A stretch of DNA of 64,000 nt from Synechococcus sp. MIT S9220 (GTDB lineage: Bacteria; Cyanobacteriota; Cyanobacteriia; PCC-6307; Cyanobiaceae): positions 1,178,001 to 1,242,000 of the forward strand of contig NZ_CP047958.1 in assembly GCF_014304815.1 (NCBI RefSeq), given 5' to 3'. Of this stretch, positions 1-64,000 are shown one piece after another. The translations under genes and the position numbers were made by a program. Numbering within the stretch: the first letter of the stretch is position 1; each line of letters starts with the position of its first letter. Under the pieces are notes generated by a model. It was given only the letters and a program-made list of their open reading frames with translations. It was not told where the DNA came from and ran no database searches.

Positions 1-353
1 AGAAGCAGTGGACCAGCCGCGTTGATCGCGAACGAGTCGAGCAACGCAGATTGCTCGGCATGTTGCAGTCGCTTTTCAGGTTGATAGGAGGGGCAGTGGA
101 GACGTCCAGTCGCGTTGATCACAACTCTCAGAGGATGGCCGTCAGCCCTGAGTTGTTCGGTCAGTGAGCTGAGACTGTCCTTGCACTGGAGGTCAACCGT
201 CCATTCCTCATCCGACATCGGGTGACGCGTCGCCAGCGTCACCAGCAGGGAAGACTGGCGCCGTGCCAGTTCCGTGCTCAATGCCCGCCCGATGCCGCCA
301 CCTCCGACAACGAGAGCTCGTCCCTGCCAGCTATCGGTGCACATTTCAGGCAT
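1..353 (-). CDS. SDR-family NAD(P)-binding oxidoreductase (N-terminal part; runs off the window)
   Basis: Only the first ~117 residues lie in the window. A Rossmann dinucleotide-binding loop GGGGIGRAL sits at about residues 17-25, followed by a beta-alpha pattern and, near the window edge, an INAAGPLL segment of the kind found in short-chain dehydrogenases. An INATG segment replaces the usual NNAG loop. This resembles the C-factor-like SDR proteins of cyanobacteria, but the substrate cannot be told. The ATG at 351-353 (reverse strand) was chosen; an in-frame ATG at 342-344 is an alternative. It diverges from the SpoIID gene, with about 24 bp between the starts. Confidence 0.75.
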   Translation of the reverse strand, partial: MPEMCTDSWQGRALVVGGGGIGRALSTELARRQSSLLVTLATRHPMSDEEWTVDLQCKDSLSSLTEQLRADGHPLRVVINATGRLHCPSYQPEKRLQHAEQSALLDSFAINAAGPLL

Positions 354-377
354 GATTCCAGCGCCGCCTCTGCGGGT

Positions 378-1283
378 ATGCGTCTCGTTCGACCACTGTT
401 ACTAACTCTGCTGGCGAGTGCGGGGCTGGCAGCACTGATCGTCTGCTCCACCAGAGCTGGGCGTGTTCACTCAGACAGCCAAGACGCAGAGCTCTTGCTC
501 AGCGGGTTGTTTGACGCAGAAACTCAGTCCAATAGAGGCGATGATCGGCTGCCATCAACCTTTGCTCCTCAAGTGCCCGCTCCCAGTGAGAGCCTTGATC
601 CTCAGCTGCGTATCGCCCTGTTGAGTCAGCGCCCCTTACGGCAGGTCAGCACCCAGGATGGCGCGAGCTGTCGGCGGCAGGGAGGGATTCCAGTGCTGCC
701 AGGACTGCTCAACGGGATGCTCGCCAAGCCTTCGACAGGTCTTGTGAGTTGTGGTGGTAACGGTGGATCAGTGTTGGTGAACGGTCGTGCCTACGAAGGA
801 ACCATTCATTTGCTGAATCGAGGACAGGGATGGCTCGCCATCAATCAGATCAACTTGGAGCGCTATGTGGCGTCTGTTGTGGGAGCTGAAATGCCCAGCC
901 ACTGGAATGGCGAAGCTCTCAAGGCCCAGGCCGTGGCAGCCCGCTCCTACGGCCTCGTTCATATGCTCCGTCCGGCAAACAGCGACTGGAACCTTGGGGA
1001 CACCACTCGCTGGCAGGCTTACGCCGGCAGAACAAGCAGCAACGCGTCAACCATTCAAGCCACGGAAGCTACGCGCGGACTCGTGTTGAGTTTCAAGGGA
1101 GGCCTGGTTGAGTCGTTGTATGCATCCACTCAGGAGATCTCCGATGAAGCACACGGGCATCTCGGTGCGAGCATGAGTCAGCATGGTGCTCAGGCGCTGG
1201 CGCAACAGGGGCTTCCATTCAACGAGATCCTCGGCAGGTACTACTCAGGGGCATCGCTGGCGAGGATCAAATCCGATGGGTGA
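378..1283 (+). CDS. SpoIID/LytB-domain protein (peptidoglycan amidase-enhancer type)
   Basis: A 301-residue protein with an N-terminal hydrophobic signal/anchor (residues ~5-28, leucine/alanine rich), so it is probably exported. The SpoIID domain covers roughly residues 150-295, with the typical core GAEMPSHWNGEALKAQAVAA near 168-190 and SMSQHGAQALAQQG near 265-278. SpoIID proteins cut or prepare denuded peptidoglycan glycan strands, or enhance LytC-type amidases; in cyanobacteria a cell-wall remodelling role is inferred. The open frame extends upstream to 222, but the ATG at 378 directly precedes the signal sequence. The stop overlaps the ATG of the next gene (1276-1283), so the two are probably translationally coupled. 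Confidence 0.85.
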   Translation: MRLVRPLLLTLLASAGLAALIVCSTRAGRVHSDSQDAELLLSGLFDAETQSNRGDDRLPSTFAPQVPAPSESLDPQLRIALLSQRPLRQVSTQDGASCRRQGGIPVLPGLLNGMLAKPSTGLVSCGGNGGSVLVNGRAYEGTIHLLNRGQGWLAINQINLERYVASVVGAEMPSHWNGEALKAQAVAARSYGLVHMLRPANSDWNLGDTTRWQAYAGRTSSNASTIQATEATRGLVLSFKGGLVESLYASTQEISDEAHGHLGASMSQHGAQALAQQGLPFNEILGRYYSGASLARIKSDG

Positions 1284-2172
1284 GAAGCAATTCTGGTCTA
1301 AGGCGCTGGAGCGCTCCGAACAGGCCTTGAATTGCGGTGCTCTGACCCCTCTCAGCACCTCCACCATCGAGCTTTCAGTGGCCAGTGCGGAGCAGTTCGA
1401 ACTGCGTCAGCTGAATGCGGCGCTGCCCAAACATCACAGACCTGAAGGGCCCAAGCCCAATCCTTTTCTTCCCTGGGACCCTCAACTGGAGATTGAGCGG
1501 ATTCACAACCACCACGTTCTGATTCTCAATAAGTACCCGGTACAGCGTGGGCACATGTTGTTGATCACCCAAGGCTGGGCATCTCAAACCGACTGGCTTC
1601 AACCTGAAGACTGGCGTGCCCTGGTGCAGGTCGACAGGGACAGTACAGGCCTTTGGTTCTTCAACAGTGGTCCAAGGGCCGGCGCCAGTCAGCCCCATCG
1701 TCATCTCCAACTGTTGCCCCGTCATCCAGGTGAGTGCATCTGTCCGCGACTGTCCTGGTTTATTGAGCGACTCCACCAACCTTCTGCATCGACAGGCAGC
1801 GAAGAACTCATTGATCCGCTGTTCAAAAACTGCGCCATCGCGGATCGACCACTCTCGAGCGATCCAGACGAGGAGGCGAATCTCCTCCATGGTCTCTATC
1901 GCTCGCTTGCCTTGCGACTGGGTCTCGGTGGTCAATTCAGCCAACAACCACCAGCAATTCCCTACAACCTGTTGCTGACGAGGTCTTGGATGGCCTTGAT
2001 CAAACGCAGTCAGGAGCACGTCAAGGGATTCAGCGTCAATGCACTCGGGTTTGCTGGATACCTGCTGGCGACGGACCGATCAGATTTGGCATGGCTTCAG
2101 AGCCATGGTGGTGAAGAGTTGCTCAGACAGGTTGTTCCTCACTTCCGTGGATCCACTGATGCATTGAGTTGA
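1276..2172 (+). CDS. apa: ATP adenylyltransferase (diadenosine tetraphosphate phosphorylase)
   Basis: A 298-residue cytoplasmic enzyme of the HIT superfamily, Apa2 type. It phosphorolyses Ap4A to ATP and ADP, or runs the reverse reaction. The nucleotide-binding/catalytic histidine motif is QPHRHLQLLPRH at about residues 138-149. An N-terminal HNHHVLILNKYPVQRGHMLL segment and a C-terminal YNLLLTRSWM segment fit the family. The start is the ATG at 1276, inside the last codons of the SpoIID gene; the longer frame from 1183 would overlap that gene by 100 bp and is unlikely. Confidence 0.9.
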   Translation: MGEKQFWSKALERSEQALNCGALTPLSTSTIELSVASAEQFELRQLNAALPKHHRPEGPKPNPFLPWDPQLEIERIHNHHVLILNKYPVQRGHMLLITQGWASQTDWLQPEDWRALVQVDRDSTGLWFFNSGPRAGASQPHRHLQLLPRHPGECICPRLSWFIERLHQPSASTGSEELIDPLFKNCAIADRPLSSDPDEEANLLHGLYRSLALRLGLGGQFSQQPPAIPYNLLLTRSWMALIKRSQEHVKGFSVNALGFAGYLLATDRSDLAWLQSHGGEELLRQVVPHFRGSTDALS

Positions 2173-2221
2173 TCAGCGATGTCTGTCTGAAGGAGTCCAT
2201 CAGCTCCACTACAAACGATCC

Positions 2222-2815
2222 ATGAACAGACAACAGATCAGACGCAATGCACGGGTTGAACATCACATGCGCCTTGTGGAACCGCTGGCCAGAGGTTATG
2301 CGGCAAAAAGTGGTCAGGACCCCGATGACCTTCTGCAAGTGGGCTTGATGGGGTTACTGCGGGCCGCTGAACGCTATGAAGGCCAAAGGAAGATTCCTTT
2401 CTCAGCCTTTGCTCGACCCCACATCAGAGGGGCGATCCTGCATTATCTGCGAGACAAAGCCGCCATCATTCGGCTCCCGCGAGCGTTGCAAAGCAGCGAT
2501 CGCGATGTCGGCGCCGGATTTAATGCAGCCAGTCAGCAACGTCGACTGGTGTCACTGACCGATGACCTGATCAGCCAGGAGACTGACGCCACGATTGAAC
2601 TGGATCGATCTGAATTCCGGCGGCAGCTCAGCCAGGCGATACAACGACTCTCGAGACAGGAACGGATTGCGCTTGAGGAAGTGATCCTCAAAGGGCAAAG
2701 CTTGAGAGATGTTGGCAATCAAACTGGCGTCAGCGCCATGACCATTCAACGTCGAGTGAAGCATGGTCTTGCCCAGATGCGTCAACAACTCACAGATCAG
2801 TTGGAACCGGCCTGA
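2222..2815 (+). CDS. RNA polymerase sigma factor, sigma-70 family group 3 (SigF/SigB-like)
   Basis: A 197-residue sigma factor lacking region 1.1 and most of region 3. Region 2 (about residues 15-85) contains DDLLQVGLMGLLRAAERY and FSAFARPHIRGAILHYLRD, the core-binding and -10 recognition helices. Region 4 (about 140-190) contains LSRQERIALEEVILKGQSL and an HTH, VSAMTIQRRVKHGL. Size and layout match the small alternative sigma factors of cyanobacteria (SigF/SigB/SigG-type), which act in stress responses or surface-structure expression; the exact class is not decided by the sequence alone. It is followed by a convergent small gene whose 3' end overlaps by 19 bp. Confidence 0.88.
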   Translation: MNRQQIRRNARVEHHMRLVEPLARGYAAKSGQDPDDLLQVGLMGLLRAAERYEGQRKIPFSAFARPHIRGAILHYLRDKAAIIRLPRALQSSDRDVGAGFNAASQQRRLVSLTDDLISQETDATIELDRSEFRRQLSQAIQRLSRQERIALEEVILKGQSLRDVGNQTGVSAMTIQRRVKHGLAQMRQQLTDQLEPA

Positions 2816-2979
2816 TCTCGTTCGATCTGCTGCTCAAGTGTGCTGATTGCTGCTGTCACAGCTGCAATTTGACGCTCAAGTCCGTCCCGCCAGAAGCGCA
2901 TCATGCGCAATTTGCGTTCTTGGTGATGACGCTGCCAGTCGCCATCAGCGCAGGGTGAGCAGCCAAAAGGAGGAAACAT
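2797..2979 (-). CDS. Small conserved-type hypothetical protein (60 aa)
   Basis: A 60-residue reading frame starting MFPPFGCSPCADGDW, followed by a basic helix (QRHHQERKLRMMRFWRDGLERQIAAV) and a short coiled-coil-like tail ending in QIERDQAGSN. The N-terminal Cys-Pro-Cys pattern and amphipathic helix look like a real small cyanobacterial protein rather than noise. It is convergent with the sigma-factor gene and overlaps its last codons by 19 bp. A longer start at 3027 is possible. Function unknown. Confidence 0.55.
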   Translation of the reverse strand: MFPPFGCSPCADGDWQRHHQERKLRMMRFWRDGLERQIAAVTAAISTLEQQIERDQAGSN

Positions 2980-3115
2980 CCGGAGGGTTGTTAACTCCAT
3001 CCATCCTGGCGAGAACGGCACCCTCACTGCGTCATCGGGATTACTTGGCGGTTTTTTCTCTGGCGATTAGGTTTGGAACTTGGGCCCCTCCAAGGCCACC
3101 AATCACCAGTCGCAA

Positions 3116-4735
3116 GTGTCTCATCGAATCCCACTACTGGTCTTGATTGGCGTCTCGGCTGGGATGGCCGCGAGCGAACTTGCTCGGCCTGTTGAGGCCT
3201 ATGTGCCATTGATGGCTGGTCAACGAGCAAGACCTCTACATGGCAGCTTCAACAATGTGCCGGTTCTTCACTCCAATCAGCCGGAGATTGTCAAAGGGCC
3301 AGGAATTCTTGTAAATACCTTGCCTGGCAGTTCAATTGCTGCTGAAACCAACCAACCGCTGAAGAACTCAACATTCACATTCAATGGTGAATTTGGGGTT
3401 CATATGCATCACAAATATTACCCACAGGATTCCAGCAAACTGGGAGGACGCAGAGCCCGAGGCCTGTTGACTGTTGCTGCCATTGCCATTAACCCTGGCA
3501 CAACACCCGTTACTTTGCGATTCAAAAAGGGTTCTGTCAAAAATAGTTTTGAAGCTCCATATCACCCCAATAAATTGATGGGAGTGAAGCCGTTAGGCCC
3601 CAGACCTTGGAACACGGGGCCTGGAGATGCGACGGCAGTTCAGATTCTTCGTGGCGAACTGGATCGCAATCTTTCCAGAGAAGTTGTGATTCCGCCGAAC
3701 AGTCGCAAAGTGATTGTGAGCACGGTTCTGCCCGCTCGCGGAATCATGAATGGACTTCTGCGTGGCAGCAGCAACGGCCCCTTCCAAATGGCTGTAATTG
3801 CAGCTGAAGGAACCCAGGATGAACATGCACTGATTGCTGTGCTTGACCGTGGACGACTTGCGCCAGGAAGAATTTATCTCAATCGTATTCGTGAGATTCA
3901 GTCAGGACAAGTGTTCTCCCGAGTTGCAGGAGTTGCACTTGGCGATGAGTATAAAGCTTCCATTCAGCACGACCTCTCTCAAGGCTCATTGCATGTGCCT
4001 TTGACCAGCACACGAAAGCATCATTTCGGGACTCGAGATATTCAGGTCAATAAACTCAGTACCCGCATGGTGGATTCAGCTGTCAATAATGTTGGCACTT
4101 ACGGAGTCCGTTTTGATGTTGATCTGAATCTTGCCGGCGAGGGTGCTCATGAGCTTGTTCTCAGTCATCCTGTTGCCTCGGGTCGCTCTCCATTTACAGC
4201 CTTCCGTGGATCAATTGGCATCAAGACTCAACGGGGATATCAAGAAGTCCATGTTGGGATGCGCTCCGGACAGAGTCTTTCCATTGCCGATCTAGATCTC
4301 AAGCGTGGATCCAACAACCCTGTCACGGTGAGTGTCGTCTACCCCGCCGATGCCACGCCGGGTCACTTGCTCAGCGTGGTTCCAGTGACGCAGTTGGCCA
4401 TGTTGCGTGAGCGTCAACAAATGTTGAAAGCGGCACGCAAGGCGCAGGCCGAAGCCAAGGCGCGCAAGGTCAAACCAGAAGTGGCTCCACCTGCTGTCAA
4501 TGCGCAACCTGCACCTGAAGTGATGCCTGCTACGCCCGTTGCACAGCCCACTCCGCAGCCTGTCAGAACCGTTGCGACTCCACCACCGCCTCTACCCGTG
4601 GCTCCCAGGGGTGGCACCAGTGTCATGACTCCTGCAATGATCATGCCGACAAGAGTCAACAGCAGCCTCGAGCAGCGTTACCGTGACGCCATCCGTGCCC
4701 AACAGGACTGGTTGCGTCGTCTGCAGGGTCGATAA
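3116..4735 (+). CDS. DUF3370-family exported protein
   Basis: About 539 residues from a GTG start (a TTG at 3080 is an alternative). A signal peptide covers residues ~1-28 and ends in a VEA-like cleavage site, so the protein is probably periplasmic or outer-layer. The body (about residues 35-430) has the DUF3370 pattern: RPLHGSFNNVPVLHSNQPE near the mature N-terminus, then FNGEFGVHMHHKYYPQ, then AIAINPGTTPVTLRFKKGS, suggesting a beta-sandwich. The last ~110 residues are alanine/proline/lysine rich with a helical end (YRDAIRAQQDWLRRLQGR). The coding region is more AT-rich than its neighbours between about 3300 and 4300. The family is cyanobacterial and its function is unknown. Confidence 0.75.
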   Translation: MSHRIPLLVLIGVSAGMAASELARPVEAYVPLMAGQRARPLHGSFNNVPVLHSNQPEIVKGPGILVNTLPGSSIAAETNQPLKNSTFTFNGEFGVHMHHKYYPQDSSKLGGRRARGLLTVAAIAINPGTTPVTLRFKKGSVKNSFEAPYHPNKLMGVKPLGPRPWNTGPGDATAVQILRGELDRNLSREVVIPPNSRKVIVSTVLPARGIMNGLLRGSSNGPFQMAVIAAEGTQDEHALIAVLDRGRLAPGRIYLNRIREIQSGQVFSRVAGVALGDEYKASIQHDLSQGSLHVPLTSTRKHHFGTRDIQVNKLSTRMVDSAVNNVGTYGVRFDVDLNLAGEGAHELVLSHPVASGRSPFTAFRGSIGIKTQRGYQEVHVGMRSGQSLSIADLDLKRGSNNPVTVSVVYPADATPGHLLSVVPVTQLAMLRERQQMLKAARKAQAEAKARKVKPEVAPPAVNAQPAPEVMPATPVAQPTPQPVRTVATPPPPLPVAPRGGTSVMTPAMIMPTRVNSSLEQRYRDAIRAQQDWLRRLQGR

Positions 4736-4770
4736 TTAAACCTGCTTGACGGTCAGCAAGTCAGATCCTT

Positions 4771-5853
4771 ATGAGCGGCAAGCGCATCAGCCTGGAATTA
4801 CCCGAGGAGCTCGTCGACCAGATTGATCAGCTTCGCAAAGATTGGAAGACTCGTTCCAGGGGGGAATGTCTTCAACGGTTGCTTGAGGAAATCTTTCAGC
4901 CCGATCTTGATCAGAATGAGTCGCCCGGTTCACTGATTGATCCACCGATTGATCTGTCTTCCGAGGGCACGGCGGAGCAAGCTGATTCTGAAGCTGCGGA
5001 TGGTTCCAAGGCTTTGCTTGCTCCACAACCGATCCAACAGCCTCAGTACGACGAGGATCGCGCCATCGTTTTAGTTGGTTCATCTGGGGGATTAGAGACG
5101 ACAGGTCAGGACGATGACCGTCCCGCACCTACACGACCAACGACACGCAGTGCATCCCCTACGGGGGTTGGTATTGATCTGCCTGGTTTCGTTCGCAAGC
5201 GCAGCACTGCGATTCGCGAAAGCCTCACGCCACAGAATCAACCCAGCACCGAGATTCCCGTTGTTCCGGTGATCAGTGATCAGCAGATCAAGGATTGGTT
5301 TGAAGTAGCTCTCAACCATTGGCTCAATCTGTATGGTTCCAACCCTGGCCCCACCGTGATGGAGGCCGTGATGTTGTGGATGGCTCGTGATATCTGGCCC
5401 CATATCGATGGATCCGAGGGGCGCACATTCACTTGGAGTCAGGTCAATCACTCCATGACCGAATTCTGCAAAAGCTGGATGGTTCCTTCTCCTCGCTTTG
5501 AGCAGGTGATCGTTGCTGCCGCGGTTCTTGAGGATCCCTTTGCCAGCGCTTCAGTGCCAGACCGAATCCCAACGCTGATTCGTCGTTTCGTGAGCCGCTT
5601 CAAGCGCAGCCGCAAGGTCACATCCTTCGAAACGCTTGAGTCCACGATGACTCTGCATGGTGCGCTGAAACAACTTGAGTTGCCCACGCAGGCTGGCCAA
5701 TCGTTGACATTGCGCTCGATCCGCGACGCCTACAAGCGCAAAGCCGTTGAGGTTCACCCTGACTCGGGAGGTTCAACCGATGCCATGCGCCGACTGAACG
5801 AGGCTTATCAGATGCTGAAAGAGCTTTATCGCCAGAAAGAATTGTCTCACTAG
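4771..5853 (+). CDS. Ribbon-helix-helix (CopG-like) / J-domain fusion protein
   Basis: A 360-residue soluble protein. Residues 1-45 (KRISLELPEELVDQIDQL...) look like a ribbon-helix-helix DNA-binding unit. Residues ~50-150 are a low-complexity acidic/proline linker. Residues ~170-290 form a helical domain rich in tryptophan. The C-terminus (about 305-358) resembles a J-domain, with helix YKRKAVEVHPDSGG containing the HPD triad near residue 329 and RRLNEAYQMLKELYR as the following helix. J-domains stimulate Hsp70 (DnaK) ATPase. The combination suggests a DnaK partner tethered to DNA or to an oligomeric RHH scaffold. That role is inference; the gene is not one I can name. Confidence 0.7.
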   Translation: MSGKRISLELPEELVDQIDQLRKDWKTRSRGECLQRLLEEIFQPDLDQNESPGSLIDPPIDLSSEGTAEQADSEAADGSKALLAPQPIQQPQYDEDRAIVLVGSSGGLETTGQDDDRPAPTRPTTRSASPTGVGIDLPGFVRKRSTAIRESLTPQNQPSTEIPVVPVISDQQIKDWFEVALNHWLNLYGSNPGPTVMEAVMLWMARDIWPHIDGSEGRTFTWSQVNHSMTEFCKSWMVPSPRFEQVIVAAAVLEDPFASASVPDRIPTLIRRFVSRFKRSRKVTSFETLESTMTLHGALKQLELPTQAGQSLTLRSIRDAYKRKAVEVHPDSGGSTDAMRRLNEAYQMLKELYRQKELSH

Positions 5854-5923
5854 TCTTCTTTAAGCCTCTATCCTGGACTCATCTCGGTTCTTATTTGAGT
5901 CTTCCAAGAGATCTCTCCTTCTG

Positions 5924-6139
5924 TTGATTCAATCCCTCAGGCTCCCGGCTATTGAGATTCGATCGTTTCTATCAAGATCTCATTTTTTGATTGTTTTATT
6001 TGCGGCATGTATGTCTTTGCAGGTGTACCTGACGCGTTGGCTTTTGATTGAGCATCACAAATTTCACCATCTTGAGATGGATCAGTGGCTGTCCAACGAG
6101 CCAATGAGCCTGTCCAGCGGTATGGCCGGAGGCCCATAA
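5924..6139 (+). CDS. Possible small single-pass membrane protein
   Basis: A 71-residue frame from a TTG start with one hydrophobic stretch (about residues 20-37, FLIVLFAACMSLQVYL) followed by a histidine-containing segment (LIEHHKFHHLEMDQW) and a glycine-rich end. An ATG at 6011 would give 42 residues. No family recognised. Minus-strand frames overlap the same region, so the call rests only on the membrane-segment/amphipathic layout. Confidence 0.3.
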   Translation: MIQSLRLPAIEIRSFLSRSHFLIVLFAACMSLQVYLTRWLLIEHHKFHHLEMDQWLSNEPMSLSSGMAGGP

Positions 6140-6326
6140 ACCTAGTAATAAAAGCCTTTTCCCGCTTTGCGTCTCTGCTGTTGACACAGTGACGCAACTT
6201 TGTTGGACACAACGAGGAGGTCGAAGCTGGTGCGATCTGATCAAATTGATCGGCGTGTTCAGTTCAGAAGAATGGGCCTGGCACCAAAAAGCCAGATAAT
6301 CCCTTCATTCTCAATCAAGACGCAGT

Positions 6327-6347
6327 TAAGACTCGCAGCGAGTCTTA
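6327..6347. repeat. Perfect 10-bp inverted repeat with 1-nt centre
   Basis: TAAGACTCGC at 6327-6336 and its exact complement at 6338-6347. It could be an operator-like palindrome or a short hairpin (functional loop CGCAGCG). There is no T-run on either side, so it is not a typical Rho-independent terminator. Confidence 0.5.
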
Positions 6348-6521
6348 GTTGGGACATTTAAACACTTTTGGGAGCGTTGAGCTACCCCGAGAGATGGTGA
6401 AAGAAAAGAATTACTCGTCTCAGCCGAGACACAAAAGAGGTCTTTCTAAGAATCTTGACTGAGATGGGTGAGGCTAGGAAAGATGGGATTTAAATGAGCA
6501 GATGTTGATTCAGCCGATCGA

Positions 6522-7016
6522 TCAGGTGCTGGTTTGCATCCCCTTGATCAGGTAATCGAAATAAGGACCTGCGATTTTTTGTTGCTCTTCCGAAAGAAGC
6601 ACCAGGGAGGCCTCCCTCATGCAACGCATGGCATCCACCATCCCAGGCATGGGAACACCGAGGCTGTTGTACATCTCTCGGGCGCCGATCAAGCCGATCT
6701 GCTCAATCATGTCGGTGCTGCCCGCAAGCACTCCATAGGTGACCAGCCTCAAATACCAGCTGTAATCACGCAGGCACTGGGCCCTTTGCTTCTGGCCATA
6801 GGCATTGCCGCCAGGAGCGACATATTCCGGTCGTAAGCCAAACAGCTGGCGTGCTGACTCATCGACAATCTTCTTTTCACTGTCGGTGAGGATCCTGACC
6901 ACAGCCAGACGAACAGCACCCTGGCTGAGGTAATCAACCATCGAGCGAAGTTCACCACTGCTCGGGTAACGCAGATCGTCATCCGCCTGGAGGATCAGAT
7001 CCCTTACAACGCTCAT
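6522..7016 (-). CDS. apcD: Allophycocyanin alpha-B chain (terminal emitter)
   Basis: A 164-residue phycobiliprotein from the phycobilisome core. ApcD is a terminal energy emitter that passes excitation to photosystem I or II. The start MSVVRDLILQADDDLRYP, then GELRSMVDYL, LTDSEKKIVDESARQLF and APGGNAYGQKQRAQC match the alpha-B type rather than ApcA or ApcF. The bilin-attachment cysteine is Cys81, in RAQCLRDYSWYLRLVTYG. The C-terminus AGPYFDYLIKGM is also typical. A start four codons upstream (7028) is possible, but the MSVV start fits the family length. It is divergent from rlmD and monocistronic here, away from the other core genes. Confidence 0.95.
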   Translation of the reverse strand: MSVVRDLILQADDDLRYPSSGELRSMVDYLSQGAVRLAVVRILTDSEKKIVDESARQLFGLRPEYVAPGGNAYGQKQRAQCLRDYSWYLRLVTYGVLAGSTDMIEQIGLIGAREMYNSLGVPMPGMVDAMRCMREASLVLLSEEQQKIAGPYFDYLIKGMQTST

Positions 7017-7096
7017 GACGGCTGGCATGCTGGAAACAGTTTAAGGGGCATGAACCCCAGCCATGGGTTGGAGCTGAGGGGTGTTACGCCATTGCA

Positions 7097-8497
7097 ATGA
7101 CAGCGATGAATGAAACGCCGCATCCAGGACTGACCATCGATGTTGTTGGAGAGGATCTCGACCAGCAGGGACGTGGTCTGGCGCGTTGGAATGGTTGGGT
7201 CATCACGGTGCCTGAGCTGCTGCCTGGAGAAGAGGCCAAAGTCAAAGTTCAGCAGCGTCAGCGGCGGATGTGGCTGGCCCGAAGGGTGGAGATCATCTCC
7301 GCATCTCCCCATGCCCGCCGACCACCGTGCATTCTTGCTCGCGACTGCGGTGGTTGTTCGTTGCAGCATCTTTCGGTGGAGGCTCAAAACAACTGGAAAC
7401 AGGAGCGATTGACCAATACGCTCACTCGCATCGGCCAGCTGGATCCGGATGTGAACGCCCTGGTGAGTCCAGACCAGGAATCACTGGGCTACAGAAACCG
7501 GGCCTTGATCCCAGTCCGTCGCGATGGACTGAAGGTGCGCCTCGGTTACTACAAACGTGGCAGCCATCGCATCGTCAATCTCAACCACTGCCCAGTTCTT
7601 GATCCACGACTGGATGCATTGATTGCTCCGATCAAGCAAGACCTTGAATCAACCAGCTGGCCCATGGATTCAGACCTGCAGGGCGATCCAGGTCTTCGCC
7701 ACTTGGGATTGAGAATCGGTATCCGAACTGGTGAGGTGCTGATCACCCTGATTTCCGCCACTCGAACGCTGCAGGGAGTTGAAGCGCTGAGTGCAGCGTG
7801 GATGCGTCGCTGGCCACAGCTGAAGGGTGTGACGCTCAATCTGCAGCCGAAACGCAGCAATGCCGTGTTCGGTGATCAAACCGTATGTCTTCAGGGCGAG
7901 GATGCGATCGAGGAGAGATTTTGTGATTTATCACTCGAGCTTGGAACAACAACCTTTTTTCAGGTCAATACACCCCGGGCAGAACGGGTGGTGGAGCAGA
8001 TCCGCGACTGGCTCACGCGCGCGCAGGCCAATCAACGGGTGATTGATGCCTACTGCGGCATTGGCACGATTGCCTTACCGCTGGCTGCTGCTGGTCACAG
8101 AGTGACCGGCCTGGAAATCAGCTCTGCATCCATCCGCCATGCCGAACGCAATGCACGACGAAACAGGCTGAAGTCAACACAATTTCTTGATGGCGATGTC
8201 ATTCGGCATTTGCGCGATGTATTGCCGCTGCACGATGCCCTGGTTGTTGATCCACCTCGTAAGGGTCTGGATCCCTCAGTTCTTGCGATGATCTTGGACC
8301 ATCCGCCGCAACGGCTGGTGTATCTGAGCTGTGATCCTGCAACCCTGGCGAGAGATCTCAAACAATTAGCTGGAGATTCGGGGCCTTATCGGATTGAACA
8401 TGTTCAGCCGATGGACTTCTTCCCTCAGACCTCTCACCTGGAATGTCTGGTCTTGATGTCGCGCTTCAACTGCGCAACTCCACCTGAAACTGCTTGA
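7097..8497 (+). CDS. rlmD: 23S rRNA (uracil-C5)-methyltransferase, RlmD/RumA family
   Basis: A 466-residue SAM-dependent RNA methyltransferase that makes 5-methyluridine in 23S rRNA (classically U1939). An N-terminal TRAM domain (residues ~8-65) is followed by an Fe-S cluster cysteine set (Cys78, Cys84, Cys87 in CILARDCGGC). The catalytic domain shows FFQVNTPRAE, the SAM loop DAYCGIGTIALPLA, VVDPPRKGLD, and the nucleophile motif YLSCDPATLARDL near residue 412. RlmC/RlmCD-type specificity cannot be excluded. The 3' end overlaps the convergent pheT gene by 32 bp. Confidence 0.92.
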   Translation: MTAMNETPHPGLTIDVVGEDLDQQGRGLARWNGWVITVPELLPGEEAKVKVQQRQRRMWLARRVEIISASPHARRPPCILARDCGGCSLQHLSVEAQNNWKQERLTNTLTRIGQLDPDVNALVSPDQESLGYRNRALIPVRRDGLKVRLGYYKRGSHRIVNLNHCPVLDPRLDALIAPIKQDLESTSWPMDSDLQGDPGLRHLGLRIGIRTGEVLITLISATRTLQGVEALSAAWMRRWPQLKGVTLNLQPKRSNAVFGDQTVCLQGEDAIEERFCDLSLELGTTTFFQVNTPRAERVVEQIRDWLTRAQANQRVIDAYCGIGTIALPLAAAGHRVTGLEISSASIRHAERNARRNRLKSTQFLDGDVIRHLRDVLPLHDALVVDPPRKGLDPSVLAMILDHPPQRLVYLSCDPATLARDLKQLAGDSGPYRIEHVQPMDFFPQTSHLECLVLMSRFNCATPPETA

Positions 8498-10922
8498 CCA
8501 GTGCCTGGCGCACCTTCTCATGCACAGGCTGAATCATGTCGTCGGTGAGCGTGCTGTCTTTGCCGCGATAACGCAGTCGGAACGCCTGACTGCAGGCATC
8601 GGAGCCCAGCTGACCACCTTCAAAACGATCGATTAATTCGACCGACTCCAACAGTGGTTTGCCTGCTTTGCGGATGGCCTGCAGAAGCTCTCCTGCCGCC
8701 AGGCTGCGTGGAACAACCATGGCCAGATCTCGCTCTGACGAAGGAAGGGTGGAGTAGGGCTTGTACTGCGGGCTCCAGCGATTGCTGCGGGTTGCTGCTT
8801 CCAGCAGACGTGTCAGCTCCAGATCGAACAGATAGGTCTCCGCCGGCAGCTCATGGATTTCACACAGAGCAGGATGCAACTGACCGAAGCAGCCAAGGGG
8901 GCGACCTTCAACAACCACACTCGCTGCACGGCCTGGATGCAGACGCGCGTCATCGGTGAGACGACGATCCTGAGCCTCAATTCCGAAGGAATTCAGAACG
9001 GTGGTGAGCACGCCTCTGGCGTCGAAATAGTTGAGAGGTTCGGGCTTGCCACTGGATTGCCATCGCGACAGGCGACGATCGCCGCAGATCACTCCCGAGA
9101 GCCGAGCTTCCTGATTAATCGCGGCGCCATCGGACCTGAACACATGCCCGATCTCGAACACCCAGCATCCAGGCTGTGAGGCCTGAAGATTGCGCTGACA
9201 AACCTGAAGATGCTCCAGCCAGAGTGCAGTTCGCAGATGGCTGGTCTCCGCCAACAGTGGATTGCTGATGGCAATGCGATTGGGATCAGCATCATCGGCA
9301 CCGGTGAGTGACAACGTGTTGATTTCCTGCAGTCCTGAGGCACTCAGACGCTGACGCAAGCGTCGTTCGGCCTGCTGCATGAGCGTCAGCTGACCGGGCT
9401 GAAGCGGGACTGGAAGCTGGGACTGGAAACGATCAAACCCCACCAGTCGCGCCACCTCTTCAATCAGGTCAACCTCACGTAAGAGGTCCATTCGCCTTGA
9501 CGGGGGAACGACCACCTTCCATCCATCGGCAGCAGGAGAGAGTTCACATCCGAGTGCTGCGAGACAGGCCTCGACCTGAGCATCGGCGAGCTGCTGAGGC
9601 TGACCATTGCTGTCTGTGGATTCAAGAGGTCCGAGCAGACGATGCAGTGATTTGCGTCGCAGGGTCACGACCGGATCGTCTCCCTGTTCTGCGGAACAAA
9701 CCCAGGTTTCACCAATCTCAGCATCAAGCATCTCCCTGAACAACGTCAGAGCACGTCCCGCTGCTAGCAGGGTGACTTCCCTTGGCAAACCTTTCTCATA
9801 ACGACTGCTGGCATCCGTGCGCTGACCTGTGGCTCGACTGCCGTTGCGGACGGAGGCGGGGGTGAACAGGGCAGATTCCAGCCAGATTCGGCGAGTGTTA
9901 TCGCAGACACCGCTTTCGGCACTGCCCATCACACCGGCCACGGCGACGGCACGATCCCTGCAGGTCACAACCTGAACACGGGGATCCAGTTCAATTTCAC
10001 GTCCGTCCAGACCTTTGAAGAGCTCACGTTCACGGGCTTGCCGCAGTCCGAAGTCCTTGGCCCTGATCTCAACTCCGCAGAGTGATTCCAGTGCATCAGC
10101 ATCAAAGGCATGCAGAGGTTGGCCCTGTTCAAGCATCACGAGGTTGGTGATATCGACGACGGCGTTGACGGGCTTCACTCCTGCACGAGTCAGCCGTCGC
10201 TGCAACCATTGCGGTGAACGTGATGAACCATCGACGTTCTTCACTTCGGTCAAGCCGTAAAGCCCCCCGGCCTGCATAGAAGCTTTGGATTGCTGATCAG
10301 TCGCCAGCGTTTGCGTGGTTGATGGAGCAACTGACTCAGGCAGTGAAAGCGGCGCTCCTGTGAGAGCAGCGACTTCCCTGGCAATGCCCGTCATGGACAG
10401 ACCATCAGGACGGTTGGCGGTGATGGCGAGTTCAAGAACGCTGTCGTTGAGGCCCAGGGATGGAGCAACTGGCTCTCCTGGAGCTGGCGCCTTCGCAAGG
10501 AGATCTTCGAGGATGGCGATTCCATCGACATCGCTGGTCTGGCCGAGTTCTGAGAGTGAGCAAATCATTCCCTCACTGCTCACACCGCGGAGTTCACCTG
10601 CTTTGATCGTGAGGTTCACGGCTGGAAGCACCGCCCCGACCATGGCGACAGGAACGTGGATGCCTGCACGCACGTTCTTGGCTCCACAGACAATTTGCAG
10701 AGTCTGCTCAGCACCCACATTCACCTTGCAGACACTGAGTTTGTCGGCATTGGGATGCCGCTCGCAGGCCACGACTTCACCGACCACAACACCTTGAGCC
10801 AGCAGAGAGAGATCTTCCAGCTCCTCCACTTCAAATCCAGCCATCGACAAGCGTTCACCCAGTTGATCAGCGGGCTCATTCACCTGCACCAAATCCTGCA
10901 GCCAGGAGAGAGAAACCCGCAT
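8466..10922 (-). CDS. pheT: Phenylalanyl-tRNA synthetase beta subunit
   Basis: An 818-residue subunit of the alpha2-beta2 enzyme that charges tRNA-Phe. It starts MRVSLSWLQDLVQV. An OB-fold tRNA-binding domain covers about residues 40-150 (VVACERHPNADKLSVCKVNV). A B3/B4 editing region with AVVDITNLVMLEQGQPLHAFD follows, then the B5 and catalytic-like core, and a C-terminal anticodon-binding FDX-ACB domain (YSTLPSSERDLAMVV to the end). Full family length. The partner pheS is not in the window. It converges with rlmD, with 3' ends overlapping. Confidence 0.97.
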   Translation of the reverse strand: MRVSLSWLQDLVQVNEPADQLGERLSMAGFEVEELEDLSLLAQGVVVGEVVACERHPNADKLSVCKVNVGAEQTLQIVCGAKNVRAGIHVPVAMVGAVLPAVNLTIKAGELRGVSSEGMICSLSELGQTSDVDGIAILEDLLAKAPAPGEPVAPSLGLNDSVLELAITANRPDGLSMTGIAREVAALTGAPLSLPESVAPSTTQTLATDQQSKASMQAGGLYGLTEVKNVDGSSRSPQWLQRRLTRAGVKPVNAVVDITNLVMLEQGQPLHAFDADALESLCGVEIRAKDFGLRQARERELFKGLDGREIELDPRVQVVTCRDRAVAVAGVMGSAESGVCDNTRRIWLESALFTPASVRNGSRATGQRTDASSRYEKGLPREVTLLAAGRALTLFREMLDAEIGETWVCSAEQGDDPVVTLRRKSLHRLLGPLESTDSNGQPQQLADAQVEACLAALGCELSPAADGWKVVVPPSRRMDLLREVDLIEEVARLVGFDRFQSQLPVPLQPGQLTLMQQAERRLRQRLSASGLQEINTLSLTGADDADPNRIAISNPLLAETSHLRTALWLEHLQVCQRNLQASQPGCWVFEIGHVFRSDGAAINQEARLSGVICGDRRLSRWQSSGKPEPLNYFDARGVLTTVLNSFGIEAQDRRLTDDARLHPGRAASVVVEGRPLGCFGQLHPALCEIHELPAETYLFDLELTRLLEAATRSNRWSPQYKPYSTLPSSERDLAMVVPRSLAAGELLQAIRKAGKPLLESVELIDRFEGGQLGSDACSQAFRLRYRGKDSTLTDDMIQPVHEKVRQALVKQFQVELRS

Positions 10923-11050
10923 TGGGAGCTCGAAGTCAGCGCGTGATCCTACGAACTCACAATTACTGCTGAAAGCCTGGAGTGGGGTGAGGTGGACCTG
11001 TAAAGTGGATGTTTGTCATTTCGCTTCGCAACTGCGGCGCTACGTCCTTT

Positions 11051-11251
11051 ATGGCCAAGAACAAGGGCGTCCGGATCGTTGTCACCATTGAGTGCACCGA
11101 ATGCCGGTCCGTTCCCGCCTCCGAAAAGCGTTCTCCCGGTGTGTCCCGCTACACGACCGAGAAAAATCGTCGGAACACCACAGAAAGGCTGGAACTGATG
11201 AAGTTCTGCCCGCAGCTCAACAAGATGACTCTCCATAAAGAGATCAAGTGA
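11051..11251 (+). CDS. rpmG: 50S ribosomal protein L33
   Basis: 66 residues, [20 protein letters not shown]..., a small zinc-ribbon-type ribosomal protein with a single CTEC pair. The C-terminal lysine/leucine segment ([18 protein letters not shown]) is typical. The ATG at 11051 is chosen; the upstream ATG at 11009 would add non-homologous residues. First gene of the rpmG-rpsR-RNB operon. Confidence 0.96.
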
Positions 11252-11289
11252 GCCTGCTGTTCATCCAGTTTTCCAATCGTTTCTGATTC

Positions 11290-11511
11290 ATGTCGAGCTC
11301 CTTCTTCAAGAAGCGCCTTTCGCCAATCAAGCCCGGCGATCCCATCGATTACAAGGATGTGGATCTGCTGAAGAAATTCATCACAGAGCGCGGCAAAATT
11401 TTGCCCAGACGCCTCACTGGCCTCACTGCAAAACAGCAGCGTGATCTCACCAACGCTGTGAAGCGTGCACGGATCGTTGCTTTGCTGCCTTTTGTGAATC
11501 CCGAGGGTTGA
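11290..11511 (+). CDS. rpsR: 30S ribosomal protein S18
   Basis: 73 residues: [19 protein letters not shown], then [44 protein letters not shown], the classical S18 core that binds S6 and 16S rRNA. It lies 38 bp after rpmG. Its stop (11509-11511) is directly followed in the same frame by the RNB exonuclease reading frame, and its last codons contain GAGGG (11503-11507), which may serve as ribosome-binding site for that gene. Confidence 0.97.
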
Positions 11512-11514
11512 TTC

Positions 11515-13554
11515 CTGGCCACTACTGACTGCAAACCGGGAGATCTGGTCGGCATCAGCGACCTCAAATCATCTCAACTTGCAGTTGTACTAGCCGTCCA
11601 AGGCAGCAAACGTCGTTTGAGTGTTGGTTTTCGAGGCAAGGAACAAGTCGTTCCAGCCCGGACCATCGAGTTGATTCACCCCCAGCCTGGCGACGTAGAT
11701 CCGTCGTCCCGGTTGGGGGTTTTTCCATGGACTTTCGACGAGGAGGATCTCGTTCAAGCCAGTCCCAACTGTCGCGACTGGGGCGAAGCATGGGTCTTAA
11801 TACGTGAATCAGAAGAGACTATTGATCTCACTGGATTCACGGAGCTGGCTTGCGGCACTGATGCTGCGATCAGCAAGGCTGCCTGTTGGCTTGCTTTGCA
11901 TCGAGACCAGGACTTTTTCCGTTTGAAACAGGGAGTGATTCAGGCCCGGTCTGCTTCTGAGATCCGCAGCCGTCGTGCTGAACGGCGCATGCAGATCAAG
12001 GCTGAACAGCAAAGCAAACGATGGATCCAGGTGTTGAAGACACGTCAACCCGTGGTCTTCCACACGCTTGATTCTCTCCACCAGACATGGATCAAGTGCA
12101 TGCAAGAGCTGGTTGGCGAAGGCGATGAAGGCGCCCAACTCGATGCTCAGCTGTTGCAGTCACTGAAAACCGCGCGCGTCAATGCCAACGCCAGTGATCT
12201 CCGGCATCTGCTGATTCAGCTTGGCCAGTGGGATGAGCATCAACCTGCCTCGATGACGGGCACACCCTGGAGCAATGGTTTCAGTCAAACGCTGCTCTTT
12301 GATGCCAGTCAGCTGGTCGACAACAGTGAGGAAATGCTTCCGGGAGATGAACACAGGCATGACCTCACGGCTCAGGCTTGCGTCACCATCGATGATGCGG
12401 AGACCAGTGACATCGACGATGCGATTGCTCTGGAACGTCGACAAGACGGATCCGAACGTCTCTGGATTCATATTGCCGATCCAGGACGCTTGGTCCCTGA
12501 GGGGTCACCCTTGGATCTCGAAGCTCGACGCCGTGGCAGCAGCCTTTATCTGTCGCGGGGCAATCTTCCCATGTTTCCGCTTGAGCTTTCGACAGGACCC
12601 TTCAGTCTCAGAACCGGGCGTCGCAATGCTGCCTGGAGTACCTGGGTCGATCTCGATCAACACGGTGACATCAGTGATTTCGGAATCCTGCGCAGCTGGG
12701 TCACCCCGCGGTACCGCCTCACCTATGAGGATGCCGATGAATTAATTGATTTCGCTCCACCTGAAGAGGCAGATCTTTCGGATCTGCATCAACTGCTGGA
12801 ACGCCGTCGACGTTGGCGGACAGATCAGGGTGCACTGCAGATGGACCTGCCAGAGGGTCGTATCCGATGCCGTGATGGTGAGCTGTCCGTGCAGGTCACC
12901 GAGCCTGGTGCTTCAAGGACAATGGTGGCTGAGGCCATGATCCTCGCTGGAGCCGTTGCTGCCCGGTTCGGTTCGACCCACAACTTGGCATTGCCCTATC
13001 GCAGTCAGTTACCCGCCGACCTTCCTTCGGCACATGAGCTTGAGCAGCTACCGGATGGAGCCGTTCGATTTGCTGCCATCAAACGCTGTCTGAGCCGTGG
13101 ACTGATGGGAACTCAACCCTCACCTCATTTCAGCCTTGGCCTCAACGCCTATGCCCAGGCCACCTCGCCAATCAGGCGATACGGGGATCTTGTTGTGCAG
13201 CGCCAGATCGCCGCTGTGATCAACGCTGAAACCCCGCTCAGCGAGGAGTCAGTGCAAGAGCTGATCGACAGCTTTGATTCAGCTGTACGCGAAGGGCTCA
13301 CCATCTCAAGGGAAGATCAGCGTCACTGGCAACAAGTCTGGTTCGAGCATCATCAGACCCACCAGTGGCCGGTGGATTTCTTGCGCTGGCTGAGACCTCA
13401 GGACCGGTTGGGGTTGGTTCGTCTGGATGATCTGGCCATGGATGTTGCCGCTGAGTGCCCTGCCGGAGCGATGCCTGGAGATGGTCTCGTGCTGAAAGTC
13501 GATCAGGTTGATTCCCAGTGTGATCAACTCAGACTGCTTGCCGTAGCGCGTTGA
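11515..13554 (+). CDS. RNB-domain 3'-5' exoribonuclease (RNase II/VacB type, intact catalytic site)
   Basis: About 679 residues if translation begins at the CTG at 11515. No ATG/GTG/TTG lies in frame between the S18 stop and the TTG at 11617, yet the intervening codons (KPGDLVGISDL, QLAVVLAVQGSKRRL) look conserved and form a KOW/OB-like N-terminus. The catalytic RNB domain carries the aspartate cluster IDDAETSDIDDAIAL (about residues 290-306) and TSPIRRYGDLVVQRQ (about 552-565). These bind the catalytic magnesium ions and the RNA. It degrades RNA from the 3' end and probably acts in rRNA/mRNA turnover. No S1 domain is evident. It is translationally coupled to rpsR. Confidence 0.88.
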   Translation: MATTDCKPGDLVGISDLKSSQLAVVLAVQGSKRRLSVGFRGKEQVVPARTIELIHPQPGDVDPSSRLGVFPWTFDEEDLVQASPNCRDWGEAWVLIRESEETIDLTGFTELACGTDAAISKAACWLALHRDQDFFRLKQGVIQARSASEIRSRRAERRMQIKAEQQSKRWIQVLKTRQPVVFHTLDSLHQTWIKCMQELVGEGDEGAQLDAQLLQSLKTARVNANASDLRHLLIQLGQWDEHQPASMTGTPWSNGFSQTLLFDASQLVDNSEEMLPGDEHRHDLTAQACVTIDDAETSDIDDAIALERRQDGSERLWIHIADPGRLVPEGSPLDLEARRRGSSLYLSRGNLPMFPLELSTGPFSLRTGRRNAAWSTWVDLDQHGDISDFGILRSWVTPRYRLTYEDADELIDFAPPEEADLSDLHQLLERRRRWRTDQGALQMDLPEGRIRCRDGELSVQVTEPGASRTMVAEAMILAGAVAARFGSTHNLALPYRSQLPADLPSAHELEQLPDGAVRFAAIKRCLSRGLMGTQPSPHFSLGLNAYAQATSPIRRYGDLVVQRQIAAVINAETPLSEESVQELIDSFDSAVREGLTISREDQRHWQQVWFEHHQTHQWPVDFLRWLRPQDRLGLVRLDDLAMDVAAECPAGAMPGDGLVLKVDQVDSQCDQLRLLAVAR

Positions 13555-15321
13555 TTAGCGCAGTGAAGTGGTCCGAAACCATCCTCCCCATGGGTTGTGG
13601 GTGCCTTGAACCATGACGCTTATCGGCTTGTCGAGCGTCTGAAGTCTTGCGTTGACGGCTGGTTCCAGCGTGATCAACTGACAGGACTCGGCGTCCTCGA
13701 GTTGAATTCTGTAGGAACCTTCATCGTCTGGAATGACCTTGGCATGCATTGATCTGCCTGATTCCAATGTCTCGGGAAGGGCTGCTGCCAGTGGCTTGCG
13801 ATCGAGGGCTGCTGTCTGACGCTCCAACCACTGACTGTGATGCCAGGCTGTATCCCAGAGCGGTGCGACTGCGGCTGGTGCCCTGTCGTCTCCGATCAGT
13901 CGATTCTGCAGGCTGCGCACCGAGAGTTCAGAGGGTTGCAGGTTTGATTCCACGGCGAGAGCGGACGCTGCTCCTGCAGCTTGGCCAACGTTCATGATCA
14001 ACGGCTGCAACCGAGTGGCGCCATTGGCCATGTGACTCGTGCTGAAAGCCTTATCCGCCATCAGCAGATTGTCGATGGCCTCACTCAGCAGGGCTCCGAA
14101 GGGGATGCAGAAGGGTGTTCCTGTCCAGCGACCACCCCAACGGCAACTTTTGGGAGCCAATGGCCAGTCATCGCCGGGGTAGTGATGGTCATTGGCGTAG
14201 TTGCCCACCGCAATCGACTGCAGCAATTCACTGTCATTGACTGGTGGACCAGACATGCACACTCCTTCTGTCAGGGGGAGTAAATCCTGTTCAATCACAG
14301 TGGTGCGGCCAATCATCCGTCGGCCTTCACGCCAATACGGCATGGCAGCAATCCAGGGAGCAGGGCTTGCTGCACTGCTGGGAAAGGCCTGGCCAAGTTG
14401 CAGCCATCCATCAGAAGCTTTGCGCAACGCATCGGCGAAGCTGAGACTGTGCTGCTGCATCTCACTGAACAGCAATGCTTCTTGGCTGGCATCAGCGAGG
14501 AATGCTCGTTCCAAACCCCGATGCCAGTCATTGCCGTGCAATGGCCAATTGAGCATCACCAGTCCTGACGGCAAGCGGCCATAGGTGATGGTTTTTTCCA
14601 GCCCGAATGTGTCACAGGCACCCTGAAAGGGGGCAGGCAATCGTGAACCGGATGATTGATCCACCTGCTGGAGAGGATCCCCGAGCTGATCGCTCTGAAG
14701 TTGGCCCATCACCACCCAAGTGGGGGACTGAATGGGTTGATCTCGGAAAAAGGGTTCTGTGCTGAGACGTTGCTGCGAGGGAGCACTGGGTTCCTGCCAC
14801 TGTTCCTGCGGCTCCCAACCGAAACGAAAGGGAGCATCCGCCAAGGGCAGCAGATCACCTCGATCGCTGCCGTCGATCACAACGCGGCAGTTCACCCTGC
14901 GGACCTCTCCCTCCATCTCCACGCGCAAGCCCGTGATCAGAGAGCCCGCACGCTCGATGTTCAGCAGCTGACAACCAGGCCACCAAAGCAATCTGGTCTC
15001 CTGCTGCAACCAGTTCTGAAGAATGGTTTCCGCTGTTCTGGGTCGATAGCCGAAACAGCTGACCCAGTTCTGATCGAGTCCTTCTGGTTCGCCTTGTTCC
15101 AGTTCACGCAGAAAAGCTCCCCATAGCCCCGTTTGCCATGGGCTGAGTTCATTGCCATCTGGACAGCACACACCGGCAGCACTGACCATCCCGCCTAACC
15201 ACGGTCCTGGGGTGAGAAGCAGGGTGGAGGCACCGCCACGGGCCGACTGAATCGCAGCTGCCGCACCGCCAGTGCCCCCTCCCCAGACCAGCACGTCCAC
15301 CGAATCAATGTTGACGGTCAT
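13555..15321 (-). CDS. FAD-dependent oxidoreductase (FAD_oxidored/GidA-like superfamily)
   Basis: 588 residues. The N-terminal FAD-binding loop is VDVLVWGGGTGGAAAAIQSARGG (about residues 8-30), followed by LGGMVSAAGVCCPDGNELSP. The mid-protein VIDGSDRGDLLPLADA and the late AFSTSHMANGATRLQPLIMNVGQAAGAA match FAD_oxidored-type proteins that begin with a GIDDAGA-like FAD site. A C-terminal beta-rich tail (about 500-588) follows. The substrate is unknown. The gene is single and converges with the RNB gene, whose stop codon abuts its 3' end. Confidence 0.8.
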   Translation of the reverse strand: MTVNIDSVDVLVWGGGTGGAAAAIQSARGGASTLLLTPGPWLGGMVSAAGVCCPDGNELSPWQTGLWGAFLRELEQGEPEGLDQNWVSCFGYRPRTAETILQNWLQQETRLLWWPGCQLLNIERAGSLITGLRVEMEGEVRRVNCRVVIDGSDRGDLLPLADAPFRFGWEPQEQWQEPSAPSQQRLSTEPFFRDQPIQSPTWVVMGQLQSDQLGDPLQQVDQSSGSRLPAPFQGACDTFGLEKTITYGRLPSGLVMLNWPLHGNDWHRGLERAFLADASQEALLFSEMQQHSLSFADALRKASDGWLQLGQAFPSSAASPAPWIAAMPYWREGRRMIGRTTVIEQDLLPLTEGVCMSGPPVNDSELLQSIAVGNYANDHHYPGDDWPLAPKSCRWGGRWTGTPFCIPFGALLSEAIDNLLMADKAFSTSHMANGATRLQPLIMNVGQAAGAASALAVESNLQPSELSVRSLQNRLIGDDRAPAAVAPLWDTAWHHSQWLERQTAALDRKPLAAALPETLESGRSMHAKVIPDDEGSYRIQLEDAESCQLITLEPAVNARLQTLDKPISVMVQGTHNPWGGWFRTTSLR

Positions 15322-15472
15322 GATCCTTTCCGTTCCTGGATGAGGCCTGCAGCTGAATCAGATCTCACTCATTCGCATGCTCCAGGCAGCGGGGTCGCAA
15401 GATCAGGGACCCGGAAAGAGGGTCGTTAAGATCCAGCCCCAGAGCAAGGGGCCTAAGGAGAGCGCCGAAGCG

Positions 15473-17017
15473 ATGACCTACAGCCTCACAACACCGCTCT
15501 ATTACGTCAATGCCAAGCCACATCTAGGCAGCACATACACGACCATTGCCTGTGACGCTTTGGCGCGTTTTCAGCGCCTTGAGGGACAGCAGGTTCTATT
15601 CGTCACTGGAGTCGATGAGCATGGTCAGAAGATTCAGCGCACGGCTGAGACTCGCAAGATCAGCCCACAGGCCCACTGTGATGAGATCAGCAGGGAATAC
15701 ATGGATCTCTGGTCAGAGTGGGAGATCAGTCACGATCGTTTTGTGCGAACCACAAGCGAGCGCCACCTGCCCTTAGTTCAGGAGTTTTTCCATCGCTGTG
15801 AAGCTGCAGGTCACATCCGCACAGGCCATCAGGAGGGCTGGTACTGCGTCGACTGCGAAGAATTCAAGGATGATCCTGCCAATGCAAAATCACCGAGCTG
15901 TCCAACCCACCAGAAGCCCCTTGAATGGCGTGATGAAGAGAACCTGTTCTTTTGTCTCTCCAAGTTTCAGAAGCCAATTGAATCGCTGATCGCAGAGCCT
16001 GGGTTCATTGCACCGGCGAGTCGTCGAAAAGAGGTTGAAAACTTCGTAGCCGGAGGTTTGCGTGATTTCTCAATCTCCCGTGTGAATGTGTCGCATGGGC
16101 TTCCGGTTCCGGGCCATTCCGGGCATACCTTTTATGTTTGGTTTGACGCACTACTGGGCTATCTGACAGCTCTTCTGGATGATGGAGGTTCAGTGGATCT
16201 GGATCGCCTGAGCAGTGCTGGCTGGCCCGTCAGCGTGCACGTCATCGGCAAAGACATCCTGCGTTTTCACGCTGTTTACTGGCCAGCGATGTTGATGTCG
16301 GCAGGTTTGCCGTTGCCTAAGAGCGTCTTCGGCCATGGCTTTCTCACCCGCGAAGGCCAAAAAATGGGCAAATCTCTGGGCAACGTGTTGGACCCTGAAC
16401 TGTTGCTTGAGCGCTGCGGTACGGATGCGGTTCGTTGGTACTTACTCCGCGACATTCAGTTCGGTGATGACGGTGATTTCCAACAGCAGCGGTTTGTGGA
16501 TCTGGTGAATAACGATCTCGCCAACACGATCGGGAATCTGCTCAACCGCACCTCGTCCATGTCCAGGAAATGGTTTGGCAATGGCTTGCCTGCTGTTGCT
16601 GAGACAGTTCGCGACGACCATGTCCTTCGCGGAAAGGCAGAGCTGACGATTCAGCAGGTTCGGACGTCAATGCCGGAGCTCAATTTTCAAAAAGCAGCTG
16701 AAGCGGTGCTTCAACTGGCAATCGACACCAATGGTTTTCTGAATGAACAGGCTCCCTGGAGTCAGATGAAGCAACCAGGCCAGGAAGTGCAGGTTGGTGA
16801 AGATCTTTATGCCGTTTTGGAATGTTCCCGGATTGTGGGCATTCTTCTGCAACCGATCGTGCCTGATCTCAGTCAACGCATCCTTGCTCAACTGGGTCTT
16901 TCCCCGATTTCCGGATCGTGGATCGACCATCTGAACTGGGGAAGGCTGGTTCCCGGATCACCTCTGCCCAAACCGGAACCTGTCATGCAGAGACTCGAGC
17001 TCGAATCACCACTCTGA
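15473..17017 (+). CDS. metG: Methionyl-tRNA synthetase
   Basis: 514 residues; charges tRNA-Met with methionine. The start MTYSLTTPLYYVNAKPHLGS carries the HIGH-like motif (PHLGS). A zinc site has four cysteines around residues 127-150 (CVDCEEF... CPTH). The signature KMGKSLGN (about 297-304) stands in for KMSKS. The C-terminal anticodon-binding helical domain ends at RLELESPL, with no dimerisation tail, i.e. the short bacterial form. The frame opens from 15377, but the ATG at 15473 is where homology begins. The stop shares a base with the ATG of the next gene (TGATG). Confidence 0.97.
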   Translation: MTYSLTTPLYYVNAKPHLGSTYTTIACDALARFQRLEGQQVLFVTGVDEHGQKIQRTAETRKISPQAHCDEISREYMDLWSEWEISHDRFVRTTSERHLPLVQEFFHRCEAAGHIRTGHQEGWYCVDCEEFKDDPANAKSPSCPTHQKPLEWRDEENLFFCLSKFQKPIESLIAEPGFIAPASRRKEVENFVAGGLRDFSISRVNVSHGLPVPGHSGHTFYVWFDALLGYLTALLDDGGSVDLDRLSSAGWPVSVHVIGKDILRFHAVYWPAMLMSAGLPLPKSVFGHGFLTREGQKMGKSLGNVLDPELLLERCGTDAVRWYLLRDIQFGDDGDFQQQRFVDLVNNDLANTIGNLLNRTSSMSRKWFGNGLPAVAETVRDDHVLRGKAELTIQQVRTSMPELNFQKAAEAVLQLAIDTNGFLNEQAPWSQMKQPGQEVQVGEDLYAVLECSRIVGILLQPIVPDLSQRILAQLGLSPISGSWIDHLNWGRLVPGSPLPKPEPVMQRLELESPL

Positions 17018-18204
17018 TGACCTTGATCAATTCAACAGGTCGCCTGCGCGGTGCTCTGCTCATCACTCTCACACTTCTGACAGGCTGTGTCAGTGAGAAA
17101 CCGGTATCAACAGTTCAGGCACCACCCTTTGTCTTTCGCTCGCTGAAACTCGAACAGAAGACCAAGCAAGGACTGATGGACTGGAGTTTGAACAGTCCTG
17201 AAGCCCGTTATGAGCTCACTCGTCGTCTTGTGCGTGCCCGACAGCCTGACGGTGTTCTCTACAGGAATGGCAAGCCATCATTCAGTGTGAAGTCTGATCT
17301 GGCTCTGGTTGTCAACGATGGCGAACAGATTCTGCTTGAAGGTGATGTCAGGTTGCAGCAACTCAAAGGTTCCAGACTTTTGATTCAGGGAGATCGTCTG
17401 CGCTGGCGTCCGCAACAGGGGATTCTGCTGATTGAGCAGCGTCCGAGGGCTACCGACAAAGAATCCAGAATTAGCGCTACCGAAGCACAGCTTCTGCAAA
17501 CCACGAACGATCTGACCCTTAAGGGTGTTGTCAAACTTGAGCGCTGGTCCAAGGACTCCGATCCATCCAAGCCGGATACAACACTCAGAACCGGTCCGGC
17601 CGAGTGGAATCTGGATACCGGTTTACTGAACGCCGAGGGGCCTGTACTGGCACAGCGACTTGACACGGAAGGAACGGTGCTTGAGCAGCTTGAGGGCAAG
17701 ACTCTTCAAGGCAATACACGAGTGGGTGACCTGAAGGTGATGGCTCCGGTGATTGTGCGGATGCCACGTCAAAAAGGCGTTCTCACGGCACAGGACACCA
17801 CTTGGAATTTCCGAACGCAGATCGTGCGTAGCGAGCAACCCTTCGAAGCGGAACTCGACCGCACAAGGATCTTTGGCAATGCGTTTCAGGCTGAGCTGGA
17901 CGACAGCACAGTGATGATCAATGGTGACTGCAGGATTGAACAGCCCGGAGAGGCGCTCGATGCGACCACCTGTCGCTGGAACTGGAGCACTGAGGAGGTC
18001 CTCGCAGAGGGAAACGTGTTCTTACAGCGCGACGCCAATGACCAGTTGACCCGTGCCAGCAAGATGAAGGGTCAGGTTGGTGAAAATGGCAGGATCACCT
18101 TCACTGCTCCGGGTGGAAAAGTTCAATCTCAGGTCAGATTCCCTTCGGATCAATCTGAGGATCAGAGTCCTCGACCGAGGAAATCAGCTCCAGTTGAGTT
18201 CTGA
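17017..18204 (+). CDS. LptC-like lipoprotein (LPS-transport periplasmic component type)
   Basis: 395 residues. The N-terminus has a lipoprotein signal with lipobox LTGC (Cys about residue 22), so it is probably an inner- or outer-membrane-anchored periplasmic protein. The body has repeated beta-strand units resembling LptA/LptC beta-jelly (e.g. LLEGDVRLQQLKGSRLLIQGDRLRW, NLDTGLLNAEGPV, MINGDCRIEQPGEALDATTCRWNW). Members are annotated LPS export periplasmic protein LptC, and cyanobacterial forms are longer than the E. coli protein. The start overlaps the metG stop by one base. Confidence 0.72.
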   Translation: MTLINSTGRLRGALLITLTLLTGCVSEKPVSTVQAPPFVFRSLKLEQKTKQGLMDWSLNSPEARYELTRRLVRARQPDGVLYRNGKPSFSVKSDLALVVNDGEQILLEGDVRLQQLKGSRLLIQGDRLRWRPQQGILLIEQRPRATDKESRISATEAQLLQTTNDLTLKGVVKLERWSKDSDPSKPDTTLRTGPAEWNLDTGLLNAEGPVLAQRLDTEGTVLEQLEGKTLQGNTRVGDLKVMAPVIVRMPRQKGVLTAQDTTWNFRTQIVRSEQPFEAELDRTRIFGNAFQAELDDSTVMINGDCRIEQPGEALDATTCRWNWSTEEVLAEGNVFLQRDANDQLTRASKMKGQVGENGRITFTAPGGKVQSQVRFPSDQSEDQSPRPRKSAPVEF

Positions 18205-18832
18205 GCCTTTCTGCCCAACCCGCCAGCCATCGTTCATCAGAGCGTGTGAAGCAGCGCTCTGACCAGCCACCCAACACAATCCAGCCACGCTCTCCAAGGG
18301 GTTGAACCATCACCGCTGGCAGACCAGGCAGAACAGCATCAAATTCTTGCCGACCAGGGTAGAGAGCGGTTCGAACCAGTGACACCAGGGCCTGCCGATC
18401 CGTACTTCGTCGACAGATCTCACCAGGCGAGAACGACTCCTTGGTGATCAGACCTCGTCTCAGTAGCACCGTTCCGTCCCAGTTCACCAGGATCGTTGCC
18501 GCCGAAGTTGCCGTCAGGAATTGATGGCTTCCCCAAGCCAATTCCGTGCGCAGGCTTTCGGATAGTCCGGCGGCGATTTCGAGACCTTGCTTGCCCTCGA
18601 GCTTCACGGCCTTGGGATTACGTGGAACCGCTCGGGTCCAGAGCACCGCCACAAGCATCAGGCCAACCGCTGCCATACCGGACAGCACCTCTGCACGCTG
18701 CAGAGCCGGAGTGAACGTTCCTGCTGTCAAAGCATTGAACACAGCCAGCCCCAACACCAACAGTCCGGAGATCAGACAGAGTCGTGCAGAACCTGGCATG
18801 GTCTCGAGAATCCTGCGGTCAGAAGAGCTCAC
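18134..18832 (-). CDS. Cytochrome b6f cofactor-assembly protein, CCB2/CCB4 family
   Basis: 232 residues. Two N-terminal hydrophobic segments (about residues 15-34 and 45-63) are followed by a soluble domain (residues ~75-225) containing TILVNWDGTVLLRRGLI and GERGWIVLGGWSERCFTRSDERWLAGWAERL. This layout matches the 'cofactor assembly of complex C subunit B' family, which helps attach the covalent heme c_i to cytochrome b6. A start at 18799 is possible. The 3' end overlaps the convergent LptC-like gene by about 70 bp. Confidence 0.65.
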   Translation of the reverse strand: MSSSDRRILETMPGSARLCLISGLLVLGLAVFNALTAGTFTPALQRAEVLSGMAAVGLMLVAVLWTRAVPRNPKAVKLEGKQGLEIAAGLSESLRTELAWGSHQFLTATSAATILVNWDGTVLLRRGLITKESFSPGEICRRSTDRQALVSLVRTALYPGRQEFDAVLPGLPAVMVQPLGERGWIVLGGWSERCFTRSDERWLAGWAERLRTQLELISSVEDSDPQIDPKGI

Positions 18833-18866
18833 TCTTGCTCAAATGGGGCAGCACTGACCAGTGGTG

Positions 18867-19274
18867 ATGACGGACGCAGAAGCTTTTGCCTCGATCGCAC
18901 TCGCTGCGGTGGCCTGCGACGGCACCCTCGGTCGTGAGGAAGCCCATGCCCTGCGACGATCACTGGAGTACCGCACTCCTTACAAGGACCGCACGGAACA
19001 GGAGATGGGCGCCTTGTTCGACCGGTTGTTGGTCACGCTGCGCGAACAGGGGGTCAACCAATTGGTCACTGAGGCATTGCCAGCACTCACCTCCATTCAG
19101 CAGGAGACGGCACTGGCCGTGGCCGTTCAACTCACCCATGCCGATAGGGATGTTTCGCCTGCAGAGCAGAAGTTCCTCAACCAACTCTGCGACCGACTGT
19201 CGCTTCCTGACGGCCGTGCTGTGGCGGTGATGGAGGCCATCATGGCCCTGCATCGGGACAGTCTTTCCTCCTGA
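18867..19274 (+). CDS. TerB-family protein
   Basis: 135 residues, helical. TDAEAFASIALAAVACDGTLGREEAHAL (TerB helix 1-2) and ALAVAVQLTHADRDVSPAEQKFLNQL with the conserved acidic pair A-D-R-D match TerB-like domains, which bind metals and are linked to tellurite/stress phenotypes or membrane repair. GTG codons at 18861/18864 precede the ATG at 18867. It is followed 18 bp later by psb32. Role in this organism is unknown. Confidence 0.75.
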   Translation: MTDAEAFASIALAAVACDGTLGREEAHALRRSLEYRTPYKDRTEQEMGALFDRLLVTLREQGVNQLVTEALPALTSIQQETALAVAVQLTHADRDVSPAEQKFLNQLCDRLSLPDGRAVAVMEAIMALHRDSLSS

Positions 19275-19292
19275 AGGCAGACTGTCAGCACA

Positions 19293-19982
19293 ATGCTCCT
19301 GACCATGAAGCGTCTGAACCACCTCGTCGGAGGGATTCTGTCTGCTGTGCTCTGTCTGTTGCTCGCTGTTCCAGCAGCGGTGGCTGTTTCTGCACAGGAT
19401 TTCCCGCTGTCTCTGCCTGTTGATGTCGTCCTCGATTCAGCCGATGTACTGAGCAGAGCCGGCAGAAACGAGATCAGCACGCGTCTGCAGGAGCTTGATC
19501 AGTTCCATGTCGATGCCCGCTTGGTGACATTGCGACGACTCGATTACGGACTCAGCCTGTCCGGTTTTGGGGACGAACTTCTGAATCGATGGAGCCAGGA
19601 GTCCAACCTGACTGATCGCCCACTGCTGATTTTCCTTGAGGAAACTCAGAGCAAGCAAGCGACGGTGGTGGCAGCTGATGAACTGCTGGAGCAGCTACCA
19701 GAGTCCCTATTGCGCAGCACGGGACGGACGACCATGAGCCAACCGCTGCGAGATGGCGATCGATTTCGCCAGGCCACCCTCGACGGAGTCAGCCGAATCG
19801 AAGTGGTCCTCAATGGAGGTGAAGATCCTGGCCCACCCGTGCAGCTTGAGCGTGTCTCCAACCCCACCAATATTCCAACTGCTGAGGAGACTGGAGAAAG
19901 CAACGCCTTCACATGGGTTGTCGTTCTTCTCGTCGTCGGCACCATAGTACCTATGGCGACCTGGTGGATTTTCTCCAGCTAA
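19293..19982 (+). CDS. psb32: Photosystem II repair protein Psb32 (TPM domain)
   Basis: 229 residues (ATG at 19293; 19305 is also possible). The signal/anchor segment is GGILSAVLCLLLAVPAAVAVSA, then a TPM (YgcG) domain (about 40-170: LDSADVLSRAGRNEISTRLQELDQ, VDARLVTLRRLDYGL). A C-terminal transmembrane helix WVVVLLVVGTIVPMATWWIF sits near residues 208-227. Psb32 protects photosystem II from photodamage and aids its repair, with the TPM domain in the thylakoid lumen. It is followed 7 bp later by pxcA in the same direction. Confidence 0.78.
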   Translation: MLLTMKRLNHLVGGILSAVLCLLLAVPAAVAVSAQDFPLSLPVDVVLDSADVLSRAGRNEISTRLQELDQFHVDARLVTLRRLDYGLSLSGFGDELLNRWSQESNLTDRPLLIFLEETQSKQATVVAADELLEQLPESLLRSTGRTTMSQPLRDGDRFRQATLDGVSRIEVVLNGGEDPGPPVQLERVSNPTNIPTAEETGESNAFTWVVVLLVVGTIVPMATWWIFSS

Positions 19983-19989
19983 CGACACG

Positions 19990-21138
19990 ATGGCAGGACG
20001 TAACTGGCTTGGGACCTTCGGTGGAACCAAGTCATTCAATGTGAATTCAGAACTGGATCGTGGTTACGAAGCCGCGCTTCTGATTCAAAGTCTTGAGCTT
20101 GAATATTACGGTGACAGGCCTATTCGTCCAGACTTGGAACTCTCCGTTCCATCAACTGTTCAGGCCACGATCCTTCGCAAGTTCAGGGCTGCCATCAACG
20201 TCTGCCGCTCATCGCTTGACAAACTTGAATATCAACGTGCGCAATTTGACACCCAGGAACTTAGACAACTTCAACTGATTGAAAGTGTTGTTAATCGATA
20301 TAGTCCCAGGCGAGCAGCTTCTGCACCAACGATCAGCAGAGCCCCTGATCCACTGCCCCGGTCTTTGCTGGGTATCTTCGACACATTGCGCCGCCAGCTC
20401 AATCCTGCTGCAGAAGCCACGTTGGTGGCAGGTTTCCGACGTCGTAGAGATTCAACTCTGATCTCGCTGAAGGTGCTGCTTCTGCTGATTCTTGTGCCGT
20501 TGTTGGTCCAGCAAGTGAGCCGCACGTACATCATTAGCCCTGCGGTTGATCACTTTGCTCCGGACCTCCCTTTTCTCAGTTATCCCAAGCCTCAGCTTGA
20601 GGAGCAGGCCGTTGAGAAACTAAGGGTCTTTAAAGCTGAAATTGAATTTGATGCTCTTCTTCGCGGGGATTCAATTCCTACCCAGGAGGAGCTTCAACAG
20701 AAACTGTCTGCAAAAGCCGAGGAATTGAAGGAAGAAGCTGATTCGGAAAGCACGCATGCCATTAAAAATGTTTTGGCGGATCTAGCTGCAACCGTTGCTT
20801 TTGTTGTGGTTTGTCTTTTCAGTCGCGAAGAGCTCAGGGTGCTTCGTGGATTCTTTGATGAAGCTGTTTACGGACTCAGCGATTCAGCCAAAGCTTTCGC
20901 AATCATTCTCTTCACCGATATTTTTGTTGGATTCCACAGTCCTGAGGGCTGGACTGTTCTTTTGGATGGAATCGCCAATCACTTTGGTTTTCCAGCACGA
21001 GAGAACTTCATCCTTCTCTTCATCGCCACGTTTCCGGTGATTCTTGCCACCATCTTTAAGTATTGGATCTTCAGATATCTCAACCGTGTCAGTCCCTCCT
21101 CCGTGGCCACACTGCGCGGTATGAACGGTGGTGGCTAA
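19990..21138 (+). CDS. pxcA: Proton extrusion protein PxcA (CemA family)
   Basis: 382 residues. The N-terminal soluble helical part (about 1-150) begins NWLGTFGGTKSFNVNSELDRGYEAA. Several transmembrane helices follow (about 155-185, 255-275, 295-320, 335-360), with ISLKVLLLLILVPLLVQQVSRTYI as the first. PxcA supports light-induced proton release and energises CO2 or nitrate uptake. Codons between about 20250 and 20900 are more AT-rich than the neighbours. The stop overlaps the start of cobU by 11 bp. Confidence 0.9.
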   Translation: MAGRNWLGTFGGTKSFNVNSELDRGYEAALLIQSLELEYYGDRPIRPDLELSVPSTVQATILRKFRAAINVCRSSLDKLEYQRAQFDTQELRQLQLIESVVNRYSPRRAASAPTISRAPDPLPRSLLGIFDTLRRQLNPAAEATLVAGFRRRRDSTLISLKVLLLLILVPLLVQQVSRTYIISPAVDHFAPDLPFLSYPKPQLEEQAVEKLRVFKAEIEFDALLRGDSIPTQEELQQKLSAKAEELKEEADSESTHAIKNVLADLAATVAFVVVCLFSREELRVLRGFFDEAVYGLSDSAKAFAIILFTDIFVGFHSPEGWTVLLDGIANHFGFPARENFILLFIATFPVILATIFKYWIFRYLNRVSPSSVATLRGMNGGG

Positions 21139-21682
21139 GCCCTTGCAGGGCTTGGTCCTTGTCACCGGCCCAAGTCGTGGTGGAAAGAGTCGCTGGGCGG
21201 AACATCTTATCGCTCAGCACAGTCCTATCAGTTACGTCGCAACATCCGATCCACGCCCTAACGACAGTGGATGGCAGGAGAGACTTCGCTTGCATCGTGA
21301 GCGACGGCCCTCGGAGTGGGACCTGATCGAAAGCGGAGCCGATCTGTCAACAGCTCTGGACACCATTCCTCCCAGTCATACGGTTCTTGTGGATGCTCTG
21401 GGAGCCTTTACGGCGTGGCATTTGGACGCATCTTCTGTCGACTGGATGGAACTTGAAGCAGAGCTCATCCACAGCCTTCAAGCGCGACAAAGGCCCGTCG
21501 TTGTCGTGATCGAGGAGACAGGATGGGGAGTTGTACCTGCAACAGCCATCGGGGGCCGATTTCGCGATCGCCAAGGTCGGTTGGCCCAACAGCTTGAAAC
21601 CATTGCCTCAGCGAGTTGGCTCGTCGTCCAGGGACGAGCTCTTGACCTCCATGCTCTCGGTTATTCAGTACCGGATCGATGA
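21128..21682 (+). CDS. cobU: Bifunctional adenosylcobinamide kinase / guanylyltransferase
   Basis: 184 residues from a GTG start (21128, or 21131). The P-loop is GPSRGGKS at residues 14-21, a variant of GGARSGKS. YVATSDPRPNDSGWQERLRLHRERRPSEWDLIE and DALGAFTAWHLD match the CobU/CobP family, which phosphorylates adenosylcobinamide and transfers GMP in (pseudo)cobalamin nucleotide-loop assembly. It sits between pxcA and trmL with overlaps on both sides (ATGA with trmL), so the cluster is probably co-transcribed. Confidence 0.88.
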   Translation: MVAKPLQGLVLVTGPSRGGKSRWAEHLIAQHSPISYVATSDPRPNDSGWQERLRLHRERRPSEWDLIESGADLSTALDTIPPSHTVLVDALGAFTAWHLDASSVDWMELEAELIHSLQARQRPVVVVIEETGWGVVPATAIGGRFRDRQGRLAQQLETIASASWLVVQGRALDLHALGYSVPDR

Positions 21683-22173
21683 CGTTGAATTCCACGCCCT
21701 TGCGGGTTGCGCTGTTCGAACCGAGGATCCCCCCGAACACAGGCACCATCGGGCGCACTTGCGCAGCATTTGGTCTGCCGCTCGCCCTGATCGAGCCCCT
21801 TGGTTTTTCGATTGACGACCGTCAGCTCAAACGCGCTGGCCTGGATTACTGGCCTTTTATTGATCTCTCTGTCCATCAGGATTTCGAGCACTTTCTTAAC
21901 AGCCTGCCCAAACCATCGCGGTTGATCGGCTGCAGCCGTCGCGGAGGGCAGACCCTTCAGACCATCAGTTTTCAAGAAGGCGACGTTCTGTTGTTCGGAC
22001 GCGAAGACATCGGTCTCCCAGATCCGATTAGGGCTCAGTGTGATCAAATTCTCACGATCCCGATGCCCTGCAGCGCTGCTGCCGACGGCAGTGGTGGTGT
22101 TCGCAGCCTGAATCTCTCCGTCGCCTGTGGAATCGTGAGTTATCACGCAGGATTGAAGCTTCAGTTGTGGTGA
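21679..22173 (+). CDS. trmL: tRNA (cytidine/uridine(34)-2'-O)-methyltransferase, SPOUT family
   Basis: 164 residues. VALFEPRIPPNTGTIGRTCAAFG is the typical N-terminal SPOUT segment, LFGREDIGLPDPI is motif 2, and IPMPCSAAADGSGGVRSLNLSVACGIVSY is motif 3 with the trefoil-knot SAM site. It 2'-O-methylates the wobble nucleotide of tRNA-Leu isoacceptors in studied bacteria. Its ATG overlaps the cobU stop. Confidence 0.9.
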   Translation: MTLNSTPLRVALFEPRIPPNTGTIGRTCAAFGLPLALIEPLGFSIDDRQLKRAGLDYWPFIDLSVHQDFEHFLNSLPKPSRLIGCSRRGGQTLQTISFQEGDVLLFGREDIGLPDPIRAQCDQILTIPMPCSAAADGSGGVRSLNLSVACGIVSYHAGLKLQLW

Positions 22174-22281
22174 TTGGAGATCTGCCACGAAAGCCCTTGC
22201 ACAGTTGTGTTCCGCTCGCTACTTTCGGCAAAATCCCGGGTCGTGGCGGCTTCTTCGGGAGTAATTTTCAAGCATGCCTGA

Positions 22282-23292
22282 ATGAAGCCCCTCTTCATAG
22301 CTGTTACCGCAATTACTTCCAGCACTGCGCTGTTCGCGGTTTCCCAGCTTTCAGGGTATGCAGATTCCGACCACTACAGCGCTCAGCAGCTTTTTACTGC
22401 ACTTCCAAACACATCACCTCCTCCTAACCCAACGGCATTGATCTGGGTTCAGCTGGCAGCAGACAGCGATCTGAGTGTGATTGCCAGAGAGCTTGATCTT
22501 TCTCTGATTGAACTTTCAAAGCTGAATGAGCAATCAGCTTCAACGATGCTCAAAGCTGGCCATTGGCTTGTTCTTCCTGAACAGAGTCGTAGTGAAGTTG
22601 CTAGCTCCTCCCGATTTATCGATGGTTCACTTCGCACAACTGCGCCTCTGAGTTCTCCTCCAATTCCGAAGGATGTGGTCGAGATCCAATCAGATCAGTC
22701 CTTGTCCTCTTTCATCAGAGACCATGGCATCTCGCTTCAACAACTCAAGGATCTGAACCCTGGTGTTCAGCTTTCGAGAATGTTGGCGATTGGTAGCAAA
22801 GTTCGAGTCGCCAAAGCACGACCCTTGCTGGGAATCCGTCCACTCAGATCCGGAGGAGCGAGCTGGCCTGATCTTCCTGGCTTCACTGGATCTGAGGCCT
22901 TTGACGCTTCTCAGTCGTTCATCTGGCCAACCAAGGGTGTTTTCACCTCCGGCTATGGATGGCGATGGGGGCGTATGCACAAAGGAATCGATATCGCCAA
23001 TAATGTCGGCACACCGATTTTTGCCGCCAAGGATGGTGTGATTGCCTTCGCCGGTTGGAGCAGTGGTTATGGCTATCTCGTTGAGATGTCTCATGGTGAT
23101 GGCTCAACCACGCGTTATGCCCATAGCAGTCGTCTGCTAGTCAAGAAAGGCCAGATGGTTCCTCAGGGCACGCGTATTTCATTGATGGGCAGCACTGGTC
23201 GAAGCACAGGCCCCCACCTGCACTTCGAGATTCGTCGTCCAGGCGGTGCTGCTCTCGATCCGATGGCCATGCTTCCCGCCCGTCGTGGTTGA
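22282..23292 (+). CDS. LysM-domain M23 peptidase (murein hydrolase activator/endopeptidase type)
   Basis: 336 residues. An N-terminal hydrophobic segment (ITSSTALFAVSQLSG) is followed by two LysM repeats (about 55-95 and 132-180, e.g. LSVIARELDLSLIELSKLN), then a peptidase M23 domain (about 225-330). The M23 domain has the zinc-binding HKGIDIAN (first His) and HLHFEI (last His pair), with YAHSSRLLVKKGQMV between. Probably periplasmic, bound to peptidoglycan and cleaving cross-links during growth or division. The gene stands alone, about 108 bp after trmL. Confidence 0.88.
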   Translation: MKPLFIAVTAITSSTALFAVSQLSGYADSDHYSAQQLFTALPNTSPPPNPTALIWVQLAADSDLSVIARELDLSLIELSKLNEQSASTMLKAGHWLVLPEQSRSEVASSSRFIDGSLRTTAPLSSPPIPKDVVEIQSDQSLSSFIRDHGISLQQLKDLNPGVQLSRMLAIGSKVRVAKARPLLGIRPLRSGGASWPDLPGFTGSEAFDASQSFIWPTKGVFTSGYGWRWGRMHKGIDIANNVGTPIFAAKDGVIAFAGWSSGYGYLVEMSHGDGSTTRYAHSSRLLVKKGQMVPQGTRISLMGSTGRSTGPHLHFEIRRPGGAALDPMAMLPARRG

Positions 23293-23420
23293 GCAGAATT
23301 AACGACCTTCCTGTATTTAACCAGTGATCAAATGAGTATTTATTTGATCAATTTAGACTCAATGTTACTAAATGAGCAACAAAAATTTTTGAATTTATTC
23401 ACTTTGTTTGAAAATTAAAT
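23293..23420. repeat. AT-rich spacer with two inverted repeats
   Basis: A very AT-rich spacer between the M23 gene and tRNA-Met. A 9-bp inverted repeat (TGATCAAAT at 23325-23333, complement at 23342-23350, 8-nt loop) is followed by the palindrome CAAAAATTTTTG at about 23380-23391. It may contain a weak terminator for the M23 gene; no gene is seen in it. Confidence 0.5.
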
Positions 23421-23493
23421 GTCAGAGGAGAGACTTGAACTCTCGACCTCAGGGTTATGAATCCTGTGCTCTAACCAGCTGAGCTACTCTGAC
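23421..23493 (-). tRNA. tRNA-Met (CAT)
   Basis: Read on the minus strand, a 73-nt cloverleaf. The 7-bp acceptor GTCAGAG/CTCTGAC is perfect, the D arm GCTC-AGCTGGTTA-GAGC is present, and the anticodon loop TTCATAA has anticodon CAT. The T arm is GAGAG-TTCAAGT-CTCTC. No CCA is encoded. Elongator Met and lysidine-modified Ile(CAT) share this anticodon, so Ile is the alternative. Confidence 0.93.
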
Positions 23494-23545
23494 GAAAGGC
23501 CTCCAGGCCAGTACCCATCATACATCTTGAGATGTCCTGATTGAG

Positions 23546-23827
23546 CTAGCGCATCTCAATGGCGTTAAGACGTTCTCGGAAGGATTTAGGAGACGACTGC
23601 GAGGTTCCCTCATCTTCCGTCAAGGAGACATGACCATCGGGAATGGCATTGGGCCTTCGTTGTTGCCTGACTGGTTGGCCACGGTGAGGCCGAGCTTTGA
23701 GAAGCAGTGCCCTTGTTTTTGGATCACGCTCTAGTGGTTGGCTGTTCAGCTCACTTCGCACTTGATTCAGGAGTCGGAAATGCCCGGTGCTGCTGAATTT
23801 TCTGAGAAGCGCTGGATCCCAGCTCAT
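23546..23827 (-). CDS. Conserved-type small hypothetical protein (93 aa)
   Basis: 93 residues from the ATG at 23827 (MSWDPALLRKFSSTGHFRLL). A helical N-terminal half ends in NQVRSELNSQPLERD, then come a basic middle (LLLKARPHRGQPVRQQRRPN) and a polar C-terminus. It resembles a conserved short cyanobacterial protein of unknown function. A start 13 codons further upstream is open but less likely. Confidence 0.55.
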   Translation of the reverse strand: MSWDPALLRKFSSTGHFRLLNQVRSELNSQPLERDPKTRALLLKARPHRGQPVRQQRRPNAIPDGHVSLTEDEGTSQSSPKSFRERLNAIEMR

Positions 23828-23994
23828 GGATGAGTGAATCATGCATTGATAATAAGAGTGGGCCATGCCGAGACAGGCTCCTCGTCGTCCCGCAGTCTTT
23901 AGGTCAGCCGTGATAACTTGTCGCCAGCAATTGGAAGTCGGAACGACTACGACCTAGGCCTGTTCACTTCCTTGCCAAACCTCGCATCACCAAC

Positions 23995-24588
23995 ATGTCT
24001 TCGCTGCGTGTGGGCCAACAGGCCCCCGATTTCACTGCCACAGCAGTGGTTGACCAGGAGTTCAAGGACATCACCCTCTCGCAGTACCGCGGCAAGTACG
24101 TGGTGCTGTTCTTTTATCCTTTGGATTTCACCTTCGTGTGTCCAACCGAGATCACAGCATTCAGTGATCGTTACTCGGATTTCTCCAGCAAGAACACCGA
24201 AGTTCTAGGTGTTTCGGTTGACAGTCAGTTCAGCCACCTGGCATGGATCCAGAGTCCACGGAATCAAGGTGGTCTTGGTGATATCAACTACCCCCTCGTG
24301 GCCGATCTCAAGAAAGAGATCTCCACGGCCTACAACGTGCTTGATGAAGCAGAAGGTGTTGCACTGCGCGGATTGTTCATCATCGATCCGGAGGGTGTGA
24401 TTATGCACTCAACCATCAACAATCTCCCTGTTGGAAGAAATGTTGACGAGACTCTGCGCGTTCTGCAGGCCTTCCAATACGTTCAATCCAATCCTGATGA
24501 GGTTTGCCCCGCCAACTGGACACCGGGTGAAAAGACCATGAAGCCAGACCCGGTTGGAAGCAAAGAATTCTTTGCTGCCATTAACTGA
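23995..24588 (+). CDS. 2-Cys peroxiredoxin
   Basis: 197 residues. It reduces hydrogen peroxide and organic peroxides, using thioredoxin for recycling. The peroxidatic cysteine lies in [14 protein letters not shown] (about residue 50). The resolving cysteine is in EVCPANW (about residue 172). [13 protein letters not shown] and the C-terminal [13 protein letters not shown] match the typical AhpC/Prx1 type. The ATG at 23995 is the natural start. It is followed by a strong terminator. Confidence 0.96.
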
Positions 24589-24616
24589 TTCACACATCGT
24601 TCTTCGATGTTTCCAT

Positions 24617-24641
24617 GGTCCGCATTGAGCGGACCTTTTTT
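24617..24641 (+). terminator. Rho-independent terminator of the peroxiredoxin gene
   Basis: A 7-bp GC-rich stem (GGTCCGC / GCGGACC) with the 5-nt loop ATTGA, followed directly by six Ts, 28 bp after the peroxiredoxin stop. It reaches the last codon of the convergent UPF0182 gene. Confidence 0.9.
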
Positions 24642-27450
24642 ATGGCGTTGTGCTGCTTTCCTGTCTACGCCTGTCGAGAAGTGATCGCAATCCAGTATCT
24701 AGATCAGCGGCCATTGCCACACGCCGCCCGTCACTCACCACGATTCTGGTCAATGTCGGAAGCCCTCCCTGCTGCGCTCTCAGATAAATTGGTTCAACGT
24801 ATAACAATGAATCACCAACAGGTACAACAAGCAGATTTCCTTGTACAACCTGTGAGCCAGCTCGATCCCAGAGAGCAAACTGCTGACTAATTTCAGGGTT
24901 TTGATTAATCAGTGCTTGCACTTGTTCTGGCCCAAAGATCGGAATATCACTCGGGAATCGCAGGAGAATGAGTTCTCCATAGTGTTCACCATCATTCCTT
25001 GCTGCCAACCAGGCAGATAGATTCGGTCGAGCCAAAGGAGTGAGAGGCTGCAGCAGAAGAAACTCTGAGTTTTGACTTGGCTTGAGCTGGGCAGTGATGT
25101 GATAAGGCGCCACCGGAATCTGTTTTTTCCCGTATAACTCCATCGGCACTTGCCAGACATCATCTCCGCTGTAGAAAATACGAGGGTTGGTGACGTGATA
25201 ACGAAGTAATTGTTGGACTTGTAATTCAAACTGTGCCTGAGGCACCATTAAGTGCCTCCTTAGACTGGGTGGCATCATCTCCAGTGGTTCGAACAAAGTT
25301 GGGAATACATTGGCCCAGCCTTGAATGATCGGATCACTCGGCTCATTGATATACAGATGAACTTTGCCGTTGTAAGCATCGACAACTGCCTTCACTGAAT
25401 TGCGGACATAACGAAGAGGTCGGCCATCTGGAAGTGTTGCTGCATACGGGACAGTCCTTGATGATGTGAACCCTTCAACAATCCAGTATTGGTGTTGGCC
25501 CTTCTGATAGCCACTGGAAGCATCATCCATCGGCACTGAAACAAGATATGGGTCACCCATCAGATCCAGAAAAGGTGCCAGGGTTCGAACTCTTTCTTTG
25601 ACATCGCGCCGTAGAAGCAAGCGAGACTCTTCAGTGAGGGCTCCTGTGTTTAGAAATCTGGGATCAGCAAGATATGTCGCTGCGGTAATTCTCTGCCATA
25701 GATGTTCAAGTGTGACGCCAGCAGAGCCTGAATAGTGGTTATAGGTGTTGTCATCTCCATCGGGGTAATCAAACTCTTCGATGCGAGTGGGTGCTACCGC
25801 ATAGGGTGAATGCAGGTCACCAAAGTATATTGCAGCACGACCAATCGGCACTTCACGTTCAACATCGGCCTTGGCGATACCCAACGATTTATTGCCTTCA
25901 ATTCGTGTGGATTCGCCTAGATCACTGATGAAGTAGGCCGGAAGACCATCCGGCTCTTTTGTATTCACAGGATTCAGTGTAAAGCCAAAACCATGGGTAA
26001 AAACAAAATGACGATTCTGCCAAGTTCGTGAACGTGCAGGAAGTGCAGCCTGGTCTAATTCCCTCGCTGCAATAATGACCTGTTGATTCTCATTACTTTC
26101 GGCATTGAGTGGATAACGATCAACAGAAGCATTCGCAAATTGGTAATAAACCCTCAGTTGTTGGAGCTGGCGATTGGTGTCCAGCATGGGTTGGCTGTCC
26201 CAGAGTCTGATGTTTTGAAGCGTGCTTGCTCCTTTGATCAGGTCCTCCTCGGTAATCTCCTGCGTTGGCGTGATGCCACGAGCTCTGATGGAATCCAGTT
26301 GATAGGCCTGTCGTGTCGCTGAAATTGAGCGACTGAGATAAGGAGTTTCGAGCTGGAGTTCTCGCGGCCTGACCACCATCCATTGGACAATCGGAGACAG
26401 CAATAATTCCGCGAATACGGAGATCAACGCCAATGTGAAGAGAGCTGTTCTCAGCCGTCGTCGTTGTTGTTGGCCCTCTCCCCGCCATGGCAGACAGGTG
26501 CCGGCCATCAACAACAGCAGCAGAGCAACCAACTGACGCAGGGGGAGTCTGAGATGAACATCAAGCCAGCCTGCTCCCGCAACCAATCCGCTCTGGGTCC
26601 AGAGCAATTGGTGACGGACAAGCCATGTGAGAGCAGCCAGCACGAGAAGCAACAGGGCCAGTGCAGGCCGAAGCAACGCACGTTCTTGTGAATTCCAGCC
26701 AGGAAAGCCCCAGTCAGTGAGACAAGGAGAACGGGTCAATCGACTCCATGCCGAGGTGCTCAGCGTCAGCAGGATCTGCAGCAACAGCAGCTCGAGTGCC
26801 AGTGCAAACGCTGAAAAACGACCTAATCCGAAACTGAGATCAGCACCTAGAAGTGGATCCGTGATTCCTGAATCAGGAATCGTGATAGCCAGTGCCCAAA
26901 GTCCCCAGCTGCGACCTGCCACAAGACAGAGGCAAAGGCTTCCATACACAAAGGCAAGGTTGATGCGACGTCTTCGTCCAAGCCCCGATGTGATCAACAG
27001 GATCAGAACAATGCTGACGATCAGAACGCTCCATTCCGGTTGAAACGGAACACTCCACCAGTGGGCCAGAAGAAACGGTTGCTTCCATGCCAGCCATGCC
27101 AGCCGTGTCGTGATGCCGAGAACACTGAGAAGAATCGCGAGGCAAGCGAGTAAAGAGAGGGAATAGACGCCGCCTCGTAATGCGGGGATCTCTCCCCTTG
27201 GTGTTGGTACATAGGCCCGCATCCAGCGGCGTCGCCACCAAGCGGTGATCAGCACAAAAAGGAGCGCTAAACCAGCTCCGAGGAACTGAAAACTGAGTCG
27301 TTGCCCATAGATCCCCTGGTGCCCGAACTGAGAAAACCAAGACCACTCAACCTGGAGCCTGGCGAAGAGCCAGAAAGCTGGGAACACCAGCAGGAGCCAC
27401 AACGCTGATGGACGCAGTAGGGGGGACATACCCCGTTTGAGCAGGCTCAA
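24640..27450 (-). CDS. UPF0182 family large membrane protein
   Basis: 936 residues. The first ~320 residues contain several (about seven) hydrophobic segments, beginning with LLLVFPAFWLFARL. The rest (about 340-920) is a large soluble domain, e.g. FVFTHGFGFTLNPVNTKEPDGLPAYFISDLGES and RFLNTGALTEESRLLLRRDVKERV. This matches the UPF0182/COG1615 layout, whose function is not established. It is 14 bp downstream of ftsH and co-directional, so the two may be co-transcribed. Confidence 0.93.
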   Translation of the reverse strand: MSLLKRGMSPLLRPSALWLLLVFPAFWLFARLQVEWSWFSQFGHQGIYGQRLSFQFLGAGLALLFVLITAWWRRRWMRAYVPTPRGEIPALRGGVYSLSLLACLAILLSVLGITTRLAWLAWKQPFLLAHWWSVPFQPEWSVLIVSIVLILLITSGLGRRRRINLAFVYGSLCLCLVAGRSWGLWALAITIPDSGITDPLLGADLSFGLGRFSAFALALELLLLQILLTLSTSAWSRLTRSPCLTDWGFPGWNSQERALLRPALALLLLVLAALTWLVRHQLLWTQSGLVAGAGWLDVHLRLPLRQLVALLLLLMAGTCLPWRGEGQQQRRRLRTALFTLALISVFAELLLSPIVQWMVVRPRELQLETPYLSRSISATRQAYQLDSIRARGITPTQEITEEDLIKGASTLQNIRLWDSQPMLDTNRQLQQLRVYYQFANASVDRYPLNAESNENQQVIIAARELDQAALPARSRTWQNRHFVFTHGFGFTLNPVNTKEPDGLPAYFISDLGESTRIEGNKSLGIAKADVEREVPIGRAAIYFGDLHSPYAVAPTRIEEFDYPDGDDNTYNHYSGSAGVTLEHLWQRITAATYLADPRFLNTGALTEESRLLLRRDVKERVRTLAPFLDLMGDPYLVSVPMDDASSGYQKGQHQYWIVEGFTSSRTVPYAATLPDGRPLRYVRNSVKAVVDAYNGKVHLYINEPSDPIIQGWANVFPTLFEPLEMMPPSLRRHLMVPQAQFELQVQQLLRYHVTNPRIFYSGDDVWQVPMELYGKKQIPVAPYHITAQLKPSQNSEFLLLQPLTPLARPNLSAWLAARNDGEHYGELILLRFPSDIPIFGPEQVQALINQNPEISQQFALWDRAGSQVVQGNLLVVPVGDSLLYVEPIYLRAQQGGLPTLTRIVVSDGRRVAMAADLDTGLRSLLDRRRQESSTTP

Positions 27451-27464
27451 GCCCCAGCCGGCAA

Positions 27465-29309
27465 CTAATCCAGGCTAGAGCTCCTGGAGGGGACGTCGAG
27501 TCCTGCCAGAGCATGAAAACGATCGGACTGAAGGGTCTCTTCCTCAATCAGAGCCTCGACAAGCCGATCCATCAGCTGTCGCCTCGCGGTCAGTAGATCA
27601 ATGGCCTGTTGCAAGGCCTCTTGTGCCAACGCTCGAACCCGATGATCAATTTCTCGACCGGTGCTTTCGGCATAGGCCTGCCTGGTATTCACCAGATCAC
27701 GTCCAAGGAAAACTTCCTGATCCTGTCCTTCAAGGGCAACTGGGCCGAGATCTGAAAATCCGAAACGGGTCACCATTTCTCGTGCGAGCTGCGACACCAT
27801 CTGGAGATCGCCGCTGGCACCCTGTGTCACCTCAGAGTCTCCGAAAACCACAATCTCTGCCGCACGACCGCCCAAGGCCATCACCAGCCTTGCTCTCAGA
27901 TAGGCACGCGTGACCAAACCAGAGTCAATGATTTCCTCATCAGGAAAGAAACGAGTAAAGCCTCCAACTCCACCACTGCGGGGCAACAGAGTGACCTTGT
28001 CCACCGGGTCGGCATGGGGAGTGAGCGCCGCCACGAGTGCATGGCCAATCTCGTGATAAGCAATTAATCGCTTCTTTGCTCCGTCCTGGAGCGGGGCAGC
28101 TGTCAGCCCCATCGTGATCCGCTCGAGTGCCTCTTCAAGCTCTCTGTTGCTAAGAAAAGACGCCTCATGACGAGCCGTCAGAATCGCTGCTTCGTTGAGA
28201 AGATTCGCAAGATCCGCGCCTGAAAAACCAGGCGTTCTGCTGGCCCATTCAGCAAGCGAAACCTCATCTGACAACGGTCTGGTTCTTGCATGCACAGCGA
28301 GAATCGATTCCCGACCGCGGCGATCAGGGAGACCCACCTGGATGCGTCGGTCGAACCGTCCTGGACGCATCAGTGCTGTGTCCAGAACATCAGGTCGGTT
28401 TGTCGCTGCTAAGAGAATGACGCCCGAGTTATCAGCGAATCCATCCATTTCAGTCAACAACTGATTCAGGGTTTGCTCGCGCTCATCATTTCCACCACCA
28501 ATCCCCGCACCTCTCTGGCGACCAACAGCATCAATTTCATCGATGAACACGATGCAGGGGGCTTTGTCCTTGGCCTTTTTGAACAGGTCTCTGACTCGGC
28601 TGGCACCGACACCAACAAACATTTCAACGAACTCAGAGGCAGCTATTGAGAAAAAGGGAACGCCTGCTTCTCCGGCGATGGCTTTGGCAAGCAGTGTTTT
28701 GCCGGTTCCTGGGGGACCAATCAACAACACCCCACGAGGAATTCGAGCACCAAGCTTGATGAAGGTCTCCGGCTGTTTCAGAAAGGTGACCACCTCCTGC
28801 AACTCTTCTTTGGCTTCACCGATCCCGGCGACATCTTCAAATCGCACCGTGATCTCATCTTGCGGGCTGGTTCTGGCCTGGGTGCGTCCAAACCCCATGG
28901 CCTTGTTGGCTGCCTGAGCTGAACGGCGTAACAGCAAAGACAGGCCGACAACGATCAGAACAATCAGAGCAAGATTTCCAGCGAGGCCTGCCAGTGCCTG
29001 CTCTTGGCGGACATCCTTGACATTCAGAGGTGTACCGGATGCTTCAGCGACGCGCAGGATCTGCTGATCATTCGCCAGTACAGGAACTGTGATTTGCTTC
29101 CCGTCGCGATAGGTGACGATCACCTGACGGCGAGCGGGGACCAACACCAGTTCCTTGACGGAGCCGGACGAAATGTCCTTGAGCACGGTGCTGTAACTCA
29201 CATCCGGTTGCCTTTGAAACAGGGCGAACGGATTGTTCTGTTGCTCCTCAGGCTTTGACTTGGGCGCTTGAGTTCCCGGTTCTGACTGGCTCGGCTGCTC
29301 TGAACTCAC
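27465..29309 (-). CDS. ftsH: ATP-dependent zinc metalloprotease FtsH
   Basis: 614 residues from a GTG start. The AAA+ domain shows GPPGTGKT (Walker A), IVFIDEIDA (Walker B), and the [12 protein letters not shown]. The zinc protease motif HEIGH sits near residue 430, with the downstream FTRFFPDEE region. FtsH degrades damaged membrane proteins such as D1 of photosystem II. Oddly, only one hydrophobic segment is seen before the AAA+ domain (about residues 112-128, [16 protein letters not shown]). The usual first N-terminal membrane helix is absent; the N-terminus is polar and proline/glutamine rich. No alternative upstream start is in frame. Confidence 0.95.
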
Positions 29310-29396
29310 ACCGCAAATGCGTTGAACTAAGAGTAGCGATTTGACGAGTGGGCTCTTCGAAGTAGATCATGGCTGTTTGGCAGTGAAACGCCCGCG

Positions 29397-29573
29397 ATGG
29401 CCGTCCCGAAGAAGAAAACCTCAAAAGGCAAGCGCAACCAGCGACATGCTGTTTGGAAGGCCAAAGCCGCCACTGCCGCTCAGCGTGCTCTCTCGATTGG
29501 CAAGTCTGTGCTGAGCGGACGGGCCCAGGGCTTTGTTTATCCCGTTGCTGAAGAGGACGAGGCAGAAAGCTGA
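29397..29573 (+). CDS. rpmF: 50S ribosomal protein L32
   Basis: 58 residues, [23 protein letters not shown]..., the typical L32 start with the basic PKKKTSK stretch, followed by the [15 protein letters not shown] segment. Too short for most frame finders. It is divergent from ftsH. Its last 37 bp overlap the 3' end of the glycerate kinase gene on the minus strand. Confidence 0.96.
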
Positions 29574-30496
29574 CGATCCATGACGTGGATCTCACGCACA
29601 TCGCGTGATTCCGTGAGATCGATCACCGCACTGCTCAGTGGAAGCATGCGTAGCCAGCTCGGTGGTAGTGCGGCAAGCACCATCCGGTTGAAGTCGGCAA
29701 GGTCACTGCTGCGGTAGCCCACTCCGCTCTGATGCTCCAAGGTGGCTAGTTGCTGCTGCTTCCATCGAGACGATTGGTCGTTTCGAACAGCCCGCAGATG
29801 CCAGAGATCATCAAGGAGTGTCCAGACCTGCTGGTAGTCAGCAAGTAAAGAAACGGCTCTGGAGCGCCAGGCAAGCTCATGCTCTGACAATCCTTCAAGG
29901 ATTTCGGTCTCAATCGAGGGCAGGGGAGATACCCCCAGAAACCAGCCTTCGATCAACACCACTTTTGGTCGTGAACTGCTACTTCCGCATCGATCTCCCC
30001 GGCCATTGCGGAGTGACTTGTCAAAACGGGGGGCCGTGATCAGACCAGTTTCTTTCCAAGTTGCAAGCGATTGCACCAGCCCATCAATGTCGTGACTGCC
30101 AGGAAGAGCTCTCGGAACCGACCAGGGATTACCCCGCATGCTCTTCTCAAGCTGCTCCGCTGGCCAATAGAAATCATCGAGTGAAAGATGCTCCACCGGC
30201 CAACCCAAGTGTTGAGAGGCGGATTTGACCCAGCTGCACAGCGTTGATTTACCGCACCCCGGCAGGGCACTTACACCAAGCACAACACACTCCCCCTGAT
30301 GCAGAGCCAACTCAACTCGGCTCAGCAATGGCAAACCAACGAACGCAATCCAGCCATCCACAACTGGCGCAGACCAATGATGTCTGGCCAGAGTCACACC
30401 ACCATGAGATACCCATCGATTCCACCAGTCCTCAACGTTGAACCAGTCGAAGCTTGCAAGCAGACGCTCGAACCCAACAGGAACGTCCTGAGGCAT
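29537..30496 (-). CDS. D-glycerate 3-kinase (GLYK type)
   Basis: 319 residues from the ATG at 30496 ([19 protein letters not shown]). The frame extends to 30583, but those residues look unrelated. A P-loop ([15 protein letters not shown]) near residue 90 and [23 protein letters not shown] and [10 protein letters not shown] match plant/cyanobacterial glycerate kinases, which phosphorylate glycerate in the photorespiratory pathway. It lies upstream of ycf20 and HAD genes on the same strand, in the order HAD-ycf20-kinase in transcription. Confidence 0.85.
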
Positions 30497-30512
30497 TGAA
30501 TCGACGTTGTGA

Positions 30513-30851
30513 TCAGGATCCAAGCTTGTAAGCCTCGAGCACAACCGCATAGACCGTGCCGATGCGCAAATTGTCGAGGGCAAGCCAGGGGAGAGGCCAA
30601 GGGCCCGGGCGCACTTTGCTGCGTAGGCGAACGATCAGCTCAATGATGAGAACCATCACCAGCACTGCTGCAGGACGGTTCTGACCAGATCTCTGAAACC
30701 AAATCATGGTCACGTTGCTGCCGATGATGAAGCCGAACAGCAGTGCCAAAACCGCAACACTGCGTCGTCTCCAGGGTCCGACCAGTGTCTGGTTCAATTG
30801 CCTGCCGATCCGGCGTTGCAACTGTTCGTAGCGAGTGGCCTGAAGCGTCAT
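30513..30851 (-). CDS. ycf20: Ycf20-like protein (DUF565)
   Basis: 112 residues from the ATG at 30851. Two hydrophobic segments (SVAVLALLFGFIIGSNVTMIWF and AVLVMVLIIELIVRL) and a C-terminal NLRIGTVYAVVLEAYKLGS match the DUF565/Ycf20 family, which is plastid- and cyanobacterium-conserved. Plant homologues affect non-photochemical quenching; the function here is unknown. The ATG overlaps the HAD gene stop by 4 bp, and the glycerate kinase follows. Confidence 0.88.
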   Translation of the reverse strand: MTLQATRYEQLQRRIGRQLNQTLVGPWRRRSVAVLALLFGFIIGSNVTMIWFQRSGQNRPAAVLVMVLIIELIVRLRSKVRPGPWPLPWLALDNLRIGTVYAVVLEAYKLGS

Positions 30852-31606
30852 CGCGAGTGGGCCGTGATCAGCAACTCCAGGTACTCCAGCGTGATCCGGC
30901 CCTCTGCACAAGGGGGGCCGCACAAGATCCTTGCCTGCTGATCAGCGTCTCCGAACTGATCAACCACGGCTTCGGCGGCTTGCAGGTTGTTGTCAAGCTC
31001 GGCATCCCACGGGGATGGGGTCAGCAGACAGCGCAAACCAGCTGCTTTGGCTGACAGCAGTCCAGGGGATGAATCCTCGAAAGCGACAACATGGGCCCGA
31101 TCTGATTGGCTCAGGTCAAGTGCCAGTTGATAAGGATCGGGATGGGGTTTATGTCGATCCACATCATCGGCAGTCACCATTCCCTTAAAGATTCCGGCCA
31201 ATTCGCTTGGTAAAGACTGGAGTAGAGCCTCAACAGAAGCTCGTCCACTGCTAGTCACAATCCACTGCTGCACCGCAGCACTGTTGAGTTCCTGAAGCAG
31301 TCGACTGACACCGGGACGAAGAGTCACAGTTCCAGAGGACGCGATCTTCAGGTAGTGCTGTTGCTTTGATCGACGCAATCGATCAAGTAGGGCCTGATCA
31401 ATCGGGGCTCCCACTTGTTCTGCATAGCACTGCATGCGCTGCCGTCCGCCAGGGATTCTCAGCAGTTCGGAGTAGAGCTCTTCATTCCAATACCAGTCGA
31501 GACCACAGTCTGAGAAAGCCTGATTGAAAGCGGGGCGATGGCCATTGAGCTCGGTGTCAGCGAGCGTTCCATCCACATCCCAGAAAACAGCCTGCAAACG
31601 GGTCAT
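30848..31606 (-). CDS. HAD-family phosphatase (CbbY-like)
   Basis: 252 residues. The nucleophile motif FWDVDGTLADTE is at residues 8-19. A helical cap (about 20-100) is followed by IVTSSGRASVEALL, then KPHPDPYQLALDLSQ, and VAFEDSSPGLLSAKAAGLRCLL (motif IV). Matches the CbbY/phosphoglycolate-phosphatase-like subfamily. The substrate is not determined; xylulose-1,5-bisphosphate or another sugar phosphate is possible. First gene of the operon with ycf20 and glycerate kinase. Confidence 0.83.
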   Translation of the reverse strand: MTRLQAVFWDVDGTLADTELNGHRPAFNQAFSDCGLDWYWNEELYSELLRIPGGRQRMQCYAEQVGAPIDQALLDRLRRSKQQHYLKIASSGTVTLRPGVSRLLQELNSAAVQQWIVTSSGRASVEALLQSLPSELAGIFKGMVTADDVDRHKPHPDPYQLALDLSQSDRAHVVAFEDSSPGLLSAKAAGLRCLLTPSPWDAELDNNLQAAEAVVDQFGDADQQARILCGPPCAEGRITLEYLELLITAHSR

Positions 31607-31666
31607 GTTGGAGATCCGATCGGGGCCCAGCTTGAACGATCGCTTTTGAGGCGATGAGGACGCACA

Positions 31667-33586
31667 ATGCAGCCATTACTTTCCTTCGGCATGGTGGCGG
31701 GCGCCCAGGATCAGCAGTGGCGACTCCCACAACCCATCGAAGGAGACCCACTGCCCTCAGTGGATCTTCCGCTCGCTCTGAAAGCGATGCTGTTCAGACG
31801 AGGACTCAAGAGTCCTGAGCAGGTGATGCTGCTTCTCAGTGATCAACCGCTGCCGGCAGCCGATCTCCACTTTCCGGAGCTGACTGCAGCACTCATCAGG
31901 TTGAAAAAAGCGTGCCTCAACCAGGAAGCAGTGGCCATCTGTGGCGATTACGACGCCGATGGCATGACCAGTACTGCTCTTCTCATGCGTGCCTTTGAGG
32001 CCATGGGAGCCAGTCCTCAAGCAGCAATCCCGAGCAGGATGGCCGATGGATATGGCCTCAACAGCGGCATGGTGGAGCAGCTCCATGCCCAGGGCGTTCG
32101 TCTACTGGTGACAGTCGACAACGGGGTAGCTGCACATGAAGCTCTCGAGAAGGCTTCGGAACTCGGCATCGAGGTGATCTTGACCGACCACCACACCCTT
32201 CCCGCCAATCGACCCAAAGCATTGGCTCTGATCCACCCAGCAACCACTCCGAAAAACTCTCCTTATGGTTGTCTGGCTGGAGTGGGATTGGCCTATGTGC
32301 TGGCCAGAGCTTTAGCCGCGGAGTTGAAGAATCCAGCGTCGATCACCACAGCGAGAGATTTGTTCTGTATTGGCACCGTGGCCGATATGGCACCACTCAT
32401 AGGAGCCAATCGAACCCTGCTCCGAGAAGGGTTGAGTCATCTGCATCGCAGCCGTTGCCCTGGAGTTCAAGCCTTGCAGCAACTCGCTGGTCTTGGAGAT
32501 CGTCCCTTACGTGCTGATGACATCGGTTTCCAATTGGCACCGAGGATCAACGCGGTCGGTCGCATCGGTGAACCCTCCCTGGTCGTTGATCTGCTCACAG
32601 CCGATGACCCCAATCGTGCTTTTGAGCTCGGGCGTCAGTGCGACGCACTGAATCGTCAGCGACGTGAGCTCTGCGATGCGATCGAAGCGGAGGCAGTTGC
32701 ACTGCTTGAAAGTGATCCATCACCTTTGCCTCCCTTTGTACTGCTTGCGCAGGGGCATTGGCATCACGGTGTGATTGGCATCGTTGCTGCACGACTCGTT
32801 GAGCGTTATCAACGTCCCGCAGCGTTGCTCGCCAGCGACGGCGAAGGACAAATGCGTGCCTCGGTGCGTGCACCCGATGGTTTTGCCGTTGATCGAGCGC
32901 TGCAACATTGCAGTGCTCTTCTGGACCGTCACGGAGGTCATCCCGCCGCTGGCGGATTCACGGTTCAGGTGACGTCTGTCAGTGCCCTGCATCAAGCCCT
33001 CAACGCTCTTGCTGCGCAATGGCTGCAGGGTCGGGGTGAGGATCTGTTGGTTGAACCGGAAGCGCTGCTAGAGCTCGATCAAATTGACCATGATTTATGG
33101 CAAGCCTTGCAACAACTCGAACCCTTCGGTGCTGGTCATCCAAAACCATTGTTCTGGTCACGAGGTTGCAGAATCACCGACCAACAATCCCTGCGCGGCG
33201 GGCACTTACGGCTGAAACTTGAACAACACGGAGTGGAACGCCAGGCCATTGTTTGGCGCTGGCCCGACAACGCTGTGCTCAGTCAGACAATCGATGCCAC
33301 GTACACCGTCACTCAGAATCATTGGCGTGGCGAGAGCCGTTTTCAACTGGAGATCCAGGCTCTTCGACCCCATCATGAAGTGATGGAACTCTTGCGTTCT
33401 CGCGGAAGCTACCGAGTGCAGCGTATCGATCGCCAAAGCCTGGAGCTGATCAATCCAGACGGAGAAACACTGGTGAGTCGTATCAATCACGAGGGTGTGC
33501 TGGAAAGCGACGACAGTCGCGCTTCACACCCTTACGTTGCAGCTCTCCTGCAGGAGGCTTGCATCGGCCTCGGTTTGCGCCCATGA
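31667..33586 (+). CDS. recJ: Single-stranded-DNA-specific exonuclease RecJ
   Basis: 639 residues. DHH-family exonuclease that degrades ssDNA 5' to 3' in recombination and repair. Motifs: AICGDYDADGMTSTALL (motif I), VTVDNGVAAHEAL, LTDHHT (motif III), APRINAVGRIG, and C-terminal GGHPAAGGF (DHHA1). An OB-fold-like C-terminal region follows (about 500-639). The start is the ATG at 31667. The stop overlaps the ATG of clcA. Confidence 0.95.
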   Translation: MQPLLSFGMVAGAQDQQWRLPQPIEGDPLPSVDLPLALKAMLFRRGLKSPEQVMLLLSDQPLPAADLHFPELTAALIRLKKACLNQEAVAICGDYDADGMTSTALLMRAFEAMGASPQAAIPSRMADGYGLNSGMVEQLHAQGVRLLVTVDNGVAAHEALEKASELGIEVILTDHHTLPANRPKALALIHPATTPKNSPYGCLAGVGLAYVLARALAAELKNPASITTARDLFCIGTVADMAPLIGANRTLLREGLSHLHRSRCPGVQALQQLAGLGDRPLRADDIGFQLAPRINAVGRIGEPSLVVDLLTADDPNRAFELGRQCDALNRQRRELCDAIEAEAVALLESDPSPLPPFVLLAQGHWHHGVIGIVAARLVERYQRPAALLASDGEGQMRASVRAPDGFAVDRALQHCSALLDRHGGHPAAGGFTVQVTSVSALHQALNALAAQWLQGRGEDLLVEPEALLELDQIDHDLWQALQQLEPFGAGHPKPLFWSRGCRITDQQSLRGGHLRLKLEQHGVERQAIVWRWPDNAVLSQTIDATYTVTQNHWRGESRFQLEIQALRPHHEVMELLRSRGSYRVQRIDRQSLELINPDGETLVSRINHEGVLESDDSRASHPYVAALLQEACIGLGLRP

Positions 33587-34947
33587 GTCCGGATAGCCGA
33601 CAGGAATCAGTCCTGATTCCAGGAACATTGCCCTCACAGAGCCGACTCAAAGGCCTTGTTCGTCATTTCATCGGTCTGGTTCTGGTCGGAGTGCTGATCG
33701 GGCTTGCATGTCTGCCTCTGAATCTTGTCGATGGCGTTCAGGATTATCTGTACGGGTTGATGCCGACCTCTGCCAATGAAGGTTGGAGCCGGAAGGGACT
33801 GCTTGTCGCCTTCATGCCGCTCGTGGTGATGCCGATCCTGTTGCTGCTCCAGCGTGGACCCTGGCAGGCCGGTGCTGGCTCCGGCATTCCATCCACAATG
33901 AATGGGCTTGAAGACCCATCTCAACTGCCCAAAGCAATGGCACTGCCTGGAACAGTGCAACGTGGAGTGCTTTGGTCCATTGCCACCGTCGCCATGCTTC
34001 CGCTTGGAAGGGAGGGTCCAGTTGTTCAGTTCGGTGCAGCCGTTGCGAGGGCCTGCCATCGGCGCTTCCGCGATTGGTTGCCCTCTTTGAATGAACGCCA
34101 GATTGTGGCCATCGGTGGAGGTGCCGGTCTTGCCGGTGGATTCAACACGCCTCTGCTTGGAGCCGTGTTCATGCTCGAAGAACTCACCGCCGATTATTCG
34201 ATCGTGACGATCTGGCCAGCGCTGGTGGTCAGTGTTGCCGCAGCTGGATTCTCCAACATCGGCGGAGAACCGATGTTTGGACTCGGAGTCCTCAACATCG
34301 CCTTGCCGGAAATCGAGCAACTCATGCTGGCTTTCCCGATCGGAATTGTCTGCGGACTTGTCGGTGGTTTGTTTAACAAGGGCTTGGTCTGGCTGACCAG
34401 ACGCCTGGCCCCGGTGATCAAAAGAAAACCCCTGCGAACAGGCTTATGTCTCGGTAGTGGATTGACAGTGCTTGCTCTGCTGAGCTGGGGAACCTCCACG
34501 TCTGATGGCGAAGCGCTCGTCCGTCAGCTGATTGAACAAGGGATGCCCAATGCTCTTGGCAATGATCAGGATTTCATTACTGGACTCACCAGCGTCTGGA
34601 TCACGCTGGTCAGGGTCGTTGGACCGATGCTGGCATTAAGCCCTGGAGTCCCAGGCGGTCTGATTGACCCTTCTCTGACATTCGGTGCGGTCCTTGGCTA
34701 TACCGTTTGCGCCGTGGCCGGAATCAGCTCACAAGTGGGAATCGGCCTTGGCCTCGCTGCAGGCCTTTCAGGCGCAACTCAACTCCCTCTCGTCTCGATC
34801 GTTTTTGCCTGGAGACTGACAGGCGACCAGCAGTTGTTTGCTGGAGTTGTGCTTGCTTCAGTGCTTGCTGCCTACACCGGACGCTTGGTCTGCAGAGATC
34901 CGGTGTATCACGGCCTCAGCAAACTTCAGAGTGCACCACGGCGATAG
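33583..34947 (+). CDS. clcA: ClC-family chloride/proton antiporter
   Basis: 454 residues, about 10-12 membrane helices. Selectivity motifs are present: [28 protein letters not shown] (gating glutamate in GREGP, near residue 143) and [14 protein letters not shown]. The proton-glutamate pair is present in [11 protein letters not shown], which favours an antiporter over a channel. The ATG at 33583 overlaps the recJ stop. The last 22 bp overlap psb30 on the opposite strand. Confidence 0.93.
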
Positions 34948-35033
34948 AAGAGGATGAAGATGACGGCGGGGCCGGCCAGGGTGATCAGGGCCAGTGCCGC
35001 GAAATTGGCGATCAGGTGGAAATCGAGTCCCAT
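34926..35033 (-). CDS. psb30: Photosystem II reaction-centre protein Psb30 (Ycf12)
   Basis: 35 residues with one transmembrane helix: it begins [20 protein letters not shown] and ends [16 protein letters not shown]. This is a near-textbook Psb30/Ycf12 sequence, a small subunit on the PSII periphery near cytochrome b559. Start ATG read on the minus strand at 35031-35033, stop TGA at 34926-34928. Its 3' end overlaps clcA by 22 bp. Too short for the usual frame cutoff. Confidence 0.9.
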
Positions 35034-35168
35034 GGAACGGAAGCAGATGAGCGGCATGTTGCCAGATGCAGGCTACGAGGCATTCCCCCTCCACGTACAG
35101 CACGAACTCAACCTCTGTGATGGCTTGTCACAGCCGCAAAGTGCTGATCATGGTCTTGAGGTGGTCTC

Positions 35169-35537
35169 GTGACTCGCTCTCAACTCCATTGGTCCTGCAT
35201 GGACCAGTGCGGTGCCTGCTGCCGATTGGCACCTGATGAACGCCCGGAAGCCGTTGAGGCTCTGAATCCTCTTCAGCAGCAGCAATATCTATCGATGGTG
35301 GGTGACGATGGCTGGTGCATTCATTTCGACAGTGGATCAAGGCGTTGTCGGATTTATGACTCCCGTCCAGATTTCTGCCGCGTCAGCAGTCTCTGCGGCT
35401 TGTTCGGCATCGAACCCGATCAGATGGACCGATTTGCGATCGATTGCTGCCGACAACAGATCCGTTCAGTTCATGGCGGTCGCAGCAGGGAACTGCGTAA
35501 GTTCGAACGTCTCATCCGTTCAACGGATCCTTTGTGA
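35169..35537 (+). CDS. YkgJ-family cysteine-cluster protein
   Basis: 122 residues from a GTG start. The N-terminal CMDQCGACCRL is the metal-binding CxxxCxxCC cluster. Further cysteines lie in GWCIHF, RCRIYDSRPDFCRV and SLCGLFGI. The family (UPF0153/YkgJ) is thought to bind zinc or iron. The ATGA overlap with the following gdt1 gene and the shared direction suggest one operon with the two GDT1 genes. Confidence 0.85.
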   Translation: MTRSQLHWSCMDQCGACCRLAPDERPEAVEALNPLQQQQYLSMVGDDGWCIHFDSGSRRCRIYDSRPDFCRVSSLCGLFGIEPDQMDRFAIDCCRQQIRSVHGGRSRELRKFERLIRSTDPL

Positions 35538-35866
35538 TGACTGATTCCGGCACCCCACCACGTCCTGGTTTCACCACCGTCCTTCTGACGACATTCACAA
35601 CGGTTTTTCTGGCCGAGCTTGGCGATAAAACCCAACTCGCCACACTTTTACTGTCTGCTCAATCGGGGCAACCTTGGCTTGTGTTCGGTGGTGCGGCACT
35701 GGCGTTGATCTGCTCCAGCCTTGTCGGCGTGTTGGTGGGACGTTGGCTATCAACAGTGATGCAACCGGAACGGCTCGAGCAGATGGCCGGCCTGTTGATG
35801 CTGGGACTGGGGTTATGGCTCGGTTCCCAGGCACTGCAGTCGTTGATTTCCGCCAACCCTCTCTAA
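35534..35866 (+). CDS. GDT1/TMEM165-family protein, half-size (first copy)
   Basis: 110 residues, three membrane helices. The family motif ELGDKTQLATLLLS sits in the first helix. In eukaryotes the protein has two such units in one chain; here each unit is a separate gene. The family transports manganese and/or calcium against protons, and in Synechocystis the homologue exports manganese. It overlaps the YkgJ gene stop (ATGA) and is followed 42 bp later by a second copy. Confidence 0.88.
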   Translation: MMTDSGTPPRPGFTTVLLTTFTTVFLAELGDKTQLATLLLSAQSGQPWLVFGGAALALICSSLVGVLVGRWLSTVMQPERLEQMAGLLMLGLGLWLGSQALQSLISANPL

Positions 35867-35908
35867 AAGGACTCTCTCGATCGATTGGCCTTTGAACGCT
35901 TTCTTGTC

Positions 35909-36214
35909 ATGGATCTGACCCTGCTTCTGTCCACGTTCGCCACCGTTTTCCTCGCTGAACTCGGCGATAAAACCCAACTCGCCACCGTGGCAATTAGCGG
36001 AACATCCAACCGCCCCTTGGCCGTGTTTCTCGGTTCATCATCAGCGCTTGTGCTGGCAAGCCTGATCGGTGCCATCGCCGGAGGATCACTGTCAGGCGTT
36101 GTGCCTGCCGACTGGCTGCAGCTCATGGCATCACTTGGTTTTCTGGCGATTGGACTGAAACTGCTTTGGCCACTTCTCAGTGGAGCGGAATCAACAGCGA
36201 CGGCCGACGACTGA
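35909..36214 (+). CDS. GDT1/TMEM165-family protein, half-size (second copy)
   Basis: 101 residues from the ATG at 35909 (an in-frame TTG at 35885 would add 8). It carries ELGDKTQLATVAISG in the first helix and three membrane segments. The DNA encoding the GDKTQLA motif is identical to that in the first copy over 23 bp. Most likely it forms a heterodimer with the first copy to build a full transporter. Confidence 0.87.
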   Translation: MDLTLLLSTFATVFLAELGDKTQLATVAISGTSNRPLAVFLGSSSALVLASLIGAIAGGSLSGVVPADWLQLMASLGFLAIGLKLLWPLLSGAESTATADD

Positions 36215-36301
36215 ATCTCCAGGCGAGCGAGGGAGCTTTAAGATTGTGAAATCAAGGGAAGGCGCGGTCTTTCGCTGCACGCGCACCCGAGATGATTCCT
36301 C

Positions 36302-36318
36302 CCGGTCCTGAAGGCCGG
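36302..36318 (+). other. Hairpin in the leader of the RNB pseudoenzyme gene
   Basis: CCGG-T-CC/TGAA/GG-CCGG: a stem with one bulged T and a TGAA loop, 18 bp before the ATG at 36337. It may fold in the mRNA leader. No T-run follows, so it is not a terminator. Confidence 0.4.
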
Positions 36319-36336
36319 TTCCCGTAAAACGTTCCG

Positions 36337-38700
36337 ATGAAATTCACGGTCGCTGACCTGCTCGACCAGGTTCCAGAAGAGGGCAATCTTGAGATTGCCA
36401 AGCTTGAAAAGATCCTGCGACTGACCAATCGTTCAGAGAAACAGTCTCTCGAGCTTGCTGTCCAAGGTCTGACAAGGCTTGGAATACTTGATCTCGATAG
36501 CGATCGAGCCATCAGCAGGGGAACATCAGTCGATCTGGTCGAAGCACGTCTTCGCTGCAGCAGCAAAGGATTCTGTTTTGCGATTCGTGATGACGGCGGG
36601 GATGACATCTATATCCGTGATCATCAACTCAATCATGCCTGGAACGGCGATCGGGTCCTTGTCAGGCTCACGCGTGAAGGAGGAAGACGCCGTTCCCCTG
36701 AAGGAGGAATCCAGTGCATTCTTGAGCGGGCCACCACAAGCTTGCTTGCTTCGGTGGAACAACAGGATGACCGCGTGATCGCCGTTCCACTCGACGACCG
36801 TTTACTGGCATCGATTGAACTTTCTCCCGACGATGCGCCCCATGCGGAACAACCGATTGGGATGGCCGTTGCAGAAGTCGTGCTGGATCGCTATCCAATC
36901 GCACAGTTTCCGGCACGCGGGCATGTCGCTCGATCGCTTCCCCTCGATGGTGGTGCTGGAGCTGATCGTGAGCTGATGCTAACCAAGGCCAATCTTCATC
37001 AGCGGCCGGCTGCTCCTCGCGCCAGTTTCAAAGCCCCATCAGCCAAAAAACGCGAGGACCTCACCGAGCAGCCCACGTTGATGATCAGCGGCTGGACTTC
37101 AGATGGCGCTCCAACGCTGCCAGCTGTTCATGTCATTCCTCACGAGGGTGGCACTCGACTATGGATTCATAGCCCCGCCGTGGCCGAGCGCCTGAGCCCA
37201 GGGAACAGTTACGACCAGTGGCTTCTCAATCAGTCAGAAAGCCTTTGTCTCGGTGGACACTGGATTCCATTGCTGAGCCCTGCCCTTGCGAAGGCCGCTG
37301 ATTTTTCCGTCGGGGACGTGCAGGACGCTGTGTCGTTGCGTCTGGATATCGATTCGGATGGTGAGTGGCGCGATTGGGACTTTTGCCTCAGTCGAATTCG
37401 ACCTGTCGCTGAAGTGAAGGCTGAAGCTCTCCATGCTTTGCAATCACGTAAACCAAAGTCGAGAGCAGTTCCTGCCGCTTTGAAGTCGATCAAAGACCAA
37501 ATCGGTCAGCTGGAAACACTGATTTTCTGTGCAACCAAGCTGCATGATGCTGAACGGCGAGAAGGTCGCATCGAACTGGATCTCAAGCGAGCGCAAGCGG
37601 ACGACCTGGGTGATCTCAATCATGTATCGCCTGATGGTGACGGTCAGAATTGGTCAACACCTCTGAATGCCAGTTGCCCGAATTCGGTTCTCTCTGTCCT
37701 GATTCGGCACGCCCATCGTGTTTGGGAAGAACACAGTCGGAGACTGGGTTTACCAGCGATTCTTCTTGACGCTCCACCGGCGGACGATGCCGCTCTCAAT
37801 GATGTTGCCAAGGCTGCCATCGCACTGGATGTGCCTCTTGAACTAGACGAGGATGGTGCTCCCACACCATCTGAACTTTGCCAAGCCTTGGCGAGCAGCG
37901 AGTCGAGTCATGTCCTCAATCTGCAACTGAGGCAGGCGTTGCCAGAGAGTTTCTATCGGGCTTCAAGCAGCAATCAGGAGACCGGTACAGACGGATCTGA
38001 ACAAACATTGAGTGAGTCCACTGTGGATCACTCACCGAATCATTCCGACAACAGCGACGCTGATGGTTCGGGCAAGCAGCCACTTCAACCCCTTGCCCCC
38101 TGGTGCTGCCCAACGCTGCATCAGGCAGATGTCATCAACCAGCAGGTGCTTTGTGCACTGCTCAATGACGGCAAGGATCGTCCAACAGTGCGCCAAAAGA
38201 ACAAAGTCAAACTTGGCGAAAAAGGTGTCGCTGCCTCAGTCAGTTGGCCTTTATTCACGGCATCTCAGGAGCAGAAAATCCTTGACACGATCCGTGAACG
38301 CACAGTGCAGAAGTTGAATGCGCGGCGACGCCAAGTTGAAGAACTGAAAAAGGATGTCTTGGCAATGACCAAGGCTCGTAGTGCAGAGCCCATGCTTGAG
38401 CAGCAGCAGACCGGTGTCATCAGTGGCGTTCAGAGCTACGGATTTTTTGTGGAAATTGCCCCTTCAATGGTGGAAGGTCTTGTGCATGTCAGCTCACTGA
38501 ATGATGACTGGTATGAATATCGATCCAGGCAAAACCGCTTAGTTGGCCGAAGAAGCAGGCGCGTCTATCAGTTGGGTGACAGCGTCGAAGTGAAAGTGCT
38601 CAAGGTTGATGTGTTGAGAAACCAAATCGATCTTGAAGTGGTTCCTGCCACGACACCAGTTGCTGAGGATCCCCTTCCGGTGGCTGTGAGCGAGGAATGA
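36337..38700 (+). CDS. RNase R-like RNB/S1 protein with a degenerate catalytic site (pseudoenzyme)
   Basis: 787 residues. The N-terminal winged-helix/cold-shock region (about 1-110, e.g. SKGFCFAIRDDGGDDIYIRDH) and the C-terminal S1 domain (about 690-770, GVISGVQSYGFFVEIAPSMVEG) are normal. The RNB domain is recognisable (GTRLWIHSPAVAERLSPGNS, parallel to ERLWIHIADPGRLVPEGS in the intact paralogue at 11515-13554). However, the aspartate cluster that should read like IDDAETSDIDDA is replaced by SGWTSDGAPTLPAVHVIP. The SPIRRY motif is replaced by CPTLHQAD. A Ser/acidic insertion (about 550-590) interrupts the domain. It is probably RNA-binding but unable to cut. Confidence 0.85.
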   Translation: MKFTVADLLDQVPEEGNLEIAKLEKILRLTNRSEKQSLELAVQGLTRLGILDLDSDRAISRGTSVDLVEARLRCSSKGFCFAIRDDGGDDIYIRDHQLNHAWNGDRVLVRLTREGGRRRSPEGGIQCILERATTSLLASVEQQDDRVIAVPLDDRLLASIELSPDDAPHAEQPIGMAVAEVVLDRYPIAQFPARGHVARSLPLDGGAGADRELMLTKANLHQRPAAPRASFKAPSAKKREDLTEQPTLMISGWTSDGAPTLPAVHVIPHEGGTRLWIHSPAVAERLSPGNSYDQWLLNQSESLCLGGHWIPLLSPALAKAADFSVGDVQDAVSLRLDIDSDGEWRDWDFCLSRIRPVAEVKAEALHALQSRKPKSRAVPAALKSIKDQIGQLETLIFCATKLHDAERREGRIELDLKRAQADDLGDLNHVSPDGDGQNWSTPLNASCPNSVLSVLIRHAHRVWEEHSRRLGLPAILLDAPPADDAALNDVAKAAIALDVPLELDEDGAPTPSELCQALASSESSHVLNLQLRQALPESFYRASSSNQETGTDGSEQTLSESTVDHSPNHSDNSDADGSGKQPLQPLAPWCCPTLHQADVINQQVLCALLNDGKDRPTVRQKNKVKLGEKGVAASVSWPLFTASQEQKILDTIRERTVQKLNARRRQVEELKKDVLAMTKARSAEPMLEQQQTGVISGVQSYGFFVEIAPSMVEGLVHVSSLNDDWYEYRSRQNRLVGRRSRRVYQLGDSVEVKVLKVDVLRNQIDLEVVPATTPVAEDPLPVAVSEE

Positions 38701-39305
38701 TTCCCTATGTAATTGGTATCAGCGGAGCTTCGGCACAACAACTGGCTGAACGCACATTGCAGTGGATGCTGCGACGAGATCTCAGCGTTCATGTGATTCT
38801 CAGTCGTGGCGCGCACGAAGTCTGGCGTGCTGAACGGTCGATCTCGGTGCCTGTGGATCCCAAGCTTCAGGAAAGTTTCTGGCGGGATCGACTTGGGGTG
38901 AACGATGGTCAACTGATCTGTCATCGCTGGAATGATCAATCAGCTGTTATTGCCAGCGGCAGTGTGCGCACCAAAGGCATGGTTGTTGTGCCCTGTTCCA
39001 TGGGAACCGTGGGTCGTCTCGCGGCAGGACTTGGCGGTGACCTGCTTGAGCGCTGTGCTGACGTCCATCTCAAGGAAGGACGACCTCTCGTGATCGCTCC
39101 AAGGGAAATGCCTTGGAACCTGTTACATCTGCGCAATCTCACGACCCTCGCTGAAGCAGGAGCAAGAATTGCTCCTCCGATCCCGGCCTGGTACACCCAG
39201 CCTGAAAGCATCGACGACATGCTCGATTTTCTGGTGATGAGGCTCTTTGACTCGTTAGGGGAATCCCTCACCGATCAGAAACGTTGGCAGGGGCCTCAGC
39301 CATGA
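38697..39305 (+). CDS. ubiX: Flavin prenyltransferase UbiX
   Basis: 202 residues. GISGASAQQLAERTLQWML is the FMN-binding segment. VVVPCSMGTVGRLAAGLGGDLLERCADVHLKEGRPLVIAPREMPWN matches the UbiX/Pad1 core. UbiX makes prenylated FMN, the cofactor of UbiD decarboxylases in quinone biosynthesis. The ATG at 38697 overlaps the stop of the RNB pseudoenzyme (ATGA). Confidence 0.93.
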   Translation: MIPYVIGISGASAQQLAERTLQWMLRRDLSVHVILSRGAHEVWRAERSISVPVDPKLQESFWRDRLGVNDGQLICHRWNDQSAVIASGSVRTKGMVVVPCSMGTVGRLAAGLGGDLLERCADVHLKEGRPLVIAPREMPWNLLHLRNLTTLAEAGARIAPPIPAWYTQPESIDDMLDFLVMRLFDSLGESLTDQKRWQGPQP

Positions 39306-39805
39306 CACCACTCCAGCGCCTGTTGCTGATCCCCTGCCTTTCACCCCTGCTTCTCACGTTGCTCGTCGGTGGCCTCAACCTTGGTAAGGCAGGAAGTCTT
39401 CGCATCCTCACTTGGGAGCTACCCAAACTTCCTATCGGCGTGTGGATGGCTGTCGCCGCCACATCAGGCGCCGTGCTCGGATCTGGAGGTGTGCTGGCTG
39501 CGGGATCATCGACACAGCAGACCCTGCAAAGGGAGGTCCGGCGGCCTTACACATGGCATGAAGAAGCTTCACAGCCAGATACGCAGCGTGCAGCCACAAC
39601 GGCAGCAACCATGCCTTGGCCGGAGAGAGACGTGCGAGATCCTGCACCCACCGTGTCAGTGCCCTTCAGGGTGATTCGGACCGGTCGCTCATCTAAGGAC
39701 AGCAAGCCTCGGCCGGAGGTGCGGGAGAAAACTGTTCCAGAGCCTGTTCAAACCTCAACAACAGACCTTGATGACTGGAATCAACCGGTTCCGACAGAGT
39801 GGTGA
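39302..39805 (+). CDS. Hypothetical protein with two N-terminal membrane segments
   Basis: 167 residues from the ATG at 39302, which overlaps the ubiX stop. Two hydrophobic stretches (about 6-24, LLLIPCLSPLLLTLLVGGLN, and about 44-64, GVWMAVAATSGAVLGSGGVLA) are followed by a polar, charged tail. The layout is LapA-like, but no family can be assigned. Probably co-transcribed with ubiX. Confidence 0.6.
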   Translation: MTPLQRLLLIPCLSPLLLTLLVGGLNLGKAGSLRILTWELPKLPIGVWMAVAATSGAVLGSGGVLAAGSSTQQTLQREVRRPYTWHEEASQPDTQRAATTAATMPWPERDVRDPAPTVSVPFRVIRTGRSSKDSKPRPEVREKTVPEPVQTSTTDLDDWNQPVPTEW

Positions 39806-39859
39806 AACTGGTGAGAAGTGTCCTGGGCTGTCTACAGTCCCGCGAGCGATTGATGTCCG

Positions 39860-40702
39860 GTGAGCGAAACCCCCGACACTCCTGCCAAGCCCGAAACACC
39901 TGATCTACCTGCAACGACTGCAGGTGTTGAAGATATGGCGGATGCGGACGTGACTGTCTCCCCAGGCAAGCCAAGCAAGACTGAAGCAGCGGCCAAAGCA
40001 GCAACGGCAGAGAAAGTCCAACCAGCAGCAGCAGCAGCCAAGCCAGACAAGACGCAAGCGCCTTCCAAGCCGGATCAAGCAGAGAAGACCGATCCAGCTC
40101 AGGAGAAGGTTGCCCCCGTCAAAGCTGACCCATCGGTCAGTGCTGATCCTGCTGCGGCAAAGGCAGACAAGACGAAACCGCCTTCCAAGCCGGAACAAGC
40201 AGAAAAGCCTGATCCCACGCAACAGAAGGCTGCTCCTGTCAAGGCTGACTCATCAGCCAGTTCTGCTCCAGCTGCGGCCAAGGCAACGAAGACGGATGCC
40301 ACGGATAAACCCGCCAAACCAGCGAAACCCGCACCAAAACCCAAACCGGAGGACAAGCCATTTACCAACTTCATCCAGGAGGATCTGCTTCCATCACTGA
40401 CCAAATCTTTGACCGCGCGCGAACAAGCGCCGATCAGCCTCACGCTTGTTGAGGGAGAACGCCCGGTGGTGGGTGGGCGTTGTTGGATGGTTCAAGGCGA
40501 ATTGCCTTCAGAACGTCGGTTCTGGCTTTGTTTTGAAGCCGATGCGATCACGTCGGGCAAAACGATCGCTCTTGCTGAATCCGGTTCAGATCCAAGCCTG
40601 CTCGAATCGTTCCTGATCGATGAGAAACGCATCAACCTGGCCTTGCTTGAATCTCGACTGCTCCAACGTCTGAATGGTCAGAAGTGGTTCGGAGGCAACT
40701 GA
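39860..40702 (+). CDS. DUF2996 protein with Lys/Pro/Ala-rich repeats
   Basis: 280 residues from a GTG start. Residues ~1-160 are low-complexity Lys/Pro/Ala/Asp, built from a 40-residue unit (120 bp) present about 2.3 times. The C-terminal domain (about 165-278) is DUF2996: PFTNFIQEDLLPSLTKSLT, FLIDEKRINLALLESRLL and QRLNGQKWFGGN. The domain is cyanobacterial and its function is unknown. The repeat array is likely disordered and may bind a partner or nucleic acid. Confidence 0.8.
   Translation: MSETPDTPAKPETPDLPATTAGVEDMADADVTVSPGKPSKTEAAAKAATAEKVQPAAAAAKPDKTQAPSKPDQAEKTDPAQEKVAPVKADPSVSADPAAAKADKTKPPSKPEQAEKPDPTQQKAAPVKADSSASSAPAAAKATKTDATDKPAKPAKPAPKPKPEDKPFTNFIQEDLLPSLTKSLTAREQAPISLTLVEGERPVVGGRCWMVQGELPSERRFWLCFEADAITSGKTIALAESGSDPSLLESFLIDEKRINLALLESRLLQRLNGQKWFGGN
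40031..40300 (+). repeat. 120-bp tandem repeat inside the DUF2996 gene
   Basis: Unit 1 at 40031-40150, unit 2 at 40151-40270, and a partial unit 3 from 40271. Each unit encodes 40 residues (lysine, proline, alanine rich); both full units contain GCCTTCCAAGCCGGA at the same phase. The period is exactly 120 bp. Confidence 0.85.
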
Positions 40703-40774
40703 ACCAATGGGTTACACCCAGCCCCGGCTGTGCCAGGACTGCATTTACGATGCTGAAAACACACGTTGGATCTG

Positions 40775-41857
40775 ATGGTGCCTCCCACCGCTGTGAATGA
40801 CGCAAAATCCGGGGGTTCCGGCGTCGCCGTCAAAGATCCGGTCAAGGACACGATCCTGACGCCCCGCTTCTATACAACTGATTTTGAAGCCATGGCGGAG
40901 ATGGATCTCCGCCCCAATGAGGCTGAGCTCGAGGCGATCTGTGAGGAGTTCCGCAAGGATTACAACCGTCACCATTTTGTGCGTAACGAGGAATTCGACG
41001 GTGCAGCAGACAAACTTGACCCCGAGACGCGTCGTGTCTTCATCGAGTTCCTTGAACAGAGTTGCACCTCTGAATTTTCAGGTTTTCTTCTCTATAAAGA
41101 GCTGAGCCGTCGCATCAAAGCCAAAAATCCGCTGCTTGCAGAATGCTTCGCTCACATGGCCAGAGATGAAGCCAGACATGCTGGCTTCCTCAATAAATCG
41201 ATGAGTGATTTTGGTCTTCAGCTCGATTTAGGGTTTCTAACTGCAAACAAGAAATACACCTTCTTCAAGCCAAAATTTATTTTTTACGCCACTTACCTCT
41301 CTGAAAAAATTGGATACTGGCGCTATATTGCAATTTTCAGGCATCTCGAAAAGAATCCTGAAAGTAAAATTTTTCCAATTTTCAACTTTTTTGAAAACTG
41401 GTGTCAAGACGAAAATCGCCATGGAGATTTCTTTGACGCCCTAATGAAGTCGCAGCCCGACACCGTTCGCGGTCTGCGTGCCCGTCTCTGGTGTCGATTC
41501 TTCCTGCTTGCAGTTTTCGCCACGATGTATGTCAGGGATGTGGCCCGCAAGGAGTTTTACGAAGCTCTTGGCCTCGATGCTCGCGAGTACGACCGCATGG
41601 TGATCGACAAGACCAACGAGACATCCGCTCGGGTCTTCCCGGTTGTTCTTGACGTCAAAAATCCGCGTTTCTACGAACGGTTGGAAAAAATCATCACGAA
41701 CAACGAGTCACTGGAATCTGTGGATCAGAGTTCATCACCAGCTCCACTCAAATTTGTTCGCAAACTTCCGCACTGGATTGCCAACGGAGCACAGATGGCC
41801 TCTCTCTTCTTGATGTCACCTGTTCGTAGTGAAAACTATCAGCCCAGTGTGCGCTGA
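40775..41857 (+). CDS. acsF: Mg-protoporphyrin IX monomethyl ester oxidative cyclase (aerobic)
   Basis: 360 residues from the ATG at 40775 (a TTG at 40766 adds three). Builds the fifth ring of chlorophyll using O2. The di-iron motifs are [15 protein letters not shown] (about 130) and [13 protein letters not shown] (about 215). The middle section, about 41217-41405, is distinctly AT-rich with runs such as AATTTTCAACTTTTTTG, unlike both flanks. Its partner protein Ycf54 is encoded at 49295-49618. Confidence 0.95.
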
Positions 41858-43305
41858 TGCAGACAACTCTTCAAAAGTCTTCGGCTGGGTTCAATGATCT
41901 GAACCCAGGTCATCATCCCTGGCGTCAACGCCTCGATGCATTACTGAATGCGGGGGTCAGTGCCGGAGCCGATCTCGTTGAAGTGTTTCTGGAACGCACG
42001 GATCATCTCGGGGTCCTTGCCGAACAGGACAAGATCACAAGCGTCGGCCCCTCATTCGGGATGGGAGCAGGTATCCGGGTGTTCCGGTCTGGAAGGGATG
42101 GTTTCGTCAGTACCAACGACCTGAGTGATCAAGGGCTGGAAGAAGCTCTCCACCAGGCTCTGGCCATGCTTCAGCTCAACGCCTCCACACTTGCCTCCCC
42201 AAGCTCATTTGATGGTCTTGGGCCTCTTCGTGACTACGGCTCCTCCAAAAACACATGGCTGGACAGCACACCGGATCTCGTCACCATCACGCAGCGTCTT
42301 CTTGAGGGAACACATTGCCTGCAAAAGCGCGGTCAGCATCTTGACGTCCGTCGGGGCAGCTTCGCTCGCGACTGGCAAGAAGTGCTTGTTGCAGCCAGCG
42401 ATGGAACATTTGCCCGTGACATCAGGTTGCATCAGTCCAGTGGCCTGAGTGTGCTCGCAGCCGATGGCGAACATCGCTCCAGTATTGCCCGCCGTTACGG
42501 AAGCAGCGATCGTCCTGATGATCTTTGCCACTGGAACGTTGATGCTTCGGCTCAAGAAGTCTGTGACAGCGCCGCCAAAATGCTCCGGGCCGATTACGTC
42601 GACGGTGGCCAGATGCCGGTGGTGTTGGCCAATCGATTCGGTGGTGTGATCTTCCATGAAGCCTGTGGTCACCTGTTGGAAACCACCCAGGTTGAGCGTG
42701 GTTCTACACCATTTGCCGACAGCATTGGTGAAAGCATTGCCCATTCCGCCGTCACTGCAATCGATGAGGGCGTGAGTGGTGGTGCTTTCGGATCCATATC
42801 CATGGATGACGAGGGTATGGAGCCTCAAAGAACCGTTTTGATTGAAAACGGAATCCTTCAATGTTTTCTGAGCGACCGAGCCGGTGAAATGCGAACAGGA
42901 CACGCCCGCACCGGCAGCGGTCGTCGACAGAGTCATGGCTTCGCTGCTGCAAGCCGCATGCGCAACACCTACATCGATGCGGGTCCTCACAGCATCGATG
43001 ATCTGATTAGCTCGGTTGACCATGGGCTGTATTGCAAATCCATGGGAGCAGGCAGCGTCGGTGCAACCGGACAGTTCAACTTCTCTGTTGAAGAGGGGTA
43101 CCTGATCAAAAATGGTCAGCTCGGTCAACCGGTCAAAGGCGCCACTTTGATCGGTGATGCCAAGGAAGTCATGCCCCGGATTTCGATGTGTGCTGATGAT
43201 CTTGAGCTTGCTGCCGGCTACTGCGGGTCCGTCAGCGGCAGCGTGTTTGTGACCGTGGGTCAACCTCACGTGAAAGTGGATTCAATCACCGTGGGAGGTC
43301 GTTGA
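41857..43305 (+). CDS. tldD: TldD-type metalloprotease subunit
   Basis: 482 residues. TldD/TldE protease with the catalytic HExxxH motif (FHEACGHLLE, about residue 270) that holds zinc. GSISMDDEGMEPQRTVLIENG and TGSGRRQSHGFAAASRMRNTYI follow. The enzyme degrades unfolded peptides and, in other bacteria, matures modified peptides. The start shares its first base with the acsF stop codon. tldE follows directly. Confidence 0.94.
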   Translation: MQTTLQKSSAGFNDLNPGHHPWRQRLDALLNAGVSAGADLVEVFLERTDHLGVLAEQDKITSVGPSFGMGAGIRVFRSGRDGFVSTNDLSDQGLEEALHQALAMLQLNASTLASPSSFDGLGPLRDYGSSKNTWLDSTPDLVTITQRLLEGTHCLQKRGQHLDVRRGSFARDWQEVLVAASDGTFARDIRLHQSSGLSVLAADGEHRSSIARRYGSSDRPDDLCHWNVDASAQEVCDSAAKMLRADYVDGGQMPVVLANRFGGVIFHEACGHLLETTQVERGSTPFADSIGESIAHSAVTAIDEGVSGGAFGSISMDDEGMEPQRTVLIENGILQCFLSDRAGEMRTGHARTGSGRRQSHGFAAASRMRNTYIDAGPHSIDDLISSVDHGLYCKSMGAGSVGATGQFNFSVEEGYLIKNGQLGQPVKGATLIGDAKEVMPRISMCADDLELAAGYCGSVSGSVFVTVGQPHVKVDSITVGGR

Positions 43306-43307
43306 TC

Positions 43308-44675
43308 ATGAACAACGCTCCACTCAATGTGAGGTCGCTTCAGGATCAGCTCCAGTCGCTTGCCCGTCGCGAAGGAATTTCAAAATGGGACCTGGGCGCC
43401 AGTCGAAGCAGCAGTGCTTCAGTTCAGGTTGACCGTGGTGAGGCCAAACAGCTGAAAGCTGCACAACGCAGTTCGATTACGGTTCGAGTCTGGAACCAAC
43501 AAGGGTTGGTTGGCATCACCAGCACCTCTGATCTGTCTGATTCAGGTCTGGAAAAAGCGCTGATGGGCGCGCACCAGGCGAGTGAATTCGGTAACCCCGA
43601 CGACGTGCCTGGTTTTTCCCCTCTCGCCACTGCACCTCAACCGGATCTTCACCGTCCTGTCCAAGAGGCTCAAGGCATTCAGCGTCTCCTCGAGCAACTT
43701 CTAGACGCTGAGCAGCAACTGCTGGGTCGTCATCCGGCCATCGGCACACTTCCCTACAACGCCATGAATGAGGGAAGTAGTGAACGGATCTACCTCAACA
43801 GTGAAGGTGCACTGCGCCAGGCACAACGCACTCAGGCAAGCATTTTTCTGATGGCACGTGCGGAGGAAAGTGGTCGCAAACCCCGTAGTGGCGGTGCGGT
43901 GCGGCTCGCTCTTGGCAGCCGCGATCTGGATCTGTCGGGATGCATCGATGAGGCTGCAGAGCGCACCATCAGCCATCTCAACTATCAGCCCATCGACACT
44001 GGTCGCTACCTGGTGTGTTTCACACCGGAGGCCTTTCTTGATCTGATCGGCTCATTCAGCAGCATGCTCAATGCCCGTGCCGTCCTAGACGGTGTCAGTC
44101 TCAGCAAACCTGAATCGATCGGCGATCAATTAGCCGTTCCTTTCTTCAATCTCACCGACAACGGTCTGCATCCAGCCCATGTTGGAGCCATGCCTTTTGA
44201 TGGGGAAGGAACCCCAACCCGAGCCCTGCCCCTGATCCGTGAGGGTCGCCTGGAGAACTTCCTGCATTCCGAAGCCACCGCTCGCCATTTCGGAGTGAAT
44301 CCAACAGGACATGCTGGGATGGGTGCCAAGGTGTCCGTCGGTCCCGACTGGTTTGAAGTCAGTCGCACGCCCTCCATGAACACAGGAGCCGATCATCTTG
44401 ATCACGCCACCAGTGTTGACACTTTCGTTTTGATTGAAAGCCTCAGTGCTCTTCATGCCGGTGTGAAAGCCAGCCAAGGAGCGTTCTCACTGCCCTTCGA
44501 CGGTTGGCTGGTTCAAGGTGGGGAACGCATTTCCGTTGAGGCCGCAACAGTGGCCGGCGACATTCGCGAACTCCTCCGTTCCATTGTTCATCTCGAACCG
44601 GAATCCGTGATCACCCATGAAGGGGTTAGTCCTTACGTGTGGGTTGATGGTCTGGCGATCACTGGTGAAGCCTGA
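43308..44675 (+). CDS. tldE: TldE/PmbA-type protease partner
   Basis: 455 residues, homologous to PmbA/TldE, the non-catalytic partner of TldD: it lacks the HExxxH motif. NEGSSERIYLNSEGALRQAQ and ATARHFGVNPTGHAGMGAKV are family-typical segments. ATG at 43308; the TTG at 43302 overlaps the tldD stop and would add two residues. The TldD-TldE heterodimer is the functional unit. Confidence 0.92.
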   Translation: MNNAPLNVRSLQDQLQSLARREGISKWDLGASRSSSASVQVDRGEAKQLKAAQRSSITVRVWNQQGLVGITSTSDLSDSGLEKALMGAHQASEFGNPDDVPGFSPLATAPQPDLHRPVQEAQGIQRLLEQLLDAEQQLLGRHPAIGTLPYNAMNEGSSERIYLNSEGALRQAQRTQASIFLMARAEESGRKPRSGGAVRLALGSRDLDLSGCIDEAAERTISHLNYQPIDTGRYLVCFTPEAFLDLIGSFSSMLNARAVLDGVSLSKPESIGDQLAVPFFNLTDNGLHPAHVGAMPFDGEGTPTRALPLIREGRLENFLHSEATARHFGVNPTGHAGMGAKVSVGPDWFEVSRTPSMNTGADHLDHATSVDTFVLIESLSALHAGVKASQGAFSLPFDGWLVQGGERISVEAATVAGDIRELLRSIVHLEPESVITHEGVSPYVWVDGLAITGEA

Positions 44676-44699
44676 ACAGTCTTTGCTGATTCATTGGTC

Positions 44700-45707
44700 T
44701 TGAAAGTTCTGTTCTGGGGTACGCCCGTTTATGCAGTGCCCACGCTCGATGCCCTGCTGTCTGCAGGACATCAGATCGTCGGTGTTGTGACGCAGCCCGA
44801 TCGACGTCGAGGTCGGGGCAAACAATTAATGCCCTCAGCCGTGAAAGCACGGGCTTTGGAACTCGGCTTAAGGGTTTATACCCCAGAAAAAATCCGCCGA
44901 GATCATGCCTGTCAACAGCAGCTCGCCGATCTTGGTGCCGACCTTTCTGTTGTGGTTGCGTTCGGCCAAATTCTGCCTCCTGAAGTGTTGAGACAACCAC
45001 CTTTGGGCTGTTGGAACGGCCATGGCTCACTGCTGCCGAGATGGCGGGGAGCAGGCCCAATTCAATGGTCCATCCTTGAAGGTGATGCTCAGACTGGCGT
45101 TGGTGTAATGGCCATGGAAGAGGGACTGGACACCGGTCCTGTGCTGATCCAAAGGGAACTCGAAATCGGTTTATTGGAAAACGCGCATCAACTCGGTGAG
45201 CGACTCAGCAAACTCACGGCAGATCTGATGGTTGAGGCCTTGCCACAGATTGAAAACGCAGGAGCAGGAGCGGAAGAGGAGCGACTTCGCAGGTTGGGCG
45301 TGCGCCACCAGACTTCTGAGGTCACTTACGCACGCATGCTCGTGAAAAGTGACTACCAGATCGTCTGGTCTGCTTCGGCACTGGCCATCCATCGCAAGGT
45401 GATGGGCCTCTTTCCAGGTGCGGTGACCCTCTGGAACGGAAAACGGCTCAAGTTGCTGGTCACTGAACCGTTGATCGAGAGACTGCGTCAGGAGCTGAGC
45501 CCTCTTGCGCAAGACCTCCTGGGCCGCTGGCCAACCGGTGGACACCAGGCCGGAATTGTTCTGGAGAGCTGTGAGGCTGGTTTGGTGGTCAGCAGTTCAG
45601 GGTGCCCATTACTGATCCGCGAAGCACAGCTGGAAGGAAAAGGTCGGAGCCATGGCCGGGCTCTCGTTCAGCAATTGCAGGCCAAGACAGGCGACATGCT
45701 TGGCTGA
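44700..45707 (+). CDS. fmt: Methionyl-tRNA formyltransferase
   Basis: 335 residues from a TTG start (MKVLFWGTPVYAVPTLDALL). It formylates Met-tRNAi with 10-formyltetrahydrofolate. SLLPRWRGAGPIQWSIL is the SLLPKWRGAxPI-type signature. The C-terminal domain (about 210-320) binds tRNA. An in-frame TTG at 44694 is an alternative. It follows tldE by about 24 bp and converges with the helicase gene. Confidence 0.94.
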   Translation: MKVLFWGTPVYAVPTLDALLSAGHQIVGVVTQPDRRRGRGKQLMPSAVKARALELGLRVYTPEKIRRDHACQQQLADLGADLSVVVAFGQILPPEVLRQPPLGCWNGHGSLLPRWRGAGPIQWSILEGDAQTGVGVMAMEEGLDTGPVLIQRELEIGLLENAHQLGERLSKLTADLMVEALPQIENAGAGAEEERLRRLGVRHQTSEVTYARMLVKSDYQIVWSASALAIHRKVMGLFPGAVTLWNGKRLKLLVTEPLIERLRQELSPLAQDLLGRWPTGGHQAGIVLESCEAGLVVSSSGCPLLIREAQLEGKGRSHGRALVQQLQAKTGDMLG

Positions 45708-45732
45708 CTGAGCAAACACTCCTTGAAGCCGC

Positions 45733-46995
45733 TCAACGTCTGCGCTGGCGGGATACGGGTGTTGGACTGCGACGACCGCGTTGATGACCGCGTTGACTGC
45801 TGCGCCGTTTGCCACCGCCGAGGTCCAGAGGTGGGGCCGTGAGAATCGTCGGTTCGAAACCTTTCACCTGTTCTTTGCGCAACGCTTCGCCCGTGAGACG
45901 CTCAATGGCCTTCAGCAACAGTGATTCCTCAGCGGCAACAAGCGAAATGGCATGACCAGTTTCACCAGCTCGACCGGTGCGACCAATGCGATGGACATAA
46001 TCCTCTGCCACGTTGGGAAGATCCAGGTTGACCACGTGCGGCAACTGTTGGATATCAATTCCCCTTGCAGCAATGTCGGTGGCCACAAGCACCCGGACAC
46101 TGCCCTGCTTGAAGCCCTGAAGAGCTCGGGTACGAGCACCCTGACTTTTGTTGCCGTGAATCGCAGCCGCTTCAAGTCCTTCCTTGCTGAGCTTTTCCGC
46201 CACGCGATTGGCGCCGTGCTTGGTCCGCGAAAACACGAGCACCTGACGCCAGTTCCCGCTTCTGATCAGATGACTGAGAAGTTCCGGCTTGCGTTTCATG
46301 TCACAGGGGTGAACGACCTGCTCCACAGAACGTGCGGTCTGGTTTTCGGGCGTGACCTGAATCTGCAGTGGTTGATGCAGTAACCCGGTGGCCAGCTTTC
46401 GGATCGGAGGACTGAATGTGGCAGAAAAAAGCAGGGTCTGCCGTTGCTCGGGCATCAGCCGAATCAATCTGCGGATGTCATGGATGAAGCCCATATCAAG
46501 CATTCGATCCGCTTCATCCAGCACCAGGCATTCCAACTGATCAAAACGCACAACACCCTGCTGATGGAGATCAAGCAGTCGACCTGGTGTCGCCACCAGT
46601 AGATCCACTCCTCCCTGAAGTCGTTCAATCTGCGGATTGATCTTGACTCCACCGAACACCACATCACTTCGCAAGGGAAGGTGATGCCCATAAGCACGCA
46701 CATTCTCATGAACCTGAGCAGCCAGTTCACGGGTGGGCGTTAAAACCAACGATCTCACCTGCCCACGACCGGAGCGTCTGCCATGCCGAAGTCGTTCGAG
46801 CATGGGCAGCGTGAATCCGGCTGTTTTCCCAGTGCCGGTCTGAGCTGCCGCCATTACATCACGACCACGAATCACCGCTGGAATCGCCTGTTCCTGAATC
46901 GGCGACGGGTGGATATACCCCTTGTCCCTCAGAGCTTTGAGAAGGGGTTCACCGAGTCCCAGGTCTTCGAAGCCGACCTGGGCATTGACCGTGAC
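45733..46995 (-). CDS. DEAD-box RNA helicase
   Basis: About 420 residues with a start at or near 46993-46995. The full set of motifs is seen: Q motif [23 protein letters not shown] (I), PTRELAAQ (Ia), TPGRLLDLH (Ib), [11 protein letters not shown] (II), SATFSP (III), [12 protein letters not shown] (V), [10 protein letters not shown] (VI). A basic C-terminal tail ([17 protein letters not shown]) probably binds RNA. The Q motif lies upstream of the first GTG (46873-46875). The in-frame stretch back to the stop at 47035-47037 has no ATG/GTG/TTG. A GTC at 46993-46995 sits just before [13 protein letters not shown], where a start would be expected. RhlE-type; cold or ribosome-assembly role inferred. 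Confidence 0.85.
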
Positions 46996-47092
46996 AGAGG
47001 TCTCGCTGATCGTGTTGGAGCCGAATCTTTCACCCTAGGAGGCGACCCAAAAACACTGGCTAAAGGCTTGCCTGGGCTTCAACAGAACGAAC

Positions 47093-47317
47093 TCAGTTGA
47101 TCTTCCAGACAGCATCCTCTGGAATTTCCGGTGCCGTGTGTAGATCGGTTGGCTCCTGCTGGCTCACCCGCCAAGCGGGAACCCTTGTATCTCGATAGCT
47201 GCCATGTTGAATCAGGACCCCTTCCTGTTCATCCGTGGTGGCATAAAACCCACCTTCCCAGTGGGACTTCTGGTTCAGACCACCACGAAACCAGACCCAA
47301 CAGCGCTCACGTTTCAT
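47093..47317 (-). CDS. Small hypothetical protein (74 aa)
   Basis: 74 residues from the ATG at 47317 (MKRERCWVWFRGGLNQKSHWE). Tryptophan-rich N-terminus and a polar C-terminus ending in VWKIN. No known domain. It follows the DUF6464 gene with 5 bp between and is in the same direction, so the two may work together. It precedes the helicase. Confidence 0.5.
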   Translation of the reverse strand: MKRERCWVWFRGGLNQKSHWEGGFYATTDEQEGVLIQHGSYRDTRVPAWRVSQQEPTDLHTAPEIPEDAVWKIN

Positions 47318-47322
47318 TGATG

Positions 47323-47658
47323 TCACGCCGACCAGTGACTGCAACGTTCGCATGGACCCTCAGGGATCACAGCGCAGCGCATCAGTGGACTTCGAGCATT
47401 GAAACGACAGGCAGGATCACCAATGACCCAGCCATGCTGAAACCAGCGTGCATCGTCCGGTCTCTTCTGAGGTTTCACCATCAGAACGACTGAACTCAAC
47501 TGATAGCTTCCGGAATGGAGTCGGTAACGGTGACGGCGCTGCATCACAAGGAAACTGTCATCGTCGTGGAGGAACCAACGGCCCGGGGAAGGAGGCTCAT
47601 CGAGTTCAACACGATCGAGCAGTTGCTCACTGCCGGTCTGTCGGATTTCCACGAGCAT
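47323..47658 (-). CDS. DUF6464-type small protein
   Basis: 111 residues from the ATG at 47658 (MLVEIRQTGSEQLLDRVELDE). HDDDSFLVMQRRHRYR, VVLMVKPQKRPDDARWFQHGWVIGDPAC and the cysteine-containing end (PLMRCAVIPEGPCERCSHW) fit a small cyanobacterial DUF6464 protein. The function is unknown. The start is 5 bp from the TerC stop on the same strand. Confidence 0.6.
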   Translation of the reverse strand: MLVEIRQTGSEQLLDRVELDEPPSPGRWFLHDDDSFLVMQRRHRYRLHSGSYQLSSVVLMVKPQKRPDDARWFQHGWVIGDPACRFNARSPLMRCAVIPEGPCERCSHWSA

Positions 47659-47662
47659 GTGC

Positions 47663-48382
47663 TCAGGACTCCTCTGCTGCAGGGGATTCACGGAGAGAAA
47701 ATCCCCAGACCATCAAGCCAACGACTGCCGCAAGAGTCACCAGTTCAGATGGATGAAGGGTTGGTAGGGCCATCAGCGCCAGCAGCTTGAGACCCACAAA
47801 ACCAACCGCAAGGAAACCGGCTGTTTCCAGCCGTGGATAAATCTGCAGCCAGCGAATGAACAGTCCTGAGGTGAAACGCAAAGCGACCACTCCGATCAAG
47901 GCCCCCGTCAACACAAGTAGCAACTGATCACTGATGGCAACTGCAGCAGCGACACTGTCGATCGAAAAGGCGAGGTCAGTGATCGCCAGGGTCAGCACCG
48001 TTCGACTGAATCGGATTGGCTTGGAAGCTGTTTCAACCGATCCTTCACTGGCTTCTTCGATCGAAGAATTCCAGTGACTGAAGCAGATCCAGAGCAAGTA
48101 ACCGCCTGCAATCAACTGAATCGGCGGAAAAGCCAGAACATACTGCGCCATCAGGATCAGCCCGACGCGCAACCCGAACGCCATCACAATGCCGAGATTC
48201 AACGCCCGTCGTTCAAGTCGTGGATCCCGTTGTTCACGCGCGATTGCCGCCAGCGCAATCGCATTGTCGGCCGAGAGAAGCAACTCAAGAGCGACAAGGA
48301 CTGGCAACAGCGGCAGCAATTCACCCAGCTGATCAACGCCGTCCAACCAGGCAGTGAGTGACGACAGTGCAGCTGTATCCAT
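47663..48382 (-). CDS. TerC-family integral membrane protein
   Basis: 239 residues, about seven membrane helices. The TerC signature ALELLLSADNAIALAAIAR is at about 32-50, and a second ITDLAFSIDSVAAAVAIS contains the acidic pair typical of the family. TerC proteins are tied to tellurite resistance and, in recent work on related families, to manganese export or thylakoid protein insertion. Start MDTAALSSLTAWL. Confidence 0.88.
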   Translation of the reverse strand: MDTAALSSLTAWLDGVDQLGELLPLLPVLVALELLLSADNAIALAAIAREQRDPRLERRALNLGIVMAFGLRVGLILMAQYVLAFPPIQLIAGGYLLWICFSHWNSSIEEASEGSVETASKPIRFSRTVLTLAITDLAFSIDSVAAAVAISDQLLLVLTGALIGVVALRFTSGLFIRWLQIYPRLETAGFLAVGFVGLKLLALMALPTLHPSELVTLAAVVGLMVWGFSLRESPAAEES

Positions 48383-48419
48383 TTCTACAGCCTAGAAATG
48401 GAAGACATTGATCAGTGGA

Positions 48420-49220
48420 ATGCGAACCCACGCCCAGCTCTGCCATGTGAGTTCCGACCGATGCGTTGTGCTTGTTGAGGCCTACGAGGGCACCACACCG
48501 CTGGGGAGTGCTCTCGGTGAAGGACGCAGCGCCACAGAAGCTGAGGATCAGGCTCTTGAGCGACTTCGAGCAAGGCTGGGCAGCTCTGAACCCGCCAAAG
48601 CCGAGGAACTATCGACAACGACCTCCCTGACCAGCGTTGAAAGCTCGGTTCAGCCTGGCGGATCAAAGCAGCTGCAGCCGATCAGGCGCGTCGCTCCGCC
48701 TGAAATCAAGGAATCGGTGGAAACCAAGCAGGTTATGAAACCCCAGCAGAAGCAACCAACCCCTGTTGCCGCTGCTGACGAAATCGTGGGAAAGGGTCCT
48801 GATCCACAACCTCCCAGCGAATCACCGATCGACCCAGAGGACTGGAGTGAGGAGCTCACTGCCATCGACCTCGAACTTCAGAGGATCGGATGGGACCGCG
48901 ACAGCGAAAAGATCTATCTCGAACGAGCCTTCGGACATGCAAGCCGCCATCGACTTACGCGCTTCAGTGATCTCGTGGCCTATCTGAAACGTCTTCGTGA
49001 TCTGCCGGCAGGAAGTGATCCACAGCACGCCGAGATTCCTTTACGTCGATCCGATTTAGTGACTCAGGGGGACGAAATTCTCAAACGGCTTCAATGGAAT
49101 CAGCAACAGGCGAAAGACTTTCTGAATCAACACCTTCAGGCCAGCTCACGTCAGCAGCTCACAGACGAGCAACTATTGAACTTCAACATGTTGCTTGAAG
49201 AACAACTACTCAGTTCCTGA
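48420..49220 (+). CDS. Protein with an N-terminal dsRBD-like half and two C-terminal helical repeats
   Basis: 266 residues from the ATG at 48420 (TTG at 48408 possible). The first ~52 residues end in GEGRSATEAEDQALERLRARL, which looks like the last helix of a double-stranded RNA-binding domain. A proline/glutamine linker follows. The C-terminal region carries two similar ~45-residue units: IDLELQRIGWDRDSEKIYLE and GDEILKRLQWNQQQAKDFLN share L-x-x-(I/L)-x-W-(D/N)-x4-K-x-(Y/F)-L and then S-R-x-x-L-T. The fold and function are unknown. Confidence 0.6.
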   Translation: MRTHAQLCHVSSDRCVVLVEAYEGTTPLGSALGEGRSATEAEDQALERLRARLGSSEPAKAEELSTTTSLTSVESSVQPGGSKQLQPIRRVAPPEIKESVETKQVMKPQQKQPTPVAAADEIVGKGPDPQPPSESPIDPEDWSEELTAIDLELQRIGWDRDSEKIYLERAFGHASRHRLTRFSDLVAYLKRLRDLPAGSDPQHAEIPLRRSDLVTQGDEILKRLQWNQQQAKDFLNQHLQASSRQQLTDEQLLNFNMLLEEQLLSS

Positions 49221-49294
49221 ACTGAAATGCCTAGGAATAATGATCAATACCAGTAGAGCCATTGCTCAGCGATACGAAAAAGCTGGCAGAGGTT

Positions 49295-49618
49295 TCATCC
49301 AGCGGTTGCGATGGCATCAGGAATTTCAGAACTGGGGGCTTCAAAACGTCCGTCAAGGACAAACTCCAGCCTTAATTTCATGAACGTAATGAAATTGGAA
49401 TCTGTGGAGACCACAGCCGCAGCTGGCTGAGGGAGCTGTTCACGAATTGTCTTCATCTCAGCTGCGTTGAGAAAAGCAGGTTGGCGAACAAGCCAGAAAT
49501 CGACCTCCTTGCCATGTTCTTGATAGTGACGTCGTCTTTCCTTGAGCACTTCATCCAATGGCTCCTCCTCGGTGAGGAATCGATCGCTTGCTGCAACGAA
49601 GTAGTACGTGGTCATCAA
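49295..49618 (-). CDS. ycf54: MgPME-cyclase complex subunit Ycf54
   Basis: 107 residues. [46 protein letters not shown] and [26 protein letters not shown] match the Ycf54/DUF2488 family. Ycf54 supports the aerobic cyclase AcsF in chlorophyll synthesis, and AcsF is encoded 8 kb upstream. Its ATG overlaps the pdxJ stop (ATGA), so the two are probably co-transcribed with pdxJ first. Confidence 0.92.
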
Positions 49619-50361
49619 CTTTGGCTGGCGAACAAGGGCTCACGGCGTGGATTCTGAACCAAGAAGCGCATCTCGCTAACAGCGGTTTTCAAACCGACTG
49701 CAAGCGCCCTGGCCACAATCGTGTGGCCAATGTTGAGCTCCTCCATTCCTTCGATGGCTGCGACTGGTTCCACGTTCTGATAGGTGAGTCCATGGCCGGC
49801 GTTGACGCGTAGGCCGAGGGAGCGGGACAACGCAGTGGCTTCCGTCAAACGGGCCAACTCATGGGGTTGTTCTGTCCAAGCAGCCTCCGCGTAGGTGCCG
49901 GTGTGCAATTCAACCCAGCGTGCTCCTGCATCGCGACTGGCCCTCAATTGCGATGGGTCCGGATCCACGAAAAGGCTGACGGGAATGGCTTGCTCATGCA
50001 GTCGCTGCACGATGATTTTCAGCTGCGCAAGCTGAGCTGCGACGTCTAGCCCTCCCTCGGTGGTGACCTCTTCACGACGTTCAGGAACCAATGTGACCAT
50101 GTCTGGTCTGACACGCAAAGCGATTTCAACCATTTCGTCGGTGGCAGCCATTTCCAGGTTCAAACGGCTGCGCACGGTTTGCCTGAGCAGATCCACATCA
50201 CGGTCCTGAATATGACGACGGTCTTCGCGCAGATGCACGGTGATTCCGTCAGCTCCTCCAAGTTCGGCTAACAGAGCCATTGGCACAGGATCAGGCTCCA
50301 CCGTTCTCCTGGCCTGCCGCACATTGGCAATGTGGTCGATATTCACCCCAAGGCTGGCCAC
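49615..50361 (-). CDS. pdxJ: Pyridoxine 5'-phosphate synthase
   Basis: 248 residues. [18 protein letters not shown] is the N-terminal signature with the phosphate-binding arginine. [47 protein letters not shown] and [21 protein letters not shown] follow. It condenses 1-deoxyxylulose 5-phosphate with 3-amino-2-oxopropyl phosphate to make pyridoxine 5'-phosphate. A TIM barrel of normal length. Confidence 0.95.
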
Positions 50362-50495
50362 GTTGTGTCGTTGAAATGGAATGAATCCTATTCAGCGCCT
50401 GATCCGATTCGGCCGAAGGAGCAACTGCCCAGCAGAGTCCTTGGGGTGCGGTCTTCCCCGGTAATTTCTGCTGAGTGGATTTTTAGTTCGAGGCG

Positions 50496-51191
50496 GTGTC
50501 CAGCAGCCTGACGACGCGTTCATCTGCCCTCGATACGGGGATCGATCCCTTCTGGGCCCCTCTTGCCATGGTTGTGACCCAGGACATGGCACTTCATTAC
50601 CTGCGTGGGAGAACAGTTCTGGGCGCGGAGAATCTTCCGAAAGACGGTCCGGTTCTTCTGGCTCCAACGCACCGAGCCCGCTGGGATGCCCTGATGATCC
50701 CCATGGCTGCAGGACGACGGATCACTGGCCGTGACTGTCGTTTCATGGTCACAAGAACAGAAATGTCCGGATTGCAGGGATGGTTCCTGCACCGTCTGGG
50801 TTGTTTTGCGGTCGACCAAGACAAGCCTTCACTGACAACCCTGAGATTTGCTCTTGACCTGTTGGAGAGTGGTCAACAACTGGTGGTTTTTCCTGAGGGA
50901 CGGATCAAAAGGACTGATGCACCAATTGAGTTGGAGCAAGGCCCGGTCAGGCTTGCGCAACTGGCTCAACGCCGGGGGATCAATGTGCAGGTCGTGCCTG
51001 TTGGTCTTGCCTACAACCCTGCTGTTCCAGGCCCACGCAGTCGTTCAGCAATTTGCTTCGAACAACCTTTAGTGGTTGATGGCAAGGGCAAGGAGGAGGC
51101 CCTTCGCTTCAATCACTTACTCGCCAATGGGATGCATACGGCTGAACAAGCGGCCCGAGAGGCCATCGGACGACCGCTGAATTGCCTTTAA
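50496..51191 (+). CDS. plsC: 1-acyl-sn-glycerol-3-phosphate acyltransferase
   Basis: 231 residues from a GTG start. The HX4D acyltransferase motif is THRARWD (about residue 64). FPEGRIKR (about 133) is the second motif; both are typical of PlsC. The N-terminal stretch contains a weak membrane segment. It transfers the second acyl chain to make phosphatidic acid. It is divergent from pdxJ. Confidence 0.87.
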   Translation: MSSSLTTRSSALDTGIDPFWAPLAMVVTQDMALHYLRGRTVLGAENLPKDGPVLLAPTHRARWDALMIPMAAGRRITGRDCRFMVTRTEMSGLQGWFLHRLGCFAVDQDKPSLTTLRFALDLLESGQQLVVFPEGRIKRTDAPIELEQGPVRLAQLAQRRGINVQVVPVGLAYNPAVPGPRSRSAICFEQPLVVDGKGKEEALRFNHLLANGMHTAEQAAREAIGRPLNCL

Positions 51192-51216
51192 AGTCCGCGC
51201 ACTCAAGATTGGTTCC

Positions 51217-51750
51217 ATGGGCACCCGCCTTCTTTGCTCAGCGATTGCCTTGACTGCCGGATTGTGCATGACCCCTGCATTGGCACAGTCGGGAACGGAT
51301 GCTTCTGGCTCAGCCACCAAAGTGCTTGCTTCCAGTGGCACGGGTTTCAATGTTTCATCCGTCGAGGCCTTGATTCAGCGCGGTGATGCAGCAGTGGCAT
51401 CCGGCAATCTGGTTCAGGCGAAGAAGGACTACGACAACGCTCGAACCGCTTCCAAGCAGCTTTTGGCGTTCTACCGAGATCTCTCTGGTTCGTTCCGAGG
51501 GCTCGATGCCCGTATCCCCAGGGAAATGGATACCAAAGGACGTGCGGCTCTTGCTCTCCTTGCCCAGTCCAACCTGCGTCTTGCCGCGCTCTTCCGCCGT
51601 CAGGGCCAGCCGGCAGTTGCTGTGCCGGTGCTGGTTGAAGTCGTGAGACTGATGACTCCTGCCAAACCAGAAGGTCAGAATGCTTACCAGAGCCTTTTGG
51701 AACTCGGTTTCGTTGACACCCCCTACCGCGGTGCTTCCGCTGGTGAGTGA
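51217..51750 (+). CDS. Exported hypothetical protein, TPR-like
   Basis: 177 residues with a clear signal peptide (MGTRLLCSAIALTAGLCMTP... AxA cleavage near residue 23, ALAQS). The mature part is helical: VEALIQRGDAAVASGNLVQAKKDY and AALALLAQSNLRLAALFRRQGQPA look like TPR-type helix pairs. It is known only as a conserved type in picocyanobacteria. Probably periplasmic. Confidence 0.65.
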   Translation: MGTRLLCSAIALTAGLCMTPALAQSGTDASGSATKVLASSGTGFNVSSVEALIQRGDAAVASGNLVQAKKDYDNARTASKQLLAFYRDLSGSFRGLDARIPREMDTKGRAALALLAQSNLRLAALFRRQGQPAVAVPVLVEVVRLMTPAKPEGQNAYQSLLELGFVDTPYRGASAGE

Positions 51751-51807
51751 TCGGATTCACACGCGACATTCATCTGCCAGCATCAATTGAGTTCAAGCTC
51801 TGTTCCA

Positions 51808-52041
51808 ATGGTTCAGCCTGACGCGGTCACCTCTGCAATTCGTCGCGCGATCCCAGATGCTCAGGTGAGCGTCGAGGACCTCACCGGTGGTGGTGATCAT
51901 CTTCAGGTGAGCGTGGTGTCGACCGCCTTCGACGGTCTCAATCGCATCCGTCAACATCAGCTTGTTTATCGAGCCTTGAGGGAGGAGCTGGCTTCAGAGG
52001 CCATTCACGCCCTAGCTCTGAACACCTCCACACCCAACTGA
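51808..52041 (+). CDS. BolA-family protein
   Basis: 77 residues from the ATG at 51808. [33 protein letters not shown] and the helix [15 protein letters not shown] with its conserved histidine match the BolA fold. BolA proteins bind monothiol glutaredoxin with a shared [2Fe-2S] cluster. It lies immediately ahead of grxD (30 bp), a classical pairing. Confidence 0.92.
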
Positions 52042-52071
52042 TTCGCCTCTTTCTCTGATCGCCTGATTTCC

Positions 52072-52395
52072 ATGGACAGCCAGACCCAATCCCGCATCGA
52101 GAGCCTGATCCAGTCGAGCCCGATCTTTGTGTTCATGAAGGGCACCAAGCTGATGCCTCAGTGCGGCTTCTCCAACAATGTTGTGCAGATCCTCAATGCA
52201 CTTGGCGTGAGTTTTGAGACATTTGACGTGCTCTCTGACCCTGAGGTCCGCCAGGGAATCAAGGAATACTCCGATTGGCCCACCATTCCTCAGGTGTATG
52301 TCAAAGGCGAATTCATGGGTGGATCCGACATCCTCATCGAGATGTACAACGAAAACACTTTGAAGGAAAAGCTGGAGATCGCTTTAGCCAGCTGA
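52072..52395 (+). CDS. grxD: Monothiol glutaredoxin (Grx4 family)
   Basis: 107 residues with the CGFS active site (MPQCGFSNNVVQIL). VFMKGTKLMPQ and WPTIPQVYVKGEFMGGSDILIEM are family features. It carries and passes on [2Fe-2S] clusters with BolA. Its end overlaps the convergent hydrolase gene by 12 bp. Confidence 0.95.
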   Translation: MDSQTQSRIESLIQSSPIFVFMKGTKLMPQCGFSNNVVQILNALGVSFETFDVLSDPEVRQGIKEYSDWPTIPQVYVKGEFMGGSDILIEMYNENTLKEKLEIALAS

Positions 52396-53262
52396 CTCAT
52401 CCAACTGATCTAAGAAATCATTCACCACTGCAATGAACGTCTGATTGCGATCGATATAGGTCTTGTGACCTGCATCCTTCAGCACTTCCAATCGGGCGCG
52501 ATCACCAAGCCTTGATCTTGCATCCTCCAGGGTCTGTGGTGTGGCCGTGTCGTATTCCCCGCAGATCAGCAGCGTTGGCTTCGAGACATTCTGAAAGCTT
52601 GGGAACAAGTCAAGGTCACTGAGTCGTCCCTGATGCTGGAACTCACTCGGTCCCCACATCTGTTGATAAAGCTTGTTGTTGCCCCTCTGACGCTCACAAC
52701 GCACTGCTTCTTGATCTGATGCTTGATCGGAACGACAGAAGTGTCGGCGTTCGAATTCGCTCTCCAAATCAACCGACTCGCCCAACTCTCTTTGAATGTT
52801 GTTGATCAGCTGATTGCAATCGGCAATCCACCGCTGTGTCGACAGCAGAGGAGACGAGAGCAACAGGGCTGCCACTCGATCTGGGTGATTTAGGCAGAAC
52901 TGCGTCATGACTGCGCCACCCCATGAATGTCCAAAGACATGGGCACGGGCGATGCCCAACTGATCGAGAATGCAACGGGGTTCCGTCGCAAAGCGCTTCA
53001 GTGTCATCTGCTCCGGCAGCAGATCGGCAGGTGATGCAAACGAGCCAAGCTGGTCGTAGAAGATCGTTGATCGTTGATCAGCCAGGGGATGCAGAGCGTC
53101 ATAGAGACCAACGCTGGAACCACCTGGACCTCCGTGCGTGATCAATAAAGGAATCCGATCAGCAGCGTCCACAGCGTGAGGTTGGTAACAACGCAGCTCA
53201 ATGCAGCCTCCGTCGACCGAGACCGTTCTTACAGCCTCAAGTGAATGACGATTGATGCCCAT
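52384..53262 (-). CDS. Alpha/beta hydrolase (proline iminopeptidase-like)
   Basis: 292 residues from the ATG at 53262 (a TTG at 53277 overlaps the previous stop). Oxyanion loop HGGPGGSS; nucleophile elbow VFGHSWGGAV (Ser near 110); acid GEYDTATP; histidine in DAGHKTYID. This resembles proline iminopeptidase/tricorn-interacting hydrolases. The substrate is unknown. Probably in an operon with the DUF6761 gene immediately upstream. Confidence 0.82.
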   Translation of the reverse strand: MGINRHSLEAVRTVSVDGGCIELRCYQPHAVDAADRIPLLITHGGPGGSSVGLYDALHPLADQRSTIFYDQLGSFASPADLLPEQMTLKRFATEPRCILDQLGIARAHVFGHSWGGAVMTQFCLNHPDRVAALLLSSPLLSTQRWIADCNQLINNIQRELGESVDLESEFERRHFCRSDQASDQEAVRCERQRGNNKLYQQMWGPSEFQHQGRLSDLDLFPSFQNVSKPTLLICGEYDTATPQTLEDARSRLGDRARLEVLKDAGHKTYIDRNQTFIAVVNDFLDQLDESAG

Positions 53263-53273
53263 GCCCCGGAGAT

Positions 53274-53543
53274 TCAATACTGATTCGGATGCCTGTAGAG
53301 AGCGCTCACATCCCCGTCAGGACCGATGAAACTGGAAGGATCCAGGATCCAGCGTTCAATCAGTGTCTCAAGCTTGGACAGTTCCCTTGGATCGAGATCA
53401 CCGGTTCTGCGCAGAGCATGCAGATAGCCATCGGCATAGAGACGCAACTCAGACGGGCCGTGATAACGCGTTGTCAGTTCCTGGCAGGCATCACAGAGCG
53501 CCTGGAAGTGGCGAATGGCCTCCGGGTGCTGAAGAGATGTCAT
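53274..53543 (-). CDS. Small DUF6761-type protein
   Basis: 89 residues, helical (MTSLQHPEAIRHFQALCDACQ, YADGYLHALRRTGDLDPRELSKLETLIERWI, then GPDGDVSALYRHPNQY). This fits a small cyanobacterial DUF6761 protein of unknown function. It abuts or overlaps the following hydrolase start by a few bases. Confidence 0.6.
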   Translation of the reverse strand: MTSLQHPEAIRHFQALCDACQELTTRYHGPSELRLYADGYLHALRRTGDLDPRELSKLETLIERWILDPSSFIGPDGDVSALYRHPNQY

Positions 53544-53619
53544 CTTTGGTGAGGACGGCAGCCTCTGTTACCAGCGTGCCTAGGAAAGGCATTAGCGTAA
53601 GACGGCTTTCGGATGCCTT

Positions 53620-54384
53620 GTGACCTCCTCCTCCCGCGATCTCCTCGCCCATGGAACCGGTCAGGCTCCTGTGCAGCAACTCACTGTTCCCGCGATTCCG
53701 TCTCGAGAACCCGCTCGGATTCTCGTTGTAGAACCTCATCCAACACTGCGGACCGTCCTTGTTCAGCGTCTGCGCCAGGACGGCCATCTCACTGCTGCAG
53801 TGTCGTCGTCGCAGGAAGCCATTGAGCTCTGTCAGGAGCAGTCTCCTGATCTGTTGGTCAGTGCTGAGCTGCTGGAACAAAGTTCTGCACTGAGACTTGG
53901 CCAGCAATTGCGCTGTCCAGTGATTGTGTTGACAGCCCGCAGCGGCGCTGAACCCGTAGTGGGATTGCTTGATGACGGCGCGGATGACGTGCTGCGCAAA
54001 CCCTTTGGCCTTGAAGAAATGGCCGCTCGCTGTCGCACTCTGCTTAAGCGGGGTCGCAGCGGCCTGCAGGAACGCGTTGCCGTTGGTCCCCTTGAGGTCC
54101 ATCTACTGCTGCGTCAGGTGACCCTGAGAGAGCAACCGGTTGAACTCAGTCCGCGCGAATTCGCCCTGCTGTGCGCATTACTGATGCCACCTGGAATGGT
54201 GCGCAGCCGTCAAGAGCTTCTGAGAATGGCCTGGCCTCCGTTCAGTGGTGGGCCACGCTCAGTGGATACCCAGGTCTTGACGCTCCGCCGCAAGCTTGAA
54301 CAGGCAGGTCTAGGCGAAGGTGGCGGCATCACCACCGTTCGTCAGCAGGGATATCGCTTCAGCCTGGATAACCTGCCGGAATAA
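53620..54384 (+). CDS. OmpR-family response regulator lacking the phospho-acceptor aspartate
   Basis: 254 residues. Receiver domain (about 30-150), then winged-helix DNA-binding domain (about 165-250: LSPREFALLCALLMPPGMVRSRQELLRMAW and TVRQQGYRF). The receiver is atypical: the acidic pocket reads VVEPHP rather than VVDDDP, and the acceptor position reads PDLLVSAELL (alanine where the phosphorylated aspartate should be). The lysine (RKPF) and threonine (LTAR) sites are kept. The gene may therefore act without phosphorylation. Its 3' end overlaps the next convergent gene by 26 bp. Confidence 0.85.
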   Translation: MTSSSRDLLAHGTGQAPVQQLTVPAIPSREPARILVVEPHPTLRTVLVQRLRQDGHLTAAVSSSQEAIELCQEQSPDLLVSAELLEQSSALRLGQQLRCPVIVLTARSGAEPVVGLLDDGADDVLRKPFGLEEMAARCRTLLKRGRSGLQERVAVGPLEVHLLLRQVTLREQPVELSPREFALLCALLMPPGMVRSRQELLRMAWPPFSGGPRSVDTQVLTLRRKLEQAGLGEGGGITTVRQQGYRFSLDNLPE

Positions 54385-54919
54385 CAATCCATCCCCATTT
54401 CACGGCAACAGCCACCACCGTTTCGATGGTCAGCATGCCAACCGCCAGGCCAAACAGCAGTTGGTAGGTCCAGGGTGGAGTTAGCCGTTGGATAGCACCT
54501 GTCTTGAGACCGGTTCTCCCCTCAACGATTGAAAGGAACCGATCGTACTGCTCAAGACGTTGTGGAAGCAACCGTTTCTCCTGGTTGAAGGTGGTGAAGT
54601 AATAGACCCTTCCTCCCTGGCTTGTACCAACAGGAACCAGTCGCTGGATCTCTCCCCATTGCAGCTGCCAACCACGACGAATCAACCAGCGGCACCAAGG
54701 GGGATGACCCACGCTGATTCCTTGGTCATCCACATTGACCTGCTCGCTGAGCATGGCAAGCACCAGGGCCAATCCAATCGGGGCAGCCAGCCAGAGCGTC
54801 AGCTTTAAACCTGGAGGTGCCATCAACGGCAAGGGCAGCACCAGTGCCAGGTAGACACAGATGAGAGTTCCCCTGATCAGTGGCGAAAGTCGAAACCTCT
54901 CCTGAAGCGCGACTGGCAT
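54359..54919 (-). CDS. Hypothetical membrane protein (186 aa)
   Basis: 186 residues. Two N-terminal helices (about 15-33 and 38-56: LICVYLALVLPLPLMAP, LTLWLAAPIGLALVLAML), a soluble middle with ISVGHPPWCRWLIRRGWQLQWGEIQRLVPVG, and a third helix near 150-170 (QLLFGLAVGMLTIETVVAVAV). The middle resembles a PH-like/YcdB-type domain but no family is certain. It follows the 94-residue gene in the same direction with 3 bp between. Confidence 0.6.
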   Translation of the reverse strand: MPVALQERFRLSPLIRGTLICVYLALVLPLPLMAPPGLKLTLWLAAPIGLALVLAMLSEQVNVDDQGISVGHPPWCRWLIRRGWQLQWGEIQRLVPVGTSQGGRVYYFTTFNQEKRLLPQRLEQYDRFLSIVEGRTGLKTGAIQRLTPPWTYQLLFGLAVGMLTIETVVAVAVKWGWIVIPAGYPG

Positions 54920-54922
54920 CGC

Positions 54923-55207
54923 TCAACGATCCTCCGGTGAACCCGGTAAAGGCTCGATCACATCGTTGGGGCGGTAATCGCCGTTGAAGACTTCCTCCTC
55001 TCGGCCCTTCCAGAATTCACCCAGACGCATTAGGTCGGCATGGGCCTCCTGAATCGATTTCAGATAGGTCTCAGGAGTCATCTGGTCGCGCGCCTCTTTC
55101 AATTTTGAGAGCCGCAGCATCTGAAGCATCCAGGGCTTCCCCAGTTCACCGCGTTGTTCGAGGTAACGCGCGAGCTCTGCAGAACTGGGTTGAGGAGCCG
55201 GTGACAT
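54923..55207 (-). CDS. Conserved-type small hypothetical protein (94 aa)
   Basis: 94 residues, soluble and helical: AELARYLEQRGELGKPWMLQ, MTPETYLKSIQEAHADLMRLGEFW, then a polar acidic end. It looks like a cyanobacterial conserved protein; no function known. First of a two-gene operon with the membrane protein. Confidence 0.6.
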   Translation of the reverse strand: MSPAPQPSSAELARYLEQRGELGKPWMLQMLRLSKLKEARDQMTPETYLKSIQEAHADLMRLGEFWKGREEEVFNGDYRPNDVIEPLPGSPEDR

Positions 55208-55598
55208 GGGAATGAAATCATCGATTTGACCCTAAGCAGTCGACCTGCTCTCACGTGGACATCCTCAGGCTGAAGCCTCCAGGGGTTACGACAAGAATCA
55301 GCACTGCTTTGATGTGGGCATTAGCAGCTGTTTAAGCAAGAACGATTAAAGCCAATGCGATAAAACGCTAGAGGTAACTGTTCAGACATTGAGGAAGCAA
55401 AAAGAGAGTGGAAATGCATCCCCGCGAATCTCACAAAGATGCCGTTTTAAAGCGGAGTTGACTCCGGCATTTCCACACGGTGGACATGTGTCATCTCTGC
55501 AGCTAGTCAGCGATCTTGTCACCCCTGGGCTAGGGATCATTCCTTTATTTCGTAGGGTTGGCTAGCACTGAGAGGGCAGCCCTTGACGTGCATTCCAC
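55208..55598. other. Intergenic leader upstream of gad with RNA-like fold
   Basis: About 390 bp without a gene. It contains a branched inverted-repeat structure at 55408-55476 and a second hairpin just after it (CCAC/GTGG, 55473-55483). A further short inverted repeat AGGGC-A-GCCCT lies at 55573-55583, just ahead of the gad start. No clear promoter elements could be assigned. Confidence 0.55.
55408..55476 (+). ncRNA. Candidate structured RNA / leader element upstream of gad
   Basis: Outer stem: GTGGAAATGC (55408-55417) pairs with GCATTTCCAC (55467-55476), 10 bp. Inside: a hairpin CGGAG-TTGA-CTCCG (55453-55466) and a weaker one around ATCT-CACAA-AGAT (about 55427-55440). Together they make a three-way junction of about 69 nt. 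The last four outer bases (CCAC) can also pair with GTGG at 55480-55483, which offers a competing structure. No match to a named cyanobacterial RNA could be made by eye. Confidence 0.4.
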
Positions 55599-56993
55599 AT
55601 GGAGACTTCTCGCTCTGGCCTAGACCTCGACACCACCCTTGGCCACCGCCTCCATCAGCGCAATCAGCGAGAAACTGTATTGCCTAGACACCAATTAGCG
55701 GAGCATGGCTTGCACGCTGATCTGGCATATCAGCTCATCCACGACCATTTGATGCTGGATGGCAATGCCATGCTCAATTTGGCCACATTTGTCGGGACCT
55801 GGATGGAGCCTGAAGCGCTGCATCTGATGCGCGAATGTGCCGAGAAAAACATGATCGATAAAGACGAATATCCCCAGACCGCCGAACTTGAAAACCGCTG
55901 CCTAAAAATGCTGGCGCGTCTTTGGAATGCACCGGATCCTGAAGCTGCCGTTGGCACATCCACCACGGGCTCCAGCGAAGCTTGCATGCTTGGAGGCATG
56001 GTGTTGCGCTGGCATTGGCGTCAACGCCGAACCGCCCAAGGCCTGGATGATCGACGACCAAATCTGGTCATGGGTACCAACACCCAGATCTGTTGGGACA
56101 AGTTCTGCGCCTACTTCGATGTTGAAGCACGCATGGTGCCGATTTCGCGTGAACACCTGCAAATGACAGCCGCAGGAGCTGCAGCGGCATGCGATGAAAA
56201 CACGATTGGCGTTGTTGGTGTGTTGGGAAGCACCTTTGACGGAAGCTATGAGCCGATTGAGGCCATCCAGAAGGAGCTCGATCAGCTGCAAGAACGCACT
56301 GGCCTTGACATTCCCATCCACGTCGATGGTGCCTCTGGGGCCTTTGTGGCGCCCTTCAATTCACCTGACTTGCTCTGGGATTTCCGCCTGCCCCGTGTGA
56401 AGTCAATCAACACCAGCGGCCATAAATATGGAGGTGTTCTGCCTGGAGTGGGATGGGTGCTGTGGCGCGACCAGGCCGACCTCCCCGAGGAGCTTCGCTT
56501 CAACGTCAATTACCTGGGTGGCCAGATGCCAACCATTGGCATGAACTTTTCACGTCCAGGAGCCCAGGTGGTGGCGCAGTATTTCAACTTCATCCATTTG
56601 GGTCATGAGGGCTACTCCCAGCGCATGGCCTGTCTTGAGGAAACGGCTTCTTATGTCGCTGACTCAATTGCAGCGATGCCACCGCTCAAGTTATTAAGCC
56701 ACCCACGAGGGCAGTTGCCAGTGTTTGCAGTCACCCTCGACGATTCGTTGGACACCTGGACGGTGTTCCAGCTTTCTGAGCGCTTACGAGCTCGTGGCTG
56801 GCAGGTTCCCGCATACACCATGCCGGCGGCCTGTGAGGATTTAGCAGTGCTGCGCTTGGTCATCCGGGCTGGTTTCACACGTGACATGGCGGATCTGTTG
56901 CTGAAAGATCTGCAAAACGCCGTGGATTGGTTCCAACAGCTGAGCACCCCGATGCCTGATCCCAACCCCGAACACAGGCCTTTTCACCACTGA
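55599..56993 (+). CDS. gad: Glutamate decarboxylase
   Basis: 464 residues, PLP-dependent group II decarboxylase: glutamate to GABA plus CO2. GTSTTGSSEACMLGGMVL, HVDGASGAFVAPF and NTSGHKYGGVLPGVGWV (lysine about residue 275, the PLP Schiff base) fit the GadA/B family. Start METSRSGLDLDTTLGHRLH. No Shine-Dalgarno is evident. The last bases overlap the ATG of the following MarC-like gene (TGATG). GABA formation may serve acid resistance or the GABA shunt. Confidence 0.9.
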   Translation: METSRSGLDLDTTLGHRLHQRNQRETVLPRHQLAEHGLHADLAYQLIHDHLMLDGNAMLNLATFVGTWMEPEALHLMRECAEKNMIDKDEYPQTAELENRCLKMLARLWNAPDPEAAVGTSTTGSSEACMLGGMVLRWHWRQRRTAQGLDDRRPNLVMGTNTQICWDKFCAYFDVEARMVPISREHLQMTAAGAAAACDENTIGVVGVLGSTFDGSYEPIEAIQKELDQLQERTGLDIPIHVDGASGAFVAPFNSPDLLWDFRLPRVKSINTSGHKYGGVLPGVGWVLWRDQADLPEELRFNVNYLGGQMPTIGMNFSRPGAQVVAQYFNFIHLGHEGYSQRMACLEETASYVADSIAAMPPLKLLSHPRGQLPVFAVTLDDSLDTWTVFQLSERLRARGWQVPAYTMPAACEDLAVLRLVIRAGFTRDMADLLLKDLQNAVDWFQQLSTPMPDPNPEHRPFHH

Positions 56994-57667
56994 TGAACAT
57001 CAGCTCGTTTCAGCACTATCTGATTGGTTTGCTGGCCATCGGCAACAACATTTCGGCGCTGGGAGCCTTTCTGCTTCACACCCAGGGCATGCCTCGCGCC
57101 AAGGTGAAACGCCTCATTCTGATGAGCAGTTTGGCCTGCTTCATCACCCTGGTGTTGTTCATGCTGGTGGGTACGTGGATCCTCGATTTTTTTGGGATCT
57201 CAGTCAGTGCCTTTCAGATAGCCGGTGGGCTTCTGCTGGGAGGAGTTGGCCTGGAGATGATGAATTCGCGTACGCCAGTGCCCACTGACACTGCAGCACA
57301 AAGTCTTACTCCGCCTCGGCCAGATCCCAGCGATGCACAGTTTTATTCCGCGGCGGTGGTGCCGATCGGTATTCCGCTCACCATTGGTGCTGGAACGCTG
57401 TCGGCGGTGGTGCTGTTTGCCGAAACGGCCTACCGCAGTGGCACCGCGCTCAACCTGCTGGGCGCGATTGTGATCCTGGTGCTGGTGAACACCGCCATCT
57501 TCCGCTTCAGCAGCCGGATCATGGCTTGGCTCGGCGAGGTGGGGCTGACGATCTTCATCAAGCTGATGGGCCTGTTCACCCTGGCCATTGGCGTGGAGTT
57601 TCTCACCAAGGGTCTTGGGGCGATCTACCTCAACCTTCGCAATGCTGCGATGTCTTCACTGGGGTAG
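56993..57667 (+). CDS. MarC-like integral membrane protein coupled to gad
   Basis: 224 residues, about six membrane helices, MarC/YchE-type (AIGNNISALGAFLLHTQGM, FQIAGGLLLGGVGLEMM, PIGIPLTIGAGTLSAVVL). MarC proteins are of uncertain function; amino-acid or drug export has been proposed. The one-base overlap with gad and the shared direction suggest a product-export or exchange role for GABA or glutamate, which is inference. Its 3' end overlaps the crtH gene by 12 bp. Confidence 0.78.
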   Translation: MNISSFQHYLIGLLAIGNNISALGAFLLHTQGMPRAKVKRLILMSSLACFITLVLFMLVGTWILDFFGISVSAFQIAGGLLLGGVGLEMMNSRTPVPTDTAAQSLTPPRPDPSDAQFYSAAVVPIGIPLTIGAGTLSAVVLFAETAYRSGTALNLLGAIVILVLVNTAIFRFSSRIMAWLGEVGLTIFIKLMGLFTLAIGVEFLTKGLGAIYLNLRNAAMSSLG

Positions 57668-59206
57668 GGCCCAAGGGTTGAGACCGAGATCAGCTCCGAT
57701 GCGATGACTGCAGGCGTAGCCACTGAATGCCACGGCATTCAGACCCTGGCCAGGAAAACAGGAGTCGCCCACGCAATACAGACCGTTCAATCCTGTTCGG
57801 TTGAACGGCATGGGCAGCAGACCAGGCAGTCGACCTGCCGGGATCGGCCCATAGGAACCACCCATCCGGCCAAGGAATCGGCGATGGGTTCGGGGGGTAC
57901 CCACCTCTTGCAGTTCGATGGCCTGCGACAAACCCGGAAGGATGAACTCCAGTCGCTCAATCAGCCGAGAGGCGTCGTGCTGCTTTTTAGCTCTGTAGTC
58001 CTTGGGCTTGAGATCGTCCCAGTGCTGGATATCACTCATGGTGAAGGTATGCACGATGTGTCTCCCCTCAGGGGCCAGGGATGGATCCAGCAACGTTGGA
58101 ATCGACACAAAGATCACTCCCTGCTCGGCTTCAAGCTCATTCCAGTCCTCCAAGAGCAGGTGATGACAGTGGAAGCCCTCAGGGACAACATCAGCCTTCA
58201 CCCCGAGGTGAACCGACAGAAACGAACTTGATGGTTGATAGCGACGACGCCAAGTGGATTCGGCGGAAGGGGTGTGGTCTTTCGTAACCAGAGTGCTGTC
58301 GGGTGAACCTTCACCAGCGAAGGTGTCCCAGCGGGTGGCATTACTCACAATGCGCTTGCCCCTCAGCTCTTCGCCATCGGAAAGCTCCACACCAACGGCA
58401 CGACCTTGCTCGATGAGCACCTTTTCAACACGAGCTCTGTAGCGGATCGTTCCGCCGTGGGCTTCAAGCCCTGCCACCAGCTTCTCGGCGATTGTCCCGA
58501 CACCACCCTTCGGGTAATTGATGCCACCGGCATGGCGGTCGGAGAAAACCATACCTGCATTGATCATCGGTGTCCGATCAGCTGGCATCACCGACCAGCA
58601 GAAACATTCCATATCGATCAGACGCAGCAAGTCCTGATCCTGGATGTGTTTGCGCGCCACATCGCCCACATTGAAGGGAAGCCAGCGTGCGAGTCCCAGA
58701 CAGGCGAGTGGGGCTCTAAAGAAAACTTTTGCCAGGTAGGCCGGATCTTCAAGAGAGAGAAGCGGCATGGCATCGAGACAGCGAAAGACCTGCCAGCAGG
58801 TGTCGTAAAAGGCCCTGATCCCCCCTGCCTCATGGGGAAATCTGGCGCTCATACGAGCGATGAAGCCCTCGTAATCTCGATCCACTGCCATGGTCAGACC
58901 ATCGGGCAGGTGATACTCAAGCTGCACCGGGTCAGGCACCGTTTCACAGCGCTGCCCCACATCGGCAAGGGCTCTTGTGAGCAGATTGGTGTGCCCATGC
59001 TCGCCAAAGCCAAAGATCATCGAGGCACCCACGTCAAAGGTGTAACCCTTGCGTTGAAAGCTGCCACCAGAACCACCAGGAATCCGATACTGCTCAAGCA
59101 CAATGGTTTTGGCGCCTTTGGCAGCCAGCTGAGATGCGGTCACCAGCCCTCCAATGCCGGAACCGATCACAATCACATCCCAGTCTGGGTTTGAGCTCAC
59201 GGCCAC
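57656..59206 (-). CDS. crtH: Carotenoid isomerase CrtH (prolycopene isomerase)
   Basis: 516 residues. The FAD-binding loop VIVIGSGIGGLVTASQLAAKGAKT is followed by RIPGGSGGSFQRKGYTFDVGASM and HAGGINYPKGGVGTIAEKL. The C-terminal YCVGDSCFPGQGLNAVAFSG is typical. It converts poly-cis lycopene or carotenes to the all-trans form in carotenoid synthesis. Full family length. Confidence 0.92.
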   Translation of the reverse strand: MAVSSNPDWDVIVIGSGIGGLVTASQLAAKGAKTIVLEQYRIPGGSGGSFQRKGYTFDVGASMIFGFGEHGHTNLLTRALADVGQRCETVPDPVQLEYHLPDGLTMAVDRDYEGFIARMSARFPHEAGGIRAFYDTCWQVFRCLDAMPLLSLEDPAYLAKVFFRAPLACLGLARWLPFNVGDVARKHIQDQDLLRLIDMECFCWSVMPADRTPMINAGMVFSDRHAGGINYPKGGVGTIAEKLVAGLEAHGGTIRYRARVEKVLIEQGRAVGVELSDGEELRGKRIVSNATRWDTFAGEGSPDSTLVTKDHTPSAESTWRRRYQPSSSFLSVHLGVKADVVPEGFHCHHLLLEDWNELEAEQGVIFVSIPTLLDPSLAPEGRHIVHTFTMSDIQHWDDLKPKDYRAKKQHDASRLIERLEFILPGLSQAIELQEVGTPRTHRRFLGRMGGSYGPIPAGRLPGLLPMPFNRTGLNGLYCVGDSCFPGQGLNAVAFSGYACSHRIGADLGLNPWALPQ

Positions 59207-59234
59207 ACCTGAGAAATTGCTGCAGATTTAAACC

Positions 59235-60191
59235 CTAGGGAACACCGGCCGCAGCGAAGGGTGGCGTTGCTGTCAGGATCACCTCCGTTCGCACAGGACA
59301 GGCCAGCAAGGACTGGCATCGCTCCTGAATGCGATCACGGATCAGATCAATGGCGCCGCCATCCATCGGTTGACTTGGATTCAAATAAACAACCACAAAA
59401 GCCGTGCGACCGACCTGATAAACCGTGAGATCAAGAAGCCAGCAGGACAGTCCTGCCAGCAGATCTTCCAGGGCCAACCGGGTACTGCGGATGAGATCAG
59501 TCTCAGCCGAAGCACCTGCTGCTTGCCCTAAAGCGATGAGGAACCCTTGCAACGGTTCACGCAACACCAGAAGACTGACCACCAAGACCAGTAAGGAGTC
59601 GGTGACTGGAATCAAGCCAGACAGCATGGTGCCGTTGAGCAACGGTGACCCGAGCAAAGCCAAGCCGGTCAGACCACTGATCAAACCATCCAGTCGCGCA
59701 GCCTTGGCTTCGGTGAGCAGGATCTGCGAGTGCCGCCCTGTACGGCACCAGTCGTGATGATGGCGCCAGGCCAGGCCCCAGCATGTGGCCACCATGGCAA
59801 TGGAATACCAAGCGACGGGTCCGAGCCGAACAGAGCTGACTTCAACCCCATAGGCGTAATCAATCACGGTGCTGAGAGCTGAGATCGCCGCAAAGGAGAG
59901 CACCCCCATCAGCAGCAGAGAACGGAAGAGCACATACAACGCTTCCTGCCCGTCGTAGCCAAAGGGATAGGCACGATCTGGCGGTCGAACCACGTTGCGA
60001 CTGATCCTTGCGGCCACAAGACCCGAACCGACCATGACCGCTGAATACAGGCCATCCAAAAGCAGGGCGTAGGAGCCTGAAATCACGTGAACAGCGACCC
60101 CAGCTATCGCCATCAGTGCGCTGGCGTAGACGCCGATCTTGAGGGAACGGCGCTCAATCAGCCGATCTTCAGGCCGGACAGGCGACATCAA
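59235..60191 (-). CDS. Cation efflux (CDF) family transporter
   Basis: 318 residues with about six membrane helices ([60 protein letters not shown], and others). [19 protein letters not shown] matches the CDF signature, and a C-terminal cytosolic domain follows (about 220-318). The metal is probably zinc, iron, cobalt or manganese and cannot be chosen from sequence alone. Overlaps trmFO by 23 bp. Confidence 0.83.
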
Positions 60192-61545
60192 CAGACTCCT
60201 GCTTCTTTGTTGCTAACAGCAAATCGTTCAGGGCTCTGTCCCTGTAAGCGCCATAGCGGCGGCGCTTGTCTTTGATTTTTTCAGGCAGAACGGGCAACAA
60301 GCCAAAGTTGGGGGGCATCGGCTGAAATTTGCCCGATGGTGCCTCACTGATGAAGTGCGTCAGCGCGCCAATCATGCAGGTGGGAGGCAAATCGAACGTG
60401 GGGCGACCTAGAGCCAGACGGGCGGCATTGGTCCCCGCCAGCCAGCCTCCAGCCACTGCAGCGGCATACCCCTCTGTACCAGTGATCTGGCCCGCAGCGA
60501 GCAGGCGTTGACGCCCTCGAAATTGAAGCGTGGGCTGAAGCAGCTCAGGGGCCTCGAGAAAGGTATTGCGATGCATCACGCCAAAACGCACGAATTCAGC
60601 CTGTTCAAGCCCGGGAATCATGCGAAGAACCCTTTTCTGTTCTCCCCACCTGAGATTTGTCTGAAAGCCCACCAGGTTCCAGAGTCGACCGTCTCTGTCC
60701 TCCTGACGCAGCTGGGCCACGGCGTAAGCGCGTTTGGCACGTCGCACATCGCGATCGTTGACATCTCCCCAACGTGGATCCCAGAGGCCAATCGGCTTAA
60801 GAGGTCCGTAGCGCATGGTGTCTTCACCACGTCGTGCAAGTTCCTCGATCGGCAAGCAACCTTCAAAAAATGTGGCGCTGTCTTTCTCAAAGTCCTTGAG
60901 TTCCGCTTGCTCAGCCTCGAGAAGCGCTGCGCGAAAGTCGAGATACTGAGGCTGATCCATCGGGCAATTGATGTAATCCGCGTCTCCCTTGTCGTAACGG
61001 CTGGCTCGAAAAGCCCTCTCCATATCAATGCTGTCACCGTCGACGATCGGACTGGCAGCGTCAAAGAAATGACAGTCATCACGGCCCGTGAACTCACGAA
61101 GATCATTCGCCAGTGATTCGCTGGTCAGCGGTCCTGTCGCCAGAACAGTGATCTGGTCAGAATCGGGGAGGGACATCTGTTCACGACGTTCGAACGTGAC
61201 CAGAGGATGTTGCTCAAGAATTTTCGTTAAGGCAGCGCTGTAGCGACCACGATCGACAGCCAGTGCACCGCCTGCGGGTACCGCATGGGCATCAGCGGTT
61301 CGAATCACCAGTGAGCCGAGTCTGCGCAGTTCTTCCTGAAGAAGGCCTGCTGCTCGATCACTGCTCAGGGCCCCGAAACTGTTGCTGCAGACAAGCTCTG
61401 CACATTCACTGCTGTGATGTGCAGGAGATCGTTTCAGAGGTCGCATTTCGACCAAATGAACCGCCACCCCTGCTTGTGCAATCTGCCAAGCAGCTTCTGT
61501 ACCGGCCAAGCCAGCACCAATGACGATGACGGATCTGACTCCCAA
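60169..61545 (-). CDS. trmFO: Methylenetetrahydrofolate-tRNA (uracil-5-)-methyltransferase TrmFO
   Basis: 458 residues. The FAD loop [19 protein letters not shown] is followed by [23 protein letters not shown] and the C-terminal [13 protein letters not shown]-like region ([26 protein letters not shown]), typical of GidA-like TrmFO. It makes 5-methyluridine-54 in tRNA using methylene-tetrahydrofolate. Normal length. Confidence 0.94.
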
Positions 61546-61602
61546 GAGATCTCAATGAACCGATCTCAACCTATCGATCGGTTCAGAACCGACTGGAAAG
61601 AC

Positions 61603-61725
61603 TCAAGCTTCTCCGCGCTTGAGCATCATCTGCAGTTGACCGATCGCAGCACGGCTGATGTTGTAACCAGCCCAACCCAGGGCGATCAGGATCGGAGCTG
61701 CCACGACGACGACACGAAGGTCCAT
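61603..61725 (-). CDS. psbY: Photosystem II protein PsbY
   Basis: 40 residues: it begins [20 protein letters not shown], continues [14 protein letters not shown] and ends LKRGEA. One transmembrane helix, the typical PsbY form bound near cytochrome b559. Start ATG on the minus strand at 61723-61725, stop TGA at 61603-61605. It lies between trmFO and the gamma-carbonic anhydrase gene. Confidence 0.88.
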
Positions 61726-61785
61726 GGTTTTTAGGGATGGTCGGGTGATCCTAATGAATGTGAGTCGAGCGAAGGCTTAAAAAGG

Positions 61786-62319
61786 TCAGTCCGTTTGGTT
61801 TTGCAGCATTTCAGCCCAACGTGCAGCCAGTTGCGCGTAGTGGAGCGCATGGTGCCTCTGCTCGAGCACTGCCGCATCGCTCTGCTCACGTTTCACCTGA
61901 GCCGGAACCCCTGCCACCAGGCTGCGTGGGGGAACATCTCGGGTCACAACCGCTCCTGCGGCAACGAGAGCACCTGCGCCAACGGTGACGCCATTGAGAA
62001 CAATGGCTCCGATTCCAATCAGACAACCGTCTTCAAGGGTGGCCCCATGCACCACGGCCCGGTGGCCGATGGTGACATCAGATCCGATCAACACGGGTGA
62101 TCCCGGATCACCATGCAGAACGGCACCGTCCTGCACGTTGCTGTGCGGTCCAATCACGACGGACGACATGTCGCCTCTTGCCACGGCAGTTGGCCAAAGA
62201 CTCGCACCTGCTGCAATCTCAACATCACCCATCACCACGGCACTTTCAGCAACCCAAGCCTGAGGATCAATCCTTGGCGAACCGATCTTCAACGGCTCTG
62301 GAGTGGACGAACCAGCCAT
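61786..62319 (-). CDS. Gamma-carbonic anhydrase-like hexapeptide protein
   Basis: 177 residues of left-handed beta-helix hexapeptide repeats ([76 protein letters not shown]). The three histidines that would hold zinc are present ([11 protein letters not shown]). It resembles CcmM-like or YrdA-type gamma-carbonic anhydrases, so carbon-dioxide hydration or binding is possible, and activity cannot be assumed from sequence. Confidence 0.85.
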
Positions 62320-62516
62320 CAGTTCACAGTCCTGAACTCGAAGCGCTGATTTAAGCGGGTGAGATCAGCAACTGACCAGATCTGGCACTGATGGTCATGC
62401 CAATTGAGGCACAAATGGATTCCGGGGAGCTCATGGACGATGGTTCGTCAGGGTGATATTTTTCTTGGGTGCTTGAAGGCACAGCCTGTTCCGGATCGCT
62501 TGCTCCGGCTCAAGGG

Positions 62517-62588
62517 GGGTCGCTAGCTCAGCGGTAGAGCACTCGGCTTTTAACCGATTGGTCCTGAGTTCGAATCTCAGGCGACCCA
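62517..62588 (+). tRNA. tRNA-Lys (TTT)
   Basis: A 72-nt cloverleaf including the discriminator. Acceptor GGGTCGC/GCGACCC, anticodon loop CTTTTAA with anticodon TTT, and T arm CTGAG-TTCGAAT-CTCAG. No CCA is encoded. Confidence 0.96.
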
Positions 62589-62643
62589 TTTCACCGACAG
62601 CCTCTTTCCCGGTCATGATTGGTGTCATTGGCCAGGGTTGAAC

Positions 62644-63036
62644 ATGGATGGCAAACCACAGGTTGCTTTCCTCGATGACGATCCACGTCTTCGCAGTCTG
62701 ATTGCCGAAGAGTTATTCGATGAAGGCGTTCAGCCTCTCGCATGCAGCACCGGCCAGGAACTGTTCGATTGTTTAGATGTTGAGAAGGTTGACCTGATTC
62801 TTCTTGATCTCATGATGCCGGTCATGGACGGACTGACCTGCCTTCGACATCTCAATCAGCGCGCAGAAAAAATTCCGGTCCTTCTTGTTACTTCGTTCAA
62901 TGACGAGGCCAAACGACAAGAAGCTATCGATAATGGAGCGACTGATTACATCATCAAGTCAGATCTGTTTGAGCGACTTCCTGAACTGCTCGATCGATAC
63001 CTCATCAAGCCACGGAACAGCAATGACATGGCTTGA
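62644..63036 (+). CDS. Single-domain response regulator (receiver only)
   Basis: 130 residues from the ATG at 62644 (SD-like AGGG six bases upstream; a TTG at 62638 is possible). Full receiver: FLDDDPRLRSL (acidic pocket), LDLMMPVMDGL (phospho-acceptor Asp about residue 55), VTSFND and the late IIKSDLFERL. No output domain follows, so it probably acts through a partner protein, as in CheY-like proteins. It sits between tRNA-Lys and tRNA-Pro. Confidence 0.9.
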   Translation: MDGKPQVAFLDDDPRLRSLIAEELFDEGVQPLACSTGQELFDCLDVEKVDLILLDLMMPVMDGLTCLRHLNQRAEKIPVLLVTSFNDEAKRQEAIDNGATDYIIKSDLFERLPELLDRYLIKPRNSNDMA

Positions 63037-63230
63037 ATCAAGCGATATTCGATCCATTCGTTGAAGCTAGCAATCGTCAACAACCCATTTGGGCTCTGTT
63101 CGAACTATCCGATTGAGCAATCTGAAGGATGTGGTTAGCAAACAATCAGTGTGGTTTCAGCGAAGACATCAATCGGCAATGCTGAAGCGGATGGGGGTCG
63201 TGACCTCCAACGACTACTATGCGGGGGTAA

Positions 63231-63304
63231 CGGGGCGTGGCGCAGCTTGGTAGCGCGGGTGCTTTGGGAGCACTAGGTCGCAGGTTCGAATCCTGTCGCC
63301 CCGA
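63231..63304 (+). tRNA. tRNA-Pro (TGG)
   Basis: A 74-nt cloverleaf: acceptor CGGGGCG/CGCCCCG with discriminator A, anticodon loop TTTGGGA (TGG), T arm GCAGG-TTCGAAT-CCTGT. No CCA is encoded. Confidence 0.96.
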
Positions 63305-63375
63305 TTGATGAGCGAAATTCAAACGAGAGCGCAAAGCAGAGTTTTGTTTGCTCCAGAGACGACCTTGGAAAATTC

Positions 63376-63591
63376 TTGAAAACGATCGCCGTGATCTGTG
63401 AAATATCTCTGGCTCTAGTGGCAGGATCTTTCTACGCGCGAGCCATCCAAGATCACATTGACGCGCAAGAAAAACCAAGTGGAGCGATCAACAGCGGTCT
63501 GATGGCCTCCAAAGAGACTGCGAGACGTCAGCTTTCTAGATACCTCATTCACAAGCAATACAAGCGCTACATAAAACCATCAATCAGCTGA
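63376..63591 (+). CDS. Possible small exported or membrane-anchored protein
   Basis: 71 residues from a TTG start (GTG at 63391 possible). A hydrophobic N-terminus (IAVICEISLALVAGSFYA) is followed by a charged, lysine/arginine-rich tail. No family recognised. Only the hydrophobic N-terminus supports the call. Confidence 0.35.
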   Translation: MKTIAVICEISLALVAGSFYARAIQDHIDAQEKPSGAINSGLMASKETARRQLSRYLIHKQYKRYIKPSIS

Positions 63592-63828
63592 CAGCAATCT
63601 TGTCAAGCCAACCAAAGACCGTCTAGTTTTATTTTTAGAGCATAGAACTCTTTCTGATCGACAAGAAAGGACCCATCAAGATCGACAAACCTTGACAATC
63701 AGCCTCAGCCGTGGACCTAGGCCAAAGGCTCGGGCTATCGATAGTTTCAAACGCAATTTCGACAAAACCTGAAATGATTGAAAAGCTGAGTTTTCAGACA
63801 TAGACTATCGTTCATATTAAGCGCAAGA

Positions 63829-64000
63829 ATGAAATCATCAGCCAACACTCTCTGTATCGATATTGGCGGCACAGGTGTCAAGCTCATTGTTCTTGACCCC
63901 ACAGGAAGTGAGTTGTGTGATCGACAACGGCAAGAAACTCCTCACCCTGCAACCCCGGAATCAATTCTTGGGGTCATTCAAGAGTTGACCAGCAAAGTGC
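63829..64000 (+). CDS. ROK-family sugar kinase (N-terminal part; runs off the window)
   Basis: The first 57 residues are seen. MKSSANTLCIDIGGTGVKLIVLD carries the ROK ATP-binding DIGGT motif (DIGGTGVK). The layout is like polyphosphate- or ATP-dependent glucokinases of cyanobacteria. The rest lies outside the window. Confidence 0.78.
   Translation, partial: MKSSANTLCIDIGGTGVKLIVLDPTGSELCDRQRQETPHPATPESILGVIQELTSKV

Follow-up and report, generated by a model that had tools for sequence, protein, structure and literature searches.

A predicted RNase R-type pseudonuclease of the Zam type with an erased RNB active site in Synechococcus sp. MIT S9220

Gene, domain structure and neighbourhood

The DNA analysed here is a stretch of 64,000 nucleotides of Synechococcus sp. 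MIT S9220 (contig NZ_CP047958.1, positions 1,178,001 to 1,242,000), called the window below, and zam, ubiX and rnb, described in what follows, lie on its forward strand. An open reading frame of 787 codons with an ATG start was found at 36337–38700. Judged by Pfam matches, an AlphaFold2 model and fold matches, its product (P0001) is a putative RNase R-type pseudonuclease, and we refer to the gene as zam for the reasons given below. Pfam matches were obtained for RNB (residues 239–610; E = 3.1e-33, 115.9 bits), OB_RNB (71–126; 1.7e-18) and S1 (688–767; 1.7e-12), and the AlphaFold2 model, built on an alignment of 44 rows, reached a mean pLDDT of 84.6 and a pTM of 0.83, with a disordered tail from residue 773. 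The protein could be divided into an N-terminal winged-helix-like region (residues 1–63, 36337–36525), a first cold-shock domain matching OB_RNB (CSD1; residues ~64–134, 36526–36738), a second cold-shock domain (CSD2; ~135–203, 36739–36945), a degenerate RNB domain, also recognised by fold match (~235–650, 37039–38286), with a predicted disordered insert of pLDDT <50 (546–581, 37972–38079), and an S1 domain present in both Pfam and the model (686–770, 38392–38646). The initial annotation had called the winged-helix, cold-shock and S1 modules intact, which is borne out by Pfam for OB_RNB and S1. CSD2, however, scores 23.4 bits vs. a Pfam cut-off of 26.2 and is represented by strands in the model, and the winged helix gave no Pfam match at E ≤ 1 and is represented by helices 5–11, 20–26 and 32–47 and strands 51–53 and 58–61. 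The domain order of RNase R (wHTH-CSD1-CSD2-RNB-S1) is present, with the wHTH and CSD2 taken from the model. RNase R was also the best match in a Foldseek search with the model (8cdu_C, 2.4e-41; 5xgu_A, 1.8e-40), and VIA-align ranked RNase R chains first (Z 33–36), followed by RNase II, Dis3L2, Rrp44 and yeast Ssd1.

As noted in the initial annotation, zam lies directly ahead of ubiX (38697–39305), a gene of the flavin prenyltransferase family, and the two share a 4-base ATGA overlap (38697–38700). Among loci with enough flanking sequence, ubiX lies downstream of zam in the same orientation and no more than 600 bases away in 91 of 107 cases from the Synechococcus/Prochlorococcus/Cyanobium group, to which the window belongs (the window's group), and in 19 of 31 other loci. 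Upstream of zam are two adjacent short ORFs (35534–35866 and 35885–36214), each containing an ELGDKTQLAT motif, which resemble half-size Gdt1/UPF0016 transporters; a match is present upstream of zam at 69 of the 82 loci in the window's group and at 0 of 31 others. An Ala/Lys/Pro-rich ORF (39860–40702) sits between ubiX and the gene at 40766–41857, which is presumably acsF-like, and the same order of zam, ubiX, Ala/Lys/Pro-rich ORF and acsF was observed in locus L122.

The active site of the RNB domain

In E. coli RNase II, the catalytic residues are D201, D207, D209, D210 and R500, and Y253 and F358 stack the RNA (PMC3293843). When the zam protein was aligned with RNase II and RNase R of E. 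coli, these residues had their expected letters in the E. coli row, and the zam protein was found to carry S251, L261 and P262 at the positions of D201, D209 and D210, within the site of the lost Asp cluster (residues 251–262, 37087–37122). At the position of D207 it has G or P, depending on the alignment, at that of Y253 C304 (37246–37248), at that of R500 a leucine and at that of E542 a lysine. The heptapeptide CCPTLHQ (residues 590–596, 38104–38124) replaces TSPIRRY, with CPTLHQ aligning gap-free with SPIRRY, and scanning the whole protein for [DE]-x5-[DE]-x-[DE][DE] gave no match. The loss of the Asp cluster and the change from SPIRRY to CPTLHQ, both proposed from the letters of the sequence, are therefore confirmed, and neither the alignment nor the scan placed acids at the catalytic positions. 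None of the active-site set of RNase R, consisting of four Mg-binding acids, the Tyr and the Arg of SPxRRY, is present in the zam protein. It is predicted to be non-cutting because the magnesium-binding acids, the Arg of the catalytic pocket and the RNA-clamping Tyr are all replaced, which supports the earlier proposal of a non-cutting RNB protein and agrees with the published description of the family. With the NCBIfam equivalog TIGR02063 for RNase R, the protein scored 178.8 bits vs. a cut-off of 597.85, a threshold that the intact Rnb of the window also misses (177.4), as it does the cut-offs of RNase II models. To see whether the dead pocket might hold a second disulfide or a metal site, we also asked whether C304 covaries with C590/C591; in four independent pairs, changes went in the same direction in 1.7 of 4 on average, with a median p of 0.5.

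The genome (one contig of 2,424,175 bases) contains exactly two RNB matches, zam and rnb. The latter is the RNase II-type paralogue at 11515–13554, identified by ORF, Pfam and alignment, and it was rightly described as intact in the initial annotation, since Rnb keeps D-D-D-D and SPIRRY, and D-[DE]-D-D and R500 were kept in 25 of 25 Rnb control rows. Pfam gave no OB_RNB or S1 match for it at E ≤ 1. The start of the ORF is uncertain: it opens with CTG at 11515, and the first ATG/GTG/TTG follows at 11617. Because the protein seems to begin before 11617, CTG or another codon near 11515 is a possible start. In the region 11440–11640, the rnb frame opens directly behind the stop codon of another in-frame ORF located upstream, the tail of which resembles ribosomal protein S18.

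Further RNB proteins were observed elsewhere. Two Acaryochloris plasmid proteins (L155 on pMB01, 3620–5959, and L156 on pMB07, 2408–4279) have the full D-D-D-D set and branch separately from both the Zam and the Rnb clade, and two genomes of family f13 (G109, locus L202, and G056, locus L203) contain a third RNB protein with an open frame of 777 or 740 aa and an intact D-D-D-D beside Zam and Rnb.

Identity as Zam and distribution

According to Thomas et al. (2022, PMC9145284), Zam, the acetazolamide-resistance protein of cyanobacteria, represents a clade of the RNB family that lies next to RNase R and whose active site has degenerated. Judged from its sequence, the ORF at 36337–38700 is zam, the gene of this published cyanobacterial RNB-family pseudonuclease, a name that the initial annotation had missed. 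The degenerate site is thus already known in kind, as a published family trait. The name rests on architecture, active-site loss, the cysteine pair described below and clade membership, because Sll1910 of Synechocystis PCC 6803 and A1543 of Synechococcus PCC 7002 are absent from our set and were compared by description. In the tree, the Zam rows, with the window protein among them, fall into a single 60-row clade (SH-aLRT 100). This clade groups with the RNase R sequences of E. coli and Priestia (SH-aLRT 98), apart from Rnb. This was a quick LG+G4 tree of 75 rows with SH-aLRT values only, no bootstrap and a long-branch warning, and the root order inside Zam was not relied on; it omitted 26 of 101 rows, namely near-duplicates, broken copies and some Rnb.

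A survey of presence and absence gave a match in 186 of 386 genomes of a phylum sample at E ≤ 1e-5, all 186 belonging to the window's class. The 20 misses listed were all from outside this class; 180 more lie beyond the list. RNB proteins of any kind were present in three of the 20 listed genomes, all three keeping D-D-D-D; the remaining 17 of these phylum members (within G001–G029) had no RNB-family match. A plasmid search for zam relatives returned 42 records, none covering 80% of the query. We also observed that the MAG contig CALPNT020000003.1 (L110), titled Bifidobacterium breve, bears a cyanobacterial zam with 48% identity to that of the window; the title is probably a mislabel.

Graded loss of the active site

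To describe the active site across cyanobacteria, we used an outer set of 49 Zam rows from outside the window's family and an inner set of 119 rows of the window's group, representing 115 distinct sequences. Two outer loci were dropped (L170, which is the same gene as L129, and L205), whereas L057, which is truncated by the end of its contig, and L206, which aligns poorly around the active site, were kept in the counts. As the best 80 of 154 loci are among the inner rows, distant members of the window's group are under-sampled.

At the four acid positions, three acids were present in 4 of the 49 outer rows, two in 25, one in 18, none in 2 and all four in 0, with counts at position 207 being soft because it adjoins gaps and its letter varies between alignments. 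R500 was kept in 24 and E542 in 41 outer rows. Asp at both 209 and 210 occurred in eight (L115, L116, L125, L128, L143, L144, L149 and L163), which also had Tyr/Phe at 253 in 8/8, R500 in 7/8 and E542 in 7/8 cases; seven of these eight rows were present in the tree and form one clade (98). The row of genome G027 comes close to the canonical site with D201, D209, D210, Tyr253, R500 and E542. Five rows of family f7 lack the canonical acids, with E-V-E-N (three times), A-V-E-N and V-T-E-N at the four positions. Among the 119 inner rows, which include the best 80 of 154 loci, there was no acid at 209 or 210 and no Arg at 500; the letters were mostly Leu at 209 (112 rows), Pro at 210 (107), Cys at 253 (108) and Leu at 500 (93). 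The active site is thus far more thoroughly erased in the window's group than in other Zam, and its loss in the window protein is no accident of a single genome. Thomas et al. state that no Zam has a canonical active site (PMC9145284), and none of the sampled Zam has the canonical four-acid site, in agreement with this statement, although some lineages are close to it. The gradation of D209-D210 and the SPxRRY Arg, the group-only residues and the third CSD1 cysteine described in the next two sections, and the adjacency of zam and ubiX are absent from the part of the text of PMC9145284 considered here. What is new is that the window's group carries a more completely erased, perhaps re-purposed Zam.

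Broken or strongly diverged copies were also seen. In genome G241, zam (L205; offsets 2230 and 2886 of the plus strand) is broken into two frames of 281 and 475 aa, and its relative G085 has a strongly diverged copy of 699 aa (L206).

Selection and remodelling in the window's group

In comparisons with L033, L034 and L035, the dN/dS of the whole gene was 0.116, 0.127 and 0.086, respectively, and that of the RNB part 0.112, 0.115 and 0.098. Values for CSD1 were 0.025–0.029, the dN of S1 was 0 vs. L033 and L034, and the disordered insert reached 1.5–1.8, resting on few sites. The gene is under purifying selection and not decaying. CSD1 and S1 are the most conserved parts of the protein in the window's group, with a mean pairwise identity of 0.802 for CSD1, as compared to 0.465 for the RNB part, which is among the least conserved.

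Within the RNB part (residues 235–545), 22 columns reach a conservation of at least 97% among sequences of the window's group, and 14 of them are group-only (W253, P259, W276, E284, R285, W309, F349, R371, K372, L382, K383, K386, P432 and G507). A column was called group-only if its letter differs from the one in the majority of outer rows, the count being made over 115 inner and 31 outer rows. The corresponding numbers elsewhere are 3 of 28 near-invariant columns in CSD1, 0 of 10 in CSD2 and 2 of 36 in S1. A long stem of 1.13 changes per column (support 100) leads to the window's group, and L122 branches next to it (99). The group-only columns suggest that the RNB domain was re-fitted in the window's group, but common descent and the length of this stem could produce them as well.

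Redox cysteines in CSD1

Zam contains two invariant redox-active cysteines in CSD1 which are needed in vivo (PMC9145284). In PCC 7002, a C73S or C79S exchange phenocopies the deletion, with slower growth, less phycocyanin and an altered PSI:PSII ratio, and the gel mobility of the protein shifts with its redox state (PMC9145284). The initial annotation had overlooked this pair, which is present in the L12 loop of the Zam-type CSD1 of the window protein as C74 (36556–36558; C73 in PCC 7002) and C80 (36574–36576; C79 in PCC 7002). After removing the window copies L002 and L003 and the E. coli row L153 from this and the later counts, C74 was found in 150 of 150 and C80 in 149 of 150 Zam rows. A third CSD1 cysteine, C127 (36715–36717), occurs only in the window's group (119/119 inner vs. 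0/31 outer rows). The redox pair is also retained in four rows of the window's family from genomes of 1.6–1.7 Mb, probably Prochlorococcus (L132–L135). Prochlorococcus-like genomes of this type are not known to encode phycobilisomes, and the target of Zam therefore need not be phycobilisome genes.

Proposed function and alternatives

The explanation which we favour, with moderate confidence, is that the marine-Synechococcus-type Zam serves as a redox-gated, non-cutting accessory of RNA and/or RNase E. A protein which keeps the RNase R architecture and is predicted to be unable to cut RNA would act through its OB-fold domains, with CSD1 and S1 contacting RNA and/or RNase E. This contact would be switched by the reversible formation of a C74-C80 disulfide within the RNA-contact loop of CSD1, according to the redox state of the photosynthetic cell, and mRNA turnover may thereby track photosynthesis. 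By analogy with the work on Synechococcus PCC 7002 and Anabaena, we infer that marine Synechococcus Zam modulates RNase E or RNA via CSD1/S1 under redox control. The window protein keeps R73, K77, F79 and F81 in CSD1, residues of the kind named by Thomas et al. for the RNA-contact loop (PMC9145284). Together with the conservation of CSD1 and S1, they make the RNA binding proposed in the initial annotation plausible, although purified PCC 7002 Zam showed neither nuclease activity nor RNA binding, with aggregation as a caveat (PMC9145284). The link to RNase E comes from Anabaena Alr1240, which binds RNase E and enhances its cleavage (PMC10989914, PMC9145284). Thomas et al. take Alr1240 as Zam (PMC9145284), while the order of a table in PMC10989914 (sll1290; sll1910 / all4450; alr1240) only hints at this identity. 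If Alr1240 is indeed a Zam, the nuclease activity reported for it, described below, weighs against the favoured explanation. Among the literature matches listed, with Prochlorococcus as the one genus of the group searched by name, there was no experimental work on Zam of the window's group.

An alternative which we regard as unlikely is that the protein resembles yeast Ssd1 in binding specific mRNAs via CSD1/S1 and a re-modelled RNB surface, controlling their translation or fate independently of RNase E. The pseudonuclease structure of Ssd1 (7am1_A) aligns with the model over 598 residues at Z 29.9, conservation concentrates in CSD1 and S1, just as the cold-shock domains are conserved in fungal pseudonucleases (PMC8097288), and most near-invariant RNB columns (14 of 22) are specific to the window's group. 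However, the published in vitro RNA binding of Zam was negative (PMC9145284), and because active RNB enzymes match the model with equal or higher Z, the match to Ssd1 says nothing of function.

That the protein acts as a decoy or direct regulator of the active paralogue Rnb, as the initial annotation had suggested, is possible in principle, but we found no specific support for it and consider it improbable. The two are RNB proteins of one cell, in fact the only two of the genome; however, PCC 7002 requires rnb but can do without zam (PMC9145284), each RNB gene can be inactivated in PCC 7942 (PMC10989914), and the partner reported for the presumed orthologue in Anabaena is RNase E (PMC10989914). 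A weakly active or re-invented nuclease using other acids appears very improbable for the window protein. Alr1240 was reported to degrade unstructured RNA (PMC10989914), which would conflict with the notion that all Zam are dead if Alr1240 is a Zam. The 8 of 49 outer rows with D209-D210, the four with three acids and the near-complete G027 point in the same direction. On the other hand, acids at 209/210 and Arg at 500 are absent from the inner rows (0/119, including the best 80 of 154 loci), D209N alone abolishes the activity of E. coli RNase II (PMC3293843), and the window protein has no alternative acid cluster of canonical spacing. Residual nuclease activity is therefore plausible for some outer lineages and hardly for the window protein. 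A pseudogene or annotation artefact, for which nothing but the fast-evolving disordered insert speaks, is practically out of the question in view of the 787-codon open frame, a dN/dS of 0.09–0.13 in three comparisons, the S1 dN of 0 vs. L033 and L034 and relatives in 186 genomes of the class.

The reading of Zam as a redox-gated accessory can be extended, if only tentatively: the dead RNB domain may have been rebuilt as a binding surface (W253, W276, E284, W309, R371, K372, K383, K386 and W589) and the CSD1 switch may have gained C127, both on the long stem branch, while a clade from other cyanobacteria that retains D209-D210 and an SPxRRY-type Arg may still cut RNA, so that Zam might include an enzyme and its dead descendants. 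The interest of the case lies in this gradation of site loss and the possible group-specific rebuilding. Zam would link RNA turnover with the photosynthetic redox state, the series from near-complete to fully erased active sites offers a direct test of when a nuclease became a regulator, and the group-only conserved residues name a candidate surface for mutation in marine picocyanobacteria.

Comparison with known RNB proteins

The window protein shares with Zam (Sll1910 and A1543) the CSD-RNB-S1 architecture, the degenerate RNB site, the cysteine pair of CSD1 and the position of its clade beside RNase R. The window's group differs from other Zam in lacking D209, D210 and R500, in having mostly Cys at the Y253 position, and in carrying C127 along with further conserved residues specific to the group. 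RNase R of E. coli and Priestia, the sister group in the tree, has the same domain order and fold, but the E. coli enzyme keeps D-D-D-D, the Tyr and SPIRRY, none of which is present in the zam protein. Cyanobacterial Rnb (Sll1290, for which RNase II-type activity has been published (PMC3293843), and the window's 11515–13554) has the RNB domain in common with the zam protein but, unlike it, retains the active site. Yeast Ssd1 and the other fungal pseudonucleases derived from Dis3L2 are likewise RNB proteins without catalysis and with conserved cold-shock domains (PMC8097288); because they descend from Dis3L2, the catalytic loss in Ssd1 is separate from that in Zam.
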